The position numbers and the translations under genes were made by a program. The notes under the pieces were generated by a model, which saw only the letters and a list, made by a program, of their open reading frames with translations, ran no database searches and was not told where the DNA came from. A stretch of DNA of 64,000 nt from an uncultured Marinobacter sp. (GTDB taxonomy: Bacteria; Pseudomonadota; Gammaproteobacteria; Pseudomonadales; Oleiphilaceae). How positions within the stretch are numbered: the first letter of the stretch is position 1; the number at the start of each line of letters is the position of its first letter. Positions 1 through 64,000 of the stretch are shown here, piece by piece. Where the stretch lies: assembly GCF_913055835.1 (NCBI RefSeq), contig NZ_CAJXKQ010000013.1, forward strand, positions 39,512 to 103,511, written 5' to 3'.

Positions 1-389
1 TTTGGACAACGATCCATCACCACTGTCAGTCCCGCTGCCTCTGCCCGGGCAGCACCCTCATCATTGATCACACCAATCTGCAGCCACACCACCGGGATGT
101 TGAGTTCGATGGCCTGGTTGATGACCGCGTCGGTGCGTTCCGGTGCCAGGAAAAGATCCACCATGTCCACCGGTTCCGGCAGACTATGCAGGTCGGCGTA
201 AACGGTTTCTCCAAGTACCGTCTGGCCCGCCAGACGGGGGTTCACCGGGAGAATTCGGTAGCCGTGGGCCTGAAGATATTCCATGACTTCGTGGGAAGGC
301 CGGTTGGTCTTCTGGCTTGCGCCAACAAGGGCGATGGTCCTGACCCTTGTCAGGATGTCACGCATCTGGTCCGGGGAGTTGCTCGGCAT
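1..389 (-). CDS. CoA-binding domain protein (YccU-like), 3' end cut by the window edge
   Basis: Reverse-strand translation begins [44 protein letters not shown] and includes [36 protein letters not shown], typical of the CoA_binding_2 family. Confidence 0.85.
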   Translation of the reverse strand, partial: [129 protein letters not shown]

Positions 390-412
390 GGTGCTGGGGA
401 ATCCTGGTTGAA

Positions 413-787
413 TTAACGGTGTGCCTGAAGACACACAGACACGGATTCCGCGTAGCGTAGCGCGTGAGGCTTGTCGATTTCCACTTCGGCCCACTGAACC
501 GCCTCATTCTCCATCACGATGGTCAGAACTTCATGGGTCAGGCGCTCGAGCAGGGCAAACCGGTTTCCATCCACATGATGGATGATCTGCTTGGTGATGG
601 TGCGATAGTTGAGGGCGGCTGAGATTTCATTCCTGTTTACCGCTTCAGACGCATCGTAAGTCAGCGCAACGTTGATCAATACGTCCTGCTGATTGTTGAT
701 TTCCTCCTCCTTGATGCCGATATAGGCTCTCAGAAGAAGATCCTTGATGCGGACTTTTGCCAGGTGATTCCCGTGGACGTCTGTCAT
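413..787 (-). CDS. folX: Dihydroneopterin triphosphate 2'-epimerase / dihydroneopterin aldolase family
   Basis: 124-aa [33 protein letters not shown]..., FolB/FolX family; next to folE. Confidence 0.85.
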
Positions 788-811
788 GCGGCCTCCCTAG
801 GGTCAGGTGCT

Positions 812-1387
812 TCAGCGATTGTTGCTGATCAAGGTCAGAAACTCGGTGCGAGTAGCCTGGGACTTGCGGAACTGCCCGAGCATCATCGACGTCTTCATGC
901 GGGAATTCTGTTTCTCCACGCCTCTCATCATCATGCACATGTGTTGCGCCTCGATAACCACCGCCACGCCTTTGGCGCCGGTGACGCTTTCGACGGCTTC
1001 GGCAATCTGCCGGGTCAGGTTTTCCTGGATCTGCAGGCGGCGGGCATACATGTCGACGATGCGGGCGAACTTGGAAAGACCCAGCACCTTGCCAGCGGGC
1101 AAGTAGGCGATGTGGCACTTGCCGATGAACGGCAACATGTGGTGTTCACACATGCTGTACAGTTCGATGTCCTGGACAACGACCATTTCGTCCATGGCGG
1201 ATTCGAATACCGCGTTGTTTACCAGGTCGCCAAGGTCCTGCTTGTACCCGCAGGTGAGAAACTGCATGGCTTTGGCGGCGCGCATTGGAGTGTCTTGCAG
1301 ACCCTCGCGGTCCGGATCTTCGCCCAGGCCATCGATAATGGCACGAAAATGGCCGGAGAGGTCGTCAAGGAGTTTGCTCATAATCAT
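812..1387 (-). CDS. folE: GTP cyclohydrolase I
   Basis: Motifs [46 protein letters not shown]. Confidence 0.95.
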
Positions 1388-1576
1388 TTCCGGTTAGCAG
1401 TGTCTTACGAGGGCCAAAGCTTAAGGCAATTTGCCCACCATCTCTACGTTTACGGAGGCATTGCCGGAAAAGACCACTTTGGCTGCCCCGCCGTCTGGTT
1501 TGGGCGATGGAGCTATGGCAGCGTGGGCTGCGATGTTTTACAGTTTCAACCTGTGAATGTTCGCCGGGGACAATAC

Positions 1577-2497
1577 ATGGAAGAGCTGATGCCCACCGTC
1601 GGTGGGGTTTCCGCCGCAGGGCGCGAGGAAGGCACCCTGGAAGGGTGGCAACAGGGAGGTAAGTGGTTCAGTTTCGAGGGGCATGCCATTTTCAGTCGGA
1701 TGGCGGGTTCGGGAGAACCACTGGTCCTCATTCACGGGTTTCCTACCGCCAGTTGGGACTGGAATCGCCTCTGGCCGATGCTGGTTCAGCAGAACAACGT
1801 GCTCACCCTGGATATGCTGGGCTTCGGCTTTTCGGACAAGCCCTCCAACTACGATTACAGCATTGAAGATCAGGCCGACCTCTTCCAGGGTTGGATTGAG
1901 GGGCTTGGCCTGCCTTCGGTGCACCTGCTGGTCCACGATTATGGCTGCAGTGTGGCCCAGGAGCTGCTGGCCCGGGAGCAGGAAGGCGGGCTGCCTTTCC
2001 GGATTGCCAGTGTCTGCTTCCTCAATGGTGCCCTTTTCCCGGAAGTCCACAATCCGTTGCTGATTCAGAAACTGTTGAGAAGTCCCTTTGGCGGCTTGAT
2101 CAGCCGAGGCCTTACCCGACGGAGTTTCGAGCGCAACTTCCGCCGGCTGTTCGGCAACCAGAATCCGCCGGACCGTCAGGATATGGAGGACTTCTGGCAT
2201 CTGCTGACCTACAACAACGGGCGTGGCATCCTGCATCACCTGATCCAGTTCATGGAGGAGCGCCGTTGTCACCGGAACCGCTGGGTTGGCGCTCTGCAGA
2301 AGGCGACGCAACCGATGCGACTGATCTCCGGTACGGCCGATCCTGTGTCTGGAGCCGGCATGGCGCGTCGGTACCGCGAACTGATACCCGATGGCGATGT
2401 GGTCACCCTGAGGAACATCGGGCACTACCCGCATTTCGAGTGCCCCTGGGAGGTTTTCAGCGCCTACCGGGAATTTCGTAAACGTTGCGACCAGTAA
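1577..2497 (+). CDS. Alpha/beta hydrolase
   Basis: LVLIHGFPTASWDWNRLWP and a DYGCSVAQ elbow-like region; the ATG at 1577 is preferred because the upstream part of the 764-2497 ORF overlaps folE in antisense. Confidence 0.85.
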   Translation: MEELMPTVGGVSAAGREEGTLEGWQQGGKWFSFEGHAIFSRMAGSGEPLVLIHGFPTASWDWNRLWPMLVQQNNVLTLDMLGFGFSDKPSNYDYSIEDQADLFQGWIEGLGLPSVHLLVHDYGCSVAQELLAREQEGGLPFRIASVCFLNGALFPEVHNPLLIQKLLRSPFGGLISRGLTRRSFERNFRRLFGNQNPPDRQDMEDFWHLLTYNNGRGILHHLIQFMEERRCHRNRWVGALQKATQPMRLISGTADPVSGAGMARRYRELIPDGDVVTLRNIGHYPHFECPWEVFSAYREFRKRCDQ

Positions 2498-2516
2498 CCC
2501 TGGCCGATACTGCGCT

Positions 2517-3584
2517 TCAGCCCGAAGCCGAATCGGGCATGTCTTCGGCGCCCCGGCCCACAACCGGCAGCGGCCGGGCGGCGTTGACCACCTGGTTGCG
2601 GCCCTGGGATTTTGCTTCGTAAAGCGCCTGATCCGCCCGGTTGAGCCAGACCGACCAGGTTTCGCCTTTGCTGACCTCGGCAACACTGGCGCTGGCCGTC
2701 ACCTTGATGTCTTCAAGGAAAGGCCGGGCGCTGATGCTGGTCAGAAGCTGGTGTGCCAGTACATCGGCATCCTTCTGGCGGGTTTCCGGCAGCACGATCA
2801 TGAATTCCTCGCCGCCAATCCGGAACAGCTGATCGCTTTCCCGGAGTCGCTTTCGCAAACGCAGCGCCATCTCCGTGAGAACCTTGTCACCGGCCAGGTG
2901 GCCCCACTGATCGTTAATGGTCTTGAAGTAGTCCAGATCCAGCAAGATCAGGCTGGACACCCGCTCATACCGCTCCCGCATCTGAATCTGGCCGTTGAGA
3001 ATATCGGCAAGCTGTGACCGGTTCAGGCAACCGGTCAATGGATCCGTGGTGGCCAGTCGGGTGAGCTCCTGCTGGAGTTTGCCCACCAGAAAGGCAAAAA
3101 TCATGGCAAACAGGCAGGTCAGACCGAGGGAAAACGTGATTCGCCAGAAATCGGCCTCGGGAAAGCGCAGGAAGGACACGACAGCCATAACCACCACAAA
3201 GATGATATTGCTGCCAATGGCTTCTCTCAAGGGCAGCAGGAAGAACAGGGCCGCGGCAGCGGGGTAGGCCCAGTAGAGGCCGGCGTGGCCATTGATGTGG
3301 GTGGAGTAGGCGGCACTGACTACGGCGAGCAGGGGGAAAAGCCGACCTTTGAGAAAGTAGGTGCCACGAAATCTCAGAAATGCGATAACCAGAAGGGCGT
3401 TGACACAGAACAGGACCAGTACCGCAGACAGCAGGTAATGGGATTGCTGCCATTGCACCATGACCAGGGGCGCGACGGCGATGAACGCCCAGAAATGCAG
3501 GTGGTAGACCAGCTGGCGTTTGAAGCCCAGCACCGCGAGTGTCGGGTTGGTGGCAAGGGTAGAGGGTGGTACCGAAAAATTCAC
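2517..3584 (-). CDS. Membrane-anchored diguanylate cyclase (GGDEF domain, GGEEF variant)
   Basis: Several N-terminal TM helices, then DPLTGCLNRSQL...RIGGEEFMIVLPET. Confidence 0.9.
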   Translation of the reverse strand: MNFSVPPSTLATNPTLAVLGFKRQLVYHLHFWAFIAVAPLVMVQWQQSHYLLSAVLVLFCVNALLVIAFLRFRGTYFLKGRLFPLLAVVSAAYSTHINGHAGLYWAYPAAAALFFLLPLREAIGSNIIFVVVMAVVSFLRFPEADFWRITFSLGLTCLFAMIFAFLVGKLQQELTRLATTDPLTGCLNRSQLADILNGQIQMRERYERVSSLILLDLDYFKTINDQWGHLAGDKVLTEMALRLRKRLRESDQLFRIGGEEFMIVLPETRQKDADVLAHQLLTSISARPFLEDIKVTASASVAEVSKGETWSVWLNRADQALYEAKSQGRNQVVNAARPLPVVGRGAEDMPDSASG

Positions 3585-3779
3585 AGCATACTCCCGCTGT
3601 CTGAGTCGAATCCGCCCGCGTCCTGTGCCGGGATCGTGTTGAAGTCTAGCATGGCCATTTCTCTAATTAAGCAGATACCGCTGTTTATGACCACCATTAG
3701 TTTTGTTCAGTTGGCCCGCCCTTGTCCACTTCGCTAAACTCCGCTGGACTAATTCAGGGACATGCCCAGGGACCATCCT

Positions 3780-4862
3780 ATGACTGCTATTCACACCCGA
3801 GAACCGGCCCTGACCATCCGGGCCGGCCGGCGCGCCTTGCAACGACTCAAGGAAAAACCGTTGTCACCAGAAGACGTGCACGTGATTCCAGGCGCAGCCG
3901 GAGGCCCCAAGGCCCTGGGAATAAGTGGCCTGGACAAGGCCATATTCGGCGACTGGCTGCCTCGGGTTCCCCAGGAGCGTTCACTGATCGGTTCGTCCAT
4001 TGGAAGCTGGCGGTTCGCCGCTGTGACGTCCTCCGACGACCCGAAACGCCAGCTCGGCCGGCTGGCTGAACTTTACACCGCCCAGCGATTTGCCAAAGGT
4101 GTCAGCGCCGCGGAAGTGAGCCGCAAAAGTGTGCTGTTTCTGGAGGAACTGCTCGGTGGCCGGGAAGACACCATCCTGAACCATCCCTGGTACCGGCTCA
4201 ACGTTGTGGTTGTTCGCAGTCTTGGCATGCTGGCGGAGGATGCCAGGGGTCGGTTGGGGCTTGGCCTGATGAGCGCTATCAGCGCCAACATGGTCAGTCG
4301 CCGGCATTTGGGCCGTTTTATGGAGCGGGGGATCATCCACGATGCCCGCCTGAAAACGCCGGTGGCGAAGCTGGTGGATTTCCCCAGCCACGAAGTGGCG
4401 CTGACCCGCGAGAACTTGTTGCCTGCCCTTCTGGCTTCGGCGTCGATTCCCCTGGTGATGTCCGGTGTCCGTAATATTCCCGGTGCACCCGAGGGCGTCT
4501 ATCGTGACGGTGGTCTTCTGGACTACCACCTCGATCTGCCCTACAAACAGCCGGGTGTGGTGCTATACCCACACTTCACCGATAAGGTGGTGCCGGGCTG
4601 GTTCGACAAGTCGTTGCCCTGGCGGCGGGGCGATACCACCCGGTTGCAGGATGTATTGCTGGTTGCACCCTCGAAAACCTATCTGGAATCCCTGCCTGAC
4701 CGGAAACTTCCGGATCGTAAGGATTTCGAGTGCTATGTTGGTGATGACGCCGGTCGTGAGCGGGCCTGGCAGGCGGCTATTGCCGAAAGTGACCGGTTGG
4801 GCGACGAGTTTATGGAGCTCATCGAAACCGGGCGCCTGCCCGACGTTGTCAGGCCGCTCTGA
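3780..4862 (+). CDS. Patatin-like phospholipase family protein
   Basis: PGAAGGPKALGISGLDKA...LIGSSIGSWRFAA...YRDGGLLDYHLDLPY (oxyanion, serine and DG motif arrangement). Confidence 0.75.
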   Translation: MTAIHTREPALTIRAGRRALQRLKEKPLSPEDVHVIPGAAGGPKALGISGLDKAIFGDWLPRVPQERSLIGSSIGSWRFAAVTSSDDPKRQLGRLAELYTAQRFAKGVSAAEVSRKSVLFLEELLGGREDTILNHPWYRLNVVVVRSLGMLAEDARGRLGLGLMSAISANMVSRRHLGRFMERGIIHDARLKTPVAKLVDFPSHEVALTRENLLPALLASASIPLVMSGVRNIPGAPEGVYRDGGLLDYHLDLPYKQPGVVLYPHFTDKVVPGWFDKSLPWRRGDTTRLQDVLLVAPSKTYLESLPDRKLPDRKDFECYVGDDAGRERAWQAAIAESDRLGDEFMELIETGRLPDVVRPL

Positions 4863-4926
4863 ACGCAGAGTTTCCGGAACAGTGTCTATACTGGTTCCGT
4901 AAAGTCATGACTTGGGGGAACAGATT

Positions 4927-5175
4927 ATGTCCGATGCGAAACCGGTGATCGCCAGCAAGACGCCTTTTTCTGTCATGGTGGAGGCAGGAAAGAATTACTT
5001 CTGGTGTGCCTGCGGCCGCAGTGGCAGCCAGCCATTCTGTGATGGCTCCCATAAGGGGACCGGGATAACACCGGTAAAATTCGAGGCCGAAAAGAAAGAG
5101 TGGGTCTGGTTCTGCGGGTGCAAACAAACGGGCAACGCTCCCTTGTGCGATGGCACCCACAAGACCCTCGACTAA
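4927..5175 (+). CDS. Twin CDGSH-type iron-sulfur domain protein
   Basis: Two CxC-x-PxCDGxHK units: CACGRSGSQPFCDGSHK and CGCKQTGNAPLCDGTHK. Confidence 0.9.
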   Translation: MSDAKPVIASKTPFSVMVEAGKNYFWCACGRSGSQPFCDGSHKGTGITPVKFEAEKKEWVWFCGCKQTGNAPLCDGTHKTLD

Positions 5176-6179
5176 AGCGCCATACGCTGCAGGGTACTTG
5201 CCCTGAAGCCTGAAAGGCCGTGGACCGGGTCTTTCAGAGCCCGGACCCTGAGCACAACCGGAACCTCGTTTTCCTCATCCCGGTGGAGCAGCGGAAGATC
5301 GATCCGCTCAATGGAACCCTCGCTGCGAGCGGCTGACAAGGCCCGCCTGAAATTGTCCTGAAAGGCTGGCGCAACCATCTCTTCCAGGGGCTGCCCCACC
5401 AGATCAGTGGGCGCTCGATCCAGGAGTTCGGCAATCTGTGGTGAAACAAAACCGATCCGGCCATTTTCATCCAGCTCCCAGATCACGGCTCCAGACAGGG
5501 CTACCAGATCACGACTTCGCTGTTCGCTGTCATTCAGCGCCTGACGCAGTATCGACTTCTCGACCTGAAAGTTGGCGATCTGGTGATCAGCGCCAATTTC
5601 CCGCTGTTCAAGGCCGCGGATATGGAGCGTCTGCAGATGAAGTCGGCGGTTGAGGAGCAGGGCAAGCGAGGCAGCGAACACAGACAGCGCGACACCGGCT
5701 ATCCAGACCGTTTGTGAGGCAGACCGGGCGACTTCTTCCAGCCCTTCTGGAGAGGGCACGGTGGTGAGGATCCACTGCTGGTCCAGTGGTGACACTTCTG
5801 TGCGCAGTGCCCGCGTCGGGTCCACTGAACCGTTGGTTCGTATCTCCAGCAGTGGCCTCTTGGTGTGTCGTTCGAGGGTATCAATACGCAAGCCGAGGGA
5901 ATCGGGCAGGGTGTCGCTGAACAAAGCCTGGAGCCATACCGAAACGGGTTGGTTGTTGTCACCCGACACCGACCGGTCCGGCACGTTGGCCAACAGATGA
6001 TTGACCAGAGCCTGATGCTGGGCATAGTAACGCGCCTCAGCAAGCGCCATGGCCCGCCGACCCTCAATACTTGCGGTGATTCCGGTTACCAGCAGTCCGG
6101 CTGCGACCAGAAGCAGGGGGATCCAGAGTCCTGGCCAAAGTACCGGTCTGCGGAACCGGCCTGGAGCTGAGCTTTCCAT
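5172..6179 (-). CDS. Membrane protein with PAS domain (signalling, no recognised output domain)
   Basis: Two TM segments; ALSGAVIWELDENGRIGFVSPQIAELLDRAPTDLVGQPLEEMVAP is PAS-like. Confidence 0.75.
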   Translation of the reverse strand: MESSAPGRFRRPVLWPGLWIPLLLVAAGLLVTGITASIEGRRAMALAEARYYAQHQALVNHLLANVPDRSVSGDNNQPVSVWLQALFSDTLPDSLGLRIDTLERHTKRPLLEIRTNGSVDPTRALRTEVSPLDQQWILTTVPSPEGLEEVARSASQTVWIAGVALSVFAASLALLLNRRLHLQTLHIRGLEQREIGADHQIANFQVEKSILRQALNDSEQRSRDLVALSGAVIWELDENGRIGFVSPQIAELLDRAPTDLVGQPLEEMVAPAFQDNFRRALSAARSEGSIERIDLPLLHRDEENEVPVVLRVRALKDPVHGLSGFRASTLQRMAL

Positions 6180-6270
6180 GCCGGGCGTCCTTTGCGGCTG
6201 GGTCTGTACCCCTGGGCCAGACCGACTGTACTTCTATACTCTAGTTCAGCTCTGCTGCGGAGGGAAATGT

Positions 6271-7083
6271 TCAGGTGCGGACTTTGCCGGCTGCACCATA
6301 GACCAGCAGGAAAGCGACGAAAGCTGTCACCACAATGGAGGGGCCGGCCGGTGTGTCCAGGTGCCAGGACAGGCTCAGGCCGCCGCTTACCGCAATGAAC
6401 CCGAACCCGATCGCCATGGCCACCATGATCTCCGGATTGTGAGCCAATCTTCGGGCGGTCGCCGCAGGAATGATCAGCAATGCGGTAATAAGCAGTACGC
6501 CGACGATTTTCATGGCCACTGCAATGACCAGGGAAAACATCAGCATCAGAACCAGACGGAGCCGTTCGACAGCAACGCCTTCCACCCGGGCGAGTTCTTC
6601 GTGAATCGTACTCATCAGCAAGCCCCGCCAAAGCACCGCAAGCAGCACAAGGATCAGCGCAGCGCCGCCGTAGATCCACAGCAGGTCGTTTCGACTCATG
6701 GCGAGCAGATCCCCGAACAGAAGGCCAGTCAGGTCAACGCGAACATCCGGCATGAAGCTCAGCGTTACCAGGCCGATGGCCAGGGCACTGTGGGCCAGAA
6801 TACCGAGCAGGGTATCCGTTGCCAGCGTCCTGGTTCGGGAGAGCAGAACGAGTGCCATCGCCAGGACCACGCAGGTGATGATCACGCCAAGGTTCAGTGG
6901 CACGCTGATCAGAAAGCTCAGGGCAATACCCAGCAGCGCCGAGTGCGCCAGGGTATCGCCAAAATAGGCCATGCGTCGCCAGACCACGAAGCAGCCCAGT
7001 GGCCCCGCCACGAGGGCAACACCAAGACCGCCAATCAGAGCGCGCCAGAAGAAATCGTCCAGGACGGCATCAATGATGGGCAT
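6271..7083 (-). CDS. znuB: Zinc ABC transporter permease
   Basis: ABC-3 family membrane protein; directly follows znuC and zur. Confidence 0.9.
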   Translation of the reverse strand: MPIIDAVLDDFFWRALIGGLGVALVAGPLGCFVVWRRMAYFGDTLAHSALLGIALSFLISVPLNLGVIITCVVLAMALVLLSRTRTLATDTLLGILAHSALAIGLVTLSFMPDVRVDLTGLLFGDLLAMSRNDLLWIYGGAALILVLLAVLWRGLLMSTIHEELARVEGVAVERLRLVLMLMFSLVIAVAMKIVGVLLITALLIIPAATARRLAHNPEIMVAMAIGFGFIAVSGGLSLSWHLDTPAGPSIVVTAFVAFLLVYGAAGKVRT

Positions 7084-7837
7084 GATCACACTCCGTGTGG
7101 CCGCCCTCAACCACGTCCCCGTGCAGGTCATGACTGTGGTTATGGTGATGGTGGTAAACCGCCAGGGATTCTGCCACCGGTCGGCCAAACGTCTCGATAA
7201 AGGCGGGATCGTGAGAGATGTCTGCCGGATAACCACTGCAGCAGACATGCTGGTTCAGGCAGATAACCTTGTCGGTAGCCGCCATGACCAGATGCAGGTC
7301 GTGGGAGATCATGATTACACCGCAGTTCAGGTCGTCCCGCAGCTCTCGAATCAGGTCGTAAAGCGACGCCTGGCCATTGATATCCACGCCCTGGGCCGGT
7401 TCATCCAGCACCAGCAGGTCCGGCTTGCGGGCCAGGGCCCGGGCGAGTAACAGCCGCTGTTTCTCCCCGCCGGAGAGGTGGTGCACGGAGGCGTGAAGCA
7501 GATGGCCAACGCCAGTTCGTGCCAGAGCGGATTCACATTCTGCGATTGACTGGCCGCTGAGCAGCATGAACCGTTTTACGCTCACGGGCAGCGTGGCTTC
7601 GAGCGTCAGGTGCTGAGGGACATAGCCGATGACCAGATTTTTTTTCAACGACACATGGCCCGCGGATACTTTCTGGATACCCAGGACCGCCTTGATCAGC
7701 GTGGTCTTGCCAGCACCGTTGGGGCCAATGATAGTGATGATGTCACCGCGGTGAATAGCCAGGTTGACCCGGTCAACCACGGGGCGTTCGTCAAAGCGCA
7801 CTGTGAGATTTTCCAGGCGGACCAGGGGGTCAGTCAT
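7070..7837 (-). CDS. znuC: Zinc ABC transporter ATP-binding protein
   Basis: Walker A IGPNGAGKTTLIK, signature HLSGGEKQRLLLARAL, His-rich C-terminus HHHHNHSHDLHG. Confidence 0.93.
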   Translation of the reverse strand: MTDPLVRLENLTVRFDERPVVDRVNLAIHRGDIITIIGPNGAGKTTLIKAVLGIQKVSAGHVSLKKNLVIGYVPQHLTLEATLPVSVKRFMLLSGQSIAECESALARTGVGHLLHASVHHLSGGEKQRLLLARALARKPDLLVLDEPAQGVDINGQASLYDLIRELRDDLNCGVIMISHDLHLVMAATDKVICLNQHVCCSGYPADISHDPAFIETFGRPVAESLAVYHHHHNHSHDLHGDVVEGGHTECDHAHH

Positions 7838-8321
7838 GGTCCGGCTCCGCCTGGCAGCGGGGACACAGACCGGCAATCTCGAGCGTGGTGTTCTCGGCCC
7901 GGAACCCTTCCTCGGAGGCCGCTTTGCCGACTTCTGTTGAGACTGCAGGTGCGGTCAGCTCGAGCACATTGCCACAGGCACGACAGATCAGAAACATTCC
8001 GGTGTGGTGTTCACCGGCGTGGGTACAGCCGATAAAGGCGTTGAGTGAGGCAATGCGGTGCACCAGGCCGTGCTGTTGCAGGAAATCCAGGGCACGGTAA
8101 ACCGTCGGCGGGGCTGCATTATGGCCATCGGAGGACAACTCTGCGAGCACATCATAGGCACCGAGGGGCTTATGGGACTGCCAGATCAGTTCCAGTACCC
8201 TTTCCCGAATGGGGGTGAGACGGGCGTTCTGGCGCTGGCAAATGGCCCGAGCGTCAGTCAGAGCCTGGCTGACACAGGCGTCATGGTTGTGGGGCCGATA
8301 GGGAATCGCTCGGGCGGACAT
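7830..8321 (-). CDS. zur: Fur-family zinc uptake regulator
   Basis: TPIRERVLELIWQSHKPLGAYDVL...AAPPTVYRALDFLQQHGLVHRI...CRACGNV...CPRCQ. Confidence 0.92.
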   Translation of the reverse strand: MSARAIPYRPHNHDACVSQALTDARAICQRQNARLTPIRERVLELIWQSHKPLGAYDVLAELSSDGHNAAPPTVYRALDFLQQHGLVHRIASLNAFIGCTHAGEHHTGMFLICRACGNVLELTAPAVSTEVGKAASEEGFRAENTTLEIAGLCPRCQAEPDHD

Positions 8322-8332
8322 GGTCTGGATCC

Positions 8333-8362
8333 TGTAAAATTTGAAACATTATAACATTTACA
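8333..8362. promoter_or_regulatory. Candidate Zur operator upstream of zur
   Basis: AT-rich imperfect dyad TGTAAAATTTGAAACATTATAACATTTACA just upstream of the zur start; resembles gammaproteobacterial Zur boxes (GTTATA/TATAAC core), but imperfectly. Confidence 0.4.
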
Positions 8363-8401
8363 GGAATGTCTGCCATGCTCGACACCGGGCCGGGCAACCG
8401 G

Positions 8402-8863
8402 TCAGTGCCGGGATTTCAGAACCAGTGACTCCAGATACTCCAGATTCGGGATCCAGGCGTTCTCGCCCTCTACCTCAACCAGCATGAGGTCTGCCGGGCC
8501 CGGTTCGCCTTCCAGTTTCCTGACCTGATCCTCGGTCAGGCGAGCCTGGCTGGGAATACCCTGGGTAACCAGGGCCATAAAGGGGACTTCCTTGTGGTGA
8601 TCTCCGATGGTGTTGAGCACCACAATTCGGCCACGATTGTCGCCCGGAACAGTGAGGGAGCCACCGTTGGCCGCATCGTAGGAGATCACGGGAAGCTGGA
8701 GGCCCCGCCAGTCCAGGTATCCAACCAGCCACTCCGGTGTGTTGGCGCCCGCATCAGAGCTGGCGTAGTCCACCACTTCTGCAATCGAGACGTTTGGCAG
8801 CAGTAGTTGCCGTCCGCTCATGGGAATCATGACGCAGGAGAGGGATTGGCTGTTGTCATTCAT
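8402..8863 (-). CDS. chpC: CheW-like chemotaxis protein ChpC
   Basis: CheW-fold protein at the chpC position after chpA-chpB. Confidence 0.75.
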   Translation of the reverse strand: MNDNSQSLSCVMIPMSGRQLLLPNVSIAEVVDYASSDAGANTPEWLVGYLDWRGLQLPVISYDAANGGSLTVPGDNRGRIVVLNTIGDHHKEVPFMALVTQGIPSQARLTEDQVRKLEGEPGPADLMLVEVEGENAWIPNLEYLESLVLKSRH

Positions 8864-8874
8864 TGCTTGTTACC

Positions 8875-9930
8875 TCAGGCGGAGTCCCGTTTCTGCCGGC
8901 TCTTGAGCAGGCAGGATTCTTCAATGGTTTTTACCAGTTCCCGGGCCAGTTGTTCGGGGGTGCCACAAAAACCGGCGCAACCGGTGGCGGCCACGGATTC
9001 GGGCATGGAGCTGTTGCCACAGCTTGTGCTTTCCTGCACCCATATCCGGCTTCCGTAGGCTTTCAGCAGAGGCGCGGCAATAGCGCCATCATTGCCCATG
9101 CCGGAAAACAGAATGGCATGGCAGCGCTGCCCGTAATGATCAGCGATATTCAGCAACACCTGGTCAATGGAAGGGCCATAGGGGCCGGGCCAGGCGTTGC
9201 TGGTTTCTGTCAGGGTGCCTTGTTCGCTCAACTTCCACTCATGCTCCACCGGCATCAGTACAACATCACCATTCTTGACCTGGTAACCGTCTTCCGCCCG
9301 CTTGAGCTGGTAGTGGGCGTGGCGACCCAGGACCCGGGTCAGGACCTCGGTGAAATTGCCATCAATGTGCTGGGCATAGATAAAGCCCACAGGCAGATTC
9401 GGAGGCAGGTGATCCAGGAACGTCTTTACCGCCGCCGGGCCACCCAGGGAAGCACCCAGTATCCAGACTTCTTCGGCCACCGATCCGGGAACGGCCGGTG
9501 GAATCCAGTGAGGCAGATCCGGTGACGGTGTTGCTTCCGGCACCTCCTGCTCCAGCTCTGCCAGTGTGGCTTCGGAATCCAGCTCTTCAAGATGCCCCAG
9601 TTGCTGTTCCAGCTTGCCCAGCAGCCGCCTCTCCCAGCGAAAGTACTCGGTGGTTCCAGGCTTGGGGGCCTCGTCCAGCCCGAACAGTACCGGTGCCTCC
9701 GTATTCTCGAGCAGGTGATCGAACAGTTGCGGGTGGTCGGCCTCGTCCTCGAGGGTCACCAGCCAGAGGCTGGCATCGGGAAACGCCGGATAGCCCAATA
9801 ACCGGTCCGGATCCCCGGAGAAACGCACCTCGAGACCGAACTTGGAAGTGGCGGCCTGCAGGCGATGACGCTGCAGCACCACATCCGACACGATCCCGAC
9901 CGTAGGCCGGCCACACTGGCCGGCCATCAC
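8875..9930 (-). CDS. chpB: CheB-type protein-glutamate methylesterase of the Pil-Chp system
   Basis: ILGASLGGPAAVKTFLDHLPPNLPVGFIYAQHIDGNF...HAILFSGMGNDGAIAAP. Confidence 0.87.
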   Translation of the reverse strand: MMAGQCGRPTVGIVSDVVLQRHRLQAATSKFGLEVRFSGDPDRLLGYPAFPDASLWLVTLEDEADHPQLFDHLLENTEAPVLFGLDEAPKPGTTEYFRWERRLLGKLEQQLGHLEELDSEATLAELEQEVPEATPSPDLPHWIPPAVPGSVAEEVWILGASLGGPAAVKTFLDHLPPNLPVGFIYAQHIDGNFTEVLTRVLGRHAHYQLKRAEDGYQVKNGDVVLMPVEHEWKLSEQGTLTETSNAWPGPYGPSIDQVLLNIADHYGQRCHAILFSGMGNDGAIAAPLLKAYGSRIWVQESTSCGNSSMPESVAATGCAGFCGTPEQLARELVKTIEESCLLKSRQKRDSA

Positions 9931-12900
9931 TGTCTTCCGGTCAGCCGCTCAATGGTTTCAAGCAGCTCGGTTTCCTGGAACGGCTTGCCGAGATACTCGT
10001 TGACACCAATGGCCAGCGCACGTTCGCGGTGTTTTTCGCCGGTCCGCGAGGTGATCATGCAGATCGGAGTTTCCCGCAGGTTGTCGTCGTGGCGCACAAA
10101 GCTGGCAACTTCGAAACCGTCCATCCGCGGCATCTCGATATCCAGCAGGATGATGTCCGGCTTGTGGTCCTGAAGCTGCGCCACCGCATCCAGGCCGTCT
10201 TTGGCGGTGATGACTTCCATGCCGTTACGCTCCAGCAGTCGTGAAGTAACCTTCCGTACCGTGACCGAGTCGTCCACCACCATGACCACGGTGGCCTGTT
10301 CCTCGTATCGGGCAGACTCGCGGGCCTTCTCGAGATTGGCCAGGCGCTGGCGTTCGGACAGGATGTCGGAACGGATCATGGCTGGCAGGTCGAGAATCAC
10401 CACCACGTTACCGTCACCCAGGATGGTCGCACCCGAGACACCCCGCACGGAACTGAACTGCGGGCCAAGGGACTTAACAACGATTTCCCGGCTGCCCATC
10501 AGGTTGTCCACCTGCAGGGCCATGGGTTGCTCGGCGCCGCGTACCAGGATCACCGGCAGTGGCAGGGCCTGACCCTGCAGCTTCGGATGGTGGTCACTGT
10601 TCAGCAGGCTGCCCAGATACTGAAGCCGGTATTCCTGGCCGGCGTATTCGTACAGCGGTGCGTCCGGCTTGTAGTATTCCTCGAGCTCGTAGGTGCTGAC
10701 CCGGACAATACCCTCGATGGTGTTCAGCGGGATGGCGTAGAAGTCCTCGCCCGTGGACACCATCAGGGCCCGGTTCACGGATACCGTGAACGGCAGACGC
10801 ACGGTGAAGGTTGTACCACGGCCCAGGGCCGAATCAATGTCGAGGCTACCGCCGAGCTGCTTGATCTCGCTGGCAACCACGTCCATGCCCACGCCCCGGC
10901 CGGAAATCTGGGTCACCTGCTGGGCGGTGGAGAAGCCGGGTTGCAGGATGAACTGCAGGATTTCCCGTTCGGACAGGTCTTCATCTTCCCGCAGCATGCC
11001 CTGACGGATGGCCTTGTCCCGAATCACCGAGGAGGGAATGCCGGCGCCATCGTCGATCATGCGCAGCACTACGTCGCCGCCTTCCCGCGTCAGTGACAGC
11101 GTCACTTCGCCGGTTTCGGGTTTTCCAGCCTTCTTGCGGTCGGCCGGGCTTTCAATGCCGTGGTCCAGTGCGTTCCGGAGCATGTGTTCGAGGGGCGCGA
11201 TCATGCGCTCCAGAATGTTCCGGTCCATCTCGCCCTCGGCATTGCGAACATCGAAGTCCACTTTCTTGCCCAGTTCGCCGCTGATCTGGCGAACGATCCG
11301 TCGCAGACGGGGCACCATGGAGGCGAACGGAATCATCCGGGTCTTCATCAGACCTTCCTGGAGTTCCGTGTTGATCCGCGACTGCTGTACCAGCAGGGTT
11401 TCGGTGTCACGTACCCGGTCGGACAGGGTCTCTCGCAGGTCCGCGAGGTCCGAGGAAGATTCGGTCAGGGCCCGGGACAGCTGCTGGATGGACGAGTAAC
11501 GGTCCATTTCCAGGGGGTCGAAGTCGTCGCCGTAATCCGGGCCGTGCTCTTTCTCGGCGCTGAACAGGATCTGGGCTTCGGTCTCGATTTCCATCCGGCG
11601 CAACTGCTCACGCAGACGCTCGATGGTGGCAGCCATTTCATCCAGGGTATGACCGAAATCGCTGGTCTGCTGTTCCAGGCGGCCCCGGGTGATACTGGTT
11701 TCACCGGCCAGGTTGACCAGCTCATCCAGCAGCGGTGCCGACACCCGGATGGTTTCCTGGGCCGCGCGCTGGGCCTCCGCCGCTTGTTTACGGGCCTTGG
11801 CCGGAGATTTGCCGGGCTTTGGTGCCGGTGCCGACGGTTTTTCCGCTTTGGCGGGCGGTGTCGGCTGTTCAGACGTTTTCGGTTCCGGGACGGCCGGGGC
11901 AGGCGCTGGTTGCTCTGCCTTCGCTGCGGGCACACCCGTGCCTGACTCATAGCCTTTACGGATATCGGCAACCAGGGCAATGATGGCGTCGTGGTCTTCG
12001 GTAATGGCCTGCCACTGGGATTCATCAGGGGCATTGCCGCCCAGGTCAATCAGGCGGGTCTCAAACGCGTGCGCCCTGTCGCCAAGCTGGGTCAGCTGGG
12101 ACAGACGGGCACCGCCCTTGAGGGTGTGCAATGCCCGCTGGGCTTCCTGATTGAAGTTGTGGTTTGCCGGCTCTTTGCGCCAGTCATCGAGCAACTGCTC
12201 AAGCTGGTCCATGATCTCACCGGCTTCCTCCAGGAAGATTTCCAGTACCTCCGGATCGATCGCTTCCTGTTCGGATTCGGCACGGGGAGCTGCGCTTTCT
12301 TGGGCGGCTACCTCATGAGCAGTCTGGAAGTCTTCAACAAGCCCGGTATCCGGTTCAGGCTTGCTGCCTTCCTCCAGGCTGTCGAGCATGGACTTGAGGC
12401 TGCCCAGTGCACGATCGCTGAGGTTCAGCAGGGTCTTCTGGTTATTGGATCCGGAAATCAGCGGATCCAGGGCGTCTGACCAGGCCTCTGCCAGGTTGGC
12501 AATGGGATCCACATCTGAAAGCCGCGCACCGCCCTTGAGGGTGTGTAGTTCCTGCTGAAGCTGGGTCAGGCCGGTGAGTACTTCGGGCTCGTCGCGCCAC
12601 TGGTCCAGACATTCGCTGATGGCGTCGTAGATTTCCAGACCTTCGTCCAGGAAGATACCGATCAGGTCGTCATCACTGGCCTGTGCCAGGGTCTCGCTGA
12701 GGCTGGTGCCTTCCGGCGTTTCCTCGGCCGGAGGCTCGGCTTTCTCTGCCGCTACGGGCTGTTCGGTCTCTTCCTCCAGGGTATCAGAGGGCATTGCCTC
12801 GCCCCGCAGGATGGACTGGACGCGGGCAACCAGCTCATCGGCCGGTGGACAGGGCTTCTGGGTGGCCACCTGTTCGACCATCTGCGCCAGCCTGTCATGG

Positions 12901-15900
12901 CAGGCAAACAGCAGGTCATTCATGGAGTCGCTGGCTTCCAGCTGACCTTCCGCAACCTTTTCAAACAGGTCTTCAAGCACGTGGGTCAGATCGCCGATGG
13001 CTTCCACCCCGGCCATACGGGCGCCACCCTTGAGGGTATGGACATCCCGTTGCAGCTCCGCTGCAATGCTCCGGTCCGAAGGATCCTCTGTCCAGGTGTG
13101 CAAGGCACTCCCGGTTGAGTTAATCAGATCGTAGGCCTCTTCCAGGAAGATACCGACCAGTTCCGGATCCAGGTGCGATAGGTCGGCGACTCCGTCTTCC
13201 GATTCACCGTCTTCATCGGACAGTTCAGTTCCTTCAGGCTCATCCACTTCCGGGAGTGGGGCCTGCTCCTCTGCGTTTGCATCCGGTGCGGATTCGTCTT
13301 CGAGGCTGGCCACATTGGTGACCGGCCGGGTTCCTGTAGCGCTGTCCATGTAGGCCTGAATTTCGGCAATCAGATCCGGAGCGGGACGTGGCGGCTCCTT
13401 GGCCTCCAGATTCTCAACCATACCCGCCAGGCGGTCGTGGCAGCGGAAGAGCAGGTCGGACAGCTCGTCGTTGATCGACAGCCGCTGTTCGGTCAATCCC
13501 TCGAACAGGTTCTCCAGTTCATGGGAGAGATCGCCTACGGCCGGGATGTCCGCAAGCCGTGCGCCACCCTTGAGGGTATGCAGATCCCGCTGAAGCAGAC
13601 GCAGGATATCCAGGTTCGCCGTATTCTCGCTCCAGCTCTGGAGCGCTTCGGCGGTACTGTCGATAAGGTCGCGGGCTTCCTCCAGGAAGATTTCCGCCAG
13701 CTCCTCATCCATTTCGTCGTCGGCTTCGGCCGTTTCCGGCAGCGGCGGTTGCTCGGTTGTCTCGGCCTCTTCACTGGCCGGCGTCTCGCTCTCGTCCATC
13801 TCAAAGCTGAGATCGATCTCCTCAAGGTCGCCGGTGAATTCCTGTTCGAAGGCATCCGGTTCCTGGCTTTCCGGGGCCTGAGCCTGTTTCAGCCCTTCAA
13901 GGGCGGTGACCATATCATCACTGGATTCGGTAGCAAGCCCGGCTGCCACCTGGTCCATCATGTTGATGAGCTGTTCGTGGGCGGCACGAACCGTCTCGAA
14001 GAAAACCTCGTTCGGCGCTTCGTTGTGTTTTGCCGCCTCGTCATAGGTTTCTTTCAGGGCACTCGACAGCGCGGCAACGTCGCCAAGCCCGGCTTGGGAG
14101 GCGCCGGCGGTCAGCTGCTCCAGTTCGGAACGTAGCGGGTTCAACGACTCCATTTCGCGGGGGTTGTCCGCCCAGTGATCGAGAATCCGGTCAGCATCGA
14201 GAACAATGTCGAGACCTTCGTTCAGGAACAGCTGAACCAGCTGTGACGGCGCCTGCTCCGGGTGCTGGCGCGGCGCCTCCTCGCTGTGACTGCGGAGTGT
14301 TTCTTCCGTCAGTTGGTGCAGCTTTTCAAGGAAGGCTTCGGTGCCGGGCAGCGAAGCCTGCGGGTTTTCACGGATCTGGGCCAGGCCCTGGGTCAGGAAA
14401 TCGCAGGCGGATTCAATCAGCGAGAGCACGTCGCGGTTGGCGCGCTTGTTTTGAGCCCGGGATTCCTTGACGAAACGCTCCAGTGGCGTGATCACGGCAG
14501 CGATCGGGGCAATGCCAGCGGTATGTGCACTGCCCTTGAGCGTATGCAGGGCCCGGGAAAGATCATCGGTGTAGGCAACCGTGGTTTTGTCACCTGCGGC
14601 CGAGAGGAAATCCTTCAGCGTTTGAAGATGAGTCTCGGTTTCGCTTTCAAAAATATCCAGCAACACCGGGTCAACCGCATCCTCGTCAGTAGCCAGGGCC
14701 TCTGGCTCGCCGGTATCGGTTTCGCCTTCGGACGTGGTTTCCAGTCCTTCCGATTCGGCCGCGGGCATCATGCTGGCATCGGGAATCTCGCCGTTGGCCA
14801 GGGCGTTGGCTCGGGCTTCCAGGTTCGAGGTGTCGACCGATGGCGACCGGCGCTTTTCAAAATCTTCGACCAGGGCGGGCAGGTTGGAAGTGACATCCTC
14901 CAGCAGGCTGGCAATGTCATCATTCATGAAGATGCTGCCGTCGATAACGCGGTTCAGCATGTTCTCTACGGACCAGGCCAGCTCACCCACTACCAGTGCG
15001 CCAACCATACGGCCACTGCCTTTCAGTGTGTGGAAGGCGCGGCGAACTTCCGACAGAGCACTGCGGTCATCGTGCTGGCGCAGAAGCATCGGCAGGTATT
15101 CACGAATGGTGTCCAGCACCTCACCGGCTTCTTCAACAAAGATTTCGAGTATTTCGTCGTCAATCAGGTCGTCTTCATCAAAGGAAGCTTCAGATGCCGC
15201 CTCTTCGGTGTCTGTCTCCTCGATGGGCAACTCTGTTTCCCGGACTTCCTCTGGGGTCTCGGAGGTTGTGTCTTCCTCTTCTGCAACTTCCGATGCTTCG
15301 ACAGCCTCATCGTCAGTCCGGCGGGTTGTCGCCATGGCCTCGGCACGGCTGATGAGCGCTTCAACATCGCCAGCGCTCTGGCCTTCCTTGAACTCCCGGA
15401 TCAGCGAGGGAATGCGGGCATTGACCTCGTCCACCAGGGTAAACATATCGTCGGTGGGGCGAATGGTCTGATCAATCACACGGTTCAGCAGGTTTTCCAC
15501 TGACCATGCCAACTCGCCAATACTGGTAGCGCCAACGAGACGGCCGCTGCCCTTGAGTGTGTGGAAGGCGCGACGAACCTCGGTGAGCGCTTCACGGTCA
15601 TCGTGATTCTGGCGCAGCCGGGGATAGAATTCGTGGATGGTTTCGAGAACTTCCTCGGCTTCCTCAACGAAGATACCGAGAATTTCATCGTCCAGGAGTT
15701 CCGCGTCCGAACCCTTGGTTTCTTCGGGGGCGGCCGTTGTGGTGGTCTCCGGGTGCTCTGCAACCGGTTCAACAACGGGTACATCCTCCTCGGTGGTCTC
15801 CGTCCACGTGGGCTCGGCACCGACCGGGAAACCGAGGGATGCGAGACTGTCTTCAGCGACTCGGAGGATCGAATCGTTGTCGCCAATCCCTTCGGCCAGG

Positions 15901-17525
15901 CGCTCGAGATAATACTCGATGCTGGTGACCGCATCGGCCAGGATATCCAATTGCTTCCAGTCCGGAACCTGTTTGCTGCCCAGCAACACATCGGTAATGT
16001 AACGCTCGGCCGAGGCCAGCATGCCGGCAACCCGGTCCAGCGGGATCAGGCTGAGGCCGCCGCGAATGCTGTGCAGCAGGCCCGGAACATGCTCAATTTC
16101 CCGAGTATCCCATTGCGAGGCAATGAAATTCACGATGGCGGATTTCACCTGTTCCAGGGTGTTCCGGGATTCGCGGAGCAGTGCACCACTGGCTTCGCCC
16201 AGTTCCCTGGAGCCCAGGTTCACCGGGGCATCGGGAGCCTCCTCTGCGGACGACTCCTGCTGTCCTTCACTGTCCAGGCCGGCGAGACTGGCCTCGACGT
16301 AAAGCAGCGCGCCGGCGATGTCCATCAGGGTGCCATCGTCAACCTGCTCGGTCTGGGTGCTGAGTTTTTCAACCAGTTCAACCTGCTCGGTCACCACTTT
16401 CCTTGGTATGCCGAGACCCAGCACCGCCAGGGTATTGGCCACCTGACGCAAGCCCGGCAACAGGTCCTCAAGTTCACTGTTCTGACGCAGCTCTGAGCGA
16501 ACAAACAGGTCCAGCTGGTCCTTGAGTTTGGCCAGCTCTTCGTTGAGCGCACCCACCACGGAATGGATGGCATCCCGACCCGGACCGGATACCCGGGTTC
16601 GAGCGGCATCAACATCGTCTTCCGAAGGCAGCGCCTGATTCAGCTGGTAGGCGTCCCGCAGGGCACTGACCTGGGGTGAATCCAGGTCCCGGGCCCGGGC
16701 AACATAGTAGAGCAGGTGTTTGAGCAGTGCTTCCGGCGCCGGTTGCTGGAGGATGTCGGCATGCTCGTCGGTCAGTCGGCGGATTTCACTGTCCAGTTCC
16801 CGGAGCAGGGATTTCACTGCCGCATTCACCGGATTGACGTGTGCCTGCAGCGTTTCCACAAAGGCACTGGCCGCTTTCCAGAGCTCGCCCCTGGGCGTCT
16901 TCTGGCACAAGCGGATCAGTCGCTGGATCACCTTCTGCATGTACTCGAAATGGGCATCCAGATCCGCTTCCCGTATAACGCCAGCCAATGCGAACTGGTA
17001 CATCTGGCGCAGCTTACGGATGTGGCCCAGAACTGTCGGGTCCTGCAGGCGCTGGGATACCTTTCCAGTCACGGTGATTCGTGAGGGAGCCAGGTCCGGT
17101 TTGAACAGCGAGGTGTCGGAGAGCAGGGATTCGCCACGGGCGGCCCGAAGGTCGTTAAGCAGTGGCAGCAGCACCATCGGGAAATCGTCCTGGCTGCTGG
17201 CCAGGTGCTCAAGGTATTGGGGTAGCTGCAGGATGGCCTGCATCAGGACTTCAACGGCTTCGTCGGTATTGGCAACGGTTTCGTTGAGCACGGCCTGGGT
17301 GAGCTTTTCCATTTCCTCGGTGAGCAGGGCTGCACCGTAGAGCTCGACCATTTGCAGGGTGCCGTGTACCTGATGGAGATAATTCAGGCAGAAGCGCAGG
17401 CGCGCGGTGTCGTCACGATTCTCGACATACGCTTCCAGTGCATGCTGACCCTGGGTCAGCGTGTCCTGTATCTCTCCCCGAACCCAGTCGAGGGCGATGC
17501 TGTCATGGTGATTGCCCATAACCAC
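9927..17525 (-). CDS. chpA: Giant hybrid chemotaxis histidine kinase ChpA (multiple Hpt, CheA kinase core, CheW, REC)
   Basis: 2532-aa ORF; seven HTLKG motifs; kinase boxes NALDHGIESPADRKKAGK, GRGVGMDVV; C-terminal receiver VVDDSVTVRKVTSRLLERNGMEV...DIILLDIEMPRMDGFEV. Confidence 0.95.
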   Translation of the reverse strand: MVMGNHHDSIALDWVRGEIQDTLTQGQHALEAYVENRDDTARLRFCLNYLHQVHGTLQMVELYGAALLTEEMEKLTQAVLNETVANTDEAVEVLMQAILQLPQYLEHLASSQDDFPMVLLPLLNDLRAARGESLLSDTSLFKPDLAPSRITVTGKVSQRLQDPTVLGHIRKLRQMYQFALAGVIREADLDAHFEYMQKVIQRLIRLCQKTPRGELWKAASAFVETLQAHVNPVNAAVKSLLRELDSEIRRLTDEHADILQQPAPEALLKHLLYYVARARDLDSPQVSALRDAYQLNQALPSEDDVDAARTRVSGPGRDAIHSVVGALNEELAKLKDQLDLFVRSELRQNSELEDLLPGLRQVANTLAVLGLGIPRKVVTEQVELVEKLSTQTEQVDDGTLMDIAGALLYVEASLAGLDSEGQQESSAEEAPDAPVNLGSRELGEASGALLRESRNTLEQVKSAIVNFIASQWDTREIEHVPGLLHSIRGGLSLIPLDRVAGMLASAERYITDVLLGSKQVPDWKQLDILADAVTSIEYYLERLAEGIGDNDSILRVAEDSLASLGFPVGAEPTWTETTEEDVPVVEPVAEHPETTTTAAPEETKGSDAELLDDEILGIFVEEAEEVLETIHEFYPRLRQNHDDREALTEVRRAFHTLKGSGRLVGATSIGELAWSVENLLNRVIDQTIRPTDDMFTLVDEVNARIPSLIREFKEGQSAGDVEALISRAEAMATTRRTDDEAVEASEVAEEEDTTSETPEEVRETELPIEETDTEEAASEASFDEDDLIDDEILEIFVEEAGEVLDTIREYLPMLLRQHDDRSALSEVRRAFHTLKGSGRMVGALVVGELAWSVENMLNRVIDGSIFMNDDIASLLEDVTSNLPALVEDFEKRRSPSVDTSNLEARANALANGEIPDASMMPAAESEGLETTSEGETDTGEPEALATDEDAVDPVLLDIFESETETHLQTLKDFLSAAGDKTTVAYTDDLSRALHTLKGSAHTAGIAPIAAVITPLERFVKESRAQNKRANRDVLSLIESACDFLTQGLAQIRENPQASLPGTEAFLEKLHQLTEETLRSHSEEAPRQHPEQAPSQLVQLFLNEGLDIVLDADRILDHWADNPREMESLNPLRSELEQLTAGASQAGLGDVAALSSALKETYDEAAKHNEAPNEVFFETVRAAHEQLINMMDQVAAGLATESSDDMVTALEGLKQAQAPESQEPDAFEQEFTGDLEEIDLSFEMDESETPASEEAETTEQPPLPETAEADDEMDEELAEIFLEEARDLIDSTAEALQSWSENTANLDILRLLQRDLHTLKGGARLADIPAVGDLSHELENLFEGLTEQRLSINDELSDLLFRCHDRLAGMVENLEAKEPPRPAPDLIAEIQAYMDSATGTRPVTNVASLEDESAPDANAEEQAPLPEVDEPEGTELSDEDGESEDGVADLSHLDPELVGIFLEEAYDLINSTGSALHTWTEDPSDRSIAAELQRDVHTLKGGARMAGVEAIGDLTHVLEDLFEKVAEGQLEASDSMNDLLFACHDRLAQMVEQVATQKPCPPADELVARVQSILRGEAMPSDTLEEETEQPVAAEKAEPPAEETPEGTSLSETLAQASDDDLIGIFLDEGLEIYDAISECLDQWRDEPEVLTGLTQLQQELHTLKGGARLSDVDPIANLAEAWSDALDPLISGSNNQKTLLNLSDRALGSLKSMLDSLEEGSKPEPDTGLVEDFQTAHEVAAQESAAPRAESEQEAIDPEVLEIFLEEAGEIMDQLEQLLDDWRKEPANHNFNQEAQRALHTLKGGARLSQLTQLGDRAHAFETRLIDLGGNAPDESQWQAITEDHDAIIALVADIRKGYESGTGVPAAKAEQPAPAPAVPEPKTSEQPTPPAKAEKPSAPAPKPGKSPAKARKQAAEAQRAAQETIRVSAPLLDELVNLAGETSITRGRLEQQTSDFGHTLDEMAATIERLREQLRRMEIETEAQILFSAEKEHGPDYGDDFDPLEMDRYSSIQQLSRALTESSSDLADLRETLSDRVRDTETLLVQQSRINTELQEGLMKTRMIPFASMVPRLRRIVRQISGELGKKVDFDVRNAEGEMDRNILERMIAPLEHMLRNALDHGIESPADRKKAGKPETGEVTLSLTREGGDVVLRMIDDGAGIPSSVIRDKAIRQGMLREDEDLSEREILQFILQPGFSTAQQVTQISGRGVGMDVVASEIKQLGGSLDIDSALGRGTTFTVRLPFTVSVNRALMVSTGEDFYAIPLNTIEGIVRVSTYELEEYYKPDAPLYEYAGQEYRLQYLGSLLNSDHHPKLQGQALPLPVILVRGAEQPMALQVDNLMGSREIVVKSLGPQFSSVRGVSGATILGDGNVVVILDLPAMIRSDILSERQRLANLEKARESARYEEQATVVMVVDDSVTVRKVTSRLLERNGMEVITAKDGLDAVAQLQDHKPDIILLDIEMPRMDGFEVASFVRHDDNLRETPICMITSRTGEKHRERALAIGVNEYLGKPFQETELLETIERLTGRQ

Positions 17526-17530
17526 TCCGG

Positions 17531-18430
17531 TTATTCTTCGTCAGTCTGGCGTTTGATCCACGCCAGCACATGTTCCGAGGGGACTCTCTGTAACCCGGGA
17601 GGCTGCCAGTCGGTCAGCTCTCCCTGGCCCAGAACCAGCAACCCCCCGGGCGCCAGCCGCTCTGCAAGTCGCTTGACAATTTCCCGCCGGCGCCAGCGAC
17701 GGAAATAAATCAGCAGATTCTGGCAGAAGATGATGTTCATCCCGTGCATGGGGGCTTTATCAAGATCCAGAACATTCAGTCTGGTAAAGCACACCCTGTC
17801 ACGGATGCTGTTCACAATTTCTACGGTATTCCGCTCGGCCGGGCGGAAATACCGGGATTTCATGTCCTCGTCCATTCCCAGCAGTTTGCGGGGGTTGAAC
17901 TGACCGTTCCGGGCCTTCTCGATCACCGGTTTGCTGATGTCAGAGCCGGTGACGCCAAACAGTGGCTGTAACGCCAGCTGGCTCATGCATTCATTCAGCA
18001 CCATGGCCAGGGTGTAGGGCTCCTCTCCGGTGGAACATCCGACACTCCAGGCTTCCAGGGGGCGCTTTTTCAGTTGCTCCCTCGGCCGGGTCAGGACATA
18101 GTCGGAAACCAGCCGGAAGGCGTCGGGATCCCGGAAAAACCGGGTTTCCTGAACCGTGAGCCGATCCACCAGCGTTGACCATTCCCGGATTGCATCGGGC
18201 CCGGATACGATTTTTTCGTAATAGGCCTGATAGCTGCTGCAGCCGATTTCCCGCATCCGGATGCCAAGGTTCGTTTCCAGAAACGAGCGACGCTCGGCGG
18301 ACAGGGTTATGCCGGTTCGGTGTTCCAGCAGGGTTTGCCACTGGCTGAACTGCGCCTCGTCCATATCCGGGAGTCGGCGCAGTGACCAGATGCCCTCGGC
18401 AGGTGACAGGTTGTTATGCATTTGCGCCAT
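17531..18430 (-). CDS. pilK: CheR-type methyltransferase PilK
   Basis: RDPDAFRLVSDYVL...SVGCSTGEEPYTLAMVL...NIIFCQNLLIYF; position next to pilJ. Confidence 0.88.
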   Translation of the reverse strand: MAQMHNNLSPAEGIWSLRRLPDMDEAQFSQWQTLLEHRTGITLSAERRSFLETNLGIRMREIGCSSYQAYYEKIVSGPDAIREWSTLVDRLTVQETRFFRDPDAFRLVSDYVLTRPREQLKKRPLEAWSVGCSTGEEPYTLAMVLNECMSQLALQPLFGVTGSDISKPVIEKARNGQFNPRKLLGMDEDMKSRYFRPAERNTVEIVNSIRDRVCFTRLNVLDLDKAPMHGMNIIFCQNLLIYFRRWRRREIVKRLAERLAPGGLLVLGQGELTDWQPPGLQRVPSEHVLAWIKRQTDEE

Positions 18431-18457
18431 AAACCGTCAACAGCCCTGGAACGGAAA

Positions 18458-20533
18458 TCAGCCCACCACCGGAACGTCGCTGTCTTCCTCTTCTTCCTGA
18501 TCCGCCACGTCTTCTTCCGGCAGGGTGAAGCCGGCAACGGAAGACCGCAGCTCGGACGCCATTTCTGCCAGGTTACCGATGGACTTCGCGGTCGCATTGG
18601 TACCAGAGGAGGTCTGGGACGTGATTTCCTGGATAACATTCATGGTGTTGGAAATGTGAGCGGCCGACGAGGACTGCTGACGTGCGGCGTTGGAGATGTT
18701 CTGGATCAGTTCCGCCAGAGACATGGATACGTTCTCGATTTCCTCGAGGGCGATACCCGCGTCCTGGGCCAGACGGGCACCACGGACCACCTCGGCAGTG
18801 GTGTGTTCCATGGAGATAACCGCTTCGTTGGTATCCGACTGGATCGTCTTAACCAGCGCTTCAATCTGCTTGGTTGCAGCGGACGAACGTTCCGCCAGTC
18901 GCTGAACTTCGTCCGCAACCACCGCGAAGCCCCGGCCCGCGTCACCGGCCATGGAGGCCTGGATCGCTGCGTTCAGGGACAGGATGTTGGTCTGGTCGGC
19001 GATGTCGTTGATCAGGGATACGATGTCACCGATTTCCTGGGAAGACTCACCCAGACGCTTGATCCGCTTGGAGGTTTCCTGGATCTGTTCACGGATGTTG
19101 TCCATGCCGCGGATGGTGTTCTGTACCACTTCCGCGCCTTTCTTCGCGATCGCAACCGACCGCTCCGCAACCGCGGAGGATTCGGCGGCGTTCGAGGATA
19201 CCTGGTCGATGGACACCGCCATCTCGTTAACCGCGGCGGAGGCACCGGCAATTTCCTGGGCCTGGTGCTCGGAAGCATCAGCCAGGTGCATGGCCGTAGC
19301 CTGGGTTTCCTGGGCCGCTGAGGCTACCCGTACGGCGGTACCACGAATCGCCTGTACCAGCCCGCGCATCTGGTCGATCGCGTAGTTGATGGAGTCGGCG
19401 ATCGCGCCGGTGAAGTCCTCGGTTACCGTGGCCTCGGTGGTCAGGTCACCATCAGCCAGGTCGGCCAGTTCGTCCAGCAGTCGCAAGATCGCGTTCTGGT
19501 TCTGCTCGTTCTGCTCTTGCGTAGCAGCCAGTCGGGCCTGGGCTTCGCGGTACAGGGCGAGACCGATAAACACAACGATCGCAACCATGGCGGCCAGGAT
19601 GGCGAAGGCCAGGGTCGGGCTGACCAGGCGTGAGGCGGACTGGGTCCGGAAGTTTTCGGCCAGTACAGAGAGTTCGGAAAGCAGGATCTCGGAATTCTGG
19701 AAGATATCGCTGGCGGCAGTACGAACCTTGAAGAGGTCGGGAGAGGCTTCAAGGATTGCGTCTACGTTCTGGGAAACGAACTGGAACAGTTCATCGACGG
19801 CTTCGAGGCCGTAGATGGCGTCTTCGTCATTTACCCGTGAGATGCCCATGGCAGGGTTGCCGTTCAGCTGGCCCTCGAGCACTCGACCGAACAGGCTTGC
19901 GTCACGACCAAAACGGTCGGCGGCAATAACCGCGTCTTCGTCACCGGAGAGTACGTTGTTGACCGAGCGAACAATCCGCTCCGCCAGCAGTGACTGGCGC
20001 TGGGCCAGTGCGATCTGTTCGGCGGGTGCGTTGTTGTCGAGCAGGATCTGTACGATATCGTCGTACTCGACCTGCAGCTGCGGGATGGTTTCGTTCAGGG
20101 TCCGGGCAACCTCATGCAGGCCGAGAACCGCATCCTGGGTAGAGAGGATGCTGTCGGCGTTTTCCCGCACGGTGTTCCAGTTTTCCTGAACGCCACTCTG
20201 CTGGGCCAGTTCACTCGGTGGCAGACCGGTTTCCGGATTACCCTCGGTTACGTTGGTCCAGAGCTGTTGGAATTCGTCACGGGAGCGGCGCAGCTGGTTG
20301 AAGGCCTCGGCGGTACCGCCGGCAGCCTCGGTCGCGTTCTTCGCGATTTCCTGAGAGAGCACCCTCAGCTCGGCGGTGTTGGCGATGTATTCCTGATCGT
20401 TCTGGCTGTCCTGGTTGATAATGAACAGCACGACAACGAGCAGGATGGTGAGTGCGATCAGCGCGGCGATCAGGCCGGCAACCAGCTTGTTGCCTCCCTG
20501 TCCCATACTGAGTCTTCCGGCTCTGTTCTTCAT
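18458..20533 (-). CDS. pilJ: Methyl-accepting chemoreceptor PilJ
   Basis: TM helices and the MCP signalling hairpin IADQTNILSLNAAIQASMAGDAGRGFAVVADEVQRLAERS. Confidence 0.93.
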   Translation of the reverse strand: MKNRAGRLSMGQGGNKLVAGLIAALIALTILLVVVLFIINQDSQNDQEYIANTAELRVLSQEIAKNATEAAGGTAEAFNQLRRSRDEFQQLWTNVTEGNPETGLPPSELAQQSGVQENWNTVRENADSILSTQDAVLGLHEVARTLNETIPQLQVEYDDIVQILLDNNAPAEQIALAQRQSLLAERIVRSVNNVLSGDEDAVIAADRFGRDASLFGRVLEGQLNGNPAMGISRVNDEDAIYGLEAVDELFQFVSQNVDAILEASPDLFKVRTAASDIFQNSEILLSELSVLAENFRTQSASRLVSPTLAFAILAAMVAIVVFIGLALYREAQARLAATQEQNEQNQNAILRLLDELADLADGDLTTEATVTEDFTGAIADSINYAIDQMRGLVQAIRGTAVRVASAAQETQATAMHLADASEHQAQEIAGASAAVNEMAVSIDQVSSNAAESSAVAERSVAIAKKGAEVVQNTIRGMDNIREQIQETSKRIKRLGESSQEIGDIVSLINDIADQTNILSLNAAIQASMAGDAGRGFAVVADEVQRLAERSSAATKQIEALVKTIQSDTNEAVISMEHTTAEVVRGARLAQDAGIALEEIENVSMSLAELIQNISNAARQQSSSAAHISNTMNVIQEITSQTSSGTNATAKSIGNLAEMASELRSSVAGFTLPEEDVADQEEEEDSDVPVVG

Positions 20534-20624
20534 TTTCTGGCTCCCGGCCTCTTCAAGAAATTGGCAAGTTTGTTTTTTCGGGTTTCAGGCGGTCAGGGTG
20601 ATGTTCCTGCCATTGTCACCACCC

Positions 20625-21170
20625 TTACCACTGTGCGACGTCCAGAAATCGTTCGTCCTCGAGCAGATCGACGGCCGAAAACACTTTCCAGACTTCCTCG
20701 TTGCGTTCGTAACCGCCTGAGACAAACGGTCGAACGTTTTCAGGTACGCCCTCGGGCGAATCCTTGAAACTGTCAGTCGCGAAATACTGCATGCCCAATA
20801 CACTGTCGACTACCAGCCCGCTGAAGATATCGCCCTGTTCAACAACCAGCACTCGCCGCTCCCGCTGGCTTCGGGAAGAGCGGGGGATATCGAAAAAACC
20901 GGCGAGATCAACCAGGGGCAGAAGGCGGCCACGGACATTGGCCGCGCCAAGCAGAAACGGGCGAACCCCGGGTATGTGGGTGAACCGGGGGACATGGAGA
21001 ATTTCAGTGACTTCGCCCATGGGGGCCACGTAGCGTTCACCTGCGAGAACGAAGCCGATGCCGTTCCACAGTTCAACGGCTTCCTGTTGTTCCGGCAGGC
21101 CGGCAGCCAGCGACCGGCTGCGCGCGGCGATATCCGTCAGAACGGCAAAAGGGGCGGCCTGGTCGGACAT
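20625..21170 (-). CDS. pilI: CheW-like adaptor PilI
   Basis: GERYVAPMGEVTEILHVPRFTHIPGVRPFLLGAANVRGRLLPLVDLAGFF; gene order. Confidence 0.9.
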   Translation of the reverse strand: MSDQAAPFAVLTDIAARSRSLAAGLPEQQEAVELWNGIGFVLAGERYVAPMGEVTEILHVPRFTHIPGVRPFLLGAANVRGRLLPLVDLAGFFDIPRSSRSQRERRVLVVEQGDIFSGLVVDSVLGMQYFATDSFKDSPEGVPENVRPFVSGGYERNEEVWKVFSAVDLLEDERFLDVAQW

Positions 21171-21190
21171 GCGTACTCCACGGTTGGGGA

Positions 21191-21553
21191 TCAGGCAATC
21201 AGACTGTTGATTGTTTTGATCAGGTCGTCTTCGTTAACCGGCTTGACCAGGTAACCCTTGGCGCCCTGGCGGGTGCCCCATACGCGGTCAGTTTCCTGAT
21301 CCTTGGTGGTTACGATGACCACAGGGATGGAAGCGGTTTCCGGTGCGCGGGTCAGTTGGCGAGTTGCCTGGAAGCCGTTAAGGCCGGGCATAACCACATC
21401 CATCAGAACCAGATCCGGTGTTTCGGCACGGGCCTTGGCAACACCGTCTGCGCCGTTGTCGGCGGTCAGCACTTCGTGCTGGTGCTTTTCCAGGATCGTG
21501 GAGATTTTCTTAACCTCGGTAGGGGAGTCGTCAACAATCAGAATGCGGGCCAT
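21191..21553 (-). CDS. pilH: Response regulator PilH
   Basis: MARILIVDDSPTEVKKISTIL...PDLVLMDVVMPGLNGFQATRQLTR; gene order. Confidence 0.9.
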   Translation of the reverse strand: MARILIVDDSPTEVKKISTILEKHQHEVLTADNGADGVAKARAETPDLVLMDVVMPGLNGFQATRQLTRAPETASIPVVIVTTKDQETDRVWGTRQGAKGYLVKPVNEDDLIKTINSLIA

Positions 21554-21584
21554 GGTTTCCTCAATGGTTCTTGGGTCAGCAGGT

Positions 21585-21977
21585 TTACTGTTCCGCCTGT
21601 GGGACATACTGGCGGATGGTATTGAGCAGCTCATCCTTACTGAACGGTTTGGTCAGATACTGGTCCGAGCCGACGATCCGGCCCTTGGCCTTGTCGAACA
21701 GCCCGTCCTTGCTGGAGAGCATGATAACCGGCGTCTTTTTGAAGGAGGAATTGTTCTTGATAAGTGCGCAGGTCTGGTAGCCGTCCAGGCGGGGCATCAT
21801 GATATCAACGAAAATGATATCCGGCTGGGAATCGGCAATTTTTGCAAGAGCGTCAAAGCCGTCAGTCGCGGTGATGACCTCACAGCCGACCTTTTTCAGA
21901 AGGGTTTCTGCGGTGCGACGTATGGTTTTACTGTCGTCGATCACCATGATCTTCAAATTCTCGAAGTTGTCATCCAT
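21585..21977 (-). CDS. pilG: Response regulator PilG
   Basis: LKIMVIDDSKTIRRTAETLLKKVGCEVITA...PDIIFVDIMMPRLDGYQTC; gene order. Confidence 0.9.
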   Translation of the reverse strand: MDDNFENLKIMVIDDSKTIRRTAETLLKKVGCEVITATDGFDALAKIADSQPDIIFVDIMMPRLDGYQTCALIKNNSSFKKTPVIMLSSKDGLFDKAKGRIVGSDQYLTKPFSKDELLNTIRQYVPQAEQ

Positions 21978-22274
21978 TGTCCAACTGCCTTGCGCTCAGC
22001 GACTGTCATTATTTTAAACCGGGGGTTTTAACACAAACCTTAAGGTTCTTCTATAAACCCCGCTCATTTATAGATTATCAATGGCCGGATAAAAAGTATT
22101 AGTTTGTGACCAAATGTACTTCTGCCCGCAACGTCACGTAACTGACTGAGGATTTCTCCGGATGCATTTGCAGCTCGGGTACAATACCATCTGATGTCAC
22201 AGCATAGCACTTAATGCCTGGTCCGCTCTGCAGACCGGTTCGTGTTTTTAACCCTCAGGAGTGCAGGAACGCCC

Positions 22275-23228
22275 ATGACCGTCAGACTCGGGATCGTGAT
22301 GGATCCGATTGAAGATATCCACTTCAAGAAAGACAGCTCACTGGCCATGTTGCTGGCTGCCCAGAACCGTGGCTGGGAAATCGAGTACATGGAACTGCCG
22401 GACATGTATCTTGACGGTGGCAGGGCCATGGCGCATACCCGTGATCTGACCGTCCACATGGATCCGGAAAACTGGTACAGCTTTGGCTCCAGCCAGGACC
22501 GGGCCCTTGGTGATCTGGATGTGATTCTGATGCGCAAGGACCCGCCCGTGGATCGCGAGTTCCTGATGGCCACCTATATATTGGAGGCAGCCGAGCAGCA
22601 GGGTGCCCTGGTGGTCAACCCGGCATCCACGCTTCGCGACTGCAACGAGAAGCTCTTTGCCACGCAATTCGAGGACCTGACACCACCGCTGTTGGTCAGC
22701 CGTTCGGCTACCCGGTTCCGCGAGTTCTACGCCAGACACGGCGATGTCATCATGAAGCCGGTGGACGGCATGGGTGGGCACTCAATCTTTCGTATCCGGG
22801 AGAACGACTTCAATCTGGGGGTCATCATTGAAACCCTGACCAACTATGGCTCCCATCAGGCCATGGCCCAGAAATACATTCCCGAAATCAGCGATGGAGA
22901 CAAGCGTATCCTGCTGATCGACGGTGAGCCGGTACCCTATTCCCTTGCGAGAATACCGTCCCACGGCGAGAATCGGGGCAATCTTGCCGCCGGCGGCCGG
23001 GGTGAGGGGCGGGAGCTGACCGCCCGGGATCGGGAGATCTGCGAGCGGGTTGCGCCGGTGATTAAAGAGAAGGGCCTCATTTTTGTCGGCCTGGATGTAA
23101 TCGGTGACTATCTGACCGAAATCAATGTCACCAGCCCGACCTGCATCCGGGAACTCGATGCGGCGTTCGGGATCGATATTGGTGGCCTGTTAATGGACGC
23201 AATCGCAAAACGCCTGGGCCAGGCATAA
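22275..23228 (+). CDS. gshB: Glutathione synthetase
   Basis: MTVRLGIVMDPIEDIHFKKDSSLAMLLAAQNRGWEI...MKPVDGMGGHSIFRI, GshB. Confidence 0.96.
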   Translation: MTVRLGIVMDPIEDIHFKKDSSLAMLLAAQNRGWEIEYMELPDMYLDGGRAMAHTRDLTVHMDPENWYSFGSSQDRALGDLDVILMRKDPPVDREFLMATYILEAAEQQGALVVNPASTLRDCNEKLFATQFEDLTPPLLVSRSATRFREFYARHGDVIMKPVDGMGGHSIFRIRENDFNLGVIIETLTNYGSHQAMAQKYIPEISDGDKRILLIDGEPVPYSLARIPSHGENRGNLAAGGRGEGRELTARDREICERVAPVIKEKGLIFVGLDVIGDYLTEINVTSPTCIRELDAAFGIDIGGLLMDAIAKRLGQA

Positions 23229-23276
23229 TCCGGTAATGGTAACCGGGCAGGTTTAACGACAGGATCCGTATCAGGA

Positions 23277-24143
23277 ATGGCAGTTCAGGTAAGCGACTTC
23301 GACCGGTTTTCCTTCACCCTTTTCATGGCGCTGGCGGTGCACGCCATCGTGGTACTGGGAATTACCTTTGCGCCCGAACCGCCCCGTTCCTCGGCTCAGA
23401 CCATGGAAATCACCCTTTCCCAGTTTGACGATGAGGAAGCCCCTGAGAAAGCGGACTTTCTGGCCCAGACCAGCCAGAAGGGCAGCGGTACCCAGGAAGA
23501 GGTTCGGGAAATGACCACCCCGCAACCGGCAGAGGTGAGCCAGCCTGAAGTCGCTCAGGTTCAGCCCGAGCCGCCGGCCCAGACCGAGCCCCAGCCGCGC
23601 CAGGAAAAGCAGGTGGTGCAGACCGAGAGTTCATCCAGCCAGAAGGTTCAGCAGCCTGAGGAGCGCACCAAACCGGAAAAAGAGCCCCTGCCGGTGCGGG
23701 AGAAAAAGAGCCTGATGGAACGCAGCCTGGAAATTGCCAGCCTGGAAGCGCGCTTCGATGCCCAGCAGCAGGCCTATGCCCGCAAGCCCAGGGTGATGCG
23801 CGTCACCGCGGCGTCCACGCTCAAGTCCACTAACGCCTGGTATGTCCAGAACTGGGTGAGCAAGGTAACGAGGGTGGGTAATATCAATTACCCGACCGAG
23901 GCGCGTAATGCCGGAATCTATGGCACACTGCGAATGCTGGTTTCGCTCAAGAAAGACGGCACCATTAAAGAGGTGGCCATCCTGCAGTCGTCCGGCAGCA
24001 CCGTCCTGGATGATGCTGCCATCCGTATAGTCAGGATGGCCTCACCGTTTGCACCATTTCCGGACGAAATGCGGCAAGAGGTGGATGAACTCGAAATCAT
24101 ACGTACCTGGTCCTTCCAGCGTCGGGGGCTGACATCCGGATGA
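23277..24143 (+). CDS. tonB: TonB family energy transducer
   Basis: N-terminal TM, Pro/Glu/Gln-rich linker, C-terminal NYPTEARNAGIYGTLRMLVSLKKDGTIKEVAILQSSG. Confidence 0.88.
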   Translation: MAVQVSDFDRFSFTLFMALAVHAIVVLGITFAPEPPRSSAQTMEITLSQFDDEEAPEKADFLAQTSQKGSGTQEEVREMTTPQPAEVSQPEVAQVQPEPPAQTEPQPRQEKQVVQTESSSSQKVQQPEERTKPEKEPLPVREKKSLMERSLEIASLEARFDAQQQAYARKPRVMRVTAASTLKSTNAWYVQNWVSKVTRVGNINYPTEARNAGIYGTLRMLVSLKKDGTIKEVAILQSSGSTVLDDAAIRIVRMASPFAPFPDEMRQEVDELEIIRTWSFQRRGLTSG

Positions 24144-24706
24144 CAGCATCGAAACACTCTCCCCATAGCCTGCGGCACCATTTTCTGGTGGCATCACCCT
24201 ACCTTGCGGATCCGCGTTTTCATGGCGGCGTGATTTACATCTGTGAGCATTCCGACGACGGTGCCCTGGGGTTGATGATCAATCACCCGCTGGACATCCA
24301 TCTGGGCGAGATTCTGGAACAGCTGGATCTGGCAGGGGGCGAGCTGGATCTGCCGGTATTCAGTGGTGGCCCGGTGCAGCCGGAGCGGGGCTTTGTGCTG
24401 CATCCTCCCGGAACCACCTGGCAGAACACGGCAAAGGTCACCGACGACGTCCTGCTGACTACATCCCGGGACATACTGGCAGGAATTGGCCGTGGCGAAG
24501 GCCCCGACGAATATCTGGTGGCCCTGGGCTACTCCGGCTGGAGTGAGGGCCAGCTTGAAGAGGAGCTGGGCAGTAATGCCTGGCTGACTTGCCCGGCCAC
24601 CACAGACATCCTGTTCCGAACCCCCTGGGAAGAGCGCTACAAGGCGATACTCCGGCTCATCGGCATTGACCTGAACCAGCTCAGTGAATCGGTTGGCCAT
24701 GCCTGA
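24140..24706 (+). CDS. YqgE/AlgH family protein (UPF0301)
   Basis: HHFLVASPYLADPRFHGGVIYICEHSDDGALGLMINHP...FSGGPVQPERGFVLH. Confidence 0.92.
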   Translation: MTASKHSPHSLRHHFLVASPYLADPRFHGGVIYICEHSDDGALGLMINHPLDIHLGEILEQLDLAGGELDLPVFSGGPVQPERGFVLHPPGTTWQNTAKVTDDVLLTTSRDILAGIGRGEGPDEYLVALGYSGWSEGQLEEELGSNAWLTCPATTDILFRTPWEERYKAILRLIGIDLNQLSESVGHA

Positions 24707-25130
24707 GTCAGCCAGTCATCGTGTCATGGCATTTGATTTTGGTACCCGCCGGATTGGTGTTGCCGTCGGCCAGGAATTGCTGGGCACCGGGCAGCCCGTG
24801 GCGCTGATTCCCGCCCGCGACGGTATCCCGGATTGGCAACAGATTGAATCCCTGCTCGAGGAGTGGCGCCCGGATCTGGTGGTGGTTGGTCTGCCCCTTA
24901 ATATGGACGACACCGAGAACGACATGTGTGCCAGGGCCCGCAAGTTCGGCAAACGTCTGCATGGTCGCTACCATGTGCCGGTCGAGATGGTGGATGAGCG
25001 GCTTACCAGTTTCGAGGCCAAGGGCGAGGTGATGGCCGCCGGGGGCAGTCGTGATTTTGGTCGTCACGGGGTAGATGACCGGGCGGCGGTGCTGATCCTG
25101 GAAACCTGGTTTGGTCAGCGGGAAAAATGA
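24699..25130 (+). CDS. ruvX: Putative pre-16S rRNA nuclease / Holliday junction resolvase-like YqgF
   Basis: VMAFDFGTRRIGVAVGQELLGTGQPV...VVVGLPLNMDDTEN...VDERLTS. Confidence 0.92.
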   Translation: MPESASHRVMAFDFGTRRIGVAVGQELLGTGQPVALIPARDGIPDWQQIESLLEEWRPDLVVVGLPLNMDDTENDMCARARKFGKRLHGRYHVPVEMVDERLTSFEAKGEVMAAGGSRDFGRHGVDDRAAVLILETWFGQREK

Positions 25131-25175
25131 TGCCGGTGCACGACCCAGGCCGGTTTACAAAACAGTGAGGACTGA

Positions 25176-25685
25176 ATGACGGCATTGCTTGATATTGATC
25201 AGTTGCTTGATCAGATGGAATCCGGGCTGCGCCGGGCGCTTGAGCAGCGGGGCGTCGAATCGCCGGTTCTGATCGGTATACGGACCGGTGGCGTCTGGCT
25301 GGCCGACGTGCTGAGTAAACGCCTTGGCATCGAAGAGCCCTTCGGCGAACTGGATATTTCCTTCTACCGCGATGATTTCAGCCGTATCGGCCTGAACCCC
25401 CGGGTCAAACCCTCAAGCCTGCCATTTGATACCGAGGGCCGGGACATCATCCTGATTGACGATGTCATCATGAGTGGCCGGACCATCCGCGCAGCGATGA
25501 ATGAGATCTTCGATTATGGTCGCCCAGCCAGTATCATACTGGCCACCCTGATTGACCTCGGTGCCCGGGAACTGCCCATCCAGCCGGACGTGGCTGGCAA
25601 GACAATGGCGCTGGAATCCCATCAGCGCGTCAAGCTGCGCGGCCCCGACCCGCTCCGTATTGAGCTTCAGGAAGCCGGACAATAA
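25176..25685 (+). CDS. pyrR: Bifunctional pyr operon regulator / uracil phosphoribosyltransferase
   Basis: PRTase motif DIILIDDVIMSGRTIRAAMNEIFDYGRPASIILATLIDLGARELPIQ. Confidence 0.93.
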   Translation: MTALLDIDQLLDQMESGLRRALEQRGVESPVLIGIRTGGVWLADVLSKRLGIEEPFGELDISFYRDDFSRIGLNPRVKPSSLPFDTEGRDIILIDDVIMSGRTIRAAMNEIFDYGRPASIILATLIDLGARELPIQPDVAGKTMALESHQRVKLRGPDPLRIELQEAGQ

Positions 25686-25712
25686 ACCTCCGAATCAGAT
25701 AACAGGCGACCC

Positions 25713-26726
25713 ATGACCGCGAACGACTCTTCCCCGCACCACTTGCAGCTGACCCGGGATGGTCAGTTGCGGCACTTCCTCACCCTCGACGGCCTCGACC
25801 GCGCCCTGCTGACCGACATCCTGGATACGGCAGATTCCTTTATCGAAGTCGGTGAGCGCACCATCAAGAAAGTGCCGTTGCTCCGTGGCCGGACCGTGGT
25901 GAACCTGTTTTTCGAGTCCAGTACCCGCACCCGCAGCACCTTTGAGCTGGCGGCCAAGCGCCTCTCTGCGGATGTGCTCAACCTGGATATCAGCACCTCG
26001 GCCACCTCCAAGGGCGAATCCCTGTCGGACACCCTCCTCAACCTCGAAGCCATGGCCAGTGACATGTTCGTGGTTCGCCACTCCCAGAGTGGTGCGCCGC
26101 ACTTCATTGCCGAGAGCGTGACCCCGGGAGTGGCCATTATCAACGCTGGTGACGGCCGTCACGCCCACCCGACCCAGGCTATGCTGGATATGCTCACCAT
26201 TCGCCAGCACAAGGGCCAGTTCGAGGGGCTGAAAGTCGCCATCGTCGGTGATGTGCTGCACTCGAGGGTAGCCCGTTCCCAGATTCGCGCCCTGAACGAA
26301 TTGGGCGCGGAAGAAGTTCGTGTTATAGCCCCGGGTACCCTGCTTCCCAAAGATGTGGAAAGCCTGGGCTGCACGGTGGAATACGACATGGCCCGGGGGA
26401 TGAAGGATCTGGATGTGGTGATCATGCTGCGGTTGCAGAAAGAGCGGATGGAAGGTGCGCTGCTGCCCAGCGAGCGGGAATTCTACCGGCTTTACGGCCT
26501 GAACCAGCAGAAACTGGCACTGGCTCATCCGGAATGCATTGTCATGCATCCCGGGCCGATAAACCGGGGCGTTGAAATCGAATCGGCGGTGGCCGACGGG
26601 CCACAATCGGTGATTCTGAACCAGGTTACCAATGGTATTGCCATCCGGATGGCGGTCATGTCCATGGCCATGGGTGGCCAGGTGGCCGAGCGCCAGCAGA
26701 AACTGAGTGAGAGGGACCAGGCATGA
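25713..26726 (+). CDS. pyrB: Aspartate carbamoyltransferase catalytic subunit
   Basis: [54 protein letters not shown]. Confidence 0.97.
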
Positions 26727-28027
26727 GCAGCGTCAACAATTCCGGACGCAGTCTGAAGATTACCGGAGGCCGACTGTTCGATGGTCAGGGCGCAGAACAG
26801 GCGAATACCGCACTGCTGATTCGCGATGGCCGTATTGTTGCGGTGGGCGAAGCTGCGGCCCGCGAGACGGCCGACGAGACCGTCAATGCAGAAAACGGCG
26901 TGATCACACCCGGCTTTGTGGATCTGTGCTGCAACCTCCGTGAGCCGGGCAACGGCCAGAAAGGTAACATCGCTTCGGAGACCCTTGCGGCGGCCCACGG
27001 CGGATTTACCACCGTGTGCGCCTCGCCGGAGACGTCACCGGTAAACGATTCCAGTGCCGTCACCCACCTGATCCGTGATGGTGCTGCCAGCCGTTCACCG
27101 ATCCGGGTTTTGCCTATAGGCGCCATAACCCGGGGCCTTGAGGGCGATCTGCTCAGTGATATGTCAGGACTGGCCTCAGCGGGCTGTGTCGCAGTAGGGA
27201 ATGGTTCCAGGGGCGTGCGGAATGCCCGCATTCTGCGCCGGTGCATGGCCTATGCCCAGACCTTTGGCTTGACAGTAATGTTCAGCCCCGAGAACCAGGC
27301 CCTGGCCGCTGACGGCTATGCCCACGACGGCCTGGTAACCTCTCGTTTGGGCCTGCTCGGGATTCCGGAAGTGGCGGAAACCGCCGCGGTTATGGAAATG
27401 CTGTTGCTGGCCGAGGAAACCGGGGTTCGTCTGCACCTGAGCCAGTTGTCCTGCGGTCGCAGTGTTGAAATGCTGGCCGATGCCCGTAGCCGGGGTATTG
27501 CAGTAACCGCCGATGTGGCCATGCACCAGCTGGTGTTCACCGAGGAGGCCCTGGCCGGGTTCGACAGCCGCTTCCATGTTCGGCCGCCACTGCGCAGCGA
27601 GAGCGATCGCAAGGCCCTGATAGCCGGTGTCCGGGACGGGGTGATTGATGCCATCGTCAGCCAGCATCAGCCCCACGATACCGCCGCCAAACAGGCCCCC
27701 ATGGCGGCCACCGAGCCGGGTCTGTCCAGCATCGAAAGTGTACTGTCGCTGGGTCTGGAACTGGTGGAAATGAACGAACTGGCGCTGCCTGACCTGATCC
27801 GGGCACTGACTACCGGTCCGGCCTCCGTACTTGGCCGCACGGCCCGACTCGCGGAGGGTGAAACGGCCGATATCTGCCTGTTCGATCCCGATGCCTTCTG
27901 GACACCAGGCCCGAAAACACTGGTTTCGGCCTGTCGCCATGCGCCGGTGACCGATCGCAAACTTCCGGGTGTCGTCCGGCTGACCCTCAGTGAGGGGCGA
28001 CAGGCCTGGCCCCAGTTTGCTGGCTGA
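26723..28027 (+). CDS. Dihydroorotase-like protein (pyrC', probably catalytically inactive)
   Basis: Amidohydrolase family; follows pyrB with a 4-bp overlap; HxH metal site replaced ([13 protein letters not shown]). Confidence 0.9.
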
Positions 28028-28240
28028 TCCACTGATCCAGTCCGAAAGTGCGGCAGAGGTTGCGGAACCTCTGTCGACACCATCACAGAATCTCCCCCTT
28101 TTGCTGAAAAACCCTTGATGGCAGGCACCCGTGCCAACGTATTCTTGTAGCCGTCGCCCTATGGTCGACCAAGGAAAGCGTGGCCTGGCCGGTGCATTTG
28201 CAGACACCGGCGCCCGACAATAATAACCAGGAGTCATCCC

Positions 28241-29278
28241 GTGAAATCAGCAAACCTCCCCCAGCGGGTAGCCATGGCGGCTGCCCTCTGTGCCAGTCTG
28301 GTCTTTCCCTCAATGGGGCAGGCGCAGGCACAGAATGAGCCTCTGGAACGCAGTTTTTGCGTTTTTGACCCGGTTGGTGCCAATGGCCCCCTGTTTGCCA
28401 TCACCAAGACCTTCCAGCCGGTTGCCCTGAAAAACGGCATCAAGCTGGATCTTCGCGCCTACACCGATGAGAAGGTGGCCGCCGAGGACTTCAAGGCAGG
28501 ACAGTGCGACGCCGTTCTGCTCACCGGCACCCGTGCCCGGGAATTCAACAAGTTCACTGGCAGCCTTGAAGCCATGGGCGCTGTGCCCGGCGAAGAGGAA
28601 ATGCGCCTGCTGTACAACACGCTGAGCCAGCCCAAGGCCCGGCCGTTCCTGATTGACGGCCCCTACGAGGTGGCCGGTGTGTTTCCGGGGGGAGCCATCT
28701 ACCTGCACACCCGGGACCGCAGTATCGATTCGGTCGAGAAGTTGCAGGGCAAACGCATCGCTACCCTGGACTACGACCAGGCATCCGTGCGAATGGTTCG
28801 CCATGTGGGCGCCTCCGTGGTGGGCTCCAATTCCGCCAACTTTGCCGGCAAGTTCAATAACGGCAGCGTTGACCTCGCCTATGCACCCGCCGTCGCCTAC
28901 ACCCCTCTGGAATTGTACAAGGGCGTTCAGCCCAACGGAGCCGTGGTCAAATATGCCCTGGGGTATATGAACTTCCAGGTCATCATCCATCGGGATCGGT
29001 TCCCGGATTCTGCGGGCCAGATGGTCCGCGACCAGGCGATCAAGCGGATTGACGAGGCCTATGAAATTATCGCCCAGGCGGAGGCGGAGATTCCTTCAGA
29101 CGTCTGGATGGAATTGCCGCGGGAAGATACTGCCGAATACGACAAGATGCTGCGCAAGGTGCGGCTGTCGTTACTGGAGGACGGTGTTTACGATGAGCGG
29201 GCCATCAAGTTGATGAAAGCGATTCGCTGCCGGGTGGATGCCACCCGTTCCGAGTGCGCCTCTGTCGCCGGCACCTGA
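28241..29278 (+). CDS. Putative periplasmic solute-binding protein (TRAP-associated type)
   Basis: Signal peptide (ALCASLVFPSMGQAQA); GVFPGGAIYLHTRDRSIDSVEKLQGKRIATLDYDQASVRMVRHVGAS is SBP-like; upstream of a TRAP-type permease. Confidence 0.65.
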   Translation: MKSANLPQRVAMAAALCASLVFPSMGQAQAQNEPLERSFCVFDPVGANGPLFAITKTFQPVALKNGIKLDLRAYTDEKVAAEDFKAGQCDAVLLTGTRAREFNKFTGSLEAMGAVPGEEEMRLLYNTLSQPKARPFLIDGPYEVAGVFPGGAIYLHTRDRSIDSVEKLQGKRIATLDYDQASVRMVRHVGASVVGSNSANFAGKFNNGSVDLAYAPAVAYTPLELYKGVQPNGAVVKYALGYMNFQVIIHRDRFPDSAGQMVRDQAIKRIDEAYEIIAQAEAEIPSDVWMELPREDTAEYDKMLRKVRLSLLEDGVYDERAIKLMKAIRCRVDATRSECASVAGT

Positions 29279-29318
29279 AGGGAGTTGATGAGGCCCGCAG
29301 ATGCGGGCCTGTGCCTGA

Positions 29319-29591
29319 CTAGCGGATTTCGTCTTTCAGGGCCTTCCCGGCCTTGAAGCCGACGGTTTTGCTGGCTGGAATGCGAATGGTCTCGCCGGTT
29401 TGCGGGTTGCGTCCGTCCCGCGCCTCGCGGCTGCGGATATTGAAGGTGCCAAAGCCGATCAGGGTGACATCTTCGCCCCGGGAGGCGGCGGCCGATACCT
29501 GGTCGGTAAACGCGGTAATCACTTCGCTGGCCTTGTCTCGGGTCAGGCCGGTGCGGTCGGCAATGGCCGCGGCGAGTTCAGGTTTACGCAT
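29319..29591 (-). CDS. hupB: HU family DNA-binding protein
   Basis: MRKPELAAAIADRTGLTRDKASEVI...GFGTFNIRSREARDGRNPQTGETIRIPASKTVGFKAGKALKD. Confidence 0.9.
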   Translation of the reverse strand: MRKPELAAAIADRTGLTRDKASEVITAFTDQVSAAASRGEDVTLIGFGTFNIRSREARDGRNPQTGETIRIPASKTVGFKAGKALKDEIR

Positions 29592-29885
29592 CGGATACTC
29601 CTTTTATTGTATTTCTGTTGTTTGGCTCTCTGTCCTGGCCGGAATCACAACGACTCACGGTTGCTCCAATCTATAGTGGCTCCCGACGCATTGTGCAAAC
29701 CCCCGTCAGCAATGGTGTGTTTCATTTAGCGTCATTTGCGGCATCGGTCGCATAAAAACCGCGATTCGTGGGCCATAATGCGTGTCTGGTTACAGTCTGT
29801 AACAAACCGGATCCTCCGTCAGAGTCTGGCCCGTGAGATTGCAGCAGGACTGCTTCAGAACAAAAACGCAAAAGGTGAAGAAGGT

Positions 29886-30950
29886 ATGACCCATTTCCGG
29901 AATCCCTCCCGCACGGCGCTTTTTACAGTGCGCGGTGCCCGTAATCTGGTGGCAGCTCTCTTGGCCAGTGTGGCCCTGAGTGGTTGTGGTGTGGTCAATC
30001 ACATGATTTACAAGACTACTGGCGATGTGATGCAGGGCTTCTCCCGGAATCACACGGTACCCTTTTTGATGGAGAGCAATGACCTGGCCATGGGGTGCGC
30101 CATGAGTGAGGCGACCGCGCCATTGCTGATGTCCTTCGGTCGAGTCACCAATGAGCCGGACCAGCTGGCGGTCATGCTCTACCTGTCTGCCGGCGGCTGT
30201 GCCGAGGAAGAGGCCAGGGAACACGAGTTGGCCGCACTTGCCGCCCTGCACGGCATGAACGGGAATGCCGCCGAAGATGCCATGATCCGCCAGAAACGGG
30301 CCCATACGGTTGCTGCCCGGCGTTATTACACCGCGTGGCAACACCACAATGCCCATTACGGCAACCCCGCCGACGGCGAGTGCCCCGATTTCGATGATGA
30401 CATGGATGAGTTTATCTACATGGCCGGCCTGCTGTCCGGTCTTCAGGCCCTGAACGCCCAGATTCAGTCCACCTCCTCCATTGGCGTGCCTGCCAACGTT
30501 GGTTCCATTGCCGCGCGGGCCACGAGCTGTCTTGATAATGAGAAATGGTGGGGCGCGCCCATGGCTCTGAGAGCAACGGTCTGGGCCATGATCCCGGGCG
30601 CTCAGCCAGCGGGAGAGGATGCCTTTGAGCGGCTCGCCATTGCTGGCGAACAGGGTGATGCCGCCGGTGTTCGTTTGCCCCACGTATTCCACGCCATCGC
30701 GGCTCTGAACAAGGGTGACGAAGCGATGGTACGGGACGTGATTCGGGAACACGCTGAATCTGTCGAGAATACGCCGGCCAATGAGGACTGGCGATTTGTA
30801 GACGCCATGGCAACCGATATGATCGTCGCGGTGTCTGATCGTCTGTGGGTCGAGAACACCGGGCATCGTACGCCCATGGGCCAGCTCGGCACCTTCTGGG
30901 ATGACCAGCGGGAAGAGGTCGAAACCATGGATCTGGACGATCTGCTGTAA
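29886..30950 (+). CDS. Hypothetical lipoprotein, possibly an accessory of the adjacent TRAP-like transporter
   Basis: Lipobox-like LLASVALSGCG; lies between the solute-binding protein and permease genes. Confidence 0.55.
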   Translation: MTHFRNPSRTALFTVRGARNLVAALLASVALSGCGVVNHMIYKTTGDVMQGFSRNHTVPFLMESNDLAMGCAMSEATAPLLMSFGRVTNEPDQLAVMLYLSAGGCAEEEAREHELAALAALHGMNGNAAEDAMIRQKRAHTVAARRYYTAWQHHNAHYGNPADGECPDFDDDMDEFIYMAGLLSGLQALNAQIQSTSSIGVPANVGSIAARATSCLDNEKWWGAPMALRATVWAMIPGAQPAGEDAFERLAIAGEQGDAAGVRLPHVFHAIAALNKGDEAMVRDVIREHAESVENTPANEDWRFVDAMATDMIVAVSDRLWVENTGHRTPMGQLGTFWDDQREEVETMDLDDLL

Positions 30951-30976
30951 CCACTCCCTACCCAGAGTAATCAGTT

Positions 30977-33040
30977 ATGTCGAAGGGCGGTTTTCATCGT
31001 AGCGGGCTGGAGTGGTTTTCATCACTGCCGGCGTGTCTGCTGTTGCTGGCGGTGGTCATCTTCTCCACAAGCAGCGACATTCACAACCAGATGTTGCGGG
31101 GCGGTGAACAGCTTTGGAGTGGCTACTACAAGTTGCGGATGGACCCGGTTCAGCCCACCTGCGACCCGAACCGTGACATCGAGGCGGCAGTTGCTGCGGA
31201 AATGGCGGCCGATGATGCGGCGGATGACCCCATGGCAGCGTTGCTGGGGGCCGAGGAAAAAGACCCGGCCGATGTTCGGCTTGCTATCGAGCGGGCCGTT
31301 GCTGACTGCCGCGAGGCCCACCGGAATTTCGAGAATCTCAGGGACCAGCTGACACCGGGTGTAAAAGCCTATCGGGCTGTTGAGCTATTCATTGCGGACC
31401 TGATTGCGTTTGGCCTGGAGTCCCAGCGTTTCATTCTGGTGATCCTGGTCATGTTGTGTGCGGTGACCGCGACGCTGACCCGCCATCACATCGCCATGCG
31501 CGCCATGGAGACCAGGCTGGATTATACGGTTTCCCACACCCTGCAAACCATCGCCAATGCCATGCTACTGGGCTCGAGCGCAATCTTTCGCCAGTCCAGC
31601 CTGGGTTCAGACACGGCGGTCTCGTCCGAAGAGCTGTTGCTGCACAATTTCTGGATCGTCGGTTTCGCCTGCCTGACCCTCGCCAGCCTTTACCGGCTGT
31701 TCCGGGGGCCGGATGACCTTCAGGAGGGTGGCAACCTGAACAAGGCCTTCCTGGCAGTTCCACTGTATACCGTGATGTGCCTGATATCCGGCACCTATTT
31801 CGCCCTGATCGGACACGCCTCCGGGATTGGTATCTATCTCGGCAAGATGATGGAGCTGTCCGACATGTTCCTGAATGTCGGTCTGTATGTGTGGGTGGGT
31901 ATGATGCTGAAGCAGACCCGCCTGGCCACCCTGGTGTTCAATGTATTCCGGCCCTGGCGAATGCCGCCGGAAATGCTGGCGGTTGTAGCGGTTCTGGTGG
32001 CGGCCGTGCCAACGGCCTACACCGGTGCCTCCGGCATCTTCGTGATCGCCGCCGGCGCGGTGATCTACAGTGAATTGCGTGCCGCAGGGGCCCGGCGCCA
32101 TCTGGCCCTTGCAGCCACCGCCATGTCCGGCTCGCTGGGCGTGGTGTTGCGGCCCTGCCTGCTGGTGGTTGTCATTGCTTATCTGAACCGGGAAGTCACT
32201 ACTGATGAACTGTTTGGCTGGGGCATCTGGGTATTCGTACTGACCGCCACCATGTTCGCGATAGTGGCACTGAGTGTGAATCGCCAGAGCCAGTTCAACC
32301 TGGCCCCTTCTGCCGAAGCCTTCCCGGCCATGACTCAGGCGCTCAAGCCATTGATTCCCTATGTTCTGGTAATCGCTGCCGTAGTGCTGTTCTATCGTCT
32401 GGCACTGGACGTGAGCATGGATGAGTTTTCGGCGCCGAGGCTTCTGCCGGTGATCATGCTGGCAATCCTCATCTATGAGCATGTCAGCCTGAAAAACCGG
32501 AGAGGAAAAGCCTCAGGGGAAATTAACCATCAGGGGCTGGAGCGAAGTCTCCGCGGCGCCACCAACGACACGACAGCGGAAATCGGCGCGCTGTTGCTGT
32601 TGCTGGGTCTGTCGGTCAGCATCGGTGGGGTGATCGAGCGGGCTCACCTGATGGAGGTCTTCCCGCAATCGTTCGAAAGTGCCTGGTCGGCCATGCTGCT
32701 GATGGTGGTGATCCTGGTGATCCTGGGCATGATCATGGACGCGTTCGGCGCCGTGATCCTGGTGACGGCCACCGTTGCCACGATCGCCTACTCCAGTGGT
32801 ATCCATCCGATTCATTTCTGGATGGTTACCCTGGTGGCCTTCGAACTCGGCTACCTGAGCCCGCCGGTGGCCCTGAACCATCTGTTGACCCGGCAGGTCG
32901 TGGGAGAGGCGGAAGTGCTGGCAGCCCAGCAGGAGGGTGGTACTTTTTACCAGCGCCATGAACGCATCATCATGCCATTGATTGCCATGGGAATTTCGCT
33001 GGTGCTGGTAGCCTTTGTGCCGCTTCTATTCTATGCCTGA
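30977..33040 (+). CDS. TRAP transporter large permease, apparently with a fused small-subunit region
   Basis: 687 aa, many TM helices; YTGASGIFVIAAGAVIYSELRAAGARRHLALAATAMSGSLGVVLRPCLLVV; ILGMIMDAFGAVILVTATVATIAYSSGIHPIHFWMVTLVAFELGYLSPPVALNHLLT (DctM-like). Confidence 0.75.
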   Translation: MSKGGFHRSGLEWFSSLPACLLLLAVVIFSTSSDIHNQMLRGGEQLWSGYYKLRMDPVQPTCDPNRDIEAAVAAEMAADDAADDPMAALLGAEEKDPADVRLAIERAVADCREAHRNFENLRDQLTPGVKAYRAVELFIADLIAFGLESQRFILVILVMLCAVTATLTRHHIAMRAMETRLDYTVSHTLQTIANAMLLGSSAIFRQSSLGSDTAVSSEELLLHNFWIVGFACLTLASLYRLFRGPDDLQEGGNLNKAFLAVPLYTVMCLISGTYFALIGHASGIGIYLGKMMELSDMFLNVGLYVWVGMMLKQTRLATLVFNVFRPWRMPPEMLAVVAVLVAAVPTAYTGASGIFVIAAGAVIYSELRAAGARRHLALAATAMSGSLGVVLRPCLLVVVIAYLNREVTTDELFGWGIWVFVLTATMFAIVALSVNRQSQFNLAPSAEAFPAMTQALKPLIPYVLVIAAVVLFYRLALDVSMDEFSAPRLLPVIMLAILIYEHVSLKNRRGKASGEINHQGLERSLRGATNDTTAEIGALLLLLGLSVSIGGVIERAHLMEVFPQSFESAWSAMLLMVVILVILGMIMDAFGAVILVTATVATIAYSSGIHPIHFWMVTLVAFELGYLSPPVALNHLLTRQVVGEAEVLAAQQEGGTFYQRHERIIMPLIAMGISLVLVAFVPLLFYA

Positions 33041-33061
33041 TCCCGGAATGCGGGGTGGCCG

Positions 33062-33340
33062 CTAGCGGTTGCCCCACATCTTCGACACCGCGGCATCCGA
33101 GCCCAGGGTTCCCACAACCACGCAAACCCCGCCAACACCCAGAAACACCAGCATTGGAATCAGGGCGCCGACTTTGCCGGTGTATACCAGTGCAGTAACG
33201 GATACCGTTGCCAACACCAGGAACAACACCCCTACGACGTTCAGAACGGTCCGGTGGGACGACTTGTAGTTGGGCCCGACTTTCCCGGACTCCAGGGGTT
33301 TGAGGAGGGGGGCGAAAAGCTGTCGCAGGCGTTGTTTCAT
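33062..33340 (-). CDS. Small membrane protein of unknown function
   Basis: 92-aa ORF with two TM segments, downstream of pckA on the same strand. Confidence 0.5.
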   Translation of the reverse strand: MKQRLRQLFAPLLKPLESGKVGPNYKSSHRTVLNVVGVLFLVLATVSVTALVYTGKVGALIPMLVFLGVGGVCVVVGTLGSDAAVSKMWGNR

Positions 33341-33375
33341 GAAGCCATTTCCTTGATTGTGTCGCCCTATCATAC

Positions 33376-33406
33376 AAAAAAAGCGCCGTGCTTTCGCAGG
33401 GCGCTT
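33376..33406 (-). terminator. Rho-independent terminator downstream of pckA
   Basis: On the minus strand: AAGCGCCCTGCGAAAGCACGGCGCTTTTTTT, a GC stem closed by a GAAA tetraloop with a 7-T tail. Confidence 0.8.
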
Positions 33407-33415
33407 CCTTGACAG

Positions 33416-33449
33416 GGGTCAGATGAAAGCGTTCATCTGACCCTGTTTT
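33416..33449 (+). terminator. Terminator-like hairpin (12-bp perfect stem)
   Basis: GGGTCAGATGAA-AGCG-TTCATCTGACCC followed by TGTTTT on the + strand; homologous to the hairpin at 39965-39999. Confidence 0.6.
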
Positions 33450-33456
33450 CAGCTTT

Positions 33457-34992
33457 TCAGCTCAGCTTGGGGCCGGCCTCGACGATAGAATCCGCCACGT
33501 CGAATTTCTTGAAGTTCTCGACGAACTGGGCGATCAGCTCCTGGGCCTTGCCGTCGTAGTAATCCGGGCTTACCCATGTGTTGCGCGGGTTCAGCAGCTC
33601 GGTGTCGACGCCCGGAACATGCTTGGGCACATCCAGGTTGAGGGTCGGAAGGTGTTCGGTTTCCACGTCGTCCAGGTCGCCGTTCTGGATGGCGGCGATG
33701 ATGGCACGGGTGGTGGGGATGCTGAAGCGCTGGCCTTCACCGTAGGGGCCGCCGGTCCAGCCGGTGTTCACCAGGAAGACCTTGCTGCCAAACTCGTCCA
33801 TCCGCTTCATCAGCAACTCGGCGTATACGCCGGCCGGACGCGGGAAGAAAGGCGCGCCGAAGCAGGTGGAGAAGGTTGACTTCAGTTTCGAGGAAGAACC
33901 CATCTCGGTGGAGCCAACCAGCGCGGTGTAGCCACTAAGGAAGTGGTAAGCGGCGCCTTCGCGGCTCAGGATGGACACGGGCGGCAGAACGCCGGTCATG
34001 TCACAGGTCAGGAACACGATGTGGGACGGTTCTCCGGCACGGTTCTCGATCACGCGTTTTTCAACGTGGTCCAGCGGGTAGGCGCAACGGGAGTTCTCGG
34101 TCAGCGACACATCGGTGTAATCCGGCTCGCGGGTTTCCGGATCGATTACCACGTTCTCGACGATAGCGCCAAAGCGGATGGCATCCCAGATGATCGGCTC
34201 GTTCTTGCGGGACAGGTCGATGCACTTGGCGTAGCAACCGCCCTCGATGTTGAATACCGTGCCCGGGCCCCAGCCGTGTTCGTCATCGCCGATCAGATAG
34301 CGGTGCGGGTCTGCCGACAGGGTGGTCTTGCCGGTGCCGGAAAGACCGAAGAACAGGCAGGTTTCGCCGTCTTCACCGACGTTGGCGGAGCAGTGCATGG
34401 GCAGCACGTCTTTCTCGGGCAACAGGAAGTTTTGTACCGAGAACATGGCCTTTTTCATTTCGCCGGCGTAGTGCATGCCTGCCAGCAAAACCTTGCGCTT
34501 GGCAAAGTTGATCATTACGCAGCCGTTGCTGTTGGTGCCATCGCGCTCGGGCACGCACTCGAAGTTGGCGGCGTTGAGGATCTGCCATTCCTGCTTGTCG
34601 GCCGGGTTGTAGCTGTCCGGGCGGATAAACAGATTGCGACCGAACAGGTTCTGCCACGCGGTCTCGGTGGTCATCTTGACCGGCAGGTAATGTTCCGGGT
34701 CGGAACCGACATGAACGTGAGACACGAACTGGTCTTTTTCGGCGATGTAGGCTTCAACACGATCCCAGAGGGCGTCGAATTTTTCGGCGTCGAAAGGGCG
34801 GTTGATCGGACCCCAGTGGATATCGTCCGAGGTGCTGGGCTCCTCGACAATATAACGGTCCATAGGAGACCGGCCTGTGCGGTCACCGGTTTTTACGACC
34901 AGGGAACCGTTGGATGCCAGCTGGCCTTCGTCACGTGCCAGTGCCACCTCAACCAGTCGTGCTGTACTCAGATCATTATAAGTGTTGCTCAC
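33457..34992 (-). CDS. pckA: Phosphoenolpyruvate carboxykinase (ATP)
   Basis: [48 protein letters not shown]. Confidence 0.97.
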
Positions 34993-35164
34993 TTCGACCT
35001 CGCCCTCGGGATGTCTTAGTGATTGCTCAGGCCGCCCCCCAAAATTGACGGAAATCTGAGCAATCGGGTCAATTCAGGCGCGCTATTATGCCAGAGACGC
35101 CGGTAAAAAACGACTGCGCGGGAAGCCTTGCTATCAGCGGTTTCCCGGCCAATCGAACGAGCTT

Positions 35165-36019
35165 CTAGTGTAGCGTATGACCGGTGAAAAGATGATCAAT
35201 ATCATTTCTATCGAAGCGATAGTGAGCGTGACAGAACTGGCAGTCCATCTCGATGGAGCCCTGTTCCTCCAGAATGCTGTAGCACTCCTCGCGGCCAATG
35301 GCTTCCAGGGCACCGAGCGTGCGCTCCCGGGAACAGCTGCACCGGAAGGCGACCGGTTCGGCATCAAACAGCCGGACGGTTTCCTCGTGGAACAGGCGGT
35401 GAAGCAGGGTTTCACTGTCCAGCTGAAGCAACTCGAAAGCTTCGACGGTCCGCGCCAGATGGTTTACCCGATCCCAGAGGTCTTGATCCTCTTCCGTGGC
35501 ACCCGGGAGGCGCTGGAGCATCAGTCCGGCAGCACCGTTTTCGTCGGCAAACAGGAACAGGCTGGTGGGAATCTGTTCTGAACGGTCAAAGTATTCCTCA
35601 AGGCAGCCGCCAAGGGTCTCCTGATCCCTGGGCACCACACCCTGGTAGCGGTTGCCGCGGTTTGGCGTAATGGTGATGGCCATACGGCCTTCACCGAGCA
35701 GGTCATGGAAGCTGTCTTCGCTGACCGCATGCTCGTCAAAGCGGGCCAGCCCACGGATATGCCGGTCGTGGCTGCATTCGGCCATCAACGTGCGCAATGG
35801 CCCCTCTCCCTGGGCCTGAACCGACAGGGTGCCCTCGAACTTCAGGGTGCTGCTCATCAGGATGCTTGCCACCAGGGCTTCCCCGAGGAGTTCGCGGACG
35901 GTGTCCGGATATGGCGCCTGGCTGCCAATTTCCTGATAGCTGTCTGCCAGCTGCACCCAGGCTCCCCGCACCTGGCTGTGTTCAAAAATAAAGCGCTGGA
36001 ACTGGTCGCGGGATGCCAT
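35165..36019 (-). CDS. hslO: Redox-regulated chaperone Hsp33
   Basis: C-terminal Zn site RCSCSR...MDCQFCHAHYRF; N-terminal family match. Confidence 0.94.
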   Translation of the reverse strand: MASRDQFQRFIFEHSQVRGAWVQLADSYQEIGSQAPYPDTVRELLGEALVASILMSSTLKFEGTLSVQAQGEGPLRTLMAECSHDRHIRGLARFDEHAVSEDSFHDLLGEGRMAITITPNRGNRYQGVVPRDQETLGGCLEEYFDRSEQIPTSLFLFADENGAAGLMLQRLPGATEEDQDLWDRVNHLARTVEAFELLQLDSETLLHRLFHEETVRLFDAEPVAFRCSCSRERTLGALEAIGREECYSILEEQGSIEMDCQFCHAHYRFDRNDIDHLFTGHTLH

Positions 36020-36087
36020 GTTGTGTCTCCTGAATGCTAAATGCCGGTCGTTGCACGTTGACTGAAGGCGGGGATGTATAAATGGGT

Positions 36088-36495
36088 TCAGAGGCCGTTC
36101 TGTTCGCGAAAGCGCTGAATGTCCCTGCGGTCTTTCTTCGAGGGGCGTCTGGCCGGGGGAAGCTGCGCTGCCTGCATGGTTTTGCGCTGCCAGGCCATTT
36201 CCTCGCGTTTCTTAACGCTGTCTTCGGTTTCGTGGTAGAGCTTCTGGGCTTCGGGTGCCCCGCGGCGCCGGTCGCTGATGTCATCAACTATAACGATTTT
36301 TTCCTGCCAGCCCAGGCGCAGTGTCAGCTTCGCGCCGGTTTCTACCAGCTTGCCGGGCTTGCAGCGCTGGCTGTTGTAGTGGACCTTACCCCCCTCAATC
36401 GCTTCCTTGGCCAGGGAGCGGGTTTTGTAGAAGCGGGCGGCCCAGAGCCATTTGTCGAGTCTTACCCTTTGGTCGTCAGCGGTTGATGCCGTCAT
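36088..36495 (-). CDS. hslR: Hsp15 heat-shock RNA-binding protein (S4 domain)
   Basis: VRLDKWLWAARFYKTRSLAKEAIEGGKVHYNSQRCKPGKLVETGAKLTLR. Confidence 0.92.
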   Translation of the reverse strand: MTASTADDQRVRLDKWLWAARFYKTRSLAKEAIEGGKVHYNSQRCKPGKLVETGAKLTLRLGWQEKIVIVDDISDRRRGAPEAQKLYHETEDSVKKREEMAWQRKTMQAAQLPPARRPSKKDRRDIQRFREQNGL

Positions 36496-36536
36496 GTCTC
36501 CTCACCTGATGGGCTTGTTCGTCAATTATAACCCTG

Positions 36537-37226
36537 TCATCGGCCGGATGGCAGGGGCGACCGCTGGCGAAGGGTCGGGAGAATTTCGTCGAAGTGGTGG
36601 ATGCAGGGAATTTCCGGGTGCCGTTGCCGGGCCTCCTGTTGGCTGTCGGGCGCGAGGACCGCAAGGCACTGGGCAATACCGGCTGCCAGGGCACTTTCCA
36701 ATACCGGGAAGCTGTCGTCGACCATCAGGGTGTTGTCGGCCTCATAGGGCGTCACCTGCTGGAGATCCTGCCAGAACGATGGGTCTTCCTTGGGCTTGCC
36801 TAGCTGATGGCTGGAGACTATGGCATCCACCCGTGTGTCCAGGCCGGTTCGTTTCAGCTTCAGGGCCAGAGGGTCCGGGTGACAGTTGGTGACAATCACC
36901 GAGTGAAGCCCGGATTGCCTCAGGGCATCGAGAAAATCCGTGACGTGAGGGCGGTATCCGATCCGGTCGCCCACCTCAGCTTTCAGCCCGGTAATGTCCA
37001 GGGACAGGCGCTCGCTCCAGTAATCGGTGCAATACCAGTTCAGTGAGCCGCGCTCGGCCATGATCATCGGGATCAGTCGGTCTTTCGCTTCCTGGGGATG
37101 AAGGTCATAGTGCTCGGCGTACCTGGTCGGCAGGTGCTCGAGCCAGAAGTGGTTATCGAAATGCAGATCCAGCAGTGTCCCGTCCATATCCAGGAACACG
37201 GTGTTAAGCGAGGACCAGTCAACCAT
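36537..37226 (-). CDS. yrfG: HAD-family GMP/IMP nucleotidase YrfG
   Basis: VFLDMDGTLLDLHFDNHFWLEHLPTRYAEHYDL; adjacent to hslR-hslO as in many gammaproteobacteria. Confidence 0.88.
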   Translation of the reverse strand: MVDWSSLNTVFLDMDGTLLDLHFDNHFWLEHLPTRYAEHYDLHPQEAKDRLIPMIMAERGSLNWYCTDYWSERLSLDITGLKAEVGDRIGYRPHVTDFLDALRQSGLHSVIVTNCHPDPLALKLKRTGLDTRVDAIVSSHQLGKPKEDPSFWQDLQQVTPYEADNTLMVDDSFPVLESALAAGIAQCLAVLAPDSQQEARQRHPEIPCIHHFDEILPTLRQRSPLPSGR

Positions 37227-37227
37227 A

Positions 37228-37261
37228 AACAAAAACAGCCTGAAGAATTTGCTTCAGGCTG
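37228..37261 (-). terminator. Rho-independent terminator of the 37322-37651 gene
   Basis: Minus strand CAGCCTGAAG-caaatt-CTTCAGGCTG followed by TTTTTG. Confidence 0.75.
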
Positions 37262-37321
37262 CCGCAGTTCACTCGTCGGGGCAAGCCGTGAAAGTACGGA
37301 GGCGTGCCCGATGGAGCCGGA

Positions 37322-37651
37322 TCAGTTGCTGGTATGTACCGTTTCGGGCTTCTTGCCGGTGCGGGTACATCCCAGGCAGCGCACGAAGGTCGCCTTGGCA
37401 GGCCCCATGACCAGAACCTCACCGGCTTCATCGGCGTTGCCGCCCAGCAGGGAGAAGGGCAGGGATACCAGGTAGACAGCGCCGCCCACAATGGTGGTTG
37501 CCAGCAGGGCCGGACGAACAAAAATCGCATCGCCGGTCATGGCCAGCGCTGACGGGGTTTCATCCACGGCCTGGGCGTGTCCGAGAGAAGAGAATGCCAT
37601 CAGGCAGGCCGCCAGAGTGGCCACCAGAGTGCGGGAAATCTTGCGGGTCAT
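37322..37651 (-). CDS. Small exported/membrane protein of unknown function
   Basis: Signal peptide-like N-terminus MTRKISRTLVATLAACLMAFSSLGHAQA, one more TM, terminal CLGCTRTGKKPE. Confidence 0.6.
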   Translation of the reverse strand: MTRKISRTLVATLAACLMAFSSLGHAQAVDETPSALAMTGDAIFVRPALLATTIVGGAVYLVSLPFSLLGGNADEAGEVLVMGPAKATFVRCLGCTRTGKKPETVHTSN

Positions 37652-37788
37652 CGTACTGTCTCCTGAGCTTTTTGGCCCTAAATACCGCCCCATTGTATAC
37701 CTTGGGCGTAAATCCTCTGTTAACTATGAATCATATTTGCGCATTTTCAAACGATTTTTCGTTGCTGAATGTGCCATCTCGTAAGCGT

Positions 37789-38601
37789 TCAACGCTGGCA
37801 ACGTGGGCAGTAAACAGTGGATCGGTTATTCATTCGGATTTCTTTCAACGTCGTCCCGCACTCTTTGCATGGCTGGCCGCCGCGACCATATACCAATAAA
37901 GATTGAGCAAAGTAGCCGGGCTTGCCGTCACTGTTCACAAAGTCCCGCAGGGTAGTGCCGCCCATCAGGATAGCGGCACTGAGCGTTTCCCGGATGGCTT
38001 CGGCCAGCCTGTGATAGCGGTCGAGGCTGATTCTTCCTGCTTTTCGGCGGGGATGGATGCCGGATTTGAACAGGGCTTCGTTGGCGTAGATGTTACCCAC
38101 CCCGACCACGACATGATTGTCCATGATGAAAGACTTCACCGGGGTATTTTTGCCGCGGGACAGCCGGAACAACAGTGCACCATTGAATTCGGGGGCCAGG
38201 GGTTCGGGGCCAAGATGGCTGATAAGTGGGTGCTCTGAGGCAGAGTCGGCCCAGAGCCAGCAGCCAAACCGGCGAGGGTCGTTGAATCGCAGAATGACGC
38301 CGGACTGTAACGCCAGGTCGATATGGTCATGTGCCAGCGGCGGGGTATTGTCGGTGATAATACGCAGGCTGCCGGACATGCCAAGGTGAACGATCACTGA
38401 GCCCTGATTGAGATTCAGGAACAAATACTTGGCCCGACGGTCTACGCTTCTAATGATCTGACCTTCCAGCCGCTCGGCCAGGTCCGCGGGTACAGGCCAT
38501 CGCAGGCTGCCGTTGCGCACAGTCACACGGGTAATGGTCTCACCTTCGCAATGGGGAGCTATTCCCCGGCGGGTGGTTTCTACTTCTGGCAGTTCAGGCA
38601 C
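37789..38601 (-). CDS. mutM: Formamidopyrimidine-DNA glycosylase
   Basis: [15 protein letters not shown]-terminal zinc finger [26 protein letters not shown]. Confidence 0.96.
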
Positions 38602-38672
38602 GAGCGGGCATCTCCGATGGAAAACGGGTAAGTGTAATCAGTAACAATTTTGCATCCAAATGCTGTTGTTGT

Positions 38673-38690
38673 GGCTTACAGCTGTACGCT
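38673..38690. promoter_or_regulatory. Candidate FabR/DesT-type operator upstream of the desaturase gene
   Basis: GGCTTACAGCTGTACGCT, a near-palindrome centred on TACAGCTGTA, about 50 bp upstream of the ATG at 38742; close to the FabR consensus AGCGTACAnnTGTACGCT as I remember it. Confidence 0.45.
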
Positions 38691-38741
38691 AAAGTGGCTG
38701 GGTTGGCCTCGCGCCATAGATAATGATTTTGAGGATTTGCT

Positions 38742-39920
38742 ATGTGGTTTAACGGTCTCCTGGACCTGTCGGTGATGCAGCTCATTCTGGTCACCCTCGG
38801 AATGACACACGTCACGATTGTCAGTGTTACGCTCTATCTGCATCGCCACTCGGCGCACAACTCGCTGGACCTGCATCCGGCCCTGAAACACTTCTTCCGG
38901 TTCTGGCTCTGGCTGACCACCGCCCAGAACACCAAAGAGTGGACCGCTATCCACCGTAAACACCACGCCAAGTGCGAAACCGAGGAAGATCCCCACAGCC
39001 CGGTGGTGTTGGGCATTCGCAAGGTTCTGTTCCAGGGTGCTGAGCTCTATGCCGAATCTGCGACCCCGGAAACGCTCGAGCGCTATGGCCAGCGGACCCC
39101 GGAAGACTGGGTAGAGCGTAATGTCTACAGCCGCTACAAGATGCTGGGCATCGCGTTGATGGCGGTTATCAACCTGGCCCTATTTGGCGTGCACGGCATC
39201 TGGATCTGGGCGGTACAGATGATGTGGATCCCGGTGTGGGCTGCTGGTGTGGTCAATGGCATTGGCCACTGGATGGGTTACCGGAACTACGAGTGTGCCG
39301 ACAACGCCCGCAACATCAGCCCGCTGGGTTTTCTGATCGGTGGCGAAGAGCTGCACAACAATCATCACACCTACCCGAATTCCTCCAAGCTGTCCCGTCG
39401 CTGGTTCGAGGTGGATATCGGCTGGGGCTATATTCGTCTGTTCCAGTTGTTCGGCCTGGCCAAGCCCAAGGGCTATCGTCCGATTGCGCACCATGTGCCG
39501 GGTAAGCTTGAAGTAGATGTTGAGACCGTCCAGGCCATCGCCAACAACCGCTTCGACATCATGCGACAGTACCGCAAGCGGGTTATGGAGCCGGTGTTGC
39601 GCCAGCAGAAGTCGCTGATGGACGACGAGATCCGGCCCCGGTACCGGAAGCTCAAGCAGCTGCTTTCACGCGAGATTACGCTCATCCATCCGAAGGAAAA
39701 GGAAACTCTCGAGTCCGTGCTGGAACGCAATGCGGTCCTGCGCCAGATCTACGAGAAGAGCCACGAGCTGCAGGCGCTCTGGCGCCAGCGTGGGCTCAAA
39801 CCCCAGGACAAGCTGAACGCGCTGATGGAATGGTGCCGCGAGGCGGAAGCCAGCGGTATCCGGTATCTTGAGGAGTTTGCCGAACATCTCAGGGCCTATT
39901 CGCTGCGCCCCTCGGCCTGA
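38742..39920 (+). CDS. Fatty acid desaturase (delta-9 type)
   Basis: His boxes HRHSAHNS, HRKHHAKC, HNNHHTYPNS; acyl-CoA desaturase family. Confidence 0.9.
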   Translation: MWFNGLLDLSVMQLILVTLGMTHVTIVSVTLYLHRHSAHNSLDLHPALKHFFRFWLWLTTAQNTKEWTAIHRKHHAKCETEEDPHSPVVLGIRKVLFQGAELYAESATPETLERYGQRTPEDWVERNVYSRYKMLGIALMAVINLALFGVHGIWIWAVQMMWIPVWAAGVVNGIGHWMGYRNYECADNARNISPLGFLIGGEELHNNHHTYPNSSKLSRRWFEVDIGWGYIRLFQLFGLAKPKGYRPIAHHVPGKLEVDVETVQAIANNRFDIMRQYRKRVMEPVLRQQKSLMDDEIRPRYRKLKQLLSREITLIHPKEKETLESVLERNAVLRQIYEKSHELQALWRQRGLKPQDKLNALMEWCREAEASGIRYLEEFAEHLRAYSLRPSA

Positions 39921-39964
39921 TCGGGAGCCAGGAGTCCACCTGAAACGGTTTCGGCGGTGAACGC

Positions 39965-39999
39965 GGGGCCAGATGAAAGCCTTCATCTGGCCCCTTTTT
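39965..39999 (+). terminator. Rho-independent terminator between the convergent desaturase and rsmD genes
   Basis: GGGGCCAGATGAA-AGCC-TTCATCTGGCCCC + TTTTT, 13-bp perfect stem. Confidence 0.85.
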
Positions 40000-40649
40000 C
40001 ATTCGGGCTCGGGAGCGACCCGGAATAACGAGTAGGTGACCTGCCCCGCGCTTTTCTGACGGTGCAGATGCCAGGATGCAGGCACTGCCGGGGTTGGTAA
40101 TTCGCTCTCGTGTTCCACATAAACCCAGCCGCCGGGTTTGATCCAGGCCTGTTCCTCAAGCAACGGAAACAGTTTCTCCAGCCAGCCCTGGCGGAACGGC
40201 GGATCCATGAACACGATGTCGAACGGTGGCCGGTTTCTCTGGCGCAGGTAGCTCTCTACGTCTGAACACGCCACCTCGCCGCCCTCGGATTTCAAGAGCC
40301 TGAGGTTGTCCCTTAGCGCCTTCGCCAGGGCCGGGGTGTGATCCACGAGGGTTGCTCGTGCGGCACCTCTGGACAGGGCCTCCAGCCCAAGTGCGCCGGA
40401 GCCGGCGAACAGATCCAGGCAGTCGCTTCCTGCAAGGTGAAAGGCCAGCCAGTTGAACAGGGTTTCCCGGGTTCGAGCGGGAGTTGGCCGCACGCCACCG
40501 GCATCCGGAAAGCGCAGTTTCCGGCTGCGCCAGTCGCCGCCGATGATTCGCAGTTCACCGGTGCCGATTTTGTTGTGCGCCGAAGCAGCACCGCGACCGG
40601 GAGGGTTTCTTTTTGAAGGGCTCTGACTGGTGGGTTTTCGGCGCGCCAT
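39999..40649 (-). CDS. rsmD: 16S rRNA (guanine(966)-N(2))-methyltransferase
   Basis: GELRIIGGDWRSRKLRFPD...VRPTPARTRETLFNWL...CLDLFAGSGALGLEALSRGA...DIVFMDPPF. Confidence 0.95.
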   Translation of the reverse strand: MARRKPTSQSPSKRNPPGRGAASAHNKIGTGELRIIGGDWRSRKLRFPDAGGVRPTPARTRETLFNWLAFHLAGSDCLDLFAGSGALGLEALSRGAARATLVDHTPALAKALRDNLRLLKSEGGEVACSDVESYLRQRNRPPFDIVFMDPPFRQGWLEKLFPLLEEQAWIKPGGWVYVEHESELPTPAVPASWHLHRQKSAGQVTYSLFRVAPEPE

Positions 40650-40810
40650 AGTCGCGGCTCCGGGACTGTGCTGGGTTCTGGGTCTCTGCGCGCATCTTAC
40701 CGGAAACCGGGCCGGGCGCGATAATCCGGGCGGCCCTCACTTCAACGGGACAGTCTGCTAGAATGTCGGCTTTCTTTGTCCCGCCCATTCAGACTGATGG
40801 ATTGACTTTT

Positions 40811-42016
40811 ATGACGGCAGAGTGGATTTCAATCGGCCTTCTGGCCCTTCTTGTGCTCGTATTTGTCCTGGATATCGCCGGTAACCGCAGCCGGGCGCCA
40901 CGCCCCAAGCCGGTGCCACAGCGCAAGCCGGAGGTTGCCAAAGGGCCAGCTCCGGAGCCGGAAAAAGGCGAGAGTGAAGCGCCTGCCGCCGCAAAGCCAC
41001 AACCAGAGCCGGTGGCGGAGCCAGAACCAGAACCGGTTCTGGAGCCCAAGCCCGAGCCCGCGGAAGAGCCTCAGAAAGCCCCGGAACCTGAGCCTCAGGT
41101 CAGCGTTTTCGAGCGAATCAAAAAAGGATTGGGCAAGACCCGGGCGAGCCTGACCGGCGGCCTGTCGGACCTGTTCTCCCTGAGCAAGAAAATTGACGAG
41201 GACCTGCTGGAGGAAATCGAAACCACGCTGTTGATGGCGGATGTGGGTGTTACCGCCACTTCCGAAATCATTGATTCGCTTACCGACAAGCTCGAGCGCA
41301 ATCAGCTCAAGGACGGGGAAGCTCTGCGCAAGGCCTTGAGGGATGAACTGCATGGACTGCTGAAGGATGTGACCAAACCTCTGCAGATCGACTCCGGCAA
41401 GACGCCCTACGTCATCCTCATGGTGGGGGTAAACGGGGTCGGCAAGACCACCACCATCGGCAAGCTCACCAAGAAATTCCAGAACGAAGGCAAATCGGTC
41501 ATGCTGGCCGCCGGCGATACCTTCCGCGCTGCGGCAGTAGAGCAGTTGCAGGTCTGGGGGGAGCGCAACAATGTACCGGTGGTGGCGCAACACACCGGTG
41601 CTGACAGCGCCTCGGTGATTTTCGATGCCATCCAGTCTGCCACGTCCCGTGGTGTCGACGTGGTGATTGCCGACACCGCCGGCCGGCTGCAGAACAAGGA
41701 CAACCTGATGCAGGAGCTGGAGAAGGTGGTCCGGGTGATGAAGAAGCTGGACGACTCTGCGCCCCACGAAGTCATGCTGGTGCTGGATGCAGGCACAGGC
41801 CAGAACGCTCTGAGCCAGGCCCAGGTGTTCCAGCAGGCCGTCGGCGTGAGTGGCATTACGTTAACGAAACTGGACGGCACGGCTAAAGGCGGTATTGTGT
41901 TTGCCATCGCCCGTCAGTTGCAGTTGCCAATCCGGTTTATTGGTGTTGGTGAACAGGTGGACGACCTGCGCAGCTTTGACGCCGAAACCTTTGTGGACGC
42001 TCTGTTTGACGAGTAG
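40811..42016 (+). CDS. ftsY: Signal recognition particle receptor FtsY
   Basis: GVNGVGKTTTIGKL...AAGDTFRAAAVEQLQVWG...DTAGRLQNKDNLMQEL...TKLDGTAKGG; acidic/Pro-rich N-terminal region. Confidence 0.97.
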   Translation: MTAEWISIGLLALLVLVFVLDIAGNRSRAPRPKPVPQRKPEVAKGPAPEPEKGESEAPAAAKPQPEPVAEPEPEPVLEPKPEPAEEPQKAPEPEPQVSVFERIKKGLGKTRASLTGGLSDLFSLSKKIDEDLLEEIETTLLMADVGVTATSEIIDSLTDKLERNQLKDGEALRKALRDELHGLLKDVTKPLQIDSGKTPYVILMVGVNGVGKTTTIGKLTKKFQNEGKSVMLAAGDTFRAAAVEQLQVWGERNNVPVVAQHTGADSASVIFDAIQSATSRGVDVVIADTAGRLQNKDNLMQELEKVVRVMKKLDDSAPHEVMLVLDAGTGQNALSQAQVFQQAVGVSGITLTKLDGTAKGGIVFAIARQLQLPIRFIGVGEQVDDLRSFDAETFVDALFDE

Positions 42017-42045
42017 CCCGGAATCCAGCCGCGCGGAAGCCGCCC

Positions 42046-42738
42046 ATGATTGAATTTCGCCAGGTCACCAAGCGTTACGACAGTGATCACACCGCTCTGC
42101 GCCAGGTCAATTTTGGCCTGGAGCGCGGCGAGCTGGCGTTTCTGACCGGGCATTCCGGCGCTGGCAAAAGTACCCTTCTGAAACTGATCATGGTGATGGA
42201 GCGCCCCAGTGCCGGCGAGGTGGTGGTCGGTGGACAGGTTCTGAACCGCCTCCCCCGCCGTCAGATCCCCTATATTCGCCGCCATATCGGCGTGGTCTTC
42301 CAGAACCATCAACTGCTGTTTGACCGGACCGTTTTCGACAACGTCGCCATGCCGCTGGAAGTCATGGGTGCGTCGCCAAGAGATACGGGCCGGCGCGTGC
42401 GAGCTGCCCTGGACAAGGTAGGGCTGCTGCAGAAGGAAAAAATGAACCCGATGCAGCTATCCGGCGGGGAGCAGCAGCGAGTCGGTATTGCCCGGGCAGT
42501 GGTCAACAAACCCCCGGTGCTTCTGGCCGATGAGCCGACAGGTAACCTGGACCCGGCGCTGTCTGCTGACATCATGAATCTGTTCGGGCAGTTCAGCCAG
42601 GTGGGCGTAACCGTGTTAATCGCAACCCACGACATCGCCCTGATCAACGAGATGGGCCGGCGAACGCTGAAGCTCGATCATGGCCGTCTGGTGACTGGCG
42701 GCACCTCGGTAATAGGAGGAGGTGCCAGTGGCCGCTGA
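42046..42738 (+). CDS. ftsE: Cell division ATP-binding protein FtsE
   Basis: ABC ATPase [44 protein letters not shown]; follows ftsY. Confidence 0.96.
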
Positions 42739-43735
42739 TACTCGCAAAAAATCCCAACCCGCACGGGGCGCGAACAAGGCCCGTTCGCCGTGGCGCGAGC
42801 AGGCGGAAAGCTATTTTACCCATCATCGCAAGGTCGCCGAGGATAGCGCTCGTCGCCTCTGGCGTAACCCAGTGGCCAGTCTGATGACCTGGACCGTGAT
42901 GGGCGTTGCCCTGGCTTTGCCGGTGGCACTGCTGTTGCTGCTGACCAGCCTTCAGGGGGTCAGCGCCGGCTGGGAAAGCAGTGCCCGGGTGACCGCCTAC
43001 ATCGAGCTGGACGTGCCGCTTGAGCGGGCACGGGTGTTGAGCAATGAGATTGCCGGCGACGGCCGGGTCGCCAGCGTTGAGCTGGTTGATCGCGACCAGG
43101 CGCTGTCGGAGTTCCGGGCCTCATCGGGCCTGGAAGATGCCCTGGATTATCTCGAGGATAACCCGCTGCCGCACACACTGTTGATTACCCCGGAGGAAGG
43201 CGCCCGTTCCACCGAGGGTGTCGAGGGGCTGGTGCGGTTTGTTGAGGGCATGGAAGGCGTAGAGCGGGTGCAGGTGGACCTGGGCTGGTTGCAGCGTCTG
43301 AATGCCATGACTGATCTTCTTGCCCGTGCCGTCTGGGCGCTGGCGATCCTGCTGGCCGCTGCGGTTGTACTGGTGATCGGCAACACCGTGCGTCTGTCGA
43401 TCGAGAGCCGCCGGGACGAAATCCTGGTTGCGAAACTGGTGGGTGGGACGGACAGCTTTGTCCGCAGACCTTTTCTGTACACCGGCGCCTGGTTCGGACT
43501 CGGTGGCGGAATTGTTGCGTTGATTCTGTTGCAGTTGTCCCTCTGGTGGCTTAGCGGGCCCATAGAGCGGCTGGCTGGACTGTACCGGAGTGATTTTTCC
43601 CTCGACGGTTTGCAGTTCGATGGGGCCCTGGCGTTGATAATTGTGGCAATGCTGCTAGGCTGGCTGGGCGCCTGGGTCGCGGTGAAGCGTCATCTAGATG
43701 ACATGGAACCGGGGGATATTGCCGGAGGAAGATGA
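42728..43735 (+). CDS. ftsX: Cell division protein FtsX
   Basis: FtsX permease fold; follows ftsE; GTG start after an AGGAGG-like SD. Confidence 0.93.
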   Translation: MAADTRKKSQPARGANKARSPWREQAESYFTHHRKVAEDSARRLWRNPVASLMTWTVMGVALALPVALLLLLTSLQGVSAGWESSARVTAYIELDVPLERARVLSNEIAGDGRVASVELVDRDQALSEFRASSGLEDALDYLEDNPLPHTLLITPEEGARSTEGVEGLVRFVEGMEGVERVQVDLGWLQRLNAMTDLLARAVWALAILLAAAVVLVIGNTVRLSIESRRDEILVAKLVGGTDSFVRRPFLYTGAWFGLGGGIVALILLQLSLWWLSGPIERLAGLYRSDFSLDGLQFDGALALIIVAMLLGWLGAWVAVKRHLDDMEPGDIAGGR

Positions 43736-43927
43736 TCCGGATAGCGGGAAAACCGTATTGAAGAAACAGCTTCTACTGGCGTAGGTTGTCAGTCAGTAAA
43801 GCCACGGTGAGATTTCCAGATAGTTGATTTGAAACGTTTTACTGGAGATTTCGGGAACTTTCAGAGTTCTTGGCGGTCTAAAAAGTAGTTGGTATATTTA
43901 AGGGCCGTTGGGTTCGGAGGTTAGAGC

Positions 43928-44788
43928 ATGGGTACGAGTTTACAACTGGTTGACAGACTGGTTCCGGGTCAGAATCTCGAGTCTTACATTCAGGCTGCGA
44001 GCCGCATCCCGGTGCTCACAGTGGATGAAGAGCGGGAGCTGGCTGAAAGGCTCCATTATGAGGGCGATGTGGAAGCCGCCCGTCAGCTGGTTATGTCTCA
44101 CCTGCGCTTTGTGATTCACATTGCCCGGAGCTATTCGGGTTATGGTCTGGCACAGGCGGACCTGATTCAGGAAGGCAACGTGGGCCTGATGAAAGCGGTC
44201 AAACGCTTCAATCCGGAATACGGTGTGCGGCTGGTGTCTTTTGCTGTTCACTGGATCAAGGCAGAGATTCACGAGTTTATCCTGCGCAACTGGCGGATTG
44301 TGAAAGTGGCCACGACCAAGGCCCAGCGCAAGTTGTTCTTTAACCTGCGCAGCCAGAAGAAGAAGCTGGCGTGGCTCAGCCATGATGAACTTAATGCCGT
44401 TGCCGAGGATTTGGGCGTAGAACCCAAGGTTGTTCGCGAAATGGAAGGCCGGCTCGCGTCCCAGGATACGGCATTTGACGGTCCGCAGGACGACGATGAC
44501 GACAACGCCTATCAGGCACCGGCGTATTATCTGGAAGACGCTCGCAGTAACCCGGCGACCCAGCTTGAAAACGCTGATTGGTCCGACGATTCCAACGGTC
44601 GGCTGATGCAGGCCCTGGCGCAGCTGGATGAACGCAGCCAGGATATTCTTCGGGAGCGCTGGTTGTCCGAGAGCAAGTCGACGCTGCATGAGTTGGCGGA
44701 CAAGTACGGCGTGTCGGCGGAGCGTATCCGGCAGCTTGAGAAGAATGCGATGAAGAAGATTCGCATGCAGATGGTTGAGGCGGCCTGA
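43928..44788 (+). CDS. rpoH: RNA polymerase sigma-32 factor
   Basis: [78 protein letters not shown]; RpoH box QRKLFFNLR. Confidence 0.97.
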
Positions 44789-44821
44789 ACCGGCGGCCCA
44801 ATCTCGAGACTGAGTCGTTAA

Positions 44822-44856
44822 AACGCCACCACCGGTTCCGGTTGGTGGCGTTTTTG
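44822..44856 (+). terminator. Rho-independent terminator of rpoH
   Basis: AACGCCACC-accggttccggtt-GGTGGCGTT + TTTGTTTG. Confidence 0.8.
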
Positions 44857-44887
44857 TTTGTATAATCGGAAACTTTACCTTGGGGGC

Positions 44888-44998
44888 AGAAGCGATTGGG
44901 TGGGCCTTTCCAAAACACGCTGTGAATACGTCCCTGTACGCTCGGCTCCGCCATCCATGGCTCCGCACGGTTTTGGAAAGGCCCACCCAATCCCTTCT
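44888..44998 (-). repeat. Long-hairpin dispersed repeat, copy 1
   Basis: 29-nt inverted arms AGAAGCGATTGGGTGGGCCTTTCCAAAAC (44888-44916) and GTTTTGGAAAGGCCCACCCAATCCCTTCT (44970-44998), 1 mismatch; the 53-nt loop on the minus strand contains GTGCGGAGCCATGGATGGCGGAGCC, shared with copy 2. Confidence 0.9.
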
Positions 44999-45024
44999 CG
45001 AACCTTTGTGCAGAGGCCTGAAAA

Positions 45025-45936
45025 ATGACTAATAAACTCCCTCATATCGCATTTCTTGGCATTGGCCTGATGGGTGCGCCCATGACGCGGAATTTGCTGA
45101 ACGCCGGCTTTCCGATGACCCTTTGGAACAGAACGGCCAGCAAGTGCGAGCCCTTTGCTTCTGAAACAACCATTGCCGAATCCCCGGCGGAGGCGGTTGC
45201 CAATGCCGACGTGGTGATCACCATGTTGGAGAATAGCGATGTGGTTGAGCAGGTGCTGGTGAAGCAGGGGGCTCTTGAGGCCCTGAAGCCGGGGGCGCTG
45301 GTGATTGATATGAGTTCCATCCAGCCTACCGTGGCCCGTCGCCATGCTGAGTTGGCTGCAGAGCGGGGCGCGGGCTATGTGGATGCGCCCGTGTCCGGGG
45401 GTACGGTGGGTGCGGCGGAAGCTCGCCTGAGTATCATGGCGGGTGGTTCGGAAGCGGATGTTGATCGTGCCCGGCCGGTGTTTGAGGCGCTTGGCAAATG
45501 CACGCGCATTGGGCCCGTGGGCTCGGGGCAGCTGGCGAAGCTGGCCAATCAGGCTATTGTTGGAATCACCATTGGTGCCGTGTCCGAGGCGCTGCTGCTG
45601 GCAGCGAAAGGCGGCGCCGATCCTGCGGCCGTGCGGGAAGCGTTGCTGGGTGGGTTTGCCGGTAGCCGGATTTTGGAGTTGCACGGGCAACGGATGATTG
45701 ATCGGGATTTTGCCCCCGGCGCGCCGGCACGGATTCAGCTCAAGGACATGCGGATGATTCTGGATGAGGCCCGGGCGGAAGGGTTAACCCTGCCGCTGGC
45801 CCAGCAGACTCACAATGAATACCTGTCGCTGGTGGCCAATGGTCACAGTGATGTCGACCACAGTGGCCTGCTGCTGGAGCTGGAGCACCTGAACGGTGCC
45901 CTGCTTGGCTCCCTTGGCCGCCCCCGGAAGGAGTAA
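45025..45936 (+). CDS. NAD-binding beta-hydroxyacid dehydrogenase (2-hydroxy-3-oxopropionate reductase-like)
   Basis: IAFLGIGLMGAPMTRNLLNAGF...DAPVSGGTVGAAEARLSIMAGG...KLANQAIVG; adjacent to hyi. Confidence 0.85.
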   Translation: MTNKLPHIAFLGIGLMGAPMTRNLLNAGFPMTLWNRTASKCEPFASETTIAESPAEAVANADVVITMLENSDVVEQVLVKQGALEALKPGALVIDMSSIQPTVARRHAELAAERGAGYVDAPVSGGTVGAAEARLSIMAGGSEADVDRARPVFEALGKCTRIGPVGSGQLAKLANQAIVGITIGAVSEALLLAAKGGADPAAVREALLGGFAGSRILELHGQRMIDRDFAPGAPARIQLKDMRMILDEARAEGLTLPLAQQTHNEYLSLVANGHSDVDHSGLLLELEHLNGALLGSLGRPRKE

Positions 45937-45943
45937 CCACGCC

Positions 45944-46723
45944 ATGCCCCGTTTTGCTGCCAATCTGTCGATGCTGTTCACGGAAGTCGACTTTCCCGAG
46001 CGCTTCGCCATGGCCCGGGCTGCCGGTTTTGAGGGGGTGGAATACCTGTTCCCCTATGCCTATCCCAAGGAACTGCTCAGCCAGATGCTGAACGATAACC
46101 AGCTGACTCAGGTGCTGTTCAATCTGCCGCCGGGGAACTGGGACGCTGGTGAACGGGGCATTGCCTGCCTGCCGAACCGGGTTGAGGAGTTCCAGGCCGG
46201 GGTGGGCCAGGCGATTGAATACGCTCGCGCTCTGGGCTGCCAACAGCTGAACTGCCTGGCAGGGCTGAAACCCGCTGACGTTTCGGATGAGGTTGTCTGG
46301 CAGACCCTGGCCGATAACGTCGCCTGGGCAGCAGCCAGGCTGGCGGACGAGGGCATCACCCTGTGCCTGGAGGCCATCAACTCACGGGTGGACATGCCCG
46401 GTTTCGTTCTGGACACCTCCGGTAAGGTGCTCGCGTTGATCGAGGAAGTGGACGCAGACAACGTGCGCCTGCAGTACGACCTTTATCACATGCAGATCAT
46501 GGAGGGGGATCTCGTGCGCTCCATGGAGTGCCTGCTGCCGTGGATCGGACATATTCAGTTTGCGGATAACCCCGGACGCCACGAACCGGGCACCGGGGAG
46601 ATTAACTTTTCGAATGTTTTTAAGGCCATCGATGCCATGGGTTATGACGGCTGGGTAAGCGCGGAATACCGGCCCACAGGGGCAACGGGTGACAGCCTCG
46701 GCTGGTTTTCGGGGAGGGTCTGA
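45944..46723 (+). CDS. hyi: Hydroxypyruvate isomerase-like protein
   Basis: FAANLSMLFTEVDFPERFAMARAAGFEGVEYLFPYAY...INSRVDMPGF...QYDLYHMQIMEGDL. Confidence 0.88.
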   Translation: MPRFAANLSMLFTEVDFPERFAMARAAGFEGVEYLFPYAYPKELLSQMLNDNQLTQVLFNLPPGNWDAGERGIACLPNRVEEFQAGVGQAIEYARALGCQQLNCLAGLKPADVSDEVVWQTLADNVAWAAARLADEGITLCLEAINSRVDMPGFVLDTSGKVLALIEEVDADNVRLQYDLYHMQIMEGDLVRSMECLLPWIGHIQFADNPGRHEPGTGEINFSNVFKAIDAMGYDGWVSAEYRPTGATGDSLGWFSGRV

Positions 46724-46826
46724 CCGTCGCCAATGGCGACACCCTCTTACAAGATCGTAACTGGCCGGTTTGCCAACTTATTCGTACCCTTGTCGTTAAT
46801 GTAATCCGCTATCGGGAGGAGAACCG

Positions 46827-47507
46827 GTGAAAGCGCTGGTAATCGAAGACGATCAGGACGTTGCAAACTATCTTGTCAAAGGTCTGAAGGAATCCGACTT
46901 CGTGGTCGATCATGCGGCCGATGGCAAGGAAGGCATGATGATGGCGGCCAGCGAAGATTATGACATCATGATTGTGGACCGCATGCTGCCGGGTATGGAT
47001 GGCCTTTCCATCATCAAGACCGTGAGGGCCACCGGAAATCAGGTACCAGTCCTGATTCTTAGCGCCCTGGGTGACGTGGATGACCGCGTTGAGGGTTTGC
47101 GGGGCGGCGGTGATGATTACCTGACCAAGCCGTTCTCGTTTACCGAACTGTTGGCCCGTATCGAATCCCTGGTGCGGCGCAATCGGCAGTCGGCCGAAAC
47201 CGAAACCGTACTTCGGGTTGCCGATCTGGAAATGGATCTTCTGGCGCGGACCGTCAAGCGCGCCGGCCAGAATATTGATGTCCAGCCCCGGGAGTTCCGT
47301 CTGCTGGAATACCTGATGCGCAATGCCGGCCAGGTGGTCACGCGGACCATGCTGCTGGAGAAGGTCTGGGATTACCATTTCGATCCCCAGACCAACGTGA
47401 TTGACGTGCACATCAGCCGGCTGCGAGCCAAGATCGATAAGGAATTCGATACGCCCTTACTGCAGACCATTCGGGGTGCAGGGTACATGTTACGTGAAAC
47501 TGCTTAG
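46827..47507 (+). CDS. OmpR-family two-component response regulator
   Basis: MKALVIEDDQDVANYLVKGLKE...VQPREFRLLEYLMRNAGQVVTRTMLLEKVWDYHFDPQTNVIDVHISRLR. Confidence 0.92.
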   Translation: MKALVIEDDQDVANYLVKGLKESDFVVDHAADGKEGMMMAASEDYDIMIVDRMLPGMDGLSIIKTVRATGNQVPVLILSALGDVDDRVEGLRGGGDDYLTKPFSFTELLARIESLVRRNRQSAETETVLRVADLEMDLLARTVKRAGQNIDVQPREFRLLEYLMRNAGQVVTRTMLLEKVWDYHFDPQTNVIDVHISRLRAKIDKEFDTPLLQTIRGAGYMLRETA

Positions 47508-48984
47508 CCAGCTCAGGACCTCGTCCTTCCAGCTAGCCCTGCTGTACATGGTGGTGTTTGCCACCTCGGTATTTCTGTTACTGGCCTTTATCTACTGGCG
47601 TACAGCGGGGTTCATGACCGCCCAGACCGACGAAACCATCGAAGCGGAAATCGCGGGTCTGGCGGAGCAATACCGTGGTCGTGGCGTAAACGGCCTGATC
47701 ACAATCATCCGCGAGCGTGTTGCCCGCGATCCCAACGCCAAATCCATTTACCTTCTGACCACCGACGACTTCCTCAAACTGGCCGGCAATATCGAGACCT
47801 GGCCGGAAGGCAGCCGTTCCGAGAGTGGCTGGATCAACTTTACCCTGAACGAATCTGTGGGCTGGACCGGGCCTGAACGCCTGGCCCGTGCGCGAATCTT
47901 CGAGGTTCAGGGTGGCCTGCGCCTGCTTGTGGGGCGCGATGTCGACGAACTCACCAACCTCAAGAGGGTGATCGAAACTGCCATCAATTGGGGCATGGGG
48001 ATTACCCTTGCACTCGCGCTGCTTGGTGGTTTTCTGATGAGCCGCAGCACCACCCGGCGTATCGAGGTGATCAACAACACTTCACGCCGCATCATGAACG
48101 GCCACCTGTCCCTGCGGATTCCCACCCGCGGCACTGATGATGATTTCGACCAGCTGGCGGAGAACCTGAACCAGATGCTGGACCGGATTGTGTACCTGAT
48201 GGAAGGCATCCGGCACGTTTCCGACAGCATTGCCCATGATTTGCGCACGCCGCTGACCCGACTGCGAAACCAGCTGGAAAACACCCTGATGTCGGTGGAT
48301 AACGACGAGGCACGGGAGCAGGCCGGCCGCGCCGTCGCTGAAGCCGATCAGTTGCTGGCGACCTTTAACGCTCTCCTGCGCATCGCCAGACTGGAAACCC
48401 GGGGCAATACCGCGGATATGAAGCCCGTGCCGCTGGACGAGTTGGTTGCCGATGCCTGCGAGCTCTACGAAGCCCTGGCCGAAGATAAAGACCAATCGTT
48501 TGAACAGGATCTGCAGAGTGGTGTGAAGATTGAAGGTGACCGTGACCTTCTGTTCCAGATGGTCAGTAACCTGATCGATAACGCTATCAAGTACACCCCC
48601 GAGCATGGCGTTATCGGCGTCTCGGTTCGGCGAGAAGGTTCAGAAGCCGTCTTTGAAGTTCGGGACAGTGGCATCGGTATTCCCGATGCGGAGAAAGACC
48701 AGGTTTTCCAGCGCTTCTACCGGGTGGGAAAGAGCCGTTCGCTACCGGGTAACGGTCTGGGCCTCAGCCTGGTAAGTGCTGTTGCGGAGATTCATCAGGG
48801 CCGGATTGTTTTGAGCGATACTCACCCCGGAGAAGAATCGCCGGGGCTGACAGTGGCTGTGAAGATCCCTGCCTTTACCGAGGCCCGCAAACGCATTCGA
48901 GCGACCCAGGCGGAACAGCCATCGGATTCAGCGGCCGGGGAAACCCACGCCGCCTCAGAATCCACCGGCGTGAAGACTCACTGA
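47494..48984 (+). CDS. Two-component sensor histidine kinase (HAMP, HisKA, HATPase)
   Basis: SDSIAHDLRTPLTRLRNQLE; NLIDNAIKYTPEHGVIGV; GLGLSLVSAVAEIHQG; GTG start overlapping the regulator gene. Confidence 0.92.
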   Translation: MKLLSQLRTSSFQLALLYMVVFATSVFLLLAFIYWRTAGFMTAQTDETIEAEIAGLAEQYRGRGVNGLITIIRERVARDPNAKSIYLLTTDDFLKLAGNIETWPEGSRSESGWINFTLNESVGWTGPERLARARIFEVQGGLRLLVGRDVDELTNLKRVIETAINWGMGITLALALLGGFLMSRSTTRRIEVINNTSRRIMNGHLSLRIPTRGTDDDFDQLAENLNQMLDRIVYLMEGIRHVSDSIAHDLRTPLTRLRNQLENTLMSVDNDEAREQAGRAVAEADQLLATFNALLRIARLETRGNTADMKPVPLDELVADACELYEALAEDKDQSFEQDLQSGVKIEGDRDLLFQMVSNLIDNAIKYTPEHGVIGVSVRREGSEAVFEVRDSGIGIPDAEKDQVFQRFYRVGKSRSLPGNGLGLSLVSAVAEIHQGRIVLSDTHPGEESPGLTVAVKIPAFTEARKRIRATQAEQPSDSAAGETHAASESTGVKTH

Positions 48985-49259
48985 CTGGCGCGAAACCGGT
49001 TGATCTTCGAAAGCACCGGGCCGATCAAGGCGTCTTTGCGGGATTCGATCTCATGGCTAATCTTTTCAACCTGTGAGCGGCGACGGTTTACCCGTACCTG
49101 AATGCTGTCCCATTCGCCTTCCAGATGCTTCTGTTCTGCTGCCAGGAAAGCCGCGATGTTGTGCCGGTTGATCTTGCCAGTAATCCCGTACTGGTCCAGA
49201 CGATAGCCAAGAGCATCCACGCCATTGAGCGCCAGGTTCAGCAGCTTCTGAGTATCCAT
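48978..49259 (-). CDS. Conserved hypothetical protein (about 93 aa)
   Basis: MDTQKLLNLALNGVDALGYRLDQYGITGKINRHNIAAFLAAEQKHLEG..., plausible ATG. Confidence 0.55.
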   Translation of the reverse strand: MDTQKLLNLALNGVDALGYRLDQYGITGKINRHNIAAFLAAEQKHLEGEWDSIQVRVNRRRSQVEKISHEIESRKDALIGPVLSKINRFRASQ

Positions 49260-49490
49260 GTTGTTTTCTCCGAGAATGGAAACGTTCGAAAAGAAGATAA
49301 ACGCTACGCTATGCTCCGAACCTAGAGTCTGCAACCTAATTCCGCGAGCCAGCGTTCGTAATTTCCCTGACGAAAAGGTAATTCCTCGGCCACGCTGGTG
49401 TAACCAAGGGTGTGCATAATGGAAACTGTAGCTTTGGAAGCCTGCACGAATTGTTGCTTGCTTCTCCCTCCAGCACAGCGCTAGCCTTAC

Positions 49491-49512
49491 CCCGTTTTTA
49501 CGGGGTTTTTTT
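49491..49512 (+). terminator. Rho-independent terminator in the intergenic region upstream of greB
   Basis: ACCCCG-TTTTT-ACGGGG followed by a run of 7 T. Confidence 0.8.
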
Positions 49513-49562
49513 ATGCCCTTGCATTTTTTGACTCCCGACTGGCAGAGGACGTTACGAGACCA

Positions 49563-50078
49563 ATGACCCAGGTTTCCGGTAATGGCGGGCCACGCCCCAG
49601 ATACATTACGCCCGAAGGCGAGCAGGCCCTGCGTGAGGAATTGCAGTATCTCTGGAAGGTAAAACGCCCGGAAGTGACTCAGGCGGTGCGTGAGGCCGCC
49701 GCCCTTGGCGATCGGTCCGAGAACGCCGAGTACATCTACGGCAAGAAGCAGTTAAGGGAAATCGACCGACGGGTGCGTTTCCTCAGCAAACGCCTGGAGG
49801 AACTCACCGTGGTTGACCGCTTGCCGGATGACCGGAACAAAGTATTTTTTGGCGCCTGGGTGACGGTAGAGGACGAGGACGGTGAGGAGCAGACCTATCG
49901 CCTGGTAGGCGCCGACGAGTTTGATCTGAACAAGGGTTATCTCAGCATTAACGCTCCTCTGGCCCGAGCCCTGATTGGCAAGCGCCTCGACGACGAAGTG
50001 AGCGTTCGAACCCCGGAAGGCTGGAAGTCGGTGTTTGTGGTTGGCATTCGCTACCAGGCGCCTGGCGACGACAAGTGA
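49563..50078 (+). CDS. greB: Transcription elongation factor GreB
   Basis: YITPEGEQALREELQYLWKVKRPEVTQAVREAAALGDRSENAEYIYGKKQLREIDRRVRFLSKRL. Confidence 0.96.
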   Translation: MTQVSGNGGPRPRYITPEGEQALREELQYLWKVKRPEVTQAVREAAALGDRSENAEYIYGKKQLREIDRRVRFLSKRLEELTVVDRLPDDRNKVFFGAWVTVEDEDGEEQTYRLVGADEFDLNKGYLSINAPLARALIGKRLDDEVSVRTPEGWKSVFVVGIRYQAPGDDK

Positions 50079-50189
50079 ATGATGTCACAAAATTGGCGTG
50101 TGCCCGGGCAGATTGTGTGATTTGGCGATAGACTGATCAAAATTTGTCACAATTGGTCGCAGACAGGATCGTCTGCCGGGGTAATTGCC

Positions 50190-50651
50190 GTGGGTATGCG
50201 TGGAGAAATCAGGAACCTTCAGAGCAGGGTGAGCACATCGCTGGTATTGGCGGGGCTTTTGGCTGCTGCCGTTTCTGCCGGTGGGGCAGTTGCGCAGAGT
50301 GACAGGCAAGACAGTGCGTTCCAGTATGAAGAGCGCTCGACCATCAATACCATTCAGTTGAATTCCATGGAGGAGGAGACTCTGGCCAATACCGTTATCG
50401 AGGGTGGTCTGACAGCGCCGGCTGCGGGTGTGCCGCTCAAGCCCCGGATTGAAGACGACTTTTACCTGGATCCGCTTGGCCTTCGCCCCGGTGATAGCCG
50501 AACCGACCTTGGTCGCTCGCAGATTCCGGTGGAGTTCCGGTTCAGCAATCCCAAGTCCATTCCCGGGCAGACCCACAGCAACAACTACGTGATCCGTCCA
50601 CCCGAAAACCGCACCTACGACGCGCTGAACATCAATATGAACGAGCGCTAA
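50190..50651 (+). CDS. Exported protein of unknown function
   Basis: Signal-peptide-like VLAGLLAAAVSAGGAVAQ; no recognised domain. Confidence 0.5.
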   Translation: MGMRGEIRNLQSRVSTSLVLAGLLAAAVSAGGAVAQSDRQDSAFQYEERSTINTIQLNSMEEETLANTVIEGGLTAPAAGVPLKPRIEDDFYLDPLGLRPGDSRTDLGRSQIPVEFRFSNPKSIPGQTHSNNYVIRPPENRTYDALNINMNER

Positions 50652-50660
50652 AACCGGCTA

Positions 50661-50978
50661 TCAGGCGGCGGCGCAGCCGTTGTTGCCGACAGGCGTCTTG
50701 CCCAGTACATCCTCATAGAAGAATGCCAGGGCCTGGTTGGCCTGGTTGAAACGCGCCCGGGATAACCGCATACGATCACTCAGATAGTCCAGAAATTGCT
50801 GCCGGTCTTCATTGGCCAGCGCATCCGGATCCTTGAGATCGGTGAACAGTACGAACCGGGTAATCCAGTGCAGGTAGGTCTGCTCTGAGCGTTGATTGAG
50901 CTTGTGCTTGTGAATGGCGTCCTTGATCCGTGCCACTAAGCCTGGCTGGGATTGTTCCAGCGCCTCGGTGATGTCCAT
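50661..50978 (-). CDS. Stand-alone integrase N-terminal SAM-like domain protein
   Basis: LVARIKDAIHKHKLNQRSEQTYLHWITRFVLFTDLKDPDALANEDRQQFLDYLSDRMRLSRARFNQANQALAFFYEDVLGK matches the core-binding domain of IntI/XerC-like recombinases; no catalytic domain present. Confidence 0.75.
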   Translation of the reverse strand: MDITEALEQSQPGLVARIKDAIHKHKLNQRSEQTYLHWITRFVLFTDLKDPDALANEDRQQFLDYLSDRMRLSRARFNQANQALAFFYEDVLGKTPVGNNGCAAA

Positions 50979-51068
50979 AAATAACTCTTGCTGATGAATT
51001 GGTATTGTTATTTTGGGCGCATCTTATGACAAGAGATTTACGAGCGCAAAGCTTTATTCAGGAAGATT

Positions 51069-51095
51069 GACTCTGGTCATTTTGTGACCAGAGTC
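51069..51095. other. Perfect inverted repeat (11-bp stem)
   Basis: GACTCTGGTCA-TTTTG-TGACCAGAGTC just 3' of the acyl-CoA-binding protein gene (minus strand). Confidence 0.6.
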
Positions 51096-51111
51096 CGGGC
51101 TGGAAGGCCGA

Positions 51112-51372
51112 TTATTTCAGGGCTTCGAGCTTGTCGATGTACTTTTGCATGGCGTCATCGCTGGACATGCCCTTGAGCTTCTCCCAGGCATCAAACTTTG
51201 CACGGCCGACAAAATCCATCATGCCCGGGCGCTTGCCGGACACATCCCCTTCGGTGGCCTGTTTGTAGAGCGCATAGAATTCCAGTTTCATCTCGTTGGA
51301 GGGTTTGAAGTCGCCCTCGGCGGTCTGGATGTAGTTGACAGCTTCCTCGAAGCGGGTTTTCAGGTCACTCAT
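51112..51372 (-). CDS. Acyl-CoA-binding protein
   Basis: [48 protein letters not shown] (ACBP signature). Confidence 0.94.
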
Positions 51373-51649
51373 GTTGATCTCCGTATGGTTTTACTTTGGT
51401 CCTGTTTGTTGGCCGAGTATAGCCACAGCCACCGGCTCCGTCATTGACTGAATCTTTCCAGGTCATTGGCGGAAAGGGAAACCTCAGCATTCTGGCAAAA
51501 GCTTGCCCGGCTGCACATTCCGGAAAAATGCTGGCGAGTTTTTGCTTGAGAAAGGCAAATGATCTGTGTAGAGTTTTTCGCGTTGCGTGCCAGGAAGGTG
51601 CGTACAAGGGATTGGACAACTGCAAATGATTTGCACAGGGAGCAAGCGC

Positions 51650-52147
51650 ATGTCTTCAAAAGACGGTTCCGTCGCGCCTAAAGAGCGCATCAATATCAAA
51701 TACGTCCCCGCCACCGGAGATCAGCAGGCCGAAACCGAGCTGCCGCTGAAAATGTTCGTGGTTGGCGATTTCAAGGGACACGCCGAAGAAACCCCCATCG
51801 AAGATCGCAAGGCCATCTCCGTCGACAAGAACAACTTCCGTTCGGTCATGAAGGAAGCCGGCCTGACGCTTTCCACCACCGTGACCAACAAGCTGGATGA
51901 GGAAGCCGACGAGCTGCCGGTGAACCTGGAATTCCAGACCCTGGATGATTTTTCCCCGGACAGTGTCGCTCGTCAGGTTCCGGAGCTGAACAAGCTGATC
52001 GAGCTGCGGGAAGCCCTGGTGGCGCTCAAAGGCCCGCTGGGTAACGTACCGTCGTTCCGGTCCAAGCTGCAGGAACTGCTGGACAACGACGACGCCCGGG
52101 ACAAGCTGCTGGCCGAACTGGAACTGGCCACCGACAGCAACGAGTAA
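51650..52147 (+). CDS. tssB: Type VI secretion contractile sheath small subunit
   Basis: RINIKYVPATGDQQAETELPLKMFVVGDFKG...LPVNLEFQTLDDFSPDSVARQVPEL. Confidence 0.95.
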   Translation: MSSKDGSVAPKERINIKYVPATGDQQAETELPLKMFVVGDFKGHAEETPIEDRKAISVDKNNFRSVMKEAGLTLSTTVTNKLDEEADELPVNLEFQTLDDFSPDSVARQVPELNKLIELREALVALKGPLGNVPSFRSKLQELLDNDDARDKLLAELELATDSNE

Positions 52148-52201
52148 GCGAACGCACGCTCACTCTCCTATTTTCATCAAAACGTACTGAAGGGATGTGG
52201 T

Positions 52202-53683
52202 ATGTCTGATACTGCTGTGCAGCAATCTGCTGCCTCCGAATCCGTTGCAGAAGGCTCTCTGCTCGACCAGGTCATGGCCAACAGCCGCATGGCGCCGGCG
52301 GATGAGGGTTACGATGTTGCCCGCAAGGGCGTGGCAACGTTTATTGCCAACCTGCTGAAAAGCGACGAAAAAGGCCAGCCGGTCAACAAGGCCCTGGTGG
52401 ACCAGATGGTGGTGGAGCTGGATCGCAAGATCAGCGCCCAGATGGATGAAATCCTGCACGCGCCCAAGCTACAGGAGCTGGAATCCTCCTGGCGCGGCCT
52501 GAAGTTGATGGTCGATCGCACCGACTTCCGCGAAAACATCAAGGTGGATATCCTCCACGCCACCAAGACCGAACTGTTGGAAGACTTCGAATTTGCGCCG
52601 GATGTCACCCAGACCGGCTTCTACAAGCACATCTACTCCACCGAATACGGCCAGTTCGGCGGTGAGCCGGTGGGTGCGGTAGTGGGCAACTACGCCTTCA
52701 CCCCGTCCACGCCCGACATGAAGCTGCTGCAGTACGTGTCGTCGGTCGGCGCCATGGCCCATGCTCCGTTCCTGTCCTCCGTGGCACCGTCGTTCTTTGG
52801 CGTCGACAGCTACCAGGAACTGCCGGCCATCAAGGAACTGAAGGCCGTGTTCGAGGGCCCGAAATACGCCAAGTGGCGGTCCCTGCGGGAATCTGAAGAC
52901 GCCCGCTACCTGGGCCTGACGTCTCCGCGCTTCCTGTTGCGGGTGCCCTACGACCCCACCGAAAACCCGGTGCGCAGCTTCAACTACAAGGAAGACGTGT
53001 CTGGCGATCACGAGCATTACCTGTGGGGCAACACCGCGTATCTGCTGGCCACGCGCCTGACCGAGAGCTTTGCCAAGTACCGCTGGTGCCCGAATATCAT
53101 CGGCCCTCAGAGCGGCGGCGCGGTGGAGGACCTGCCGGTGCATCTGTTCGAATCCTTCGGCCAGCTGGAAGCCAAGATTCCGACCGAAGTGCTGATCACC
53201 GATCGTCGCGAATACGAAATGGCCGACGAGGGTTTCATCGCCCTGACCATGCGCAAGGGCAGCGACAACGCCGCGTTCTTCTCCGCCAACTCGGTGCAAA
53301 AACCCAAGCAGTTCCCCAACACCAAGGAAGGCAAGGAAGCGGAAACCAACTACAAGCTGGGTACCCAGCTGCCCTACATGATGATCGTTAACCGCCTGGC
53401 CCACTACATCAAGGTACTGCAGCGGGAACAGATCGGCTCCTGGAAAGAACGCCAGGATCTGGAACGGGAACTGAACACCTGGATTCGCCAGTACGTGGCC
53501 GACCAGGAAAACCCGCCCGCAGAAGTCCGCAGCCGTCGGCCCTTGCGCGCGGCTCAGGTCACCGTCTCTGACGTGGAAGGCGATCCGGGCTGGTACCAGG
53601 TGTCCCTGGCGGTGCGTCCGCACTTCAAGTACATGGGTGCCAACTTCGAACTGTCACTGGTTGGCCGGCTGGACAAGGACTGA
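52202..53683 (+). CDS. tssC: Type VI secretion contractile sheath large subunit
   Basis: ILHAPKLQELESSWRGLKLMVDRTDF...ENPPAEVRSRRPLRAAQVTVSDVEGDPGWY. Confidence 0.97.
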   Translation: MSDTAVQQSAASESVAEGSLLDQVMANSRMAPADEGYDVARKGVATFIANLLKSDEKGQPVNKALVDQMVVELDRKISAQMDEILHAPKLQELESSWRGLKLMVDRTDFRENIKVDILHATKTELLEDFEFAPDVTQTGFYKHIYSTEYGQFGGEPVGAVVGNYAFTPSTPDMKLLQYVSSVGAMAHAPFLSSVAPSFFGVDSYQELPAIKELKAVFEGPKYAKWRSLRESEDARYLGLTSPRFLLRVPYDPTENPVRSFNYKEDVSGDHEHYLWGNTAYLLATRLTESFAKYRWCPNIIGPQSGGAVEDLPVHLFESFGQLEAKIPTEVLITDRREYEMADEGFIALTMRKGSDNAAFFSANSVQKPKQFPNTKEGKEAETNYKLGTQLPYMMIVNRLAHYIKVLQREQIGSWKERQDLERELNTWIRQYVADQENPPAEVRSRRPLRAAQVTVSDVEGDPGWYQVSLAVRPHFKYMGANFELSLVGRLDKD

Positions 53684-53686
53684 TCC

Positions 53687-54127
53687 GTGTTCCAGCACCC
53701 GGCCAGCGACGGATCGCAGGCCGGCACCGGCAGCCTGTTCGAACGACTGGAGCAGGCGGCTGAACCGGCCGGCCAGAGTATGGGAGAAGTAACCCACGTG
53801 GTTGAGTCCATCAAGCGCCACCTGGTGCGCCTGCTGAATGCCCACCCGGGCAACAGCGCCAGCGTACCGGACCTGGGGTTACTGGATTTCAACGACGCCA
53901 CCCTCGGCACCCACGATCTGAGCGTCCAGATCCGAGGCGCGATCCGGCAGTGCATCGAGAAGTTCGAACCCAGGGTGAAGCGGGTTGATGTGGTCAATCT
54001 GCCCCAGGGACCCGATCCGCTGCAGCTGCGGTTTCAGGTGACGGTCTATCTGAACGTCGGTTCGAAAGACGACAAAACAACCATAGATTTGGTTCTGGAT
54101 GACAAGCGGTATTACCGCGTGATTTAG
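53687..54127 (+). CDS. tssE: Type VI secretion baseplate subunit TssE (gp25-like)
   Basis: GTG start; IKRHLVRLLNAHPGNSASVPDLGLLDFND; gene order. Confidence 0.92.
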   Translation: MFQHPASDGSQAGTGSLFERLEQAAEPAGQSMGEVTHVVESIKRHLVRLLNAHPGNSASVPDLGLLDFNDATLGTHDLSVQIRGAIRQCIEKFEPRVKRVDVVNLPQGPDPLQLRFQVTVYLNVGSKDDKTTIDLVLDDKRYYRVI

Positions 54128-54139
54128 ACAGCAGGGAAA

Positions 54140-54231
54140 GGAGGGGGTGGCGACACTTTTCTTCTGGGAAAAAACAACTCGCTTCGCTCAGACATCTTTT
54201 TTCCCGCCAGAAAAGCATCCCCACCCCCTCC
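54140..54231. repeat. Long imperfect inverted repeat between tssE and tssF
   Basis: 35-nt arms GGAGGGGGTGGCGACACTTTTCTTCTGGGAAAAAA / TTTTTTCCCGCCAGAAAAGCATCCCCACCCCCTCC, 6 differences; loop caactcgcttcgctcagacatc. Confidence 0.85.
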
Positions 54232-54280
54232 GGCAGACCTGAGTGCTAATTGCTCTGGGCTGTTTTGAAGGCAAGGATGA

Positions 54281-54395
54281 GAGCAGGGGTGTGGTTGATC
54301 TTTCCAAAAGTGTGCGGAGCCATGGATGGCGGAGCCCAAGCGTCCCATGGACGGGCTTGAAGCGTCTTTTGGAAAGATCAACCACGCCCCTGCTC
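54281..54395 (+). repeat. Long-hairpin dispersed repeat, copy 2
   Basis: 30-nt arms GAGCAGGGGTGTGGTTGATCTTTCCAAAAG (54281-54310) and CTTTTGGAAAGATCAACCACGCCCCTGCTC (54366-54395), 29/30 plus one G-T wobble; 55-nt loop shares GTGCGGAGCCATGGATGGCGGAGCC with copy 1. Confidence 0.92.
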
Positions 54396-54419
54396 GGAGC
54401 CAGACAAGGTGCAGTAACG

Positions 54420-56192
54420 ATGAAGTTAAATCGATTTTACAGGGACGAGTTGAGTTTTCTCAGGCTCCAGGGCCGGGAATTCGCGGATGCCCATCCTCAG
54501 CTGACCCGGTTTTTGTCCGAGCAGAGCACCGATCCGGATGTTGAACGGCTGCTGGAAGGCTTTGCGTTTCTCACCGGAAAACTCCGCGAAAAAGTCGAAG
54601 ACGAGTTCCCGGAAATCACCCATTCGCTGCTGAACATGCTGTGGCCAAATTACCTTCGACCAGTGCCCAGTTGCACCATCATGCGTTTCGACCCGCAACT
54701 GCATGCCATCAGCGAACGCCAGCGGGTGGACCGACACACTGAAATCAAAAGCCGGCCCCTGGGCGACACCATGCGCCAGACCCAGTGCCGGTTCCGCACC
54801 TGCCGGGCGGTGGACGTTTACCCGGTCAGCGTCGCTGCGGCCCACGCGGAACACTCGCGGGAAGTCTCATCCGTGACCGTGGACCTGGCCCTGCATACGG
54901 ATCAGCCGCTGTCGTCTCTCGGCATGGGCAGTTTGCGGTTTTATCTCGGTGGCGAAAGCCACATTGCCGAGACGCTGTTCCTGTGGCTCAACCATTACCT
55001 GGAACGCATCGATCTGGTGGTGGGCGACGCTGTTTACCGCCTACCTGCCTCACTGTTGCAGCCGGTGGGTTTTGGCAACGACGAGGCTCTGCTGCCGTAC
55101 CCAAAGAACGCCTACCCCGGCTACCGCATCCTGCAGGAATACCTCAGCTTCCCGGAAGCCTTCCGTTTCGTGGACATCCACGGCCTGGCCCGCCGGCTGC
55201 CGGCGGTGCAGGCGGACGAAATCAGCCTGCGTTTTCATTTCAGCCGGATATTGCCGCCGGATGTGAAAGTGCGGGAGGACAATTTCCAACTCTACTGCAC
55301 CCCGGCGGTGAACCTGTTCACCCACGAGGGCGAGCCAGTGGATCTGAACGGTCGCCAGACCGAATACCGGATTTCGCCGTCCAGCCGCTCGCCGGATCAT
55401 TTTGAAGTATTCAGCATCGAGCAGGTGGAAGGCTGGCTGGAGGGCCGGTCAGGGCGCGGTGAGCCCCGGATCTACACCGCGTTTGAAAGTTTCCAGCATG
55501 AAGTGGAACGGGACCGCGGGCGCACCGCCCTTTACTACCGGATCCGCGCCCGAGACAGCGTTCGTGGGGATGGCTTTGACCATTACATATCGTTCGTCCG
55601 GGGCGACGAGTCTGAATGCCTTAACCGGCAGGAGGCGATCTCCCTCACCCTCACCTGCACCAACCGCCAGCTCCCCAGCCAGCTGGCGGTGGGCGAAATC
55701 TGCATGGCCACCGAGAGCACGCCGGCGTTTGCCACCTTCAGTAACATTACCCGGCCCACTGCGACCCTGCGGCCAACTCTGGATGGCAGCCTGTTGTGGA
55801 CGCTGATCTCGAATCTGTCCCTCAATTACCTGTCCATGCTGGACGTGGATGCGCTGCGAACAGTGCTTCGAGTCTATGATTTCCGGGCCCTGGTGGACCG
55901 CCAGGCGGAGCGGGTGTCCCAGAAACGACTGGCTGGTATTACCGGTATCGAGACGGCTCCGGTTGACCGGATGGTCAGGGGCCTGCCGGTGCGGGGGATT
56001 CGCTCGGTACTGAAACTGGACCAGCAGGCCTTTGCATCAGAAGGCGATCTCTACCTGTTCGGTACGGTTCTCAGCCAGTTCTTTGCTCTTTATGCCAGTA
56101 TCAACGCATTTCACCAACTGGAAGTGGTGAACACCGATAACCAGGAACGGTACACATGGACGTTACAGCAAGGTCAGCAGCCGCTGATGTAG
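54420..56192 (+). CDS. tssF: Type VI secretion baseplate subunit TssF
   Basis: MKLNRFYRDELSFLRLQGREFADAHPQLTRFL...DPDVERLLEGFAFLTGKLREKVEDEFPE; the ATG at 54420 is chosen because the upstream ORF extension is hairpin-repeat sequence. Confidence 0.95.
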   Translation: MKLNRFYRDELSFLRLQGREFADAHPQLTRFLSEQSTDPDVERLLEGFAFLTGKLREKVEDEFPEITHSLLNMLWPNYLRPVPSCTIMRFDPQLHAISERQRVDRHTEIKSRPLGDTMRQTQCRFRTCRAVDVYPVSVAAAHAEHSREVSSVTVDLALHTDQPLSSLGMGSLRFYLGGESHIAETLFLWLNHYLERIDLVVGDAVYRLPASLLQPVGFGNDEALLPYPKNAYPGYRILQEYLSFPEAFRFVDIHGLARRLPAVQADEISLRFHFSRILPPDVKVREDNFQLYCTPAVNLFTHEGEPVDLNGRQTEYRISPSSRSPDHFEVFSIEQVEGWLEGRSGRGEPRIYTAFESFQHEVERDRGRTALYYRIRARDSVRGDGFDHYISFVRGDESECLNRQEAISLTLTCTNRQLPSQLAVGEICMATESTPAFATFSNITRPTATLRPTLDGSLLWTLISNLSLNYLSMLDVDALRTVLRVYDFRALVDRQAERVSQKRLAGITGIETAPVDRMVRGLPVRGIRSVLKLDQQAFASEGDLYLFGTVLSQFFALYASINAFHQLEVVNTDNQERYTWTLQQGQQPLM

Positions 56193-57172
56193 CCGAGCTG
56201 CAACCCGTTCTGGGTAATGCGCGGCGATACAGTTTTTTCCAGCTGGTGGACTTGATTCACCGGCACCACGGGGACGACCTGGAGCGCACCGCCGATGACC
56301 AGCCCCGGCAGGAGCGGATCCGGTTTTCGGCGTCTGCCGGCCTGGGGTTTCCCGGCAGCGACGTGGTCTCGGCGCTGTCGCCGGAACATGAACACGCCCC
56401 GTACCAGATGGAAGTCAGCTTTCTGGGGTTGCACGGATCGCAGTCGCCGCTGCCGGGCTATTACCTGGAGGATCTGGCCTGGGAAGCGGGCCAGAATCTG
56501 GGTATCCGCCGGCATTTTCTGGATTTTTTCAATCATCGCCTGGTTACGCTGTTCCACCGGGCGTGGCGCAAGTATCGCTATTACGTTCGGTTTCAACCCG
56601 GTGCCTCGGACGGCTTTTCAGAGCTGATCTTTGCCCTGATCGGGCTTGGCGACAGCCGGTTGCGGGAGGCGACACCGGTTAACTGGTCAAAGATGCTGGC
56701 CTATTCCGGCCTGATGGCCGGTCGCAGCCGGTCGCCGGAGGTAGTGAGCGGCATCGTTGCCCATTGCTTCGATCTGGAGGATGTCAGTATTGAACAGTGG
56801 GTTCTGCGTAAGGTGGCTATCGCCGATGATCAACAGACCCGACTGGGCCAGACCAACGCCTGTCTGGGCAGCGACACACTGGTGGGATCGGCCATCCGGG
56901 ATCGCAGTGGCAAATTCGTACTCCGGTTGCGGAATCTCAGTCGACAGCGCTTTGCGGATTTCCTGCCCAATGGCCAGGACCACCAGCGCCTGGTCAAACT
57001 GGTGGAGTTCGCTACACGGGAGCAACTGGCCTACGACCTGGAGCTTCAAATGCGTCCGAAGGACATCCGCCCCATGCAGTTGGGGGAAGATGTGCGGCTT
57101 GGCTGGAATTCCTTCGTGACCCCGGAAAAGGCCCGGCGCCGACCGGCGGTCCGGATTCAGATTCGCCGGTAA
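56156..57172 (+). CDS. tssG: Type VI secretion baseplate subunit TssG
   Basis: YSFFQLVDLIHRHHGDD...RIRFSASAGLGFPGSDV...FLGLHGSQSPLPGYYLEDL. Confidence 0.93.
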   Translation: MDVTARSAAADVAELQPVLGNARRYSFFQLVDLIHRHHGDDLERTADDQPRQERIRFSASAGLGFPGSDVVSALSPEHEHAPYQMEVSFLGLHGSQSPLPGYYLEDLAWEAGQNLGIRRHFLDFFNHRLVTLFHRAWRKYRYYVRFQPGASDGFSELIFALIGLGDSRLREATPVNWSKMLAYSGLMAGRSRSPEVVSGIVAHCFDLEDVSIEQWVLRKVAIADDQQTRLGQTNACLGSDTLVGSAIRDRSGKFVLRLRNLSRQRFADFLPNGQDHQRLVKLVEFATREQLAYDLELQMRPKDIRPMQLGEDVRLGWNSFVTPEKARRRPAVRIQIRR

Positions 57173-57192
57173 ACCCGGCAGGGAAGGCATTC

Positions 57193-58509
57193 ATGGATGA
57201 ACAACAGGCTGCGGGCCTCAAGCTGACAGTCACCAATCCGACCGTTGCCGGCGGTGGAGCAACCATCGAGCATTGTTTCAGCGCTCGCGGTGGCTCTATC
57301 GGTACAGCGGCCAGTGATACCTGGCGGTTATCCTCCCAGCGAACGGGAGCGGTTCCCGGTCACGCGGAGATCCGTTTTCTGGATGGCGGCTTCTGCCTGA
57401 TTGATCGCAGTGGCCGGACCTACATCAATAGCGCAAGTCAGCCTGTGGGCAGGGGCCGTCGGGCACGCCTGAAACATGGAGACGTCGTCAGTATCGGTCG
57501 CTATCAGCTTCGTGCGGAGTTGGCCGAGGCTGTTGGCGAACCGTTGCTTGAGAGCGGTGAAGCAGAGCGGGCCGGGCAACTGATCAATGTCTATGAAGGG
57601 CCGCTGGTGCGGGCCGAGGACTCAACCAGCCAGACCGAGAACCCGGAGCCGCTGCAAAATTTTGCCCCGGTAGCCGGGGAGGCGGCCAGTGATGACCCAT
57701 TGGCACCGTGGACCGATCAGCCGGAAGAACAAACGTCGGACACCGACGCGCTGATGGTGAGTGAAACCTCCTGGCGAGCTGCTGGAAGGGAGGTTTCGGA
57801 TGAGTACCGTGAAAACCGCGATGTAGCGATGGGCCTGCCCGTTCGCAAAGGAGAAAAAGACAGGATGTCTGAGATTACAAAGAGTACTGATCGCCGGGAG
57901 GCTTCAGACCAGAGCAGCAAACACATCAGTGGTGCCCCCCTGTTGCGGGGTATGGAAGCCGGGCTGGACTTTGCCGACAGCGATGAGATGCGCCTGTTCC
58001 TGGAGGAAGCGGGGCAGACTCTGAAGGCGACCGTGGAGGGTTTGTTGGCTCTGCACCAGGGCGAAGACAGCAGACATCAGGCGCTGCGAACCCGTTTGCA
58101 ACCCATTGAGGATAATCCACTGCGGTTGGGTGAGGGGTATGAAGACACGGTGCAGACCCTGTTCGCCAGCCACCGTAGCCCGGTTCACCTCTCGGCGCCG
58201 GCAGCGGTACGGGAGAGTCTGCAGAGCCTCAATCACCACCAGCAGGCAACCCGTGAGGCTATCAGCGAGGCACTGGAGGCCATCCTGCATGCTTTTTCGC
58301 CCGAGGCCTTGCTGCGTCGTTTCCATGGTTACCGACGGGGACTGCGCCAGAACGAGGACGAGGGACGCTGGGCATGGGATATGTACCAGCATTATTACCG
58401 GGAATTGAAATCCAGCCGTCAGCAGGGATTCGAGCGTCTGTTCCAGGAAGTGTTCGAACAGGCCTACGACCAGAACCTGCGCCAACTACAGAGGGAGAAC
58501 CCGTTGTGA
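57193..58509 (+). CDS. tagH: Type VI secretion-associated FHA domain protein
   Basis: N-terminal FHA-like region (AEIRFLDGGFCLIDRSGRTYINSASQPVGRGRRARLKHGDVVSIGRYQLR); C-terminal TagH-type region; located between tssG and tssJ. Confidence 0.82.
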   Translation: MDEQQAAGLKLTVTNPTVAGGGATIEHCFSARGGSIGTAASDTWRLSSQRTGAVPGHAEIRFLDGGFCLIDRSGRTYINSASQPVGRGRRARLKHGDVVSIGRYQLRAELAEAVGEPLLESGEAERAGQLINVYEGPLVRAEDSTSQTENPEPLQNFAPVAGEAASDDPLAPWTDQPEEQTSDTDALMVSETSWRAAGREVSDEYRENRDVAMGLPVRKGEKDRMSEITKSTDRREASDQSSKHISGAPLLRGMEAGLDFADSDEMRLFLEEAGQTLKATVEGLLALHQGEDSRHQALRTRLQPIEDNPLRLGEGYEDTVQTLFASHRSPVHLSAPAAVRESLQSLNHHQQATREAISEALEAILHAFSPEALLRRFHGYRRGLRQNEDEGRWAWDMYQHYYRELKSSRQQGFERLFQEVFEQAYDQNLRQLQRENPL

Positions 58510-59039
58510 AGACCTGCAAATGGAGTTTGCTGGCCATCGTATTCGTGCTTGCCGGATGCAGCACCCCCTATAACGCGGTCACCAAAACCGCAAAAGTGCT
58601 CTGGGACCCGGATATCCCGGTGGGATACCCGGAGGATCTGCCCAGCCGGGTTGGTCTGACCATGGTGGCCGAACCGGATGTAAACCCGAATGAATCCCTG
58701 GCACCCACGCCCATTGCGTTTCAGATCATCGAGATGCGGGACAGCTCACTGTTGATGGCCGGGGATTTCGACCAGCTACTGAGTGACCTGGAGGCGTCAC
58801 TGGGCCAGAACTATGTGGACCACAGCGATTACTCCCTGGTGCCGGGCCAGTTCAAGTTCATCGAACCTTTCGAGATTGGCGATGATACCCGATTTATCGG
58901 CGTGATCGCCTTTTACGCCTACCCCAACCTGTCCCAGTGGAAGAAGGTGGTAAAGGTGGATCCAATCGGCGGCCGCTACAACCTGCTGGTGAATCTGCGG
59001 GAGCGGGAAGTTCAACTCAAGCATTCGGATGACACCTGA
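58506..59039 (+). CDS. tssJ: Type VI secretion lipoprotein TssJ
   Basis: GTG start overlapping the tagH stop; lipobox VFVLAGCS; gene order before tssK. Confidence 0.88.
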   Translation: MKTCKWSLLAIVFVLAGCSTPYNAVTKTAKVLWDPDIPVGYPEDLPSRVGLTMVAEPDVNPNESLAPTPIAFQIIEMRDSSLLMAGDFDQLLSDLEASLGQNYVDHSDYSLVPGQFKFIEPFEIGDDTRFIGVIAFYAYPNLSQWKKVVKVDPIGGRYNLLVNLREREVQLKHSDDT

Positions 59040-60373
59040 TGGCACTAACCAATCGAGTCGTCTGGAGTGATGGCCTGTTCATCAAGCCCCAGCACTTCCA
59101 GCAACAGCAGCGATATCTGGAACACCAGATCAATGAACGGGCGCTCGCGATCTCCGATTATCTTTATGGCTTCAGCAACCTGGAACTGAATGCAGAGTAC
59201 CTGAGTTTCGGACGGATTGGCCTCGTGCGGGCATCCGGACTGTTCCCGGATGGCACCCGCTTCAGCCTGCCCCAGGACGACGTGATGCCGGAGCCCATGG
59301 AAATCACCGATGCCTCCGTGGCCAATCAGGTCGTCTACCTGGCGTTGCCGTTGGGCAGTGAAAGCCTGGCGGAAGTGGAATGGCCGGACGCCCCGGTGGC
59401 CGGTCGGTTCCGTGCCGACTCCCGGGAAATCCGGGATCTGCACTCGATCGACGGCGATGCCCACACCATTGATGTGGGCCGAGTGGCGCCCCGCCTGATG
59501 CTTGAGAGGGAAGATCGCAGCGCCTATGCGGCCTTGGCGATTGGCCGGATTCTTGAAAAACGCCCGGACGGAAGCCTGGTGATGGATCCGAACTTCCTCC
59601 CCACCATGCTGAGTGTGCGAGCCGCACCCAGGCTGCAGCGATTCGTCGGTGAAATGGCAGGCTTGATGCGGGAGCGGGCACGCAATATCGCCGAGCGTGT
59701 CGGTGCACCGGGGCAGGGTGGCGTTGCGGACGTGGCGGACTTTATGTTGCTGGAGATGCTGAACCGGGCTCATCCCAGATTCATGCACCTGGCCCGCCTG
59801 CGCCAGTTGCATCCCGAACGGCTGTTCGAAGCCCTGCTTGAGCTGTGTGGCGAGCTGGTGACCTTTACCGACGAAGGACGCCTGCCGAGAGAGTACCCGG
59901 CCTATGACCACGATCTGCCGGAGGATTGTTTTACCCCGCTCATGCAGGTTCTGCGGCAGTCCCTGAGCACGGTGCTGGAACCGAGGGCGTTGGCTATCCA
60001 GCTCCAGCAGCGCCAGTACGGCCTGACCGTGGCCCCGGTTCAGGACGCCCAGTTGGTCCGGGATGCGGAATTCATTCTTGCGGTCAAAGCCGACATGCCA
60101 CTGGACGATCTGCGCAAGCAGTTCACCCAGCAGTGCAAGGTGGCCTCGGTGGAAAAAATCCGGGATCTCATCAGCCTGCAACTGCCGGGAATACCGCTCG
60201 CCCCGTTACCGGTCGCACCCCGGCAATTGCCGTACCACGCCGGCTTCGTCTACTTCCGCCTGGACGACCAGAGCCAGGCCTGGCAAATGCTTGACAACGC
60301 GAGCGGCTTTGCATTCCACGTGGCCGGCAGTTTCCCGGGCATGGAAATGCAGTTCTGGGCAATCAGGAGCTAA
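59039..60373 (+). CDS. tssK: Type VI secretion baseplate subunit TssK
   Basis: NRVVWSDGLFIKPQHFQQQQRYLEHQINERA. Confidence 0.95.
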   Translation: MALTNRVVWSDGLFIKPQHFQQQQRYLEHQINERALAISDYLYGFSNLELNAEYLSFGRIGLVRASGLFPDGTRFSLPQDDVMPEPMEITDASVANQVVYLALPLGSESLAEVEWPDAPVAGRFRADSREIRDLHSIDGDAHTIDVGRVAPRLMLEREDRSAYAALAIGRILEKRPDGSLVMDPNFLPTMLSVRAAPRLQRFVGEMAGLMRERARNIAERVGAPGQGGVADVADFMLLEMLNRAHPRFMHLARLRQLHPERLFEALLELCGELVTFTDEGRLPREYPAYDHDLPEDCFTPLMQVLRQSLSTVLEPRALAIQLQQRQYGLTVAPVQDAQLVRDAEFILAVKADMPLDDLRKQFTQQCKVASVEKIRDLISLQLPGIPLAPLPVAPRQLPYHAGFVYFRLDDQSQAWQMLDNASGFAFHVAGSFPGMEMQFWAIRS

Positions 60374-60376
60374 ATC

Positions 60377-61204
60377 ATGGCAGATGCACAGGTAATGGAC
60401 TTACCCAGTGGCAGCAGGAATTCCGGCAGCAGTGCGTTCAGTGATCTGATTTTTGCCGACAGACGGGGAACAGCTGAGGGCAACAGGGAAGGGCAGGTCG
60501 ACGAGCAGTTCCAGCTCAGAGGATTGGAACATAACCGCCTGATTGATGCCGCCACACCATTGCTTGGCCTGGTGATCAGGATACGCAGGCTGGCAGACTA
60601 TCGCGCGGTGGAAACCCTCTACCAGCAGGTGGTGGATGAGATCGCTGCCATCGACCGGGAACTGGTGGAACAGGGTTACGACCGGCCAGTTGTTGTCGCC
60701 TACCGGTATGTTCTCTGCGCCTTCATCGACGAGGCCGTGCTGGGAACCGACTGGGGCGCCCACAGCGTCTGGTCACAGCACTCCCTGTTGTCCCGCTTCC
60801 ACAACGAGACCTGGGGTGGGGAGAAAGTGTTTGCGATTCTTGCCCGGATGGAGCAGGAACCGGCCCGTTACTGCGACATGTTGTCGTTCATCTACCTGTG
60901 TCTCTGTCTGGGTTTCGAAGGGCGGTACAAGGTGATGGAAAACGGCCGGGATGAATACGACCAGATTGTCCGTGGCCTGCACGAACAACTGAAAGCGTTG
61001 CAGGAGGAGCTGGAACCGGCGCCTCTTGCGGATGCCCGCGCGAATGTAGCGCCAACCCGGAACCGGTTGCGCAGTGGCATGCCCGTCTGGGGCATTGCTG
61101 GTCTGTTTGTGGCGGCCATGGCCGGCATCTACTCCCTGTATAACATGGCACTGAACGAGCGCATCACGGACGTATTGCGCGTACTCGACCAACTACCGAA
61201 ATAA
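60377..61204 (+). CDS. tssL: Type VI secretion DotU/IcmH-like protein TssL
   Basis: NRLIDAATPLLGLVIRIR...YVLCAFIDEAVLGTDWGAHSVWSQHSLLSRFHNETWGGEKVFAIL; C-terminal TM. Confidence 0.94.
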   Translation: MADAQVMDLPSGSRNSGSSAFSDLIFADRRGTAEGNREGQVDEQFQLRGLEHNRLIDAATPLLGLVIRIRRLADYRAVETLYQQVVDEIAAIDRELVEQGYDRPVVVAYRYVLCAFIDEAVLGTDWGAHSVWSQHSLLSRFHNETWGGEKVFAILARMEQEPARYCDMLSFIYLCLCLGFEGRYKVMENGRDEYDQIVRGLHEQLKALQEELEPAPLADARANVAPTRNRLRSGMPVWGIAGLFVAAMAGIYSLYNMALNERITDVLRVLDQLPK

Positions 61205-61214
61205 GGACATCAAC

Positions 61215-63848
61215 GTGATTCGGGTAGAACTGCCGGCGCTGATCGGGCGCCTCAACGACATCTCTCGCCAGGCACTGGAGGCTTCTGCCGCCCTGTGCAT
61301 CAGCCGCCAGGGCGCGGAAATCACTCCGGCCCATTTGCTGTTCAAACTGCTGGAAACCCCGTTTTCCGATGTGCGCCAGATTCTGGAGCATACCGGCATT
61401 GAGCATCAGCAGTTGCAACCGTTGGTGGGCGACAGCCTGAACGGTGAGGCCCAAAGCGCTGAGCCCTATCCGTCGTTCTCACCACTGTTGGTGGAACTGC
61501 TGCAGGATGCCTGGCTGCTGGCTTCCACCGAACTGGGTCACACTGAGCTTTGCTCCGGCGCCGTATTCCTGGCCCTGCTGATGAATGCCGAGCGCTATCT
61601 GATGCCCTGTGTGGCTCAGGCACTGGCGGAGATCAACCGTGAGCAGCTGCGCAAGCAGTTTGACCGGCTCACCGATGGCTCCGCAGAACGCCTTCAGTTG
61701 GGCGAAAACGGCGACGCCAGGTCGGCCTCGCAGACCGATATGGATCCGCTTACCCGCTACGCCACCGACTTCACCAGACTCGCCCGGGAAGACAAACTGG
61801 ACCCCGTGGTGTGCCGTGACGCCGAGATCGACCAGATGATCGACATCCTCTGCCGCCGCCGCAAGAACAACCCCATCGTGGTCGGTGATGCCGGTGTCGG
61901 CAAAAGTGCCGTGGTAGAAGGCCTCGCCCTGCGCATCGTCAACGGCGATGTGCCGGATCGCCTGAAAAACGTCGAACTCTGGACGCTGGATATGGGCGCT
62001 TTGCAGGCCGGTGCGTCTGTGAAAGGCGAGTTCGAAAAGCGCCTCAAAGGCGTTATTGAAGCGGTCAAAGGCTCTGCCACGCCGATCATCCTGTTCATCG
62101 ACGAAGCCCATACCCTGATCGGCGCGGGCAACAGCGAAGGTGGCTCCGACGCCGCCAACCTGCTGAAACCGGCCCTTGCCCGGGGCGAGCTCCGCACCAT
62201 CGCCGCGACCACCTGGCGCGAGTACAAGAAATACTTCGAAAAAGACCCGGCCCTGGGCCGGCGCTTCCAGCCGGTCGCCCTGGACGAGCCGACACCGGGC
62301 GAAGCCGTCCACATTCTCCGCGGCCTGCGAACCGTCTACGAAAAAGCCCATCAGGTCCTGATCGCCGACGACGCCCTGAAAGCCGCCGCTGACATGTCGG
62401 CCCGTTACCTTGCCGGCCGTCAGCTACCGGACAAAGCCATCGATGTACTGGACACCGCCTGCGCCCGGGTCAGCCTGAATCTGAGCACGCCGCCCAGAAG
62501 CCTGAGCCACGTCCGCAGCGAGCTGCATCAGCTGGCCATGGAACAGAACCTGCTAAGCCGGGAGCACACTCTGGGCCAGACTGTGGATGCCGAACGGGAA
62601 CGGGAACTGGAACAGCGAATTGCCAGGATCACTGCTGAATCCGAAGCCCTTGAACAACGCTGGAACGACCAGCGCGAACTTGTGGCCCGACTGGTGGATA
62701 TCCGGGAACAGTTGCTCACCGGTGAATCGCAGGGCGAAGCGGATACCTCTGAGTTGACCGATGGAGATACAGAAGAACGCCCGGATCTGAAAAGCGAAGC
62801 CGCCGCAATTGAGCAGGAACTGACTGAACTCCAGGCCGACGAGCCGCTGGTACACGCCCGCGTTGATGCCAGACAGGTGGCCGAAGTTATCGCCGACTGG
62901 ACCGGCATCCCGGTCAATCGAATGACCACCGACGAACTTGAAAAAATCACCCATTTGCCGGCGTATCTTCAGGAGCATATCAAAGGCCAGGACACCGCCA
63001 TCGACTACCTGCATCAACATCTGCTTACCGCCCGCGCCGACTTGCGCCGGCCGGGCCGCCCCATGGGCGCCTTCTTGCTGGTGGGCCCGAGCGGCGTTGG
63101 CAAAACCGAAACCGTTGTACAGCTGGCCGAACTGCTCTACGGCGGCCGCCAGTTCCTCACCACCATCAACATGTCCGAATACCAGGAAAAACACACTGTC
63201 TCCCGCCTGATCGGCTCGCCTCCCGGGTATGTGGGTTTTGGCGAAGGCGGCATCCTCACCGAAGCCATCCGCCAGAAACCCTACTCCGTGGTCTTGCTCG
63301 ACGAAGTCGAAAAAGCCCATCCGGAAGTCCTCAACCTGTTCTACCAGGCGTTTGACAAAGGCGAATTGGCCGACGGCGAAGGCCGGTTGATCGACTGCAA
63401 AAACGTCGTCTTCTTCCTCACCTCCAATCTGGGCTACCAGACCATCGTCAACCACGCCGACTCGCCGGCCAGCCTGGAAGAGGCCCTGTACCCGGAATTG
63501 GCCAACTTCTTCAAGCCCGCTTTGCTGGCAAGGATGGAAGTGGTGCCTTATTTACCCCTGGGCGAGGAAACCCTCAACCGTATCGTTGGCGACAAACTCC
63601 AGCGGCTGGCAGACCAGATCAAGGGCCGTTACCACACCGACGTGGAACTGGAAGAAGGACTTATCGAGGCTATTCGAAGCCGTGCGACAAGAAGTGAAAA
63701 CGGCGCAAGGATGCTTGAGTCGATCATAGAGGGTGAATTGTTGCCGCCTGTTTCACTGGCGTTGCTGGAGAAATTGGCGGCGAGGGAGCCGGTAAGAAAA
63801 GTGACTCTCGGTGTAGATGAGCATCAGTTTGTGGGAACTGTTGCTTGA
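61215..63848 (+). CDS. tssH: Type VI secretion AAA+ ATPase ClpV
   Basis: Two Walker A sites (GDAGVGKSAVVEG, GPSGVGKTETVVQ), Clp_N repeats, NMSEYQEKHTVSRLIGSPPGYVGFGEGGILTEAIRQKPYSVVLLDEVEKAHPEV. Confidence 0.97.
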   Translation: MIRVELPALIGRLNDISRQALEASAALCISRQGAEITPAHLLFKLLETPFSDVRQILEHTGIEHQQLQPLVGDSLNGEAQSAEPYPSFSPLLVELLQDAWLLASTELGHTELCSGAVFLALLMNAERYLMPCVAQALAEINREQLRKQFDRLTDGSAERLQLGENGDARSASQTDMDPLTRYATDFTRLAREDKLDPVVCRDAEIDQMIDILCRRRKNNPIVVGDAGVGKSAVVEGLALRIVNGDVPDRLKNVELWTLDMGALQAGASVKGEFEKRLKGVIEAVKGSATPIILFIDEAHTLIGAGNSEGGSDAANLLKPALARGELRTIAATTWREYKKYFEKDPALGRRFQPVALDEPTPGEAVHILRGLRTVYEKAHQVLIADDALKAAADMSARYLAGRQLPDKAIDVLDTACARVSLNLSTPPRSLSHVRSELHQLAMEQNLLSREHTLGQTVDAERERELEQRIARITAESEALEQRWNDQRELVARLVDIREQLLTGESQGEADTSELTDGDTEERPDLKSEAAAIEQELTELQADEPLVHARVDARQVAEVIADWTGIPVNRMTTDELEKITHLPAYLQEHIKGQDTAIDYLHQHLLTARADLRRPGRPMGAFLLVGPSGVGKTETVVQLAELLYGGRQFLTTINMSEYQEKHTVSRLIGSPPGYVGFGEGGILTEAIRQKPYSVVLLDEVEKAHPEVLNLFYQAFDKGELADGEGRLIDCKNVVFFLTSNLGYQTIVNHADSPASLEEALYPELANFFKPALLARMEVVPYLPLGEETLNRIVGDKLQRLADQIKGRYHTDVELEEGLIEAIRSRATRSENGARMLESIIEGELLPPVSLALLEKLAAREPVRKVTLGVDEHQFVGTVA

Positions 63849-63873
63849 GGTAACTGGAGGTAGCGGACCCTGT

Positions 63874-64000
63874 GGTTCGGCTTTCCAAATACCCTGCGGA
63901 GCCATGGGTGAAGAGCGAAAGCTCTTCACGGGTTGGCCAGGGATGGCCAAGCCAGGACCCTCACTGCGACGCAGGAGCAGTAAGCAGTGAGGGGCGGAGC
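63874..64000 (+). repeat. Long-hairpin dispersed repeat, copy 3 (truncated by window edge)
   Basis: GGTTCGGCTTTCCAAATACCCTGCGGAGCCATGG shares CTTTCCAAA...TGCGGAGCCATGG with copies 1 and 2, then three nested hairpins (63908-63929, 63933-63950, 63958-63993); right arm not in the window. Confidence 0.75.

Follow-up and report, generated by a model that had tools for sequence, protein, structure and literature searches.

A dispersed stem-loop element of Marinobacter on a divergent branch of the TwoAYGGAY motif, with freely drifting long stems and paired ANGGA loops

Two stem-loops in a 64,000-nucleotide stretch of the genome of an uncultured Marinobacter sp. (referred to as the window) belong to an element that is real, old, abundant and structured, and both are members of a divergent, Marinobacter-type branch of TwoAYGGAY (RF01731). 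Taken as a whole, the element would probably be an RNA of this branch with CsrA-type loops, the stem of which is kept by template switching together with selection on the fold. What is new here is the scale of the family, a long stem that drifts freely and is yet closely matched, the inversions of the core, and a wobble that is strand-specific.

Two copies in the window and the family behind them

The first copy is located between the rpoH terminator on one side and a 3-hydroxyisobutyrate-dehydrogenase-like gene on the other; read directly, it consists of 29-nt arms with one mismatch around a 53-nt loop. The second copy is found in the tssE/tssF interval of a type VI secretion operon and has 30-nt arms with one G-U pair around a 55-nt loop. 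The RNA-like strand, on which the loops read GGA, is called the GGA strand; it is the minus strand for copy 1 and the plus strand for copy 2. The parts of the two copies are as follows.

44888..44998, minus: copy 1, whole stem-loop (sequence read, fold, model match)
44888..44916, minus: copy 1, 3' arm on the GGA strand (5' arm on plus), 29 nt
44970..44998, minus: copy 1, 5' arm on the GGA strand, 29 nt
44950..44961, minus: copy 1, hairpin 1, GCCAUGGAUGGC, ANGGA loop, invariant in 47/47 copies
44927..44938, minus: copy 1, hairpin 2, UACAGGGACGUA, ANGGA loop, invariant in 47/47 copies
54281..54395, plus: copy 2, whole stem-loop (sequence read, fold, Rfam and model matches)
54281..54310, plus: copy 2, 5' arm, 30 nt
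54366..54395, plus: copy 2, 3' arm, 30 nt
54319..54330, plus: copy 2, hairpin 1, GCCAUGGAUGGC (sequence read)
54344..54355, plus: copy 2, hairpin 2, CCCAUGGACGGG (sequence read)

That these are two copies of like build with a common loop core, as the first-pass annotation of the window had held, is borne out by the reading itself, by the 24-mer core TGCGGAGCCATGGATGGCGGAGCC, which the window contains two times, shuffles giving an expectation of 0.00, and by folding. Compared with dinucleotide shuffles, the fold energy reaches z values of -6 to -10 over both copies, with -5.98 for copy 1 (minus strand) and -9.08 for copy 2. A long hairpin of another kind (54140-54232, loop CAACTCGCTTCGCTCAGACATC) lies directly upstream of copy 2, between tssE and tssF.

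Across the whole genome, the pattern of a 15-mer core is matched exactly 20 times, and 66 times when up to two mismatches are allowed, some of the latter being chance matches. A covariance model, R1, was built from an alignment of 47 copies. It gives at least 104 strong matches in the genome, scoring copy 1 with 101.4 bits (G000:C13:84401-84507) and copy 2 with 104.8 bits, which establishes the dispersed family that had been proposed from two copies. The covariance-model search of relatives that had been suggested along with it extends the family to all 41 of the 41 Marinobacter genomes scanned, with 3 to at least 94 matches per genome, and to 34 of the 83 genera of the order that were sampled. 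The cores from other genera keep both hairpins, both GGA loops and the GAGC/AGCGT joints, and their stems of approximately 25-30 bp are unrelated in sequence. No earlier description of these Marinobacter repeats was found in the open-access literature, and one may exist elsewhere. A 6S RNA (86.9 bits; L014, 2510-2691, minus) is found about 900 bp away from one element.

Searches of Rfam at the gathering thresholds return zero matches in the window, while the use of an E-value threshold yields end-to-end alignments to TwoAYGGAY. There are 36 such matches in the genome at E<=1, the best of which (C13:18028) has 44.3 bits and is the only one of the 36 to pass the gathering score of 43 bits; copy 2 scores 41.5 bits and copy 1 scores 23.5 bits. 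Matches to TwoAYGGAY in 14 control genomes were sought and none was obtained. The earlier statement that the element belongs to no named family has to be given up in view of the end-to-end alignments, albeit that most copies stay under the gathering threshold, which counts against the explanation preferred here.

The original publication of TwoAYGGAY describes it as a probable RNA of unexplained role (Weinberg 2010; PMC2864571); a later match to the CsrA-binding motif led to its prediction as a CsrA binder (PMC4333381). The present copies share with it two hairpins with A-N-GGA loops inside a poorly conserved outer stem, the same strand, matches to the full-length model, and G.A-type mismatches beneath hairpin 1. 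The AYGGAY-type terminal loops occur on two hairpins, as ANGGA in 47/47 copies, and an outer stem of 29 covarying pairs surrounds both. They differ in that the outer stem is a near-perfect helix of 27-30 bp, that the loops are A-N-GGA and not strictly AYGGAY, and that there are at least 104 copies with only one above the gathering score. Furthermore, TwoAYGGAY is typed "Cis-reg" in Rfam, whereas the copies described here occur on either strand relative to genes.

Stem pairing, drift in place and probable template switching

Among the 47 aligned copies, 98.6% of the cells of the outer stem are paired, two-sided changes are seen at 29/29 outer pairs, and the covariation score is 0.591, compared with 0.144 for shuffled and at most 0.115 for slid alignments. 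Self-complementarity within each copy, despite copy-specific arms, is thereby confirmed. The further claim that outer arms differ completely has to be narrowed: they are copy-specific, but not devoid of any common sequence, since about 90% of the copies retain two G-C pairs at columns 12-13. On the core strand, the 5' arm is rich in G. Covariation is also found within hairpins 1 and 2, and hairpin 1 is either fully paired or contains an internal GGA/GGA mismatch block. An extra module of approximately 80-95 bp (..ATGAAGCGAAGCTTCAT..GACCCC..) is inserted within hairpin 2 of L019 (own genome), L203/L204 (G078, G113), L214 (G062) and L148, and relatives at the same site are without it. Another enlargement, in or near hairpin 1 and with further hairpins added, is seen in L132, L142 and L298 and is missing from L172, which is near L142.

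The evolution of the element in place was followed by comparing the intergenic region between rpoH and the dehydrogenase gene among Marinobacter species on a two-gene tree. The element is present across the genus crown, the basal lineages having neither the element nor clear remnants of it, and a long inverted repeat is found in 41/68 species. At least 107 changes from one Watson-Crick pair to another are counted, at 20/28 positions. In a cost-based reconstruction, the two-sided changes number 101 (51 of transition type and 50 of transversion type), compared with 28 one-sided steps into mismatch; parsimony on a single two-gene tree may inflate the count should recombination have swapped whole elements. 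Being of transversion type, half of these two-sided changes cannot have passed through G-U. The core has been inverted between like arms three times at the rpoH site (L159, L173, L174), and at a second site the core of the copy in our genome (L047) is inverted in comparison with most relatives.

Template switching between inverted repeats has a published signature, namely homogenisation of the arms and inversion of the spacer (PMC8604942, PMC8794818). The present element shows two-sided changes, transversions among them, as well as spacers inverted between unchanged arms, and homogenised arms coincide with an inverted spacer at the same locus, as in the published repeats. The published loop or spacer inversions comprise a few nucleotides, whereas the present case is a dispersed natural family with arms of about 28 bp and a conserved spacer of 53-58 nt. 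There are good grounds for regarding template switching between the arms as the main reason for their being near-perfect. The arms would copy each other in DNA replication, with the core occasionally being flipped.

This process could, in principle, also be all there is. After a chance amplification, template switching alone would then keep the palindrome, without any selected function. Such a purely mutational origin accounts for the transversion-type half of the two-sided changes, for the excess of two-sided over one-sided changes, for the inversions of the core, and for stems that are near-perfect although one mismatch per 28 bp scarcely affects folding. It does not lead one to expect a strand-specific wobble (28:1 and 43:1, see below), the process being strand-blind, nor that, with the arms free, both loops remain GGA from genus to genus and that hairpins 1 and 2 covary; it is accordingly considered improbable.

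How the perfect pairing of long RNA stems persists amid sequence change is an open question, to which template switching is a proposed answer. In this family, about 100 independent stems are available per genome and orthologous copies can be compared across dozens of species; its large asymmetric spacer records every inversion, so that the mutational and the selective share become separately measurable.

Strand-specific wobble and CsrA-type loops

On the GGA strand, non-Watson-Crick arm pairs amount to 43 G-U versus 1 A-C in 67 copies of our genome, as obtained by a stem search restricted to Watson-Crick pairs; this count leans towards G-U in that the copies were selected by the model. Among copies that were picked from six genomes solely on their core sequence, the numbers are 28 G-U versus 1 A-C (binomial p 6e-8). 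The bias is weaker at the rpoH site (9 G-U versus 4 A-C), a point that speaks against the explanation preferred here. Template switching as the sole corrector would give A-C and G-T in equal numbers, so the bias points to selection on the GGA-strand fold, be it as RNA or as single-stranded DNA. Because of the ANGGA loops, RNA is favored over single-stranded DNA, and the GGA strand is likely to be transcribed. The reading of the element as a structured RNA module, which had been raised at the outset, is supported by pairing, covariation, wobble and loops.

Two ANGGA loops, 23-25 nt apart and with N being mostly T or G and sometimes A or C, are present in 47/47 copies, an invariance that is partly built in, the copies having been gathered via GGA patterns; the pattern used for fetching L001-L030 did not use hairpin 2. 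Hairpin 2 (UACAGGGACGUA, CACAGGGAUGUG) resembles the CsrA SELEX consensus containing ACARGGAUGU, and one CsrA gene was found in the genome. Binding of CsrA, presumably of a dimer on the paired loops, is a well-founded guess. The paired ANGGA hairpin loops fitting the CsrA consensus are shared with the sequestering sRNAs CsrB/C and RsmX/Y/Z (PMC4333381). These, however, are many sites on a single sRNA gene, whereas the present elements are dispersed modules with two putative sites each.

According to the preferred explanation, the GGA strand would be the functional form, in which a closing helix of 27-30 bp presents two A-N-GGA hairpins, and the two loops would most likely hold one CsrA dimer. 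The RNAs of the element would act as local or summed CsrA/RsmA sites, either by titration or by protection of RNA 3' regions; for titration as the role, the assignment is tentative. The loops would hold the core sequence, while the closing helix would need only to be helical, leaving the stem sequence to drift freely, and single mismatches that weaken the GGA-strand fold would be selected against. Copies would be gained rarely and lost later through deletions. A bolder view, which taken in both its parts is rather unlikely, would see a self-spreading RNA element that carries the pair of CsrA sites as cargo, with about 100 copies serving as a distributed regulator sink tunable by copy number, and with template switching keeping the stem perfect while discarding its identity, whereby the copies would avoid recombining among themselves. 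With these data TwoAYGGAY becomes a genome-wide feature of Marinobacter and relatives, and distributed CsrA sites, if true, would alter models of the Csr system.

The locus of copy 1 has two further features.

44817..44856, plus: rpoH terminator-like hairpin (CGCCACCACCGG..CCGGTTGGTGGCG and T run), kept in most orthologous intergenic regions
44861..44866, plus: TATAAT box, past the rpoH terminator and before copy 1, kept in most species compared

The terminator-like hairpin is separate from the copy 1 element. If the TATAAT box is used as a promoter, copy 1 would be present in the leader of the dehydrogenase mRNA in its antisense (CCAUCC) form. That the likely mRNA at this site has the CCAUCC strand is an argument against the RNA explanation, as are the core flips at some sites, which are odd if the GGA strand matters there.

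Genomic context, gain and loss

All of the copies examined (67/67) are intergenic. With gene calls made by a simple codon-usage script, distances being therefore approximate, convergent gene pairs are over-represented (25 of the 66 copies with both neighbours called), and a gene on the opposite strand often has its stop codon about 34 bp (median) from the 3' arm. The upstream neighbour is oriented nearly at random, 37 pointing into the element and 29 being opposite (n=66), which again does not favor the RNA explanation. Elements that lie close together are divergent, namely 10/10 pairs under 500 bp in our genome and, among the matches listed, 16/16 pairs under 300 bp in five other genomes.

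The enrichment between convergent genes, the short distance to stop codons and the very stable stems would suit terminators or stabilisers of mRNA 3' ends that have no CsrA role. Against this stand the near-random orientation to the upstream gene, the invariant ANGGA loops, which would be left unexplained, and the fact that rpoH already has its own terminator ahead of copy 1. The flank profiles contain no T run after the 3' arm, as an intrinsic terminator would have, and the terminator reading was dropped on that account; terminators and stabilisers taken together are quite improbable. A motif search of the flanks revealed no promoter just upstream of the element; all that it found was a GTAG-type REP in the 5' flank and CtCC.AAgcc..gAAGGCt in the 3' flank.

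Gain of the element can be studied at the second site, which is located on C8 of our genome, upstream of an acetyl-CoA-acetyltransferase-like gene (named by inspection). About 13 related genomes carry the element there, and about 15 more distant ones have a cleanly empty site, a distribution that reads as one clade-specific gain. The first-pass annotation had suggested inverted duplication of local sequence, at insertion, as a possible source of the outer arms, in accordance with arms that are wholly different between copies and each pair with themselves, and some empty sites do keep a stretch resembling a 3' arm. Comparison of occupied with empty orthologous sites speaks against this origin: the longest stretches common to the outer arm and an empty site measure 4-8 nt, which is in the range obtained from shuffled sequence for 35/36 comparisons, and the arms shift gradually and in step between species. 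The sites with a 3' arm only are read as deletion remnants, as they lie mostly inside occupied clades and have arm sequence of the family type. With that, inverted duplication has very little left to recommend it. Deletions at the rpoH site that retain the arm on the side of the downstream gene and have lost the other arm plus the core are seen in L122, L126, L131, L135, L149, L151, L154 and L168.

Mobility of the element as a non-autonomous DNA transposon of the MITE or REP type would make the hairpin a recognition structure for an enzyme, with pairing that serves DNA or single-stranded DNA mobility and not RNA. At least 104 dispersed and exclusively intergenic copies, the range of 3 to at least 94 among congeners, the cleanly empty sites opposite occupied ones and the conserved 3' flank beyond the arm all fit with this possibility, and a fold of single-stranded DNA would likewise tolerate G-T and not A-C. 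The search for a cognate mobilising enzyme, as had been recommended, yielded no RAYT gene with Y1_Tnp (PF01797) in our genome, which is 94% complete, and no fixed or conserved inverted termini among 67 copies, so that a REP/RAYT mechanism finds no support. The element resembles REP/BIME and RAYT elements in being a dispersed intergenic palindrome near gene 3' ends with about 100 copies; it differs from them in its 27-30 bp stem of copy-specific sequence, in the core that is conserved in the loop and in the lack of a RAYT, and a conserved palindrome with a GTAG-type foot, as is typical of REPs, is not part of it. The suggested likeness to MITEs holds for the copy number and the clade-specific gain but not for structure, there being neither terminal inverted repeats nor, by eye, an evident target-site duplication at the second site. 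In addition, the core was absent from the plasmids, phages and viral contigs searched, the invariance resides in the ANGGA loops instead of the termini, and the arms co-evolve long past insertion, for which transposition alone has no need. The transposon explanation is thus unlikely, if somewhat less so than the other alternatives.

The conserved stretch CtCC.AAgcc..gAAGGCt past the 3' arm of copies in our genome can form a small hairpin, and the element may be longer than its stem. On the other side, a repeat (..CTAATCCGACCTAC) is found just upstream of the copies L005, L030, L034, L039, L050, L053, L058, L062, L081 and L083; it is presumably a true GTAG-type REP and a separate repeat.
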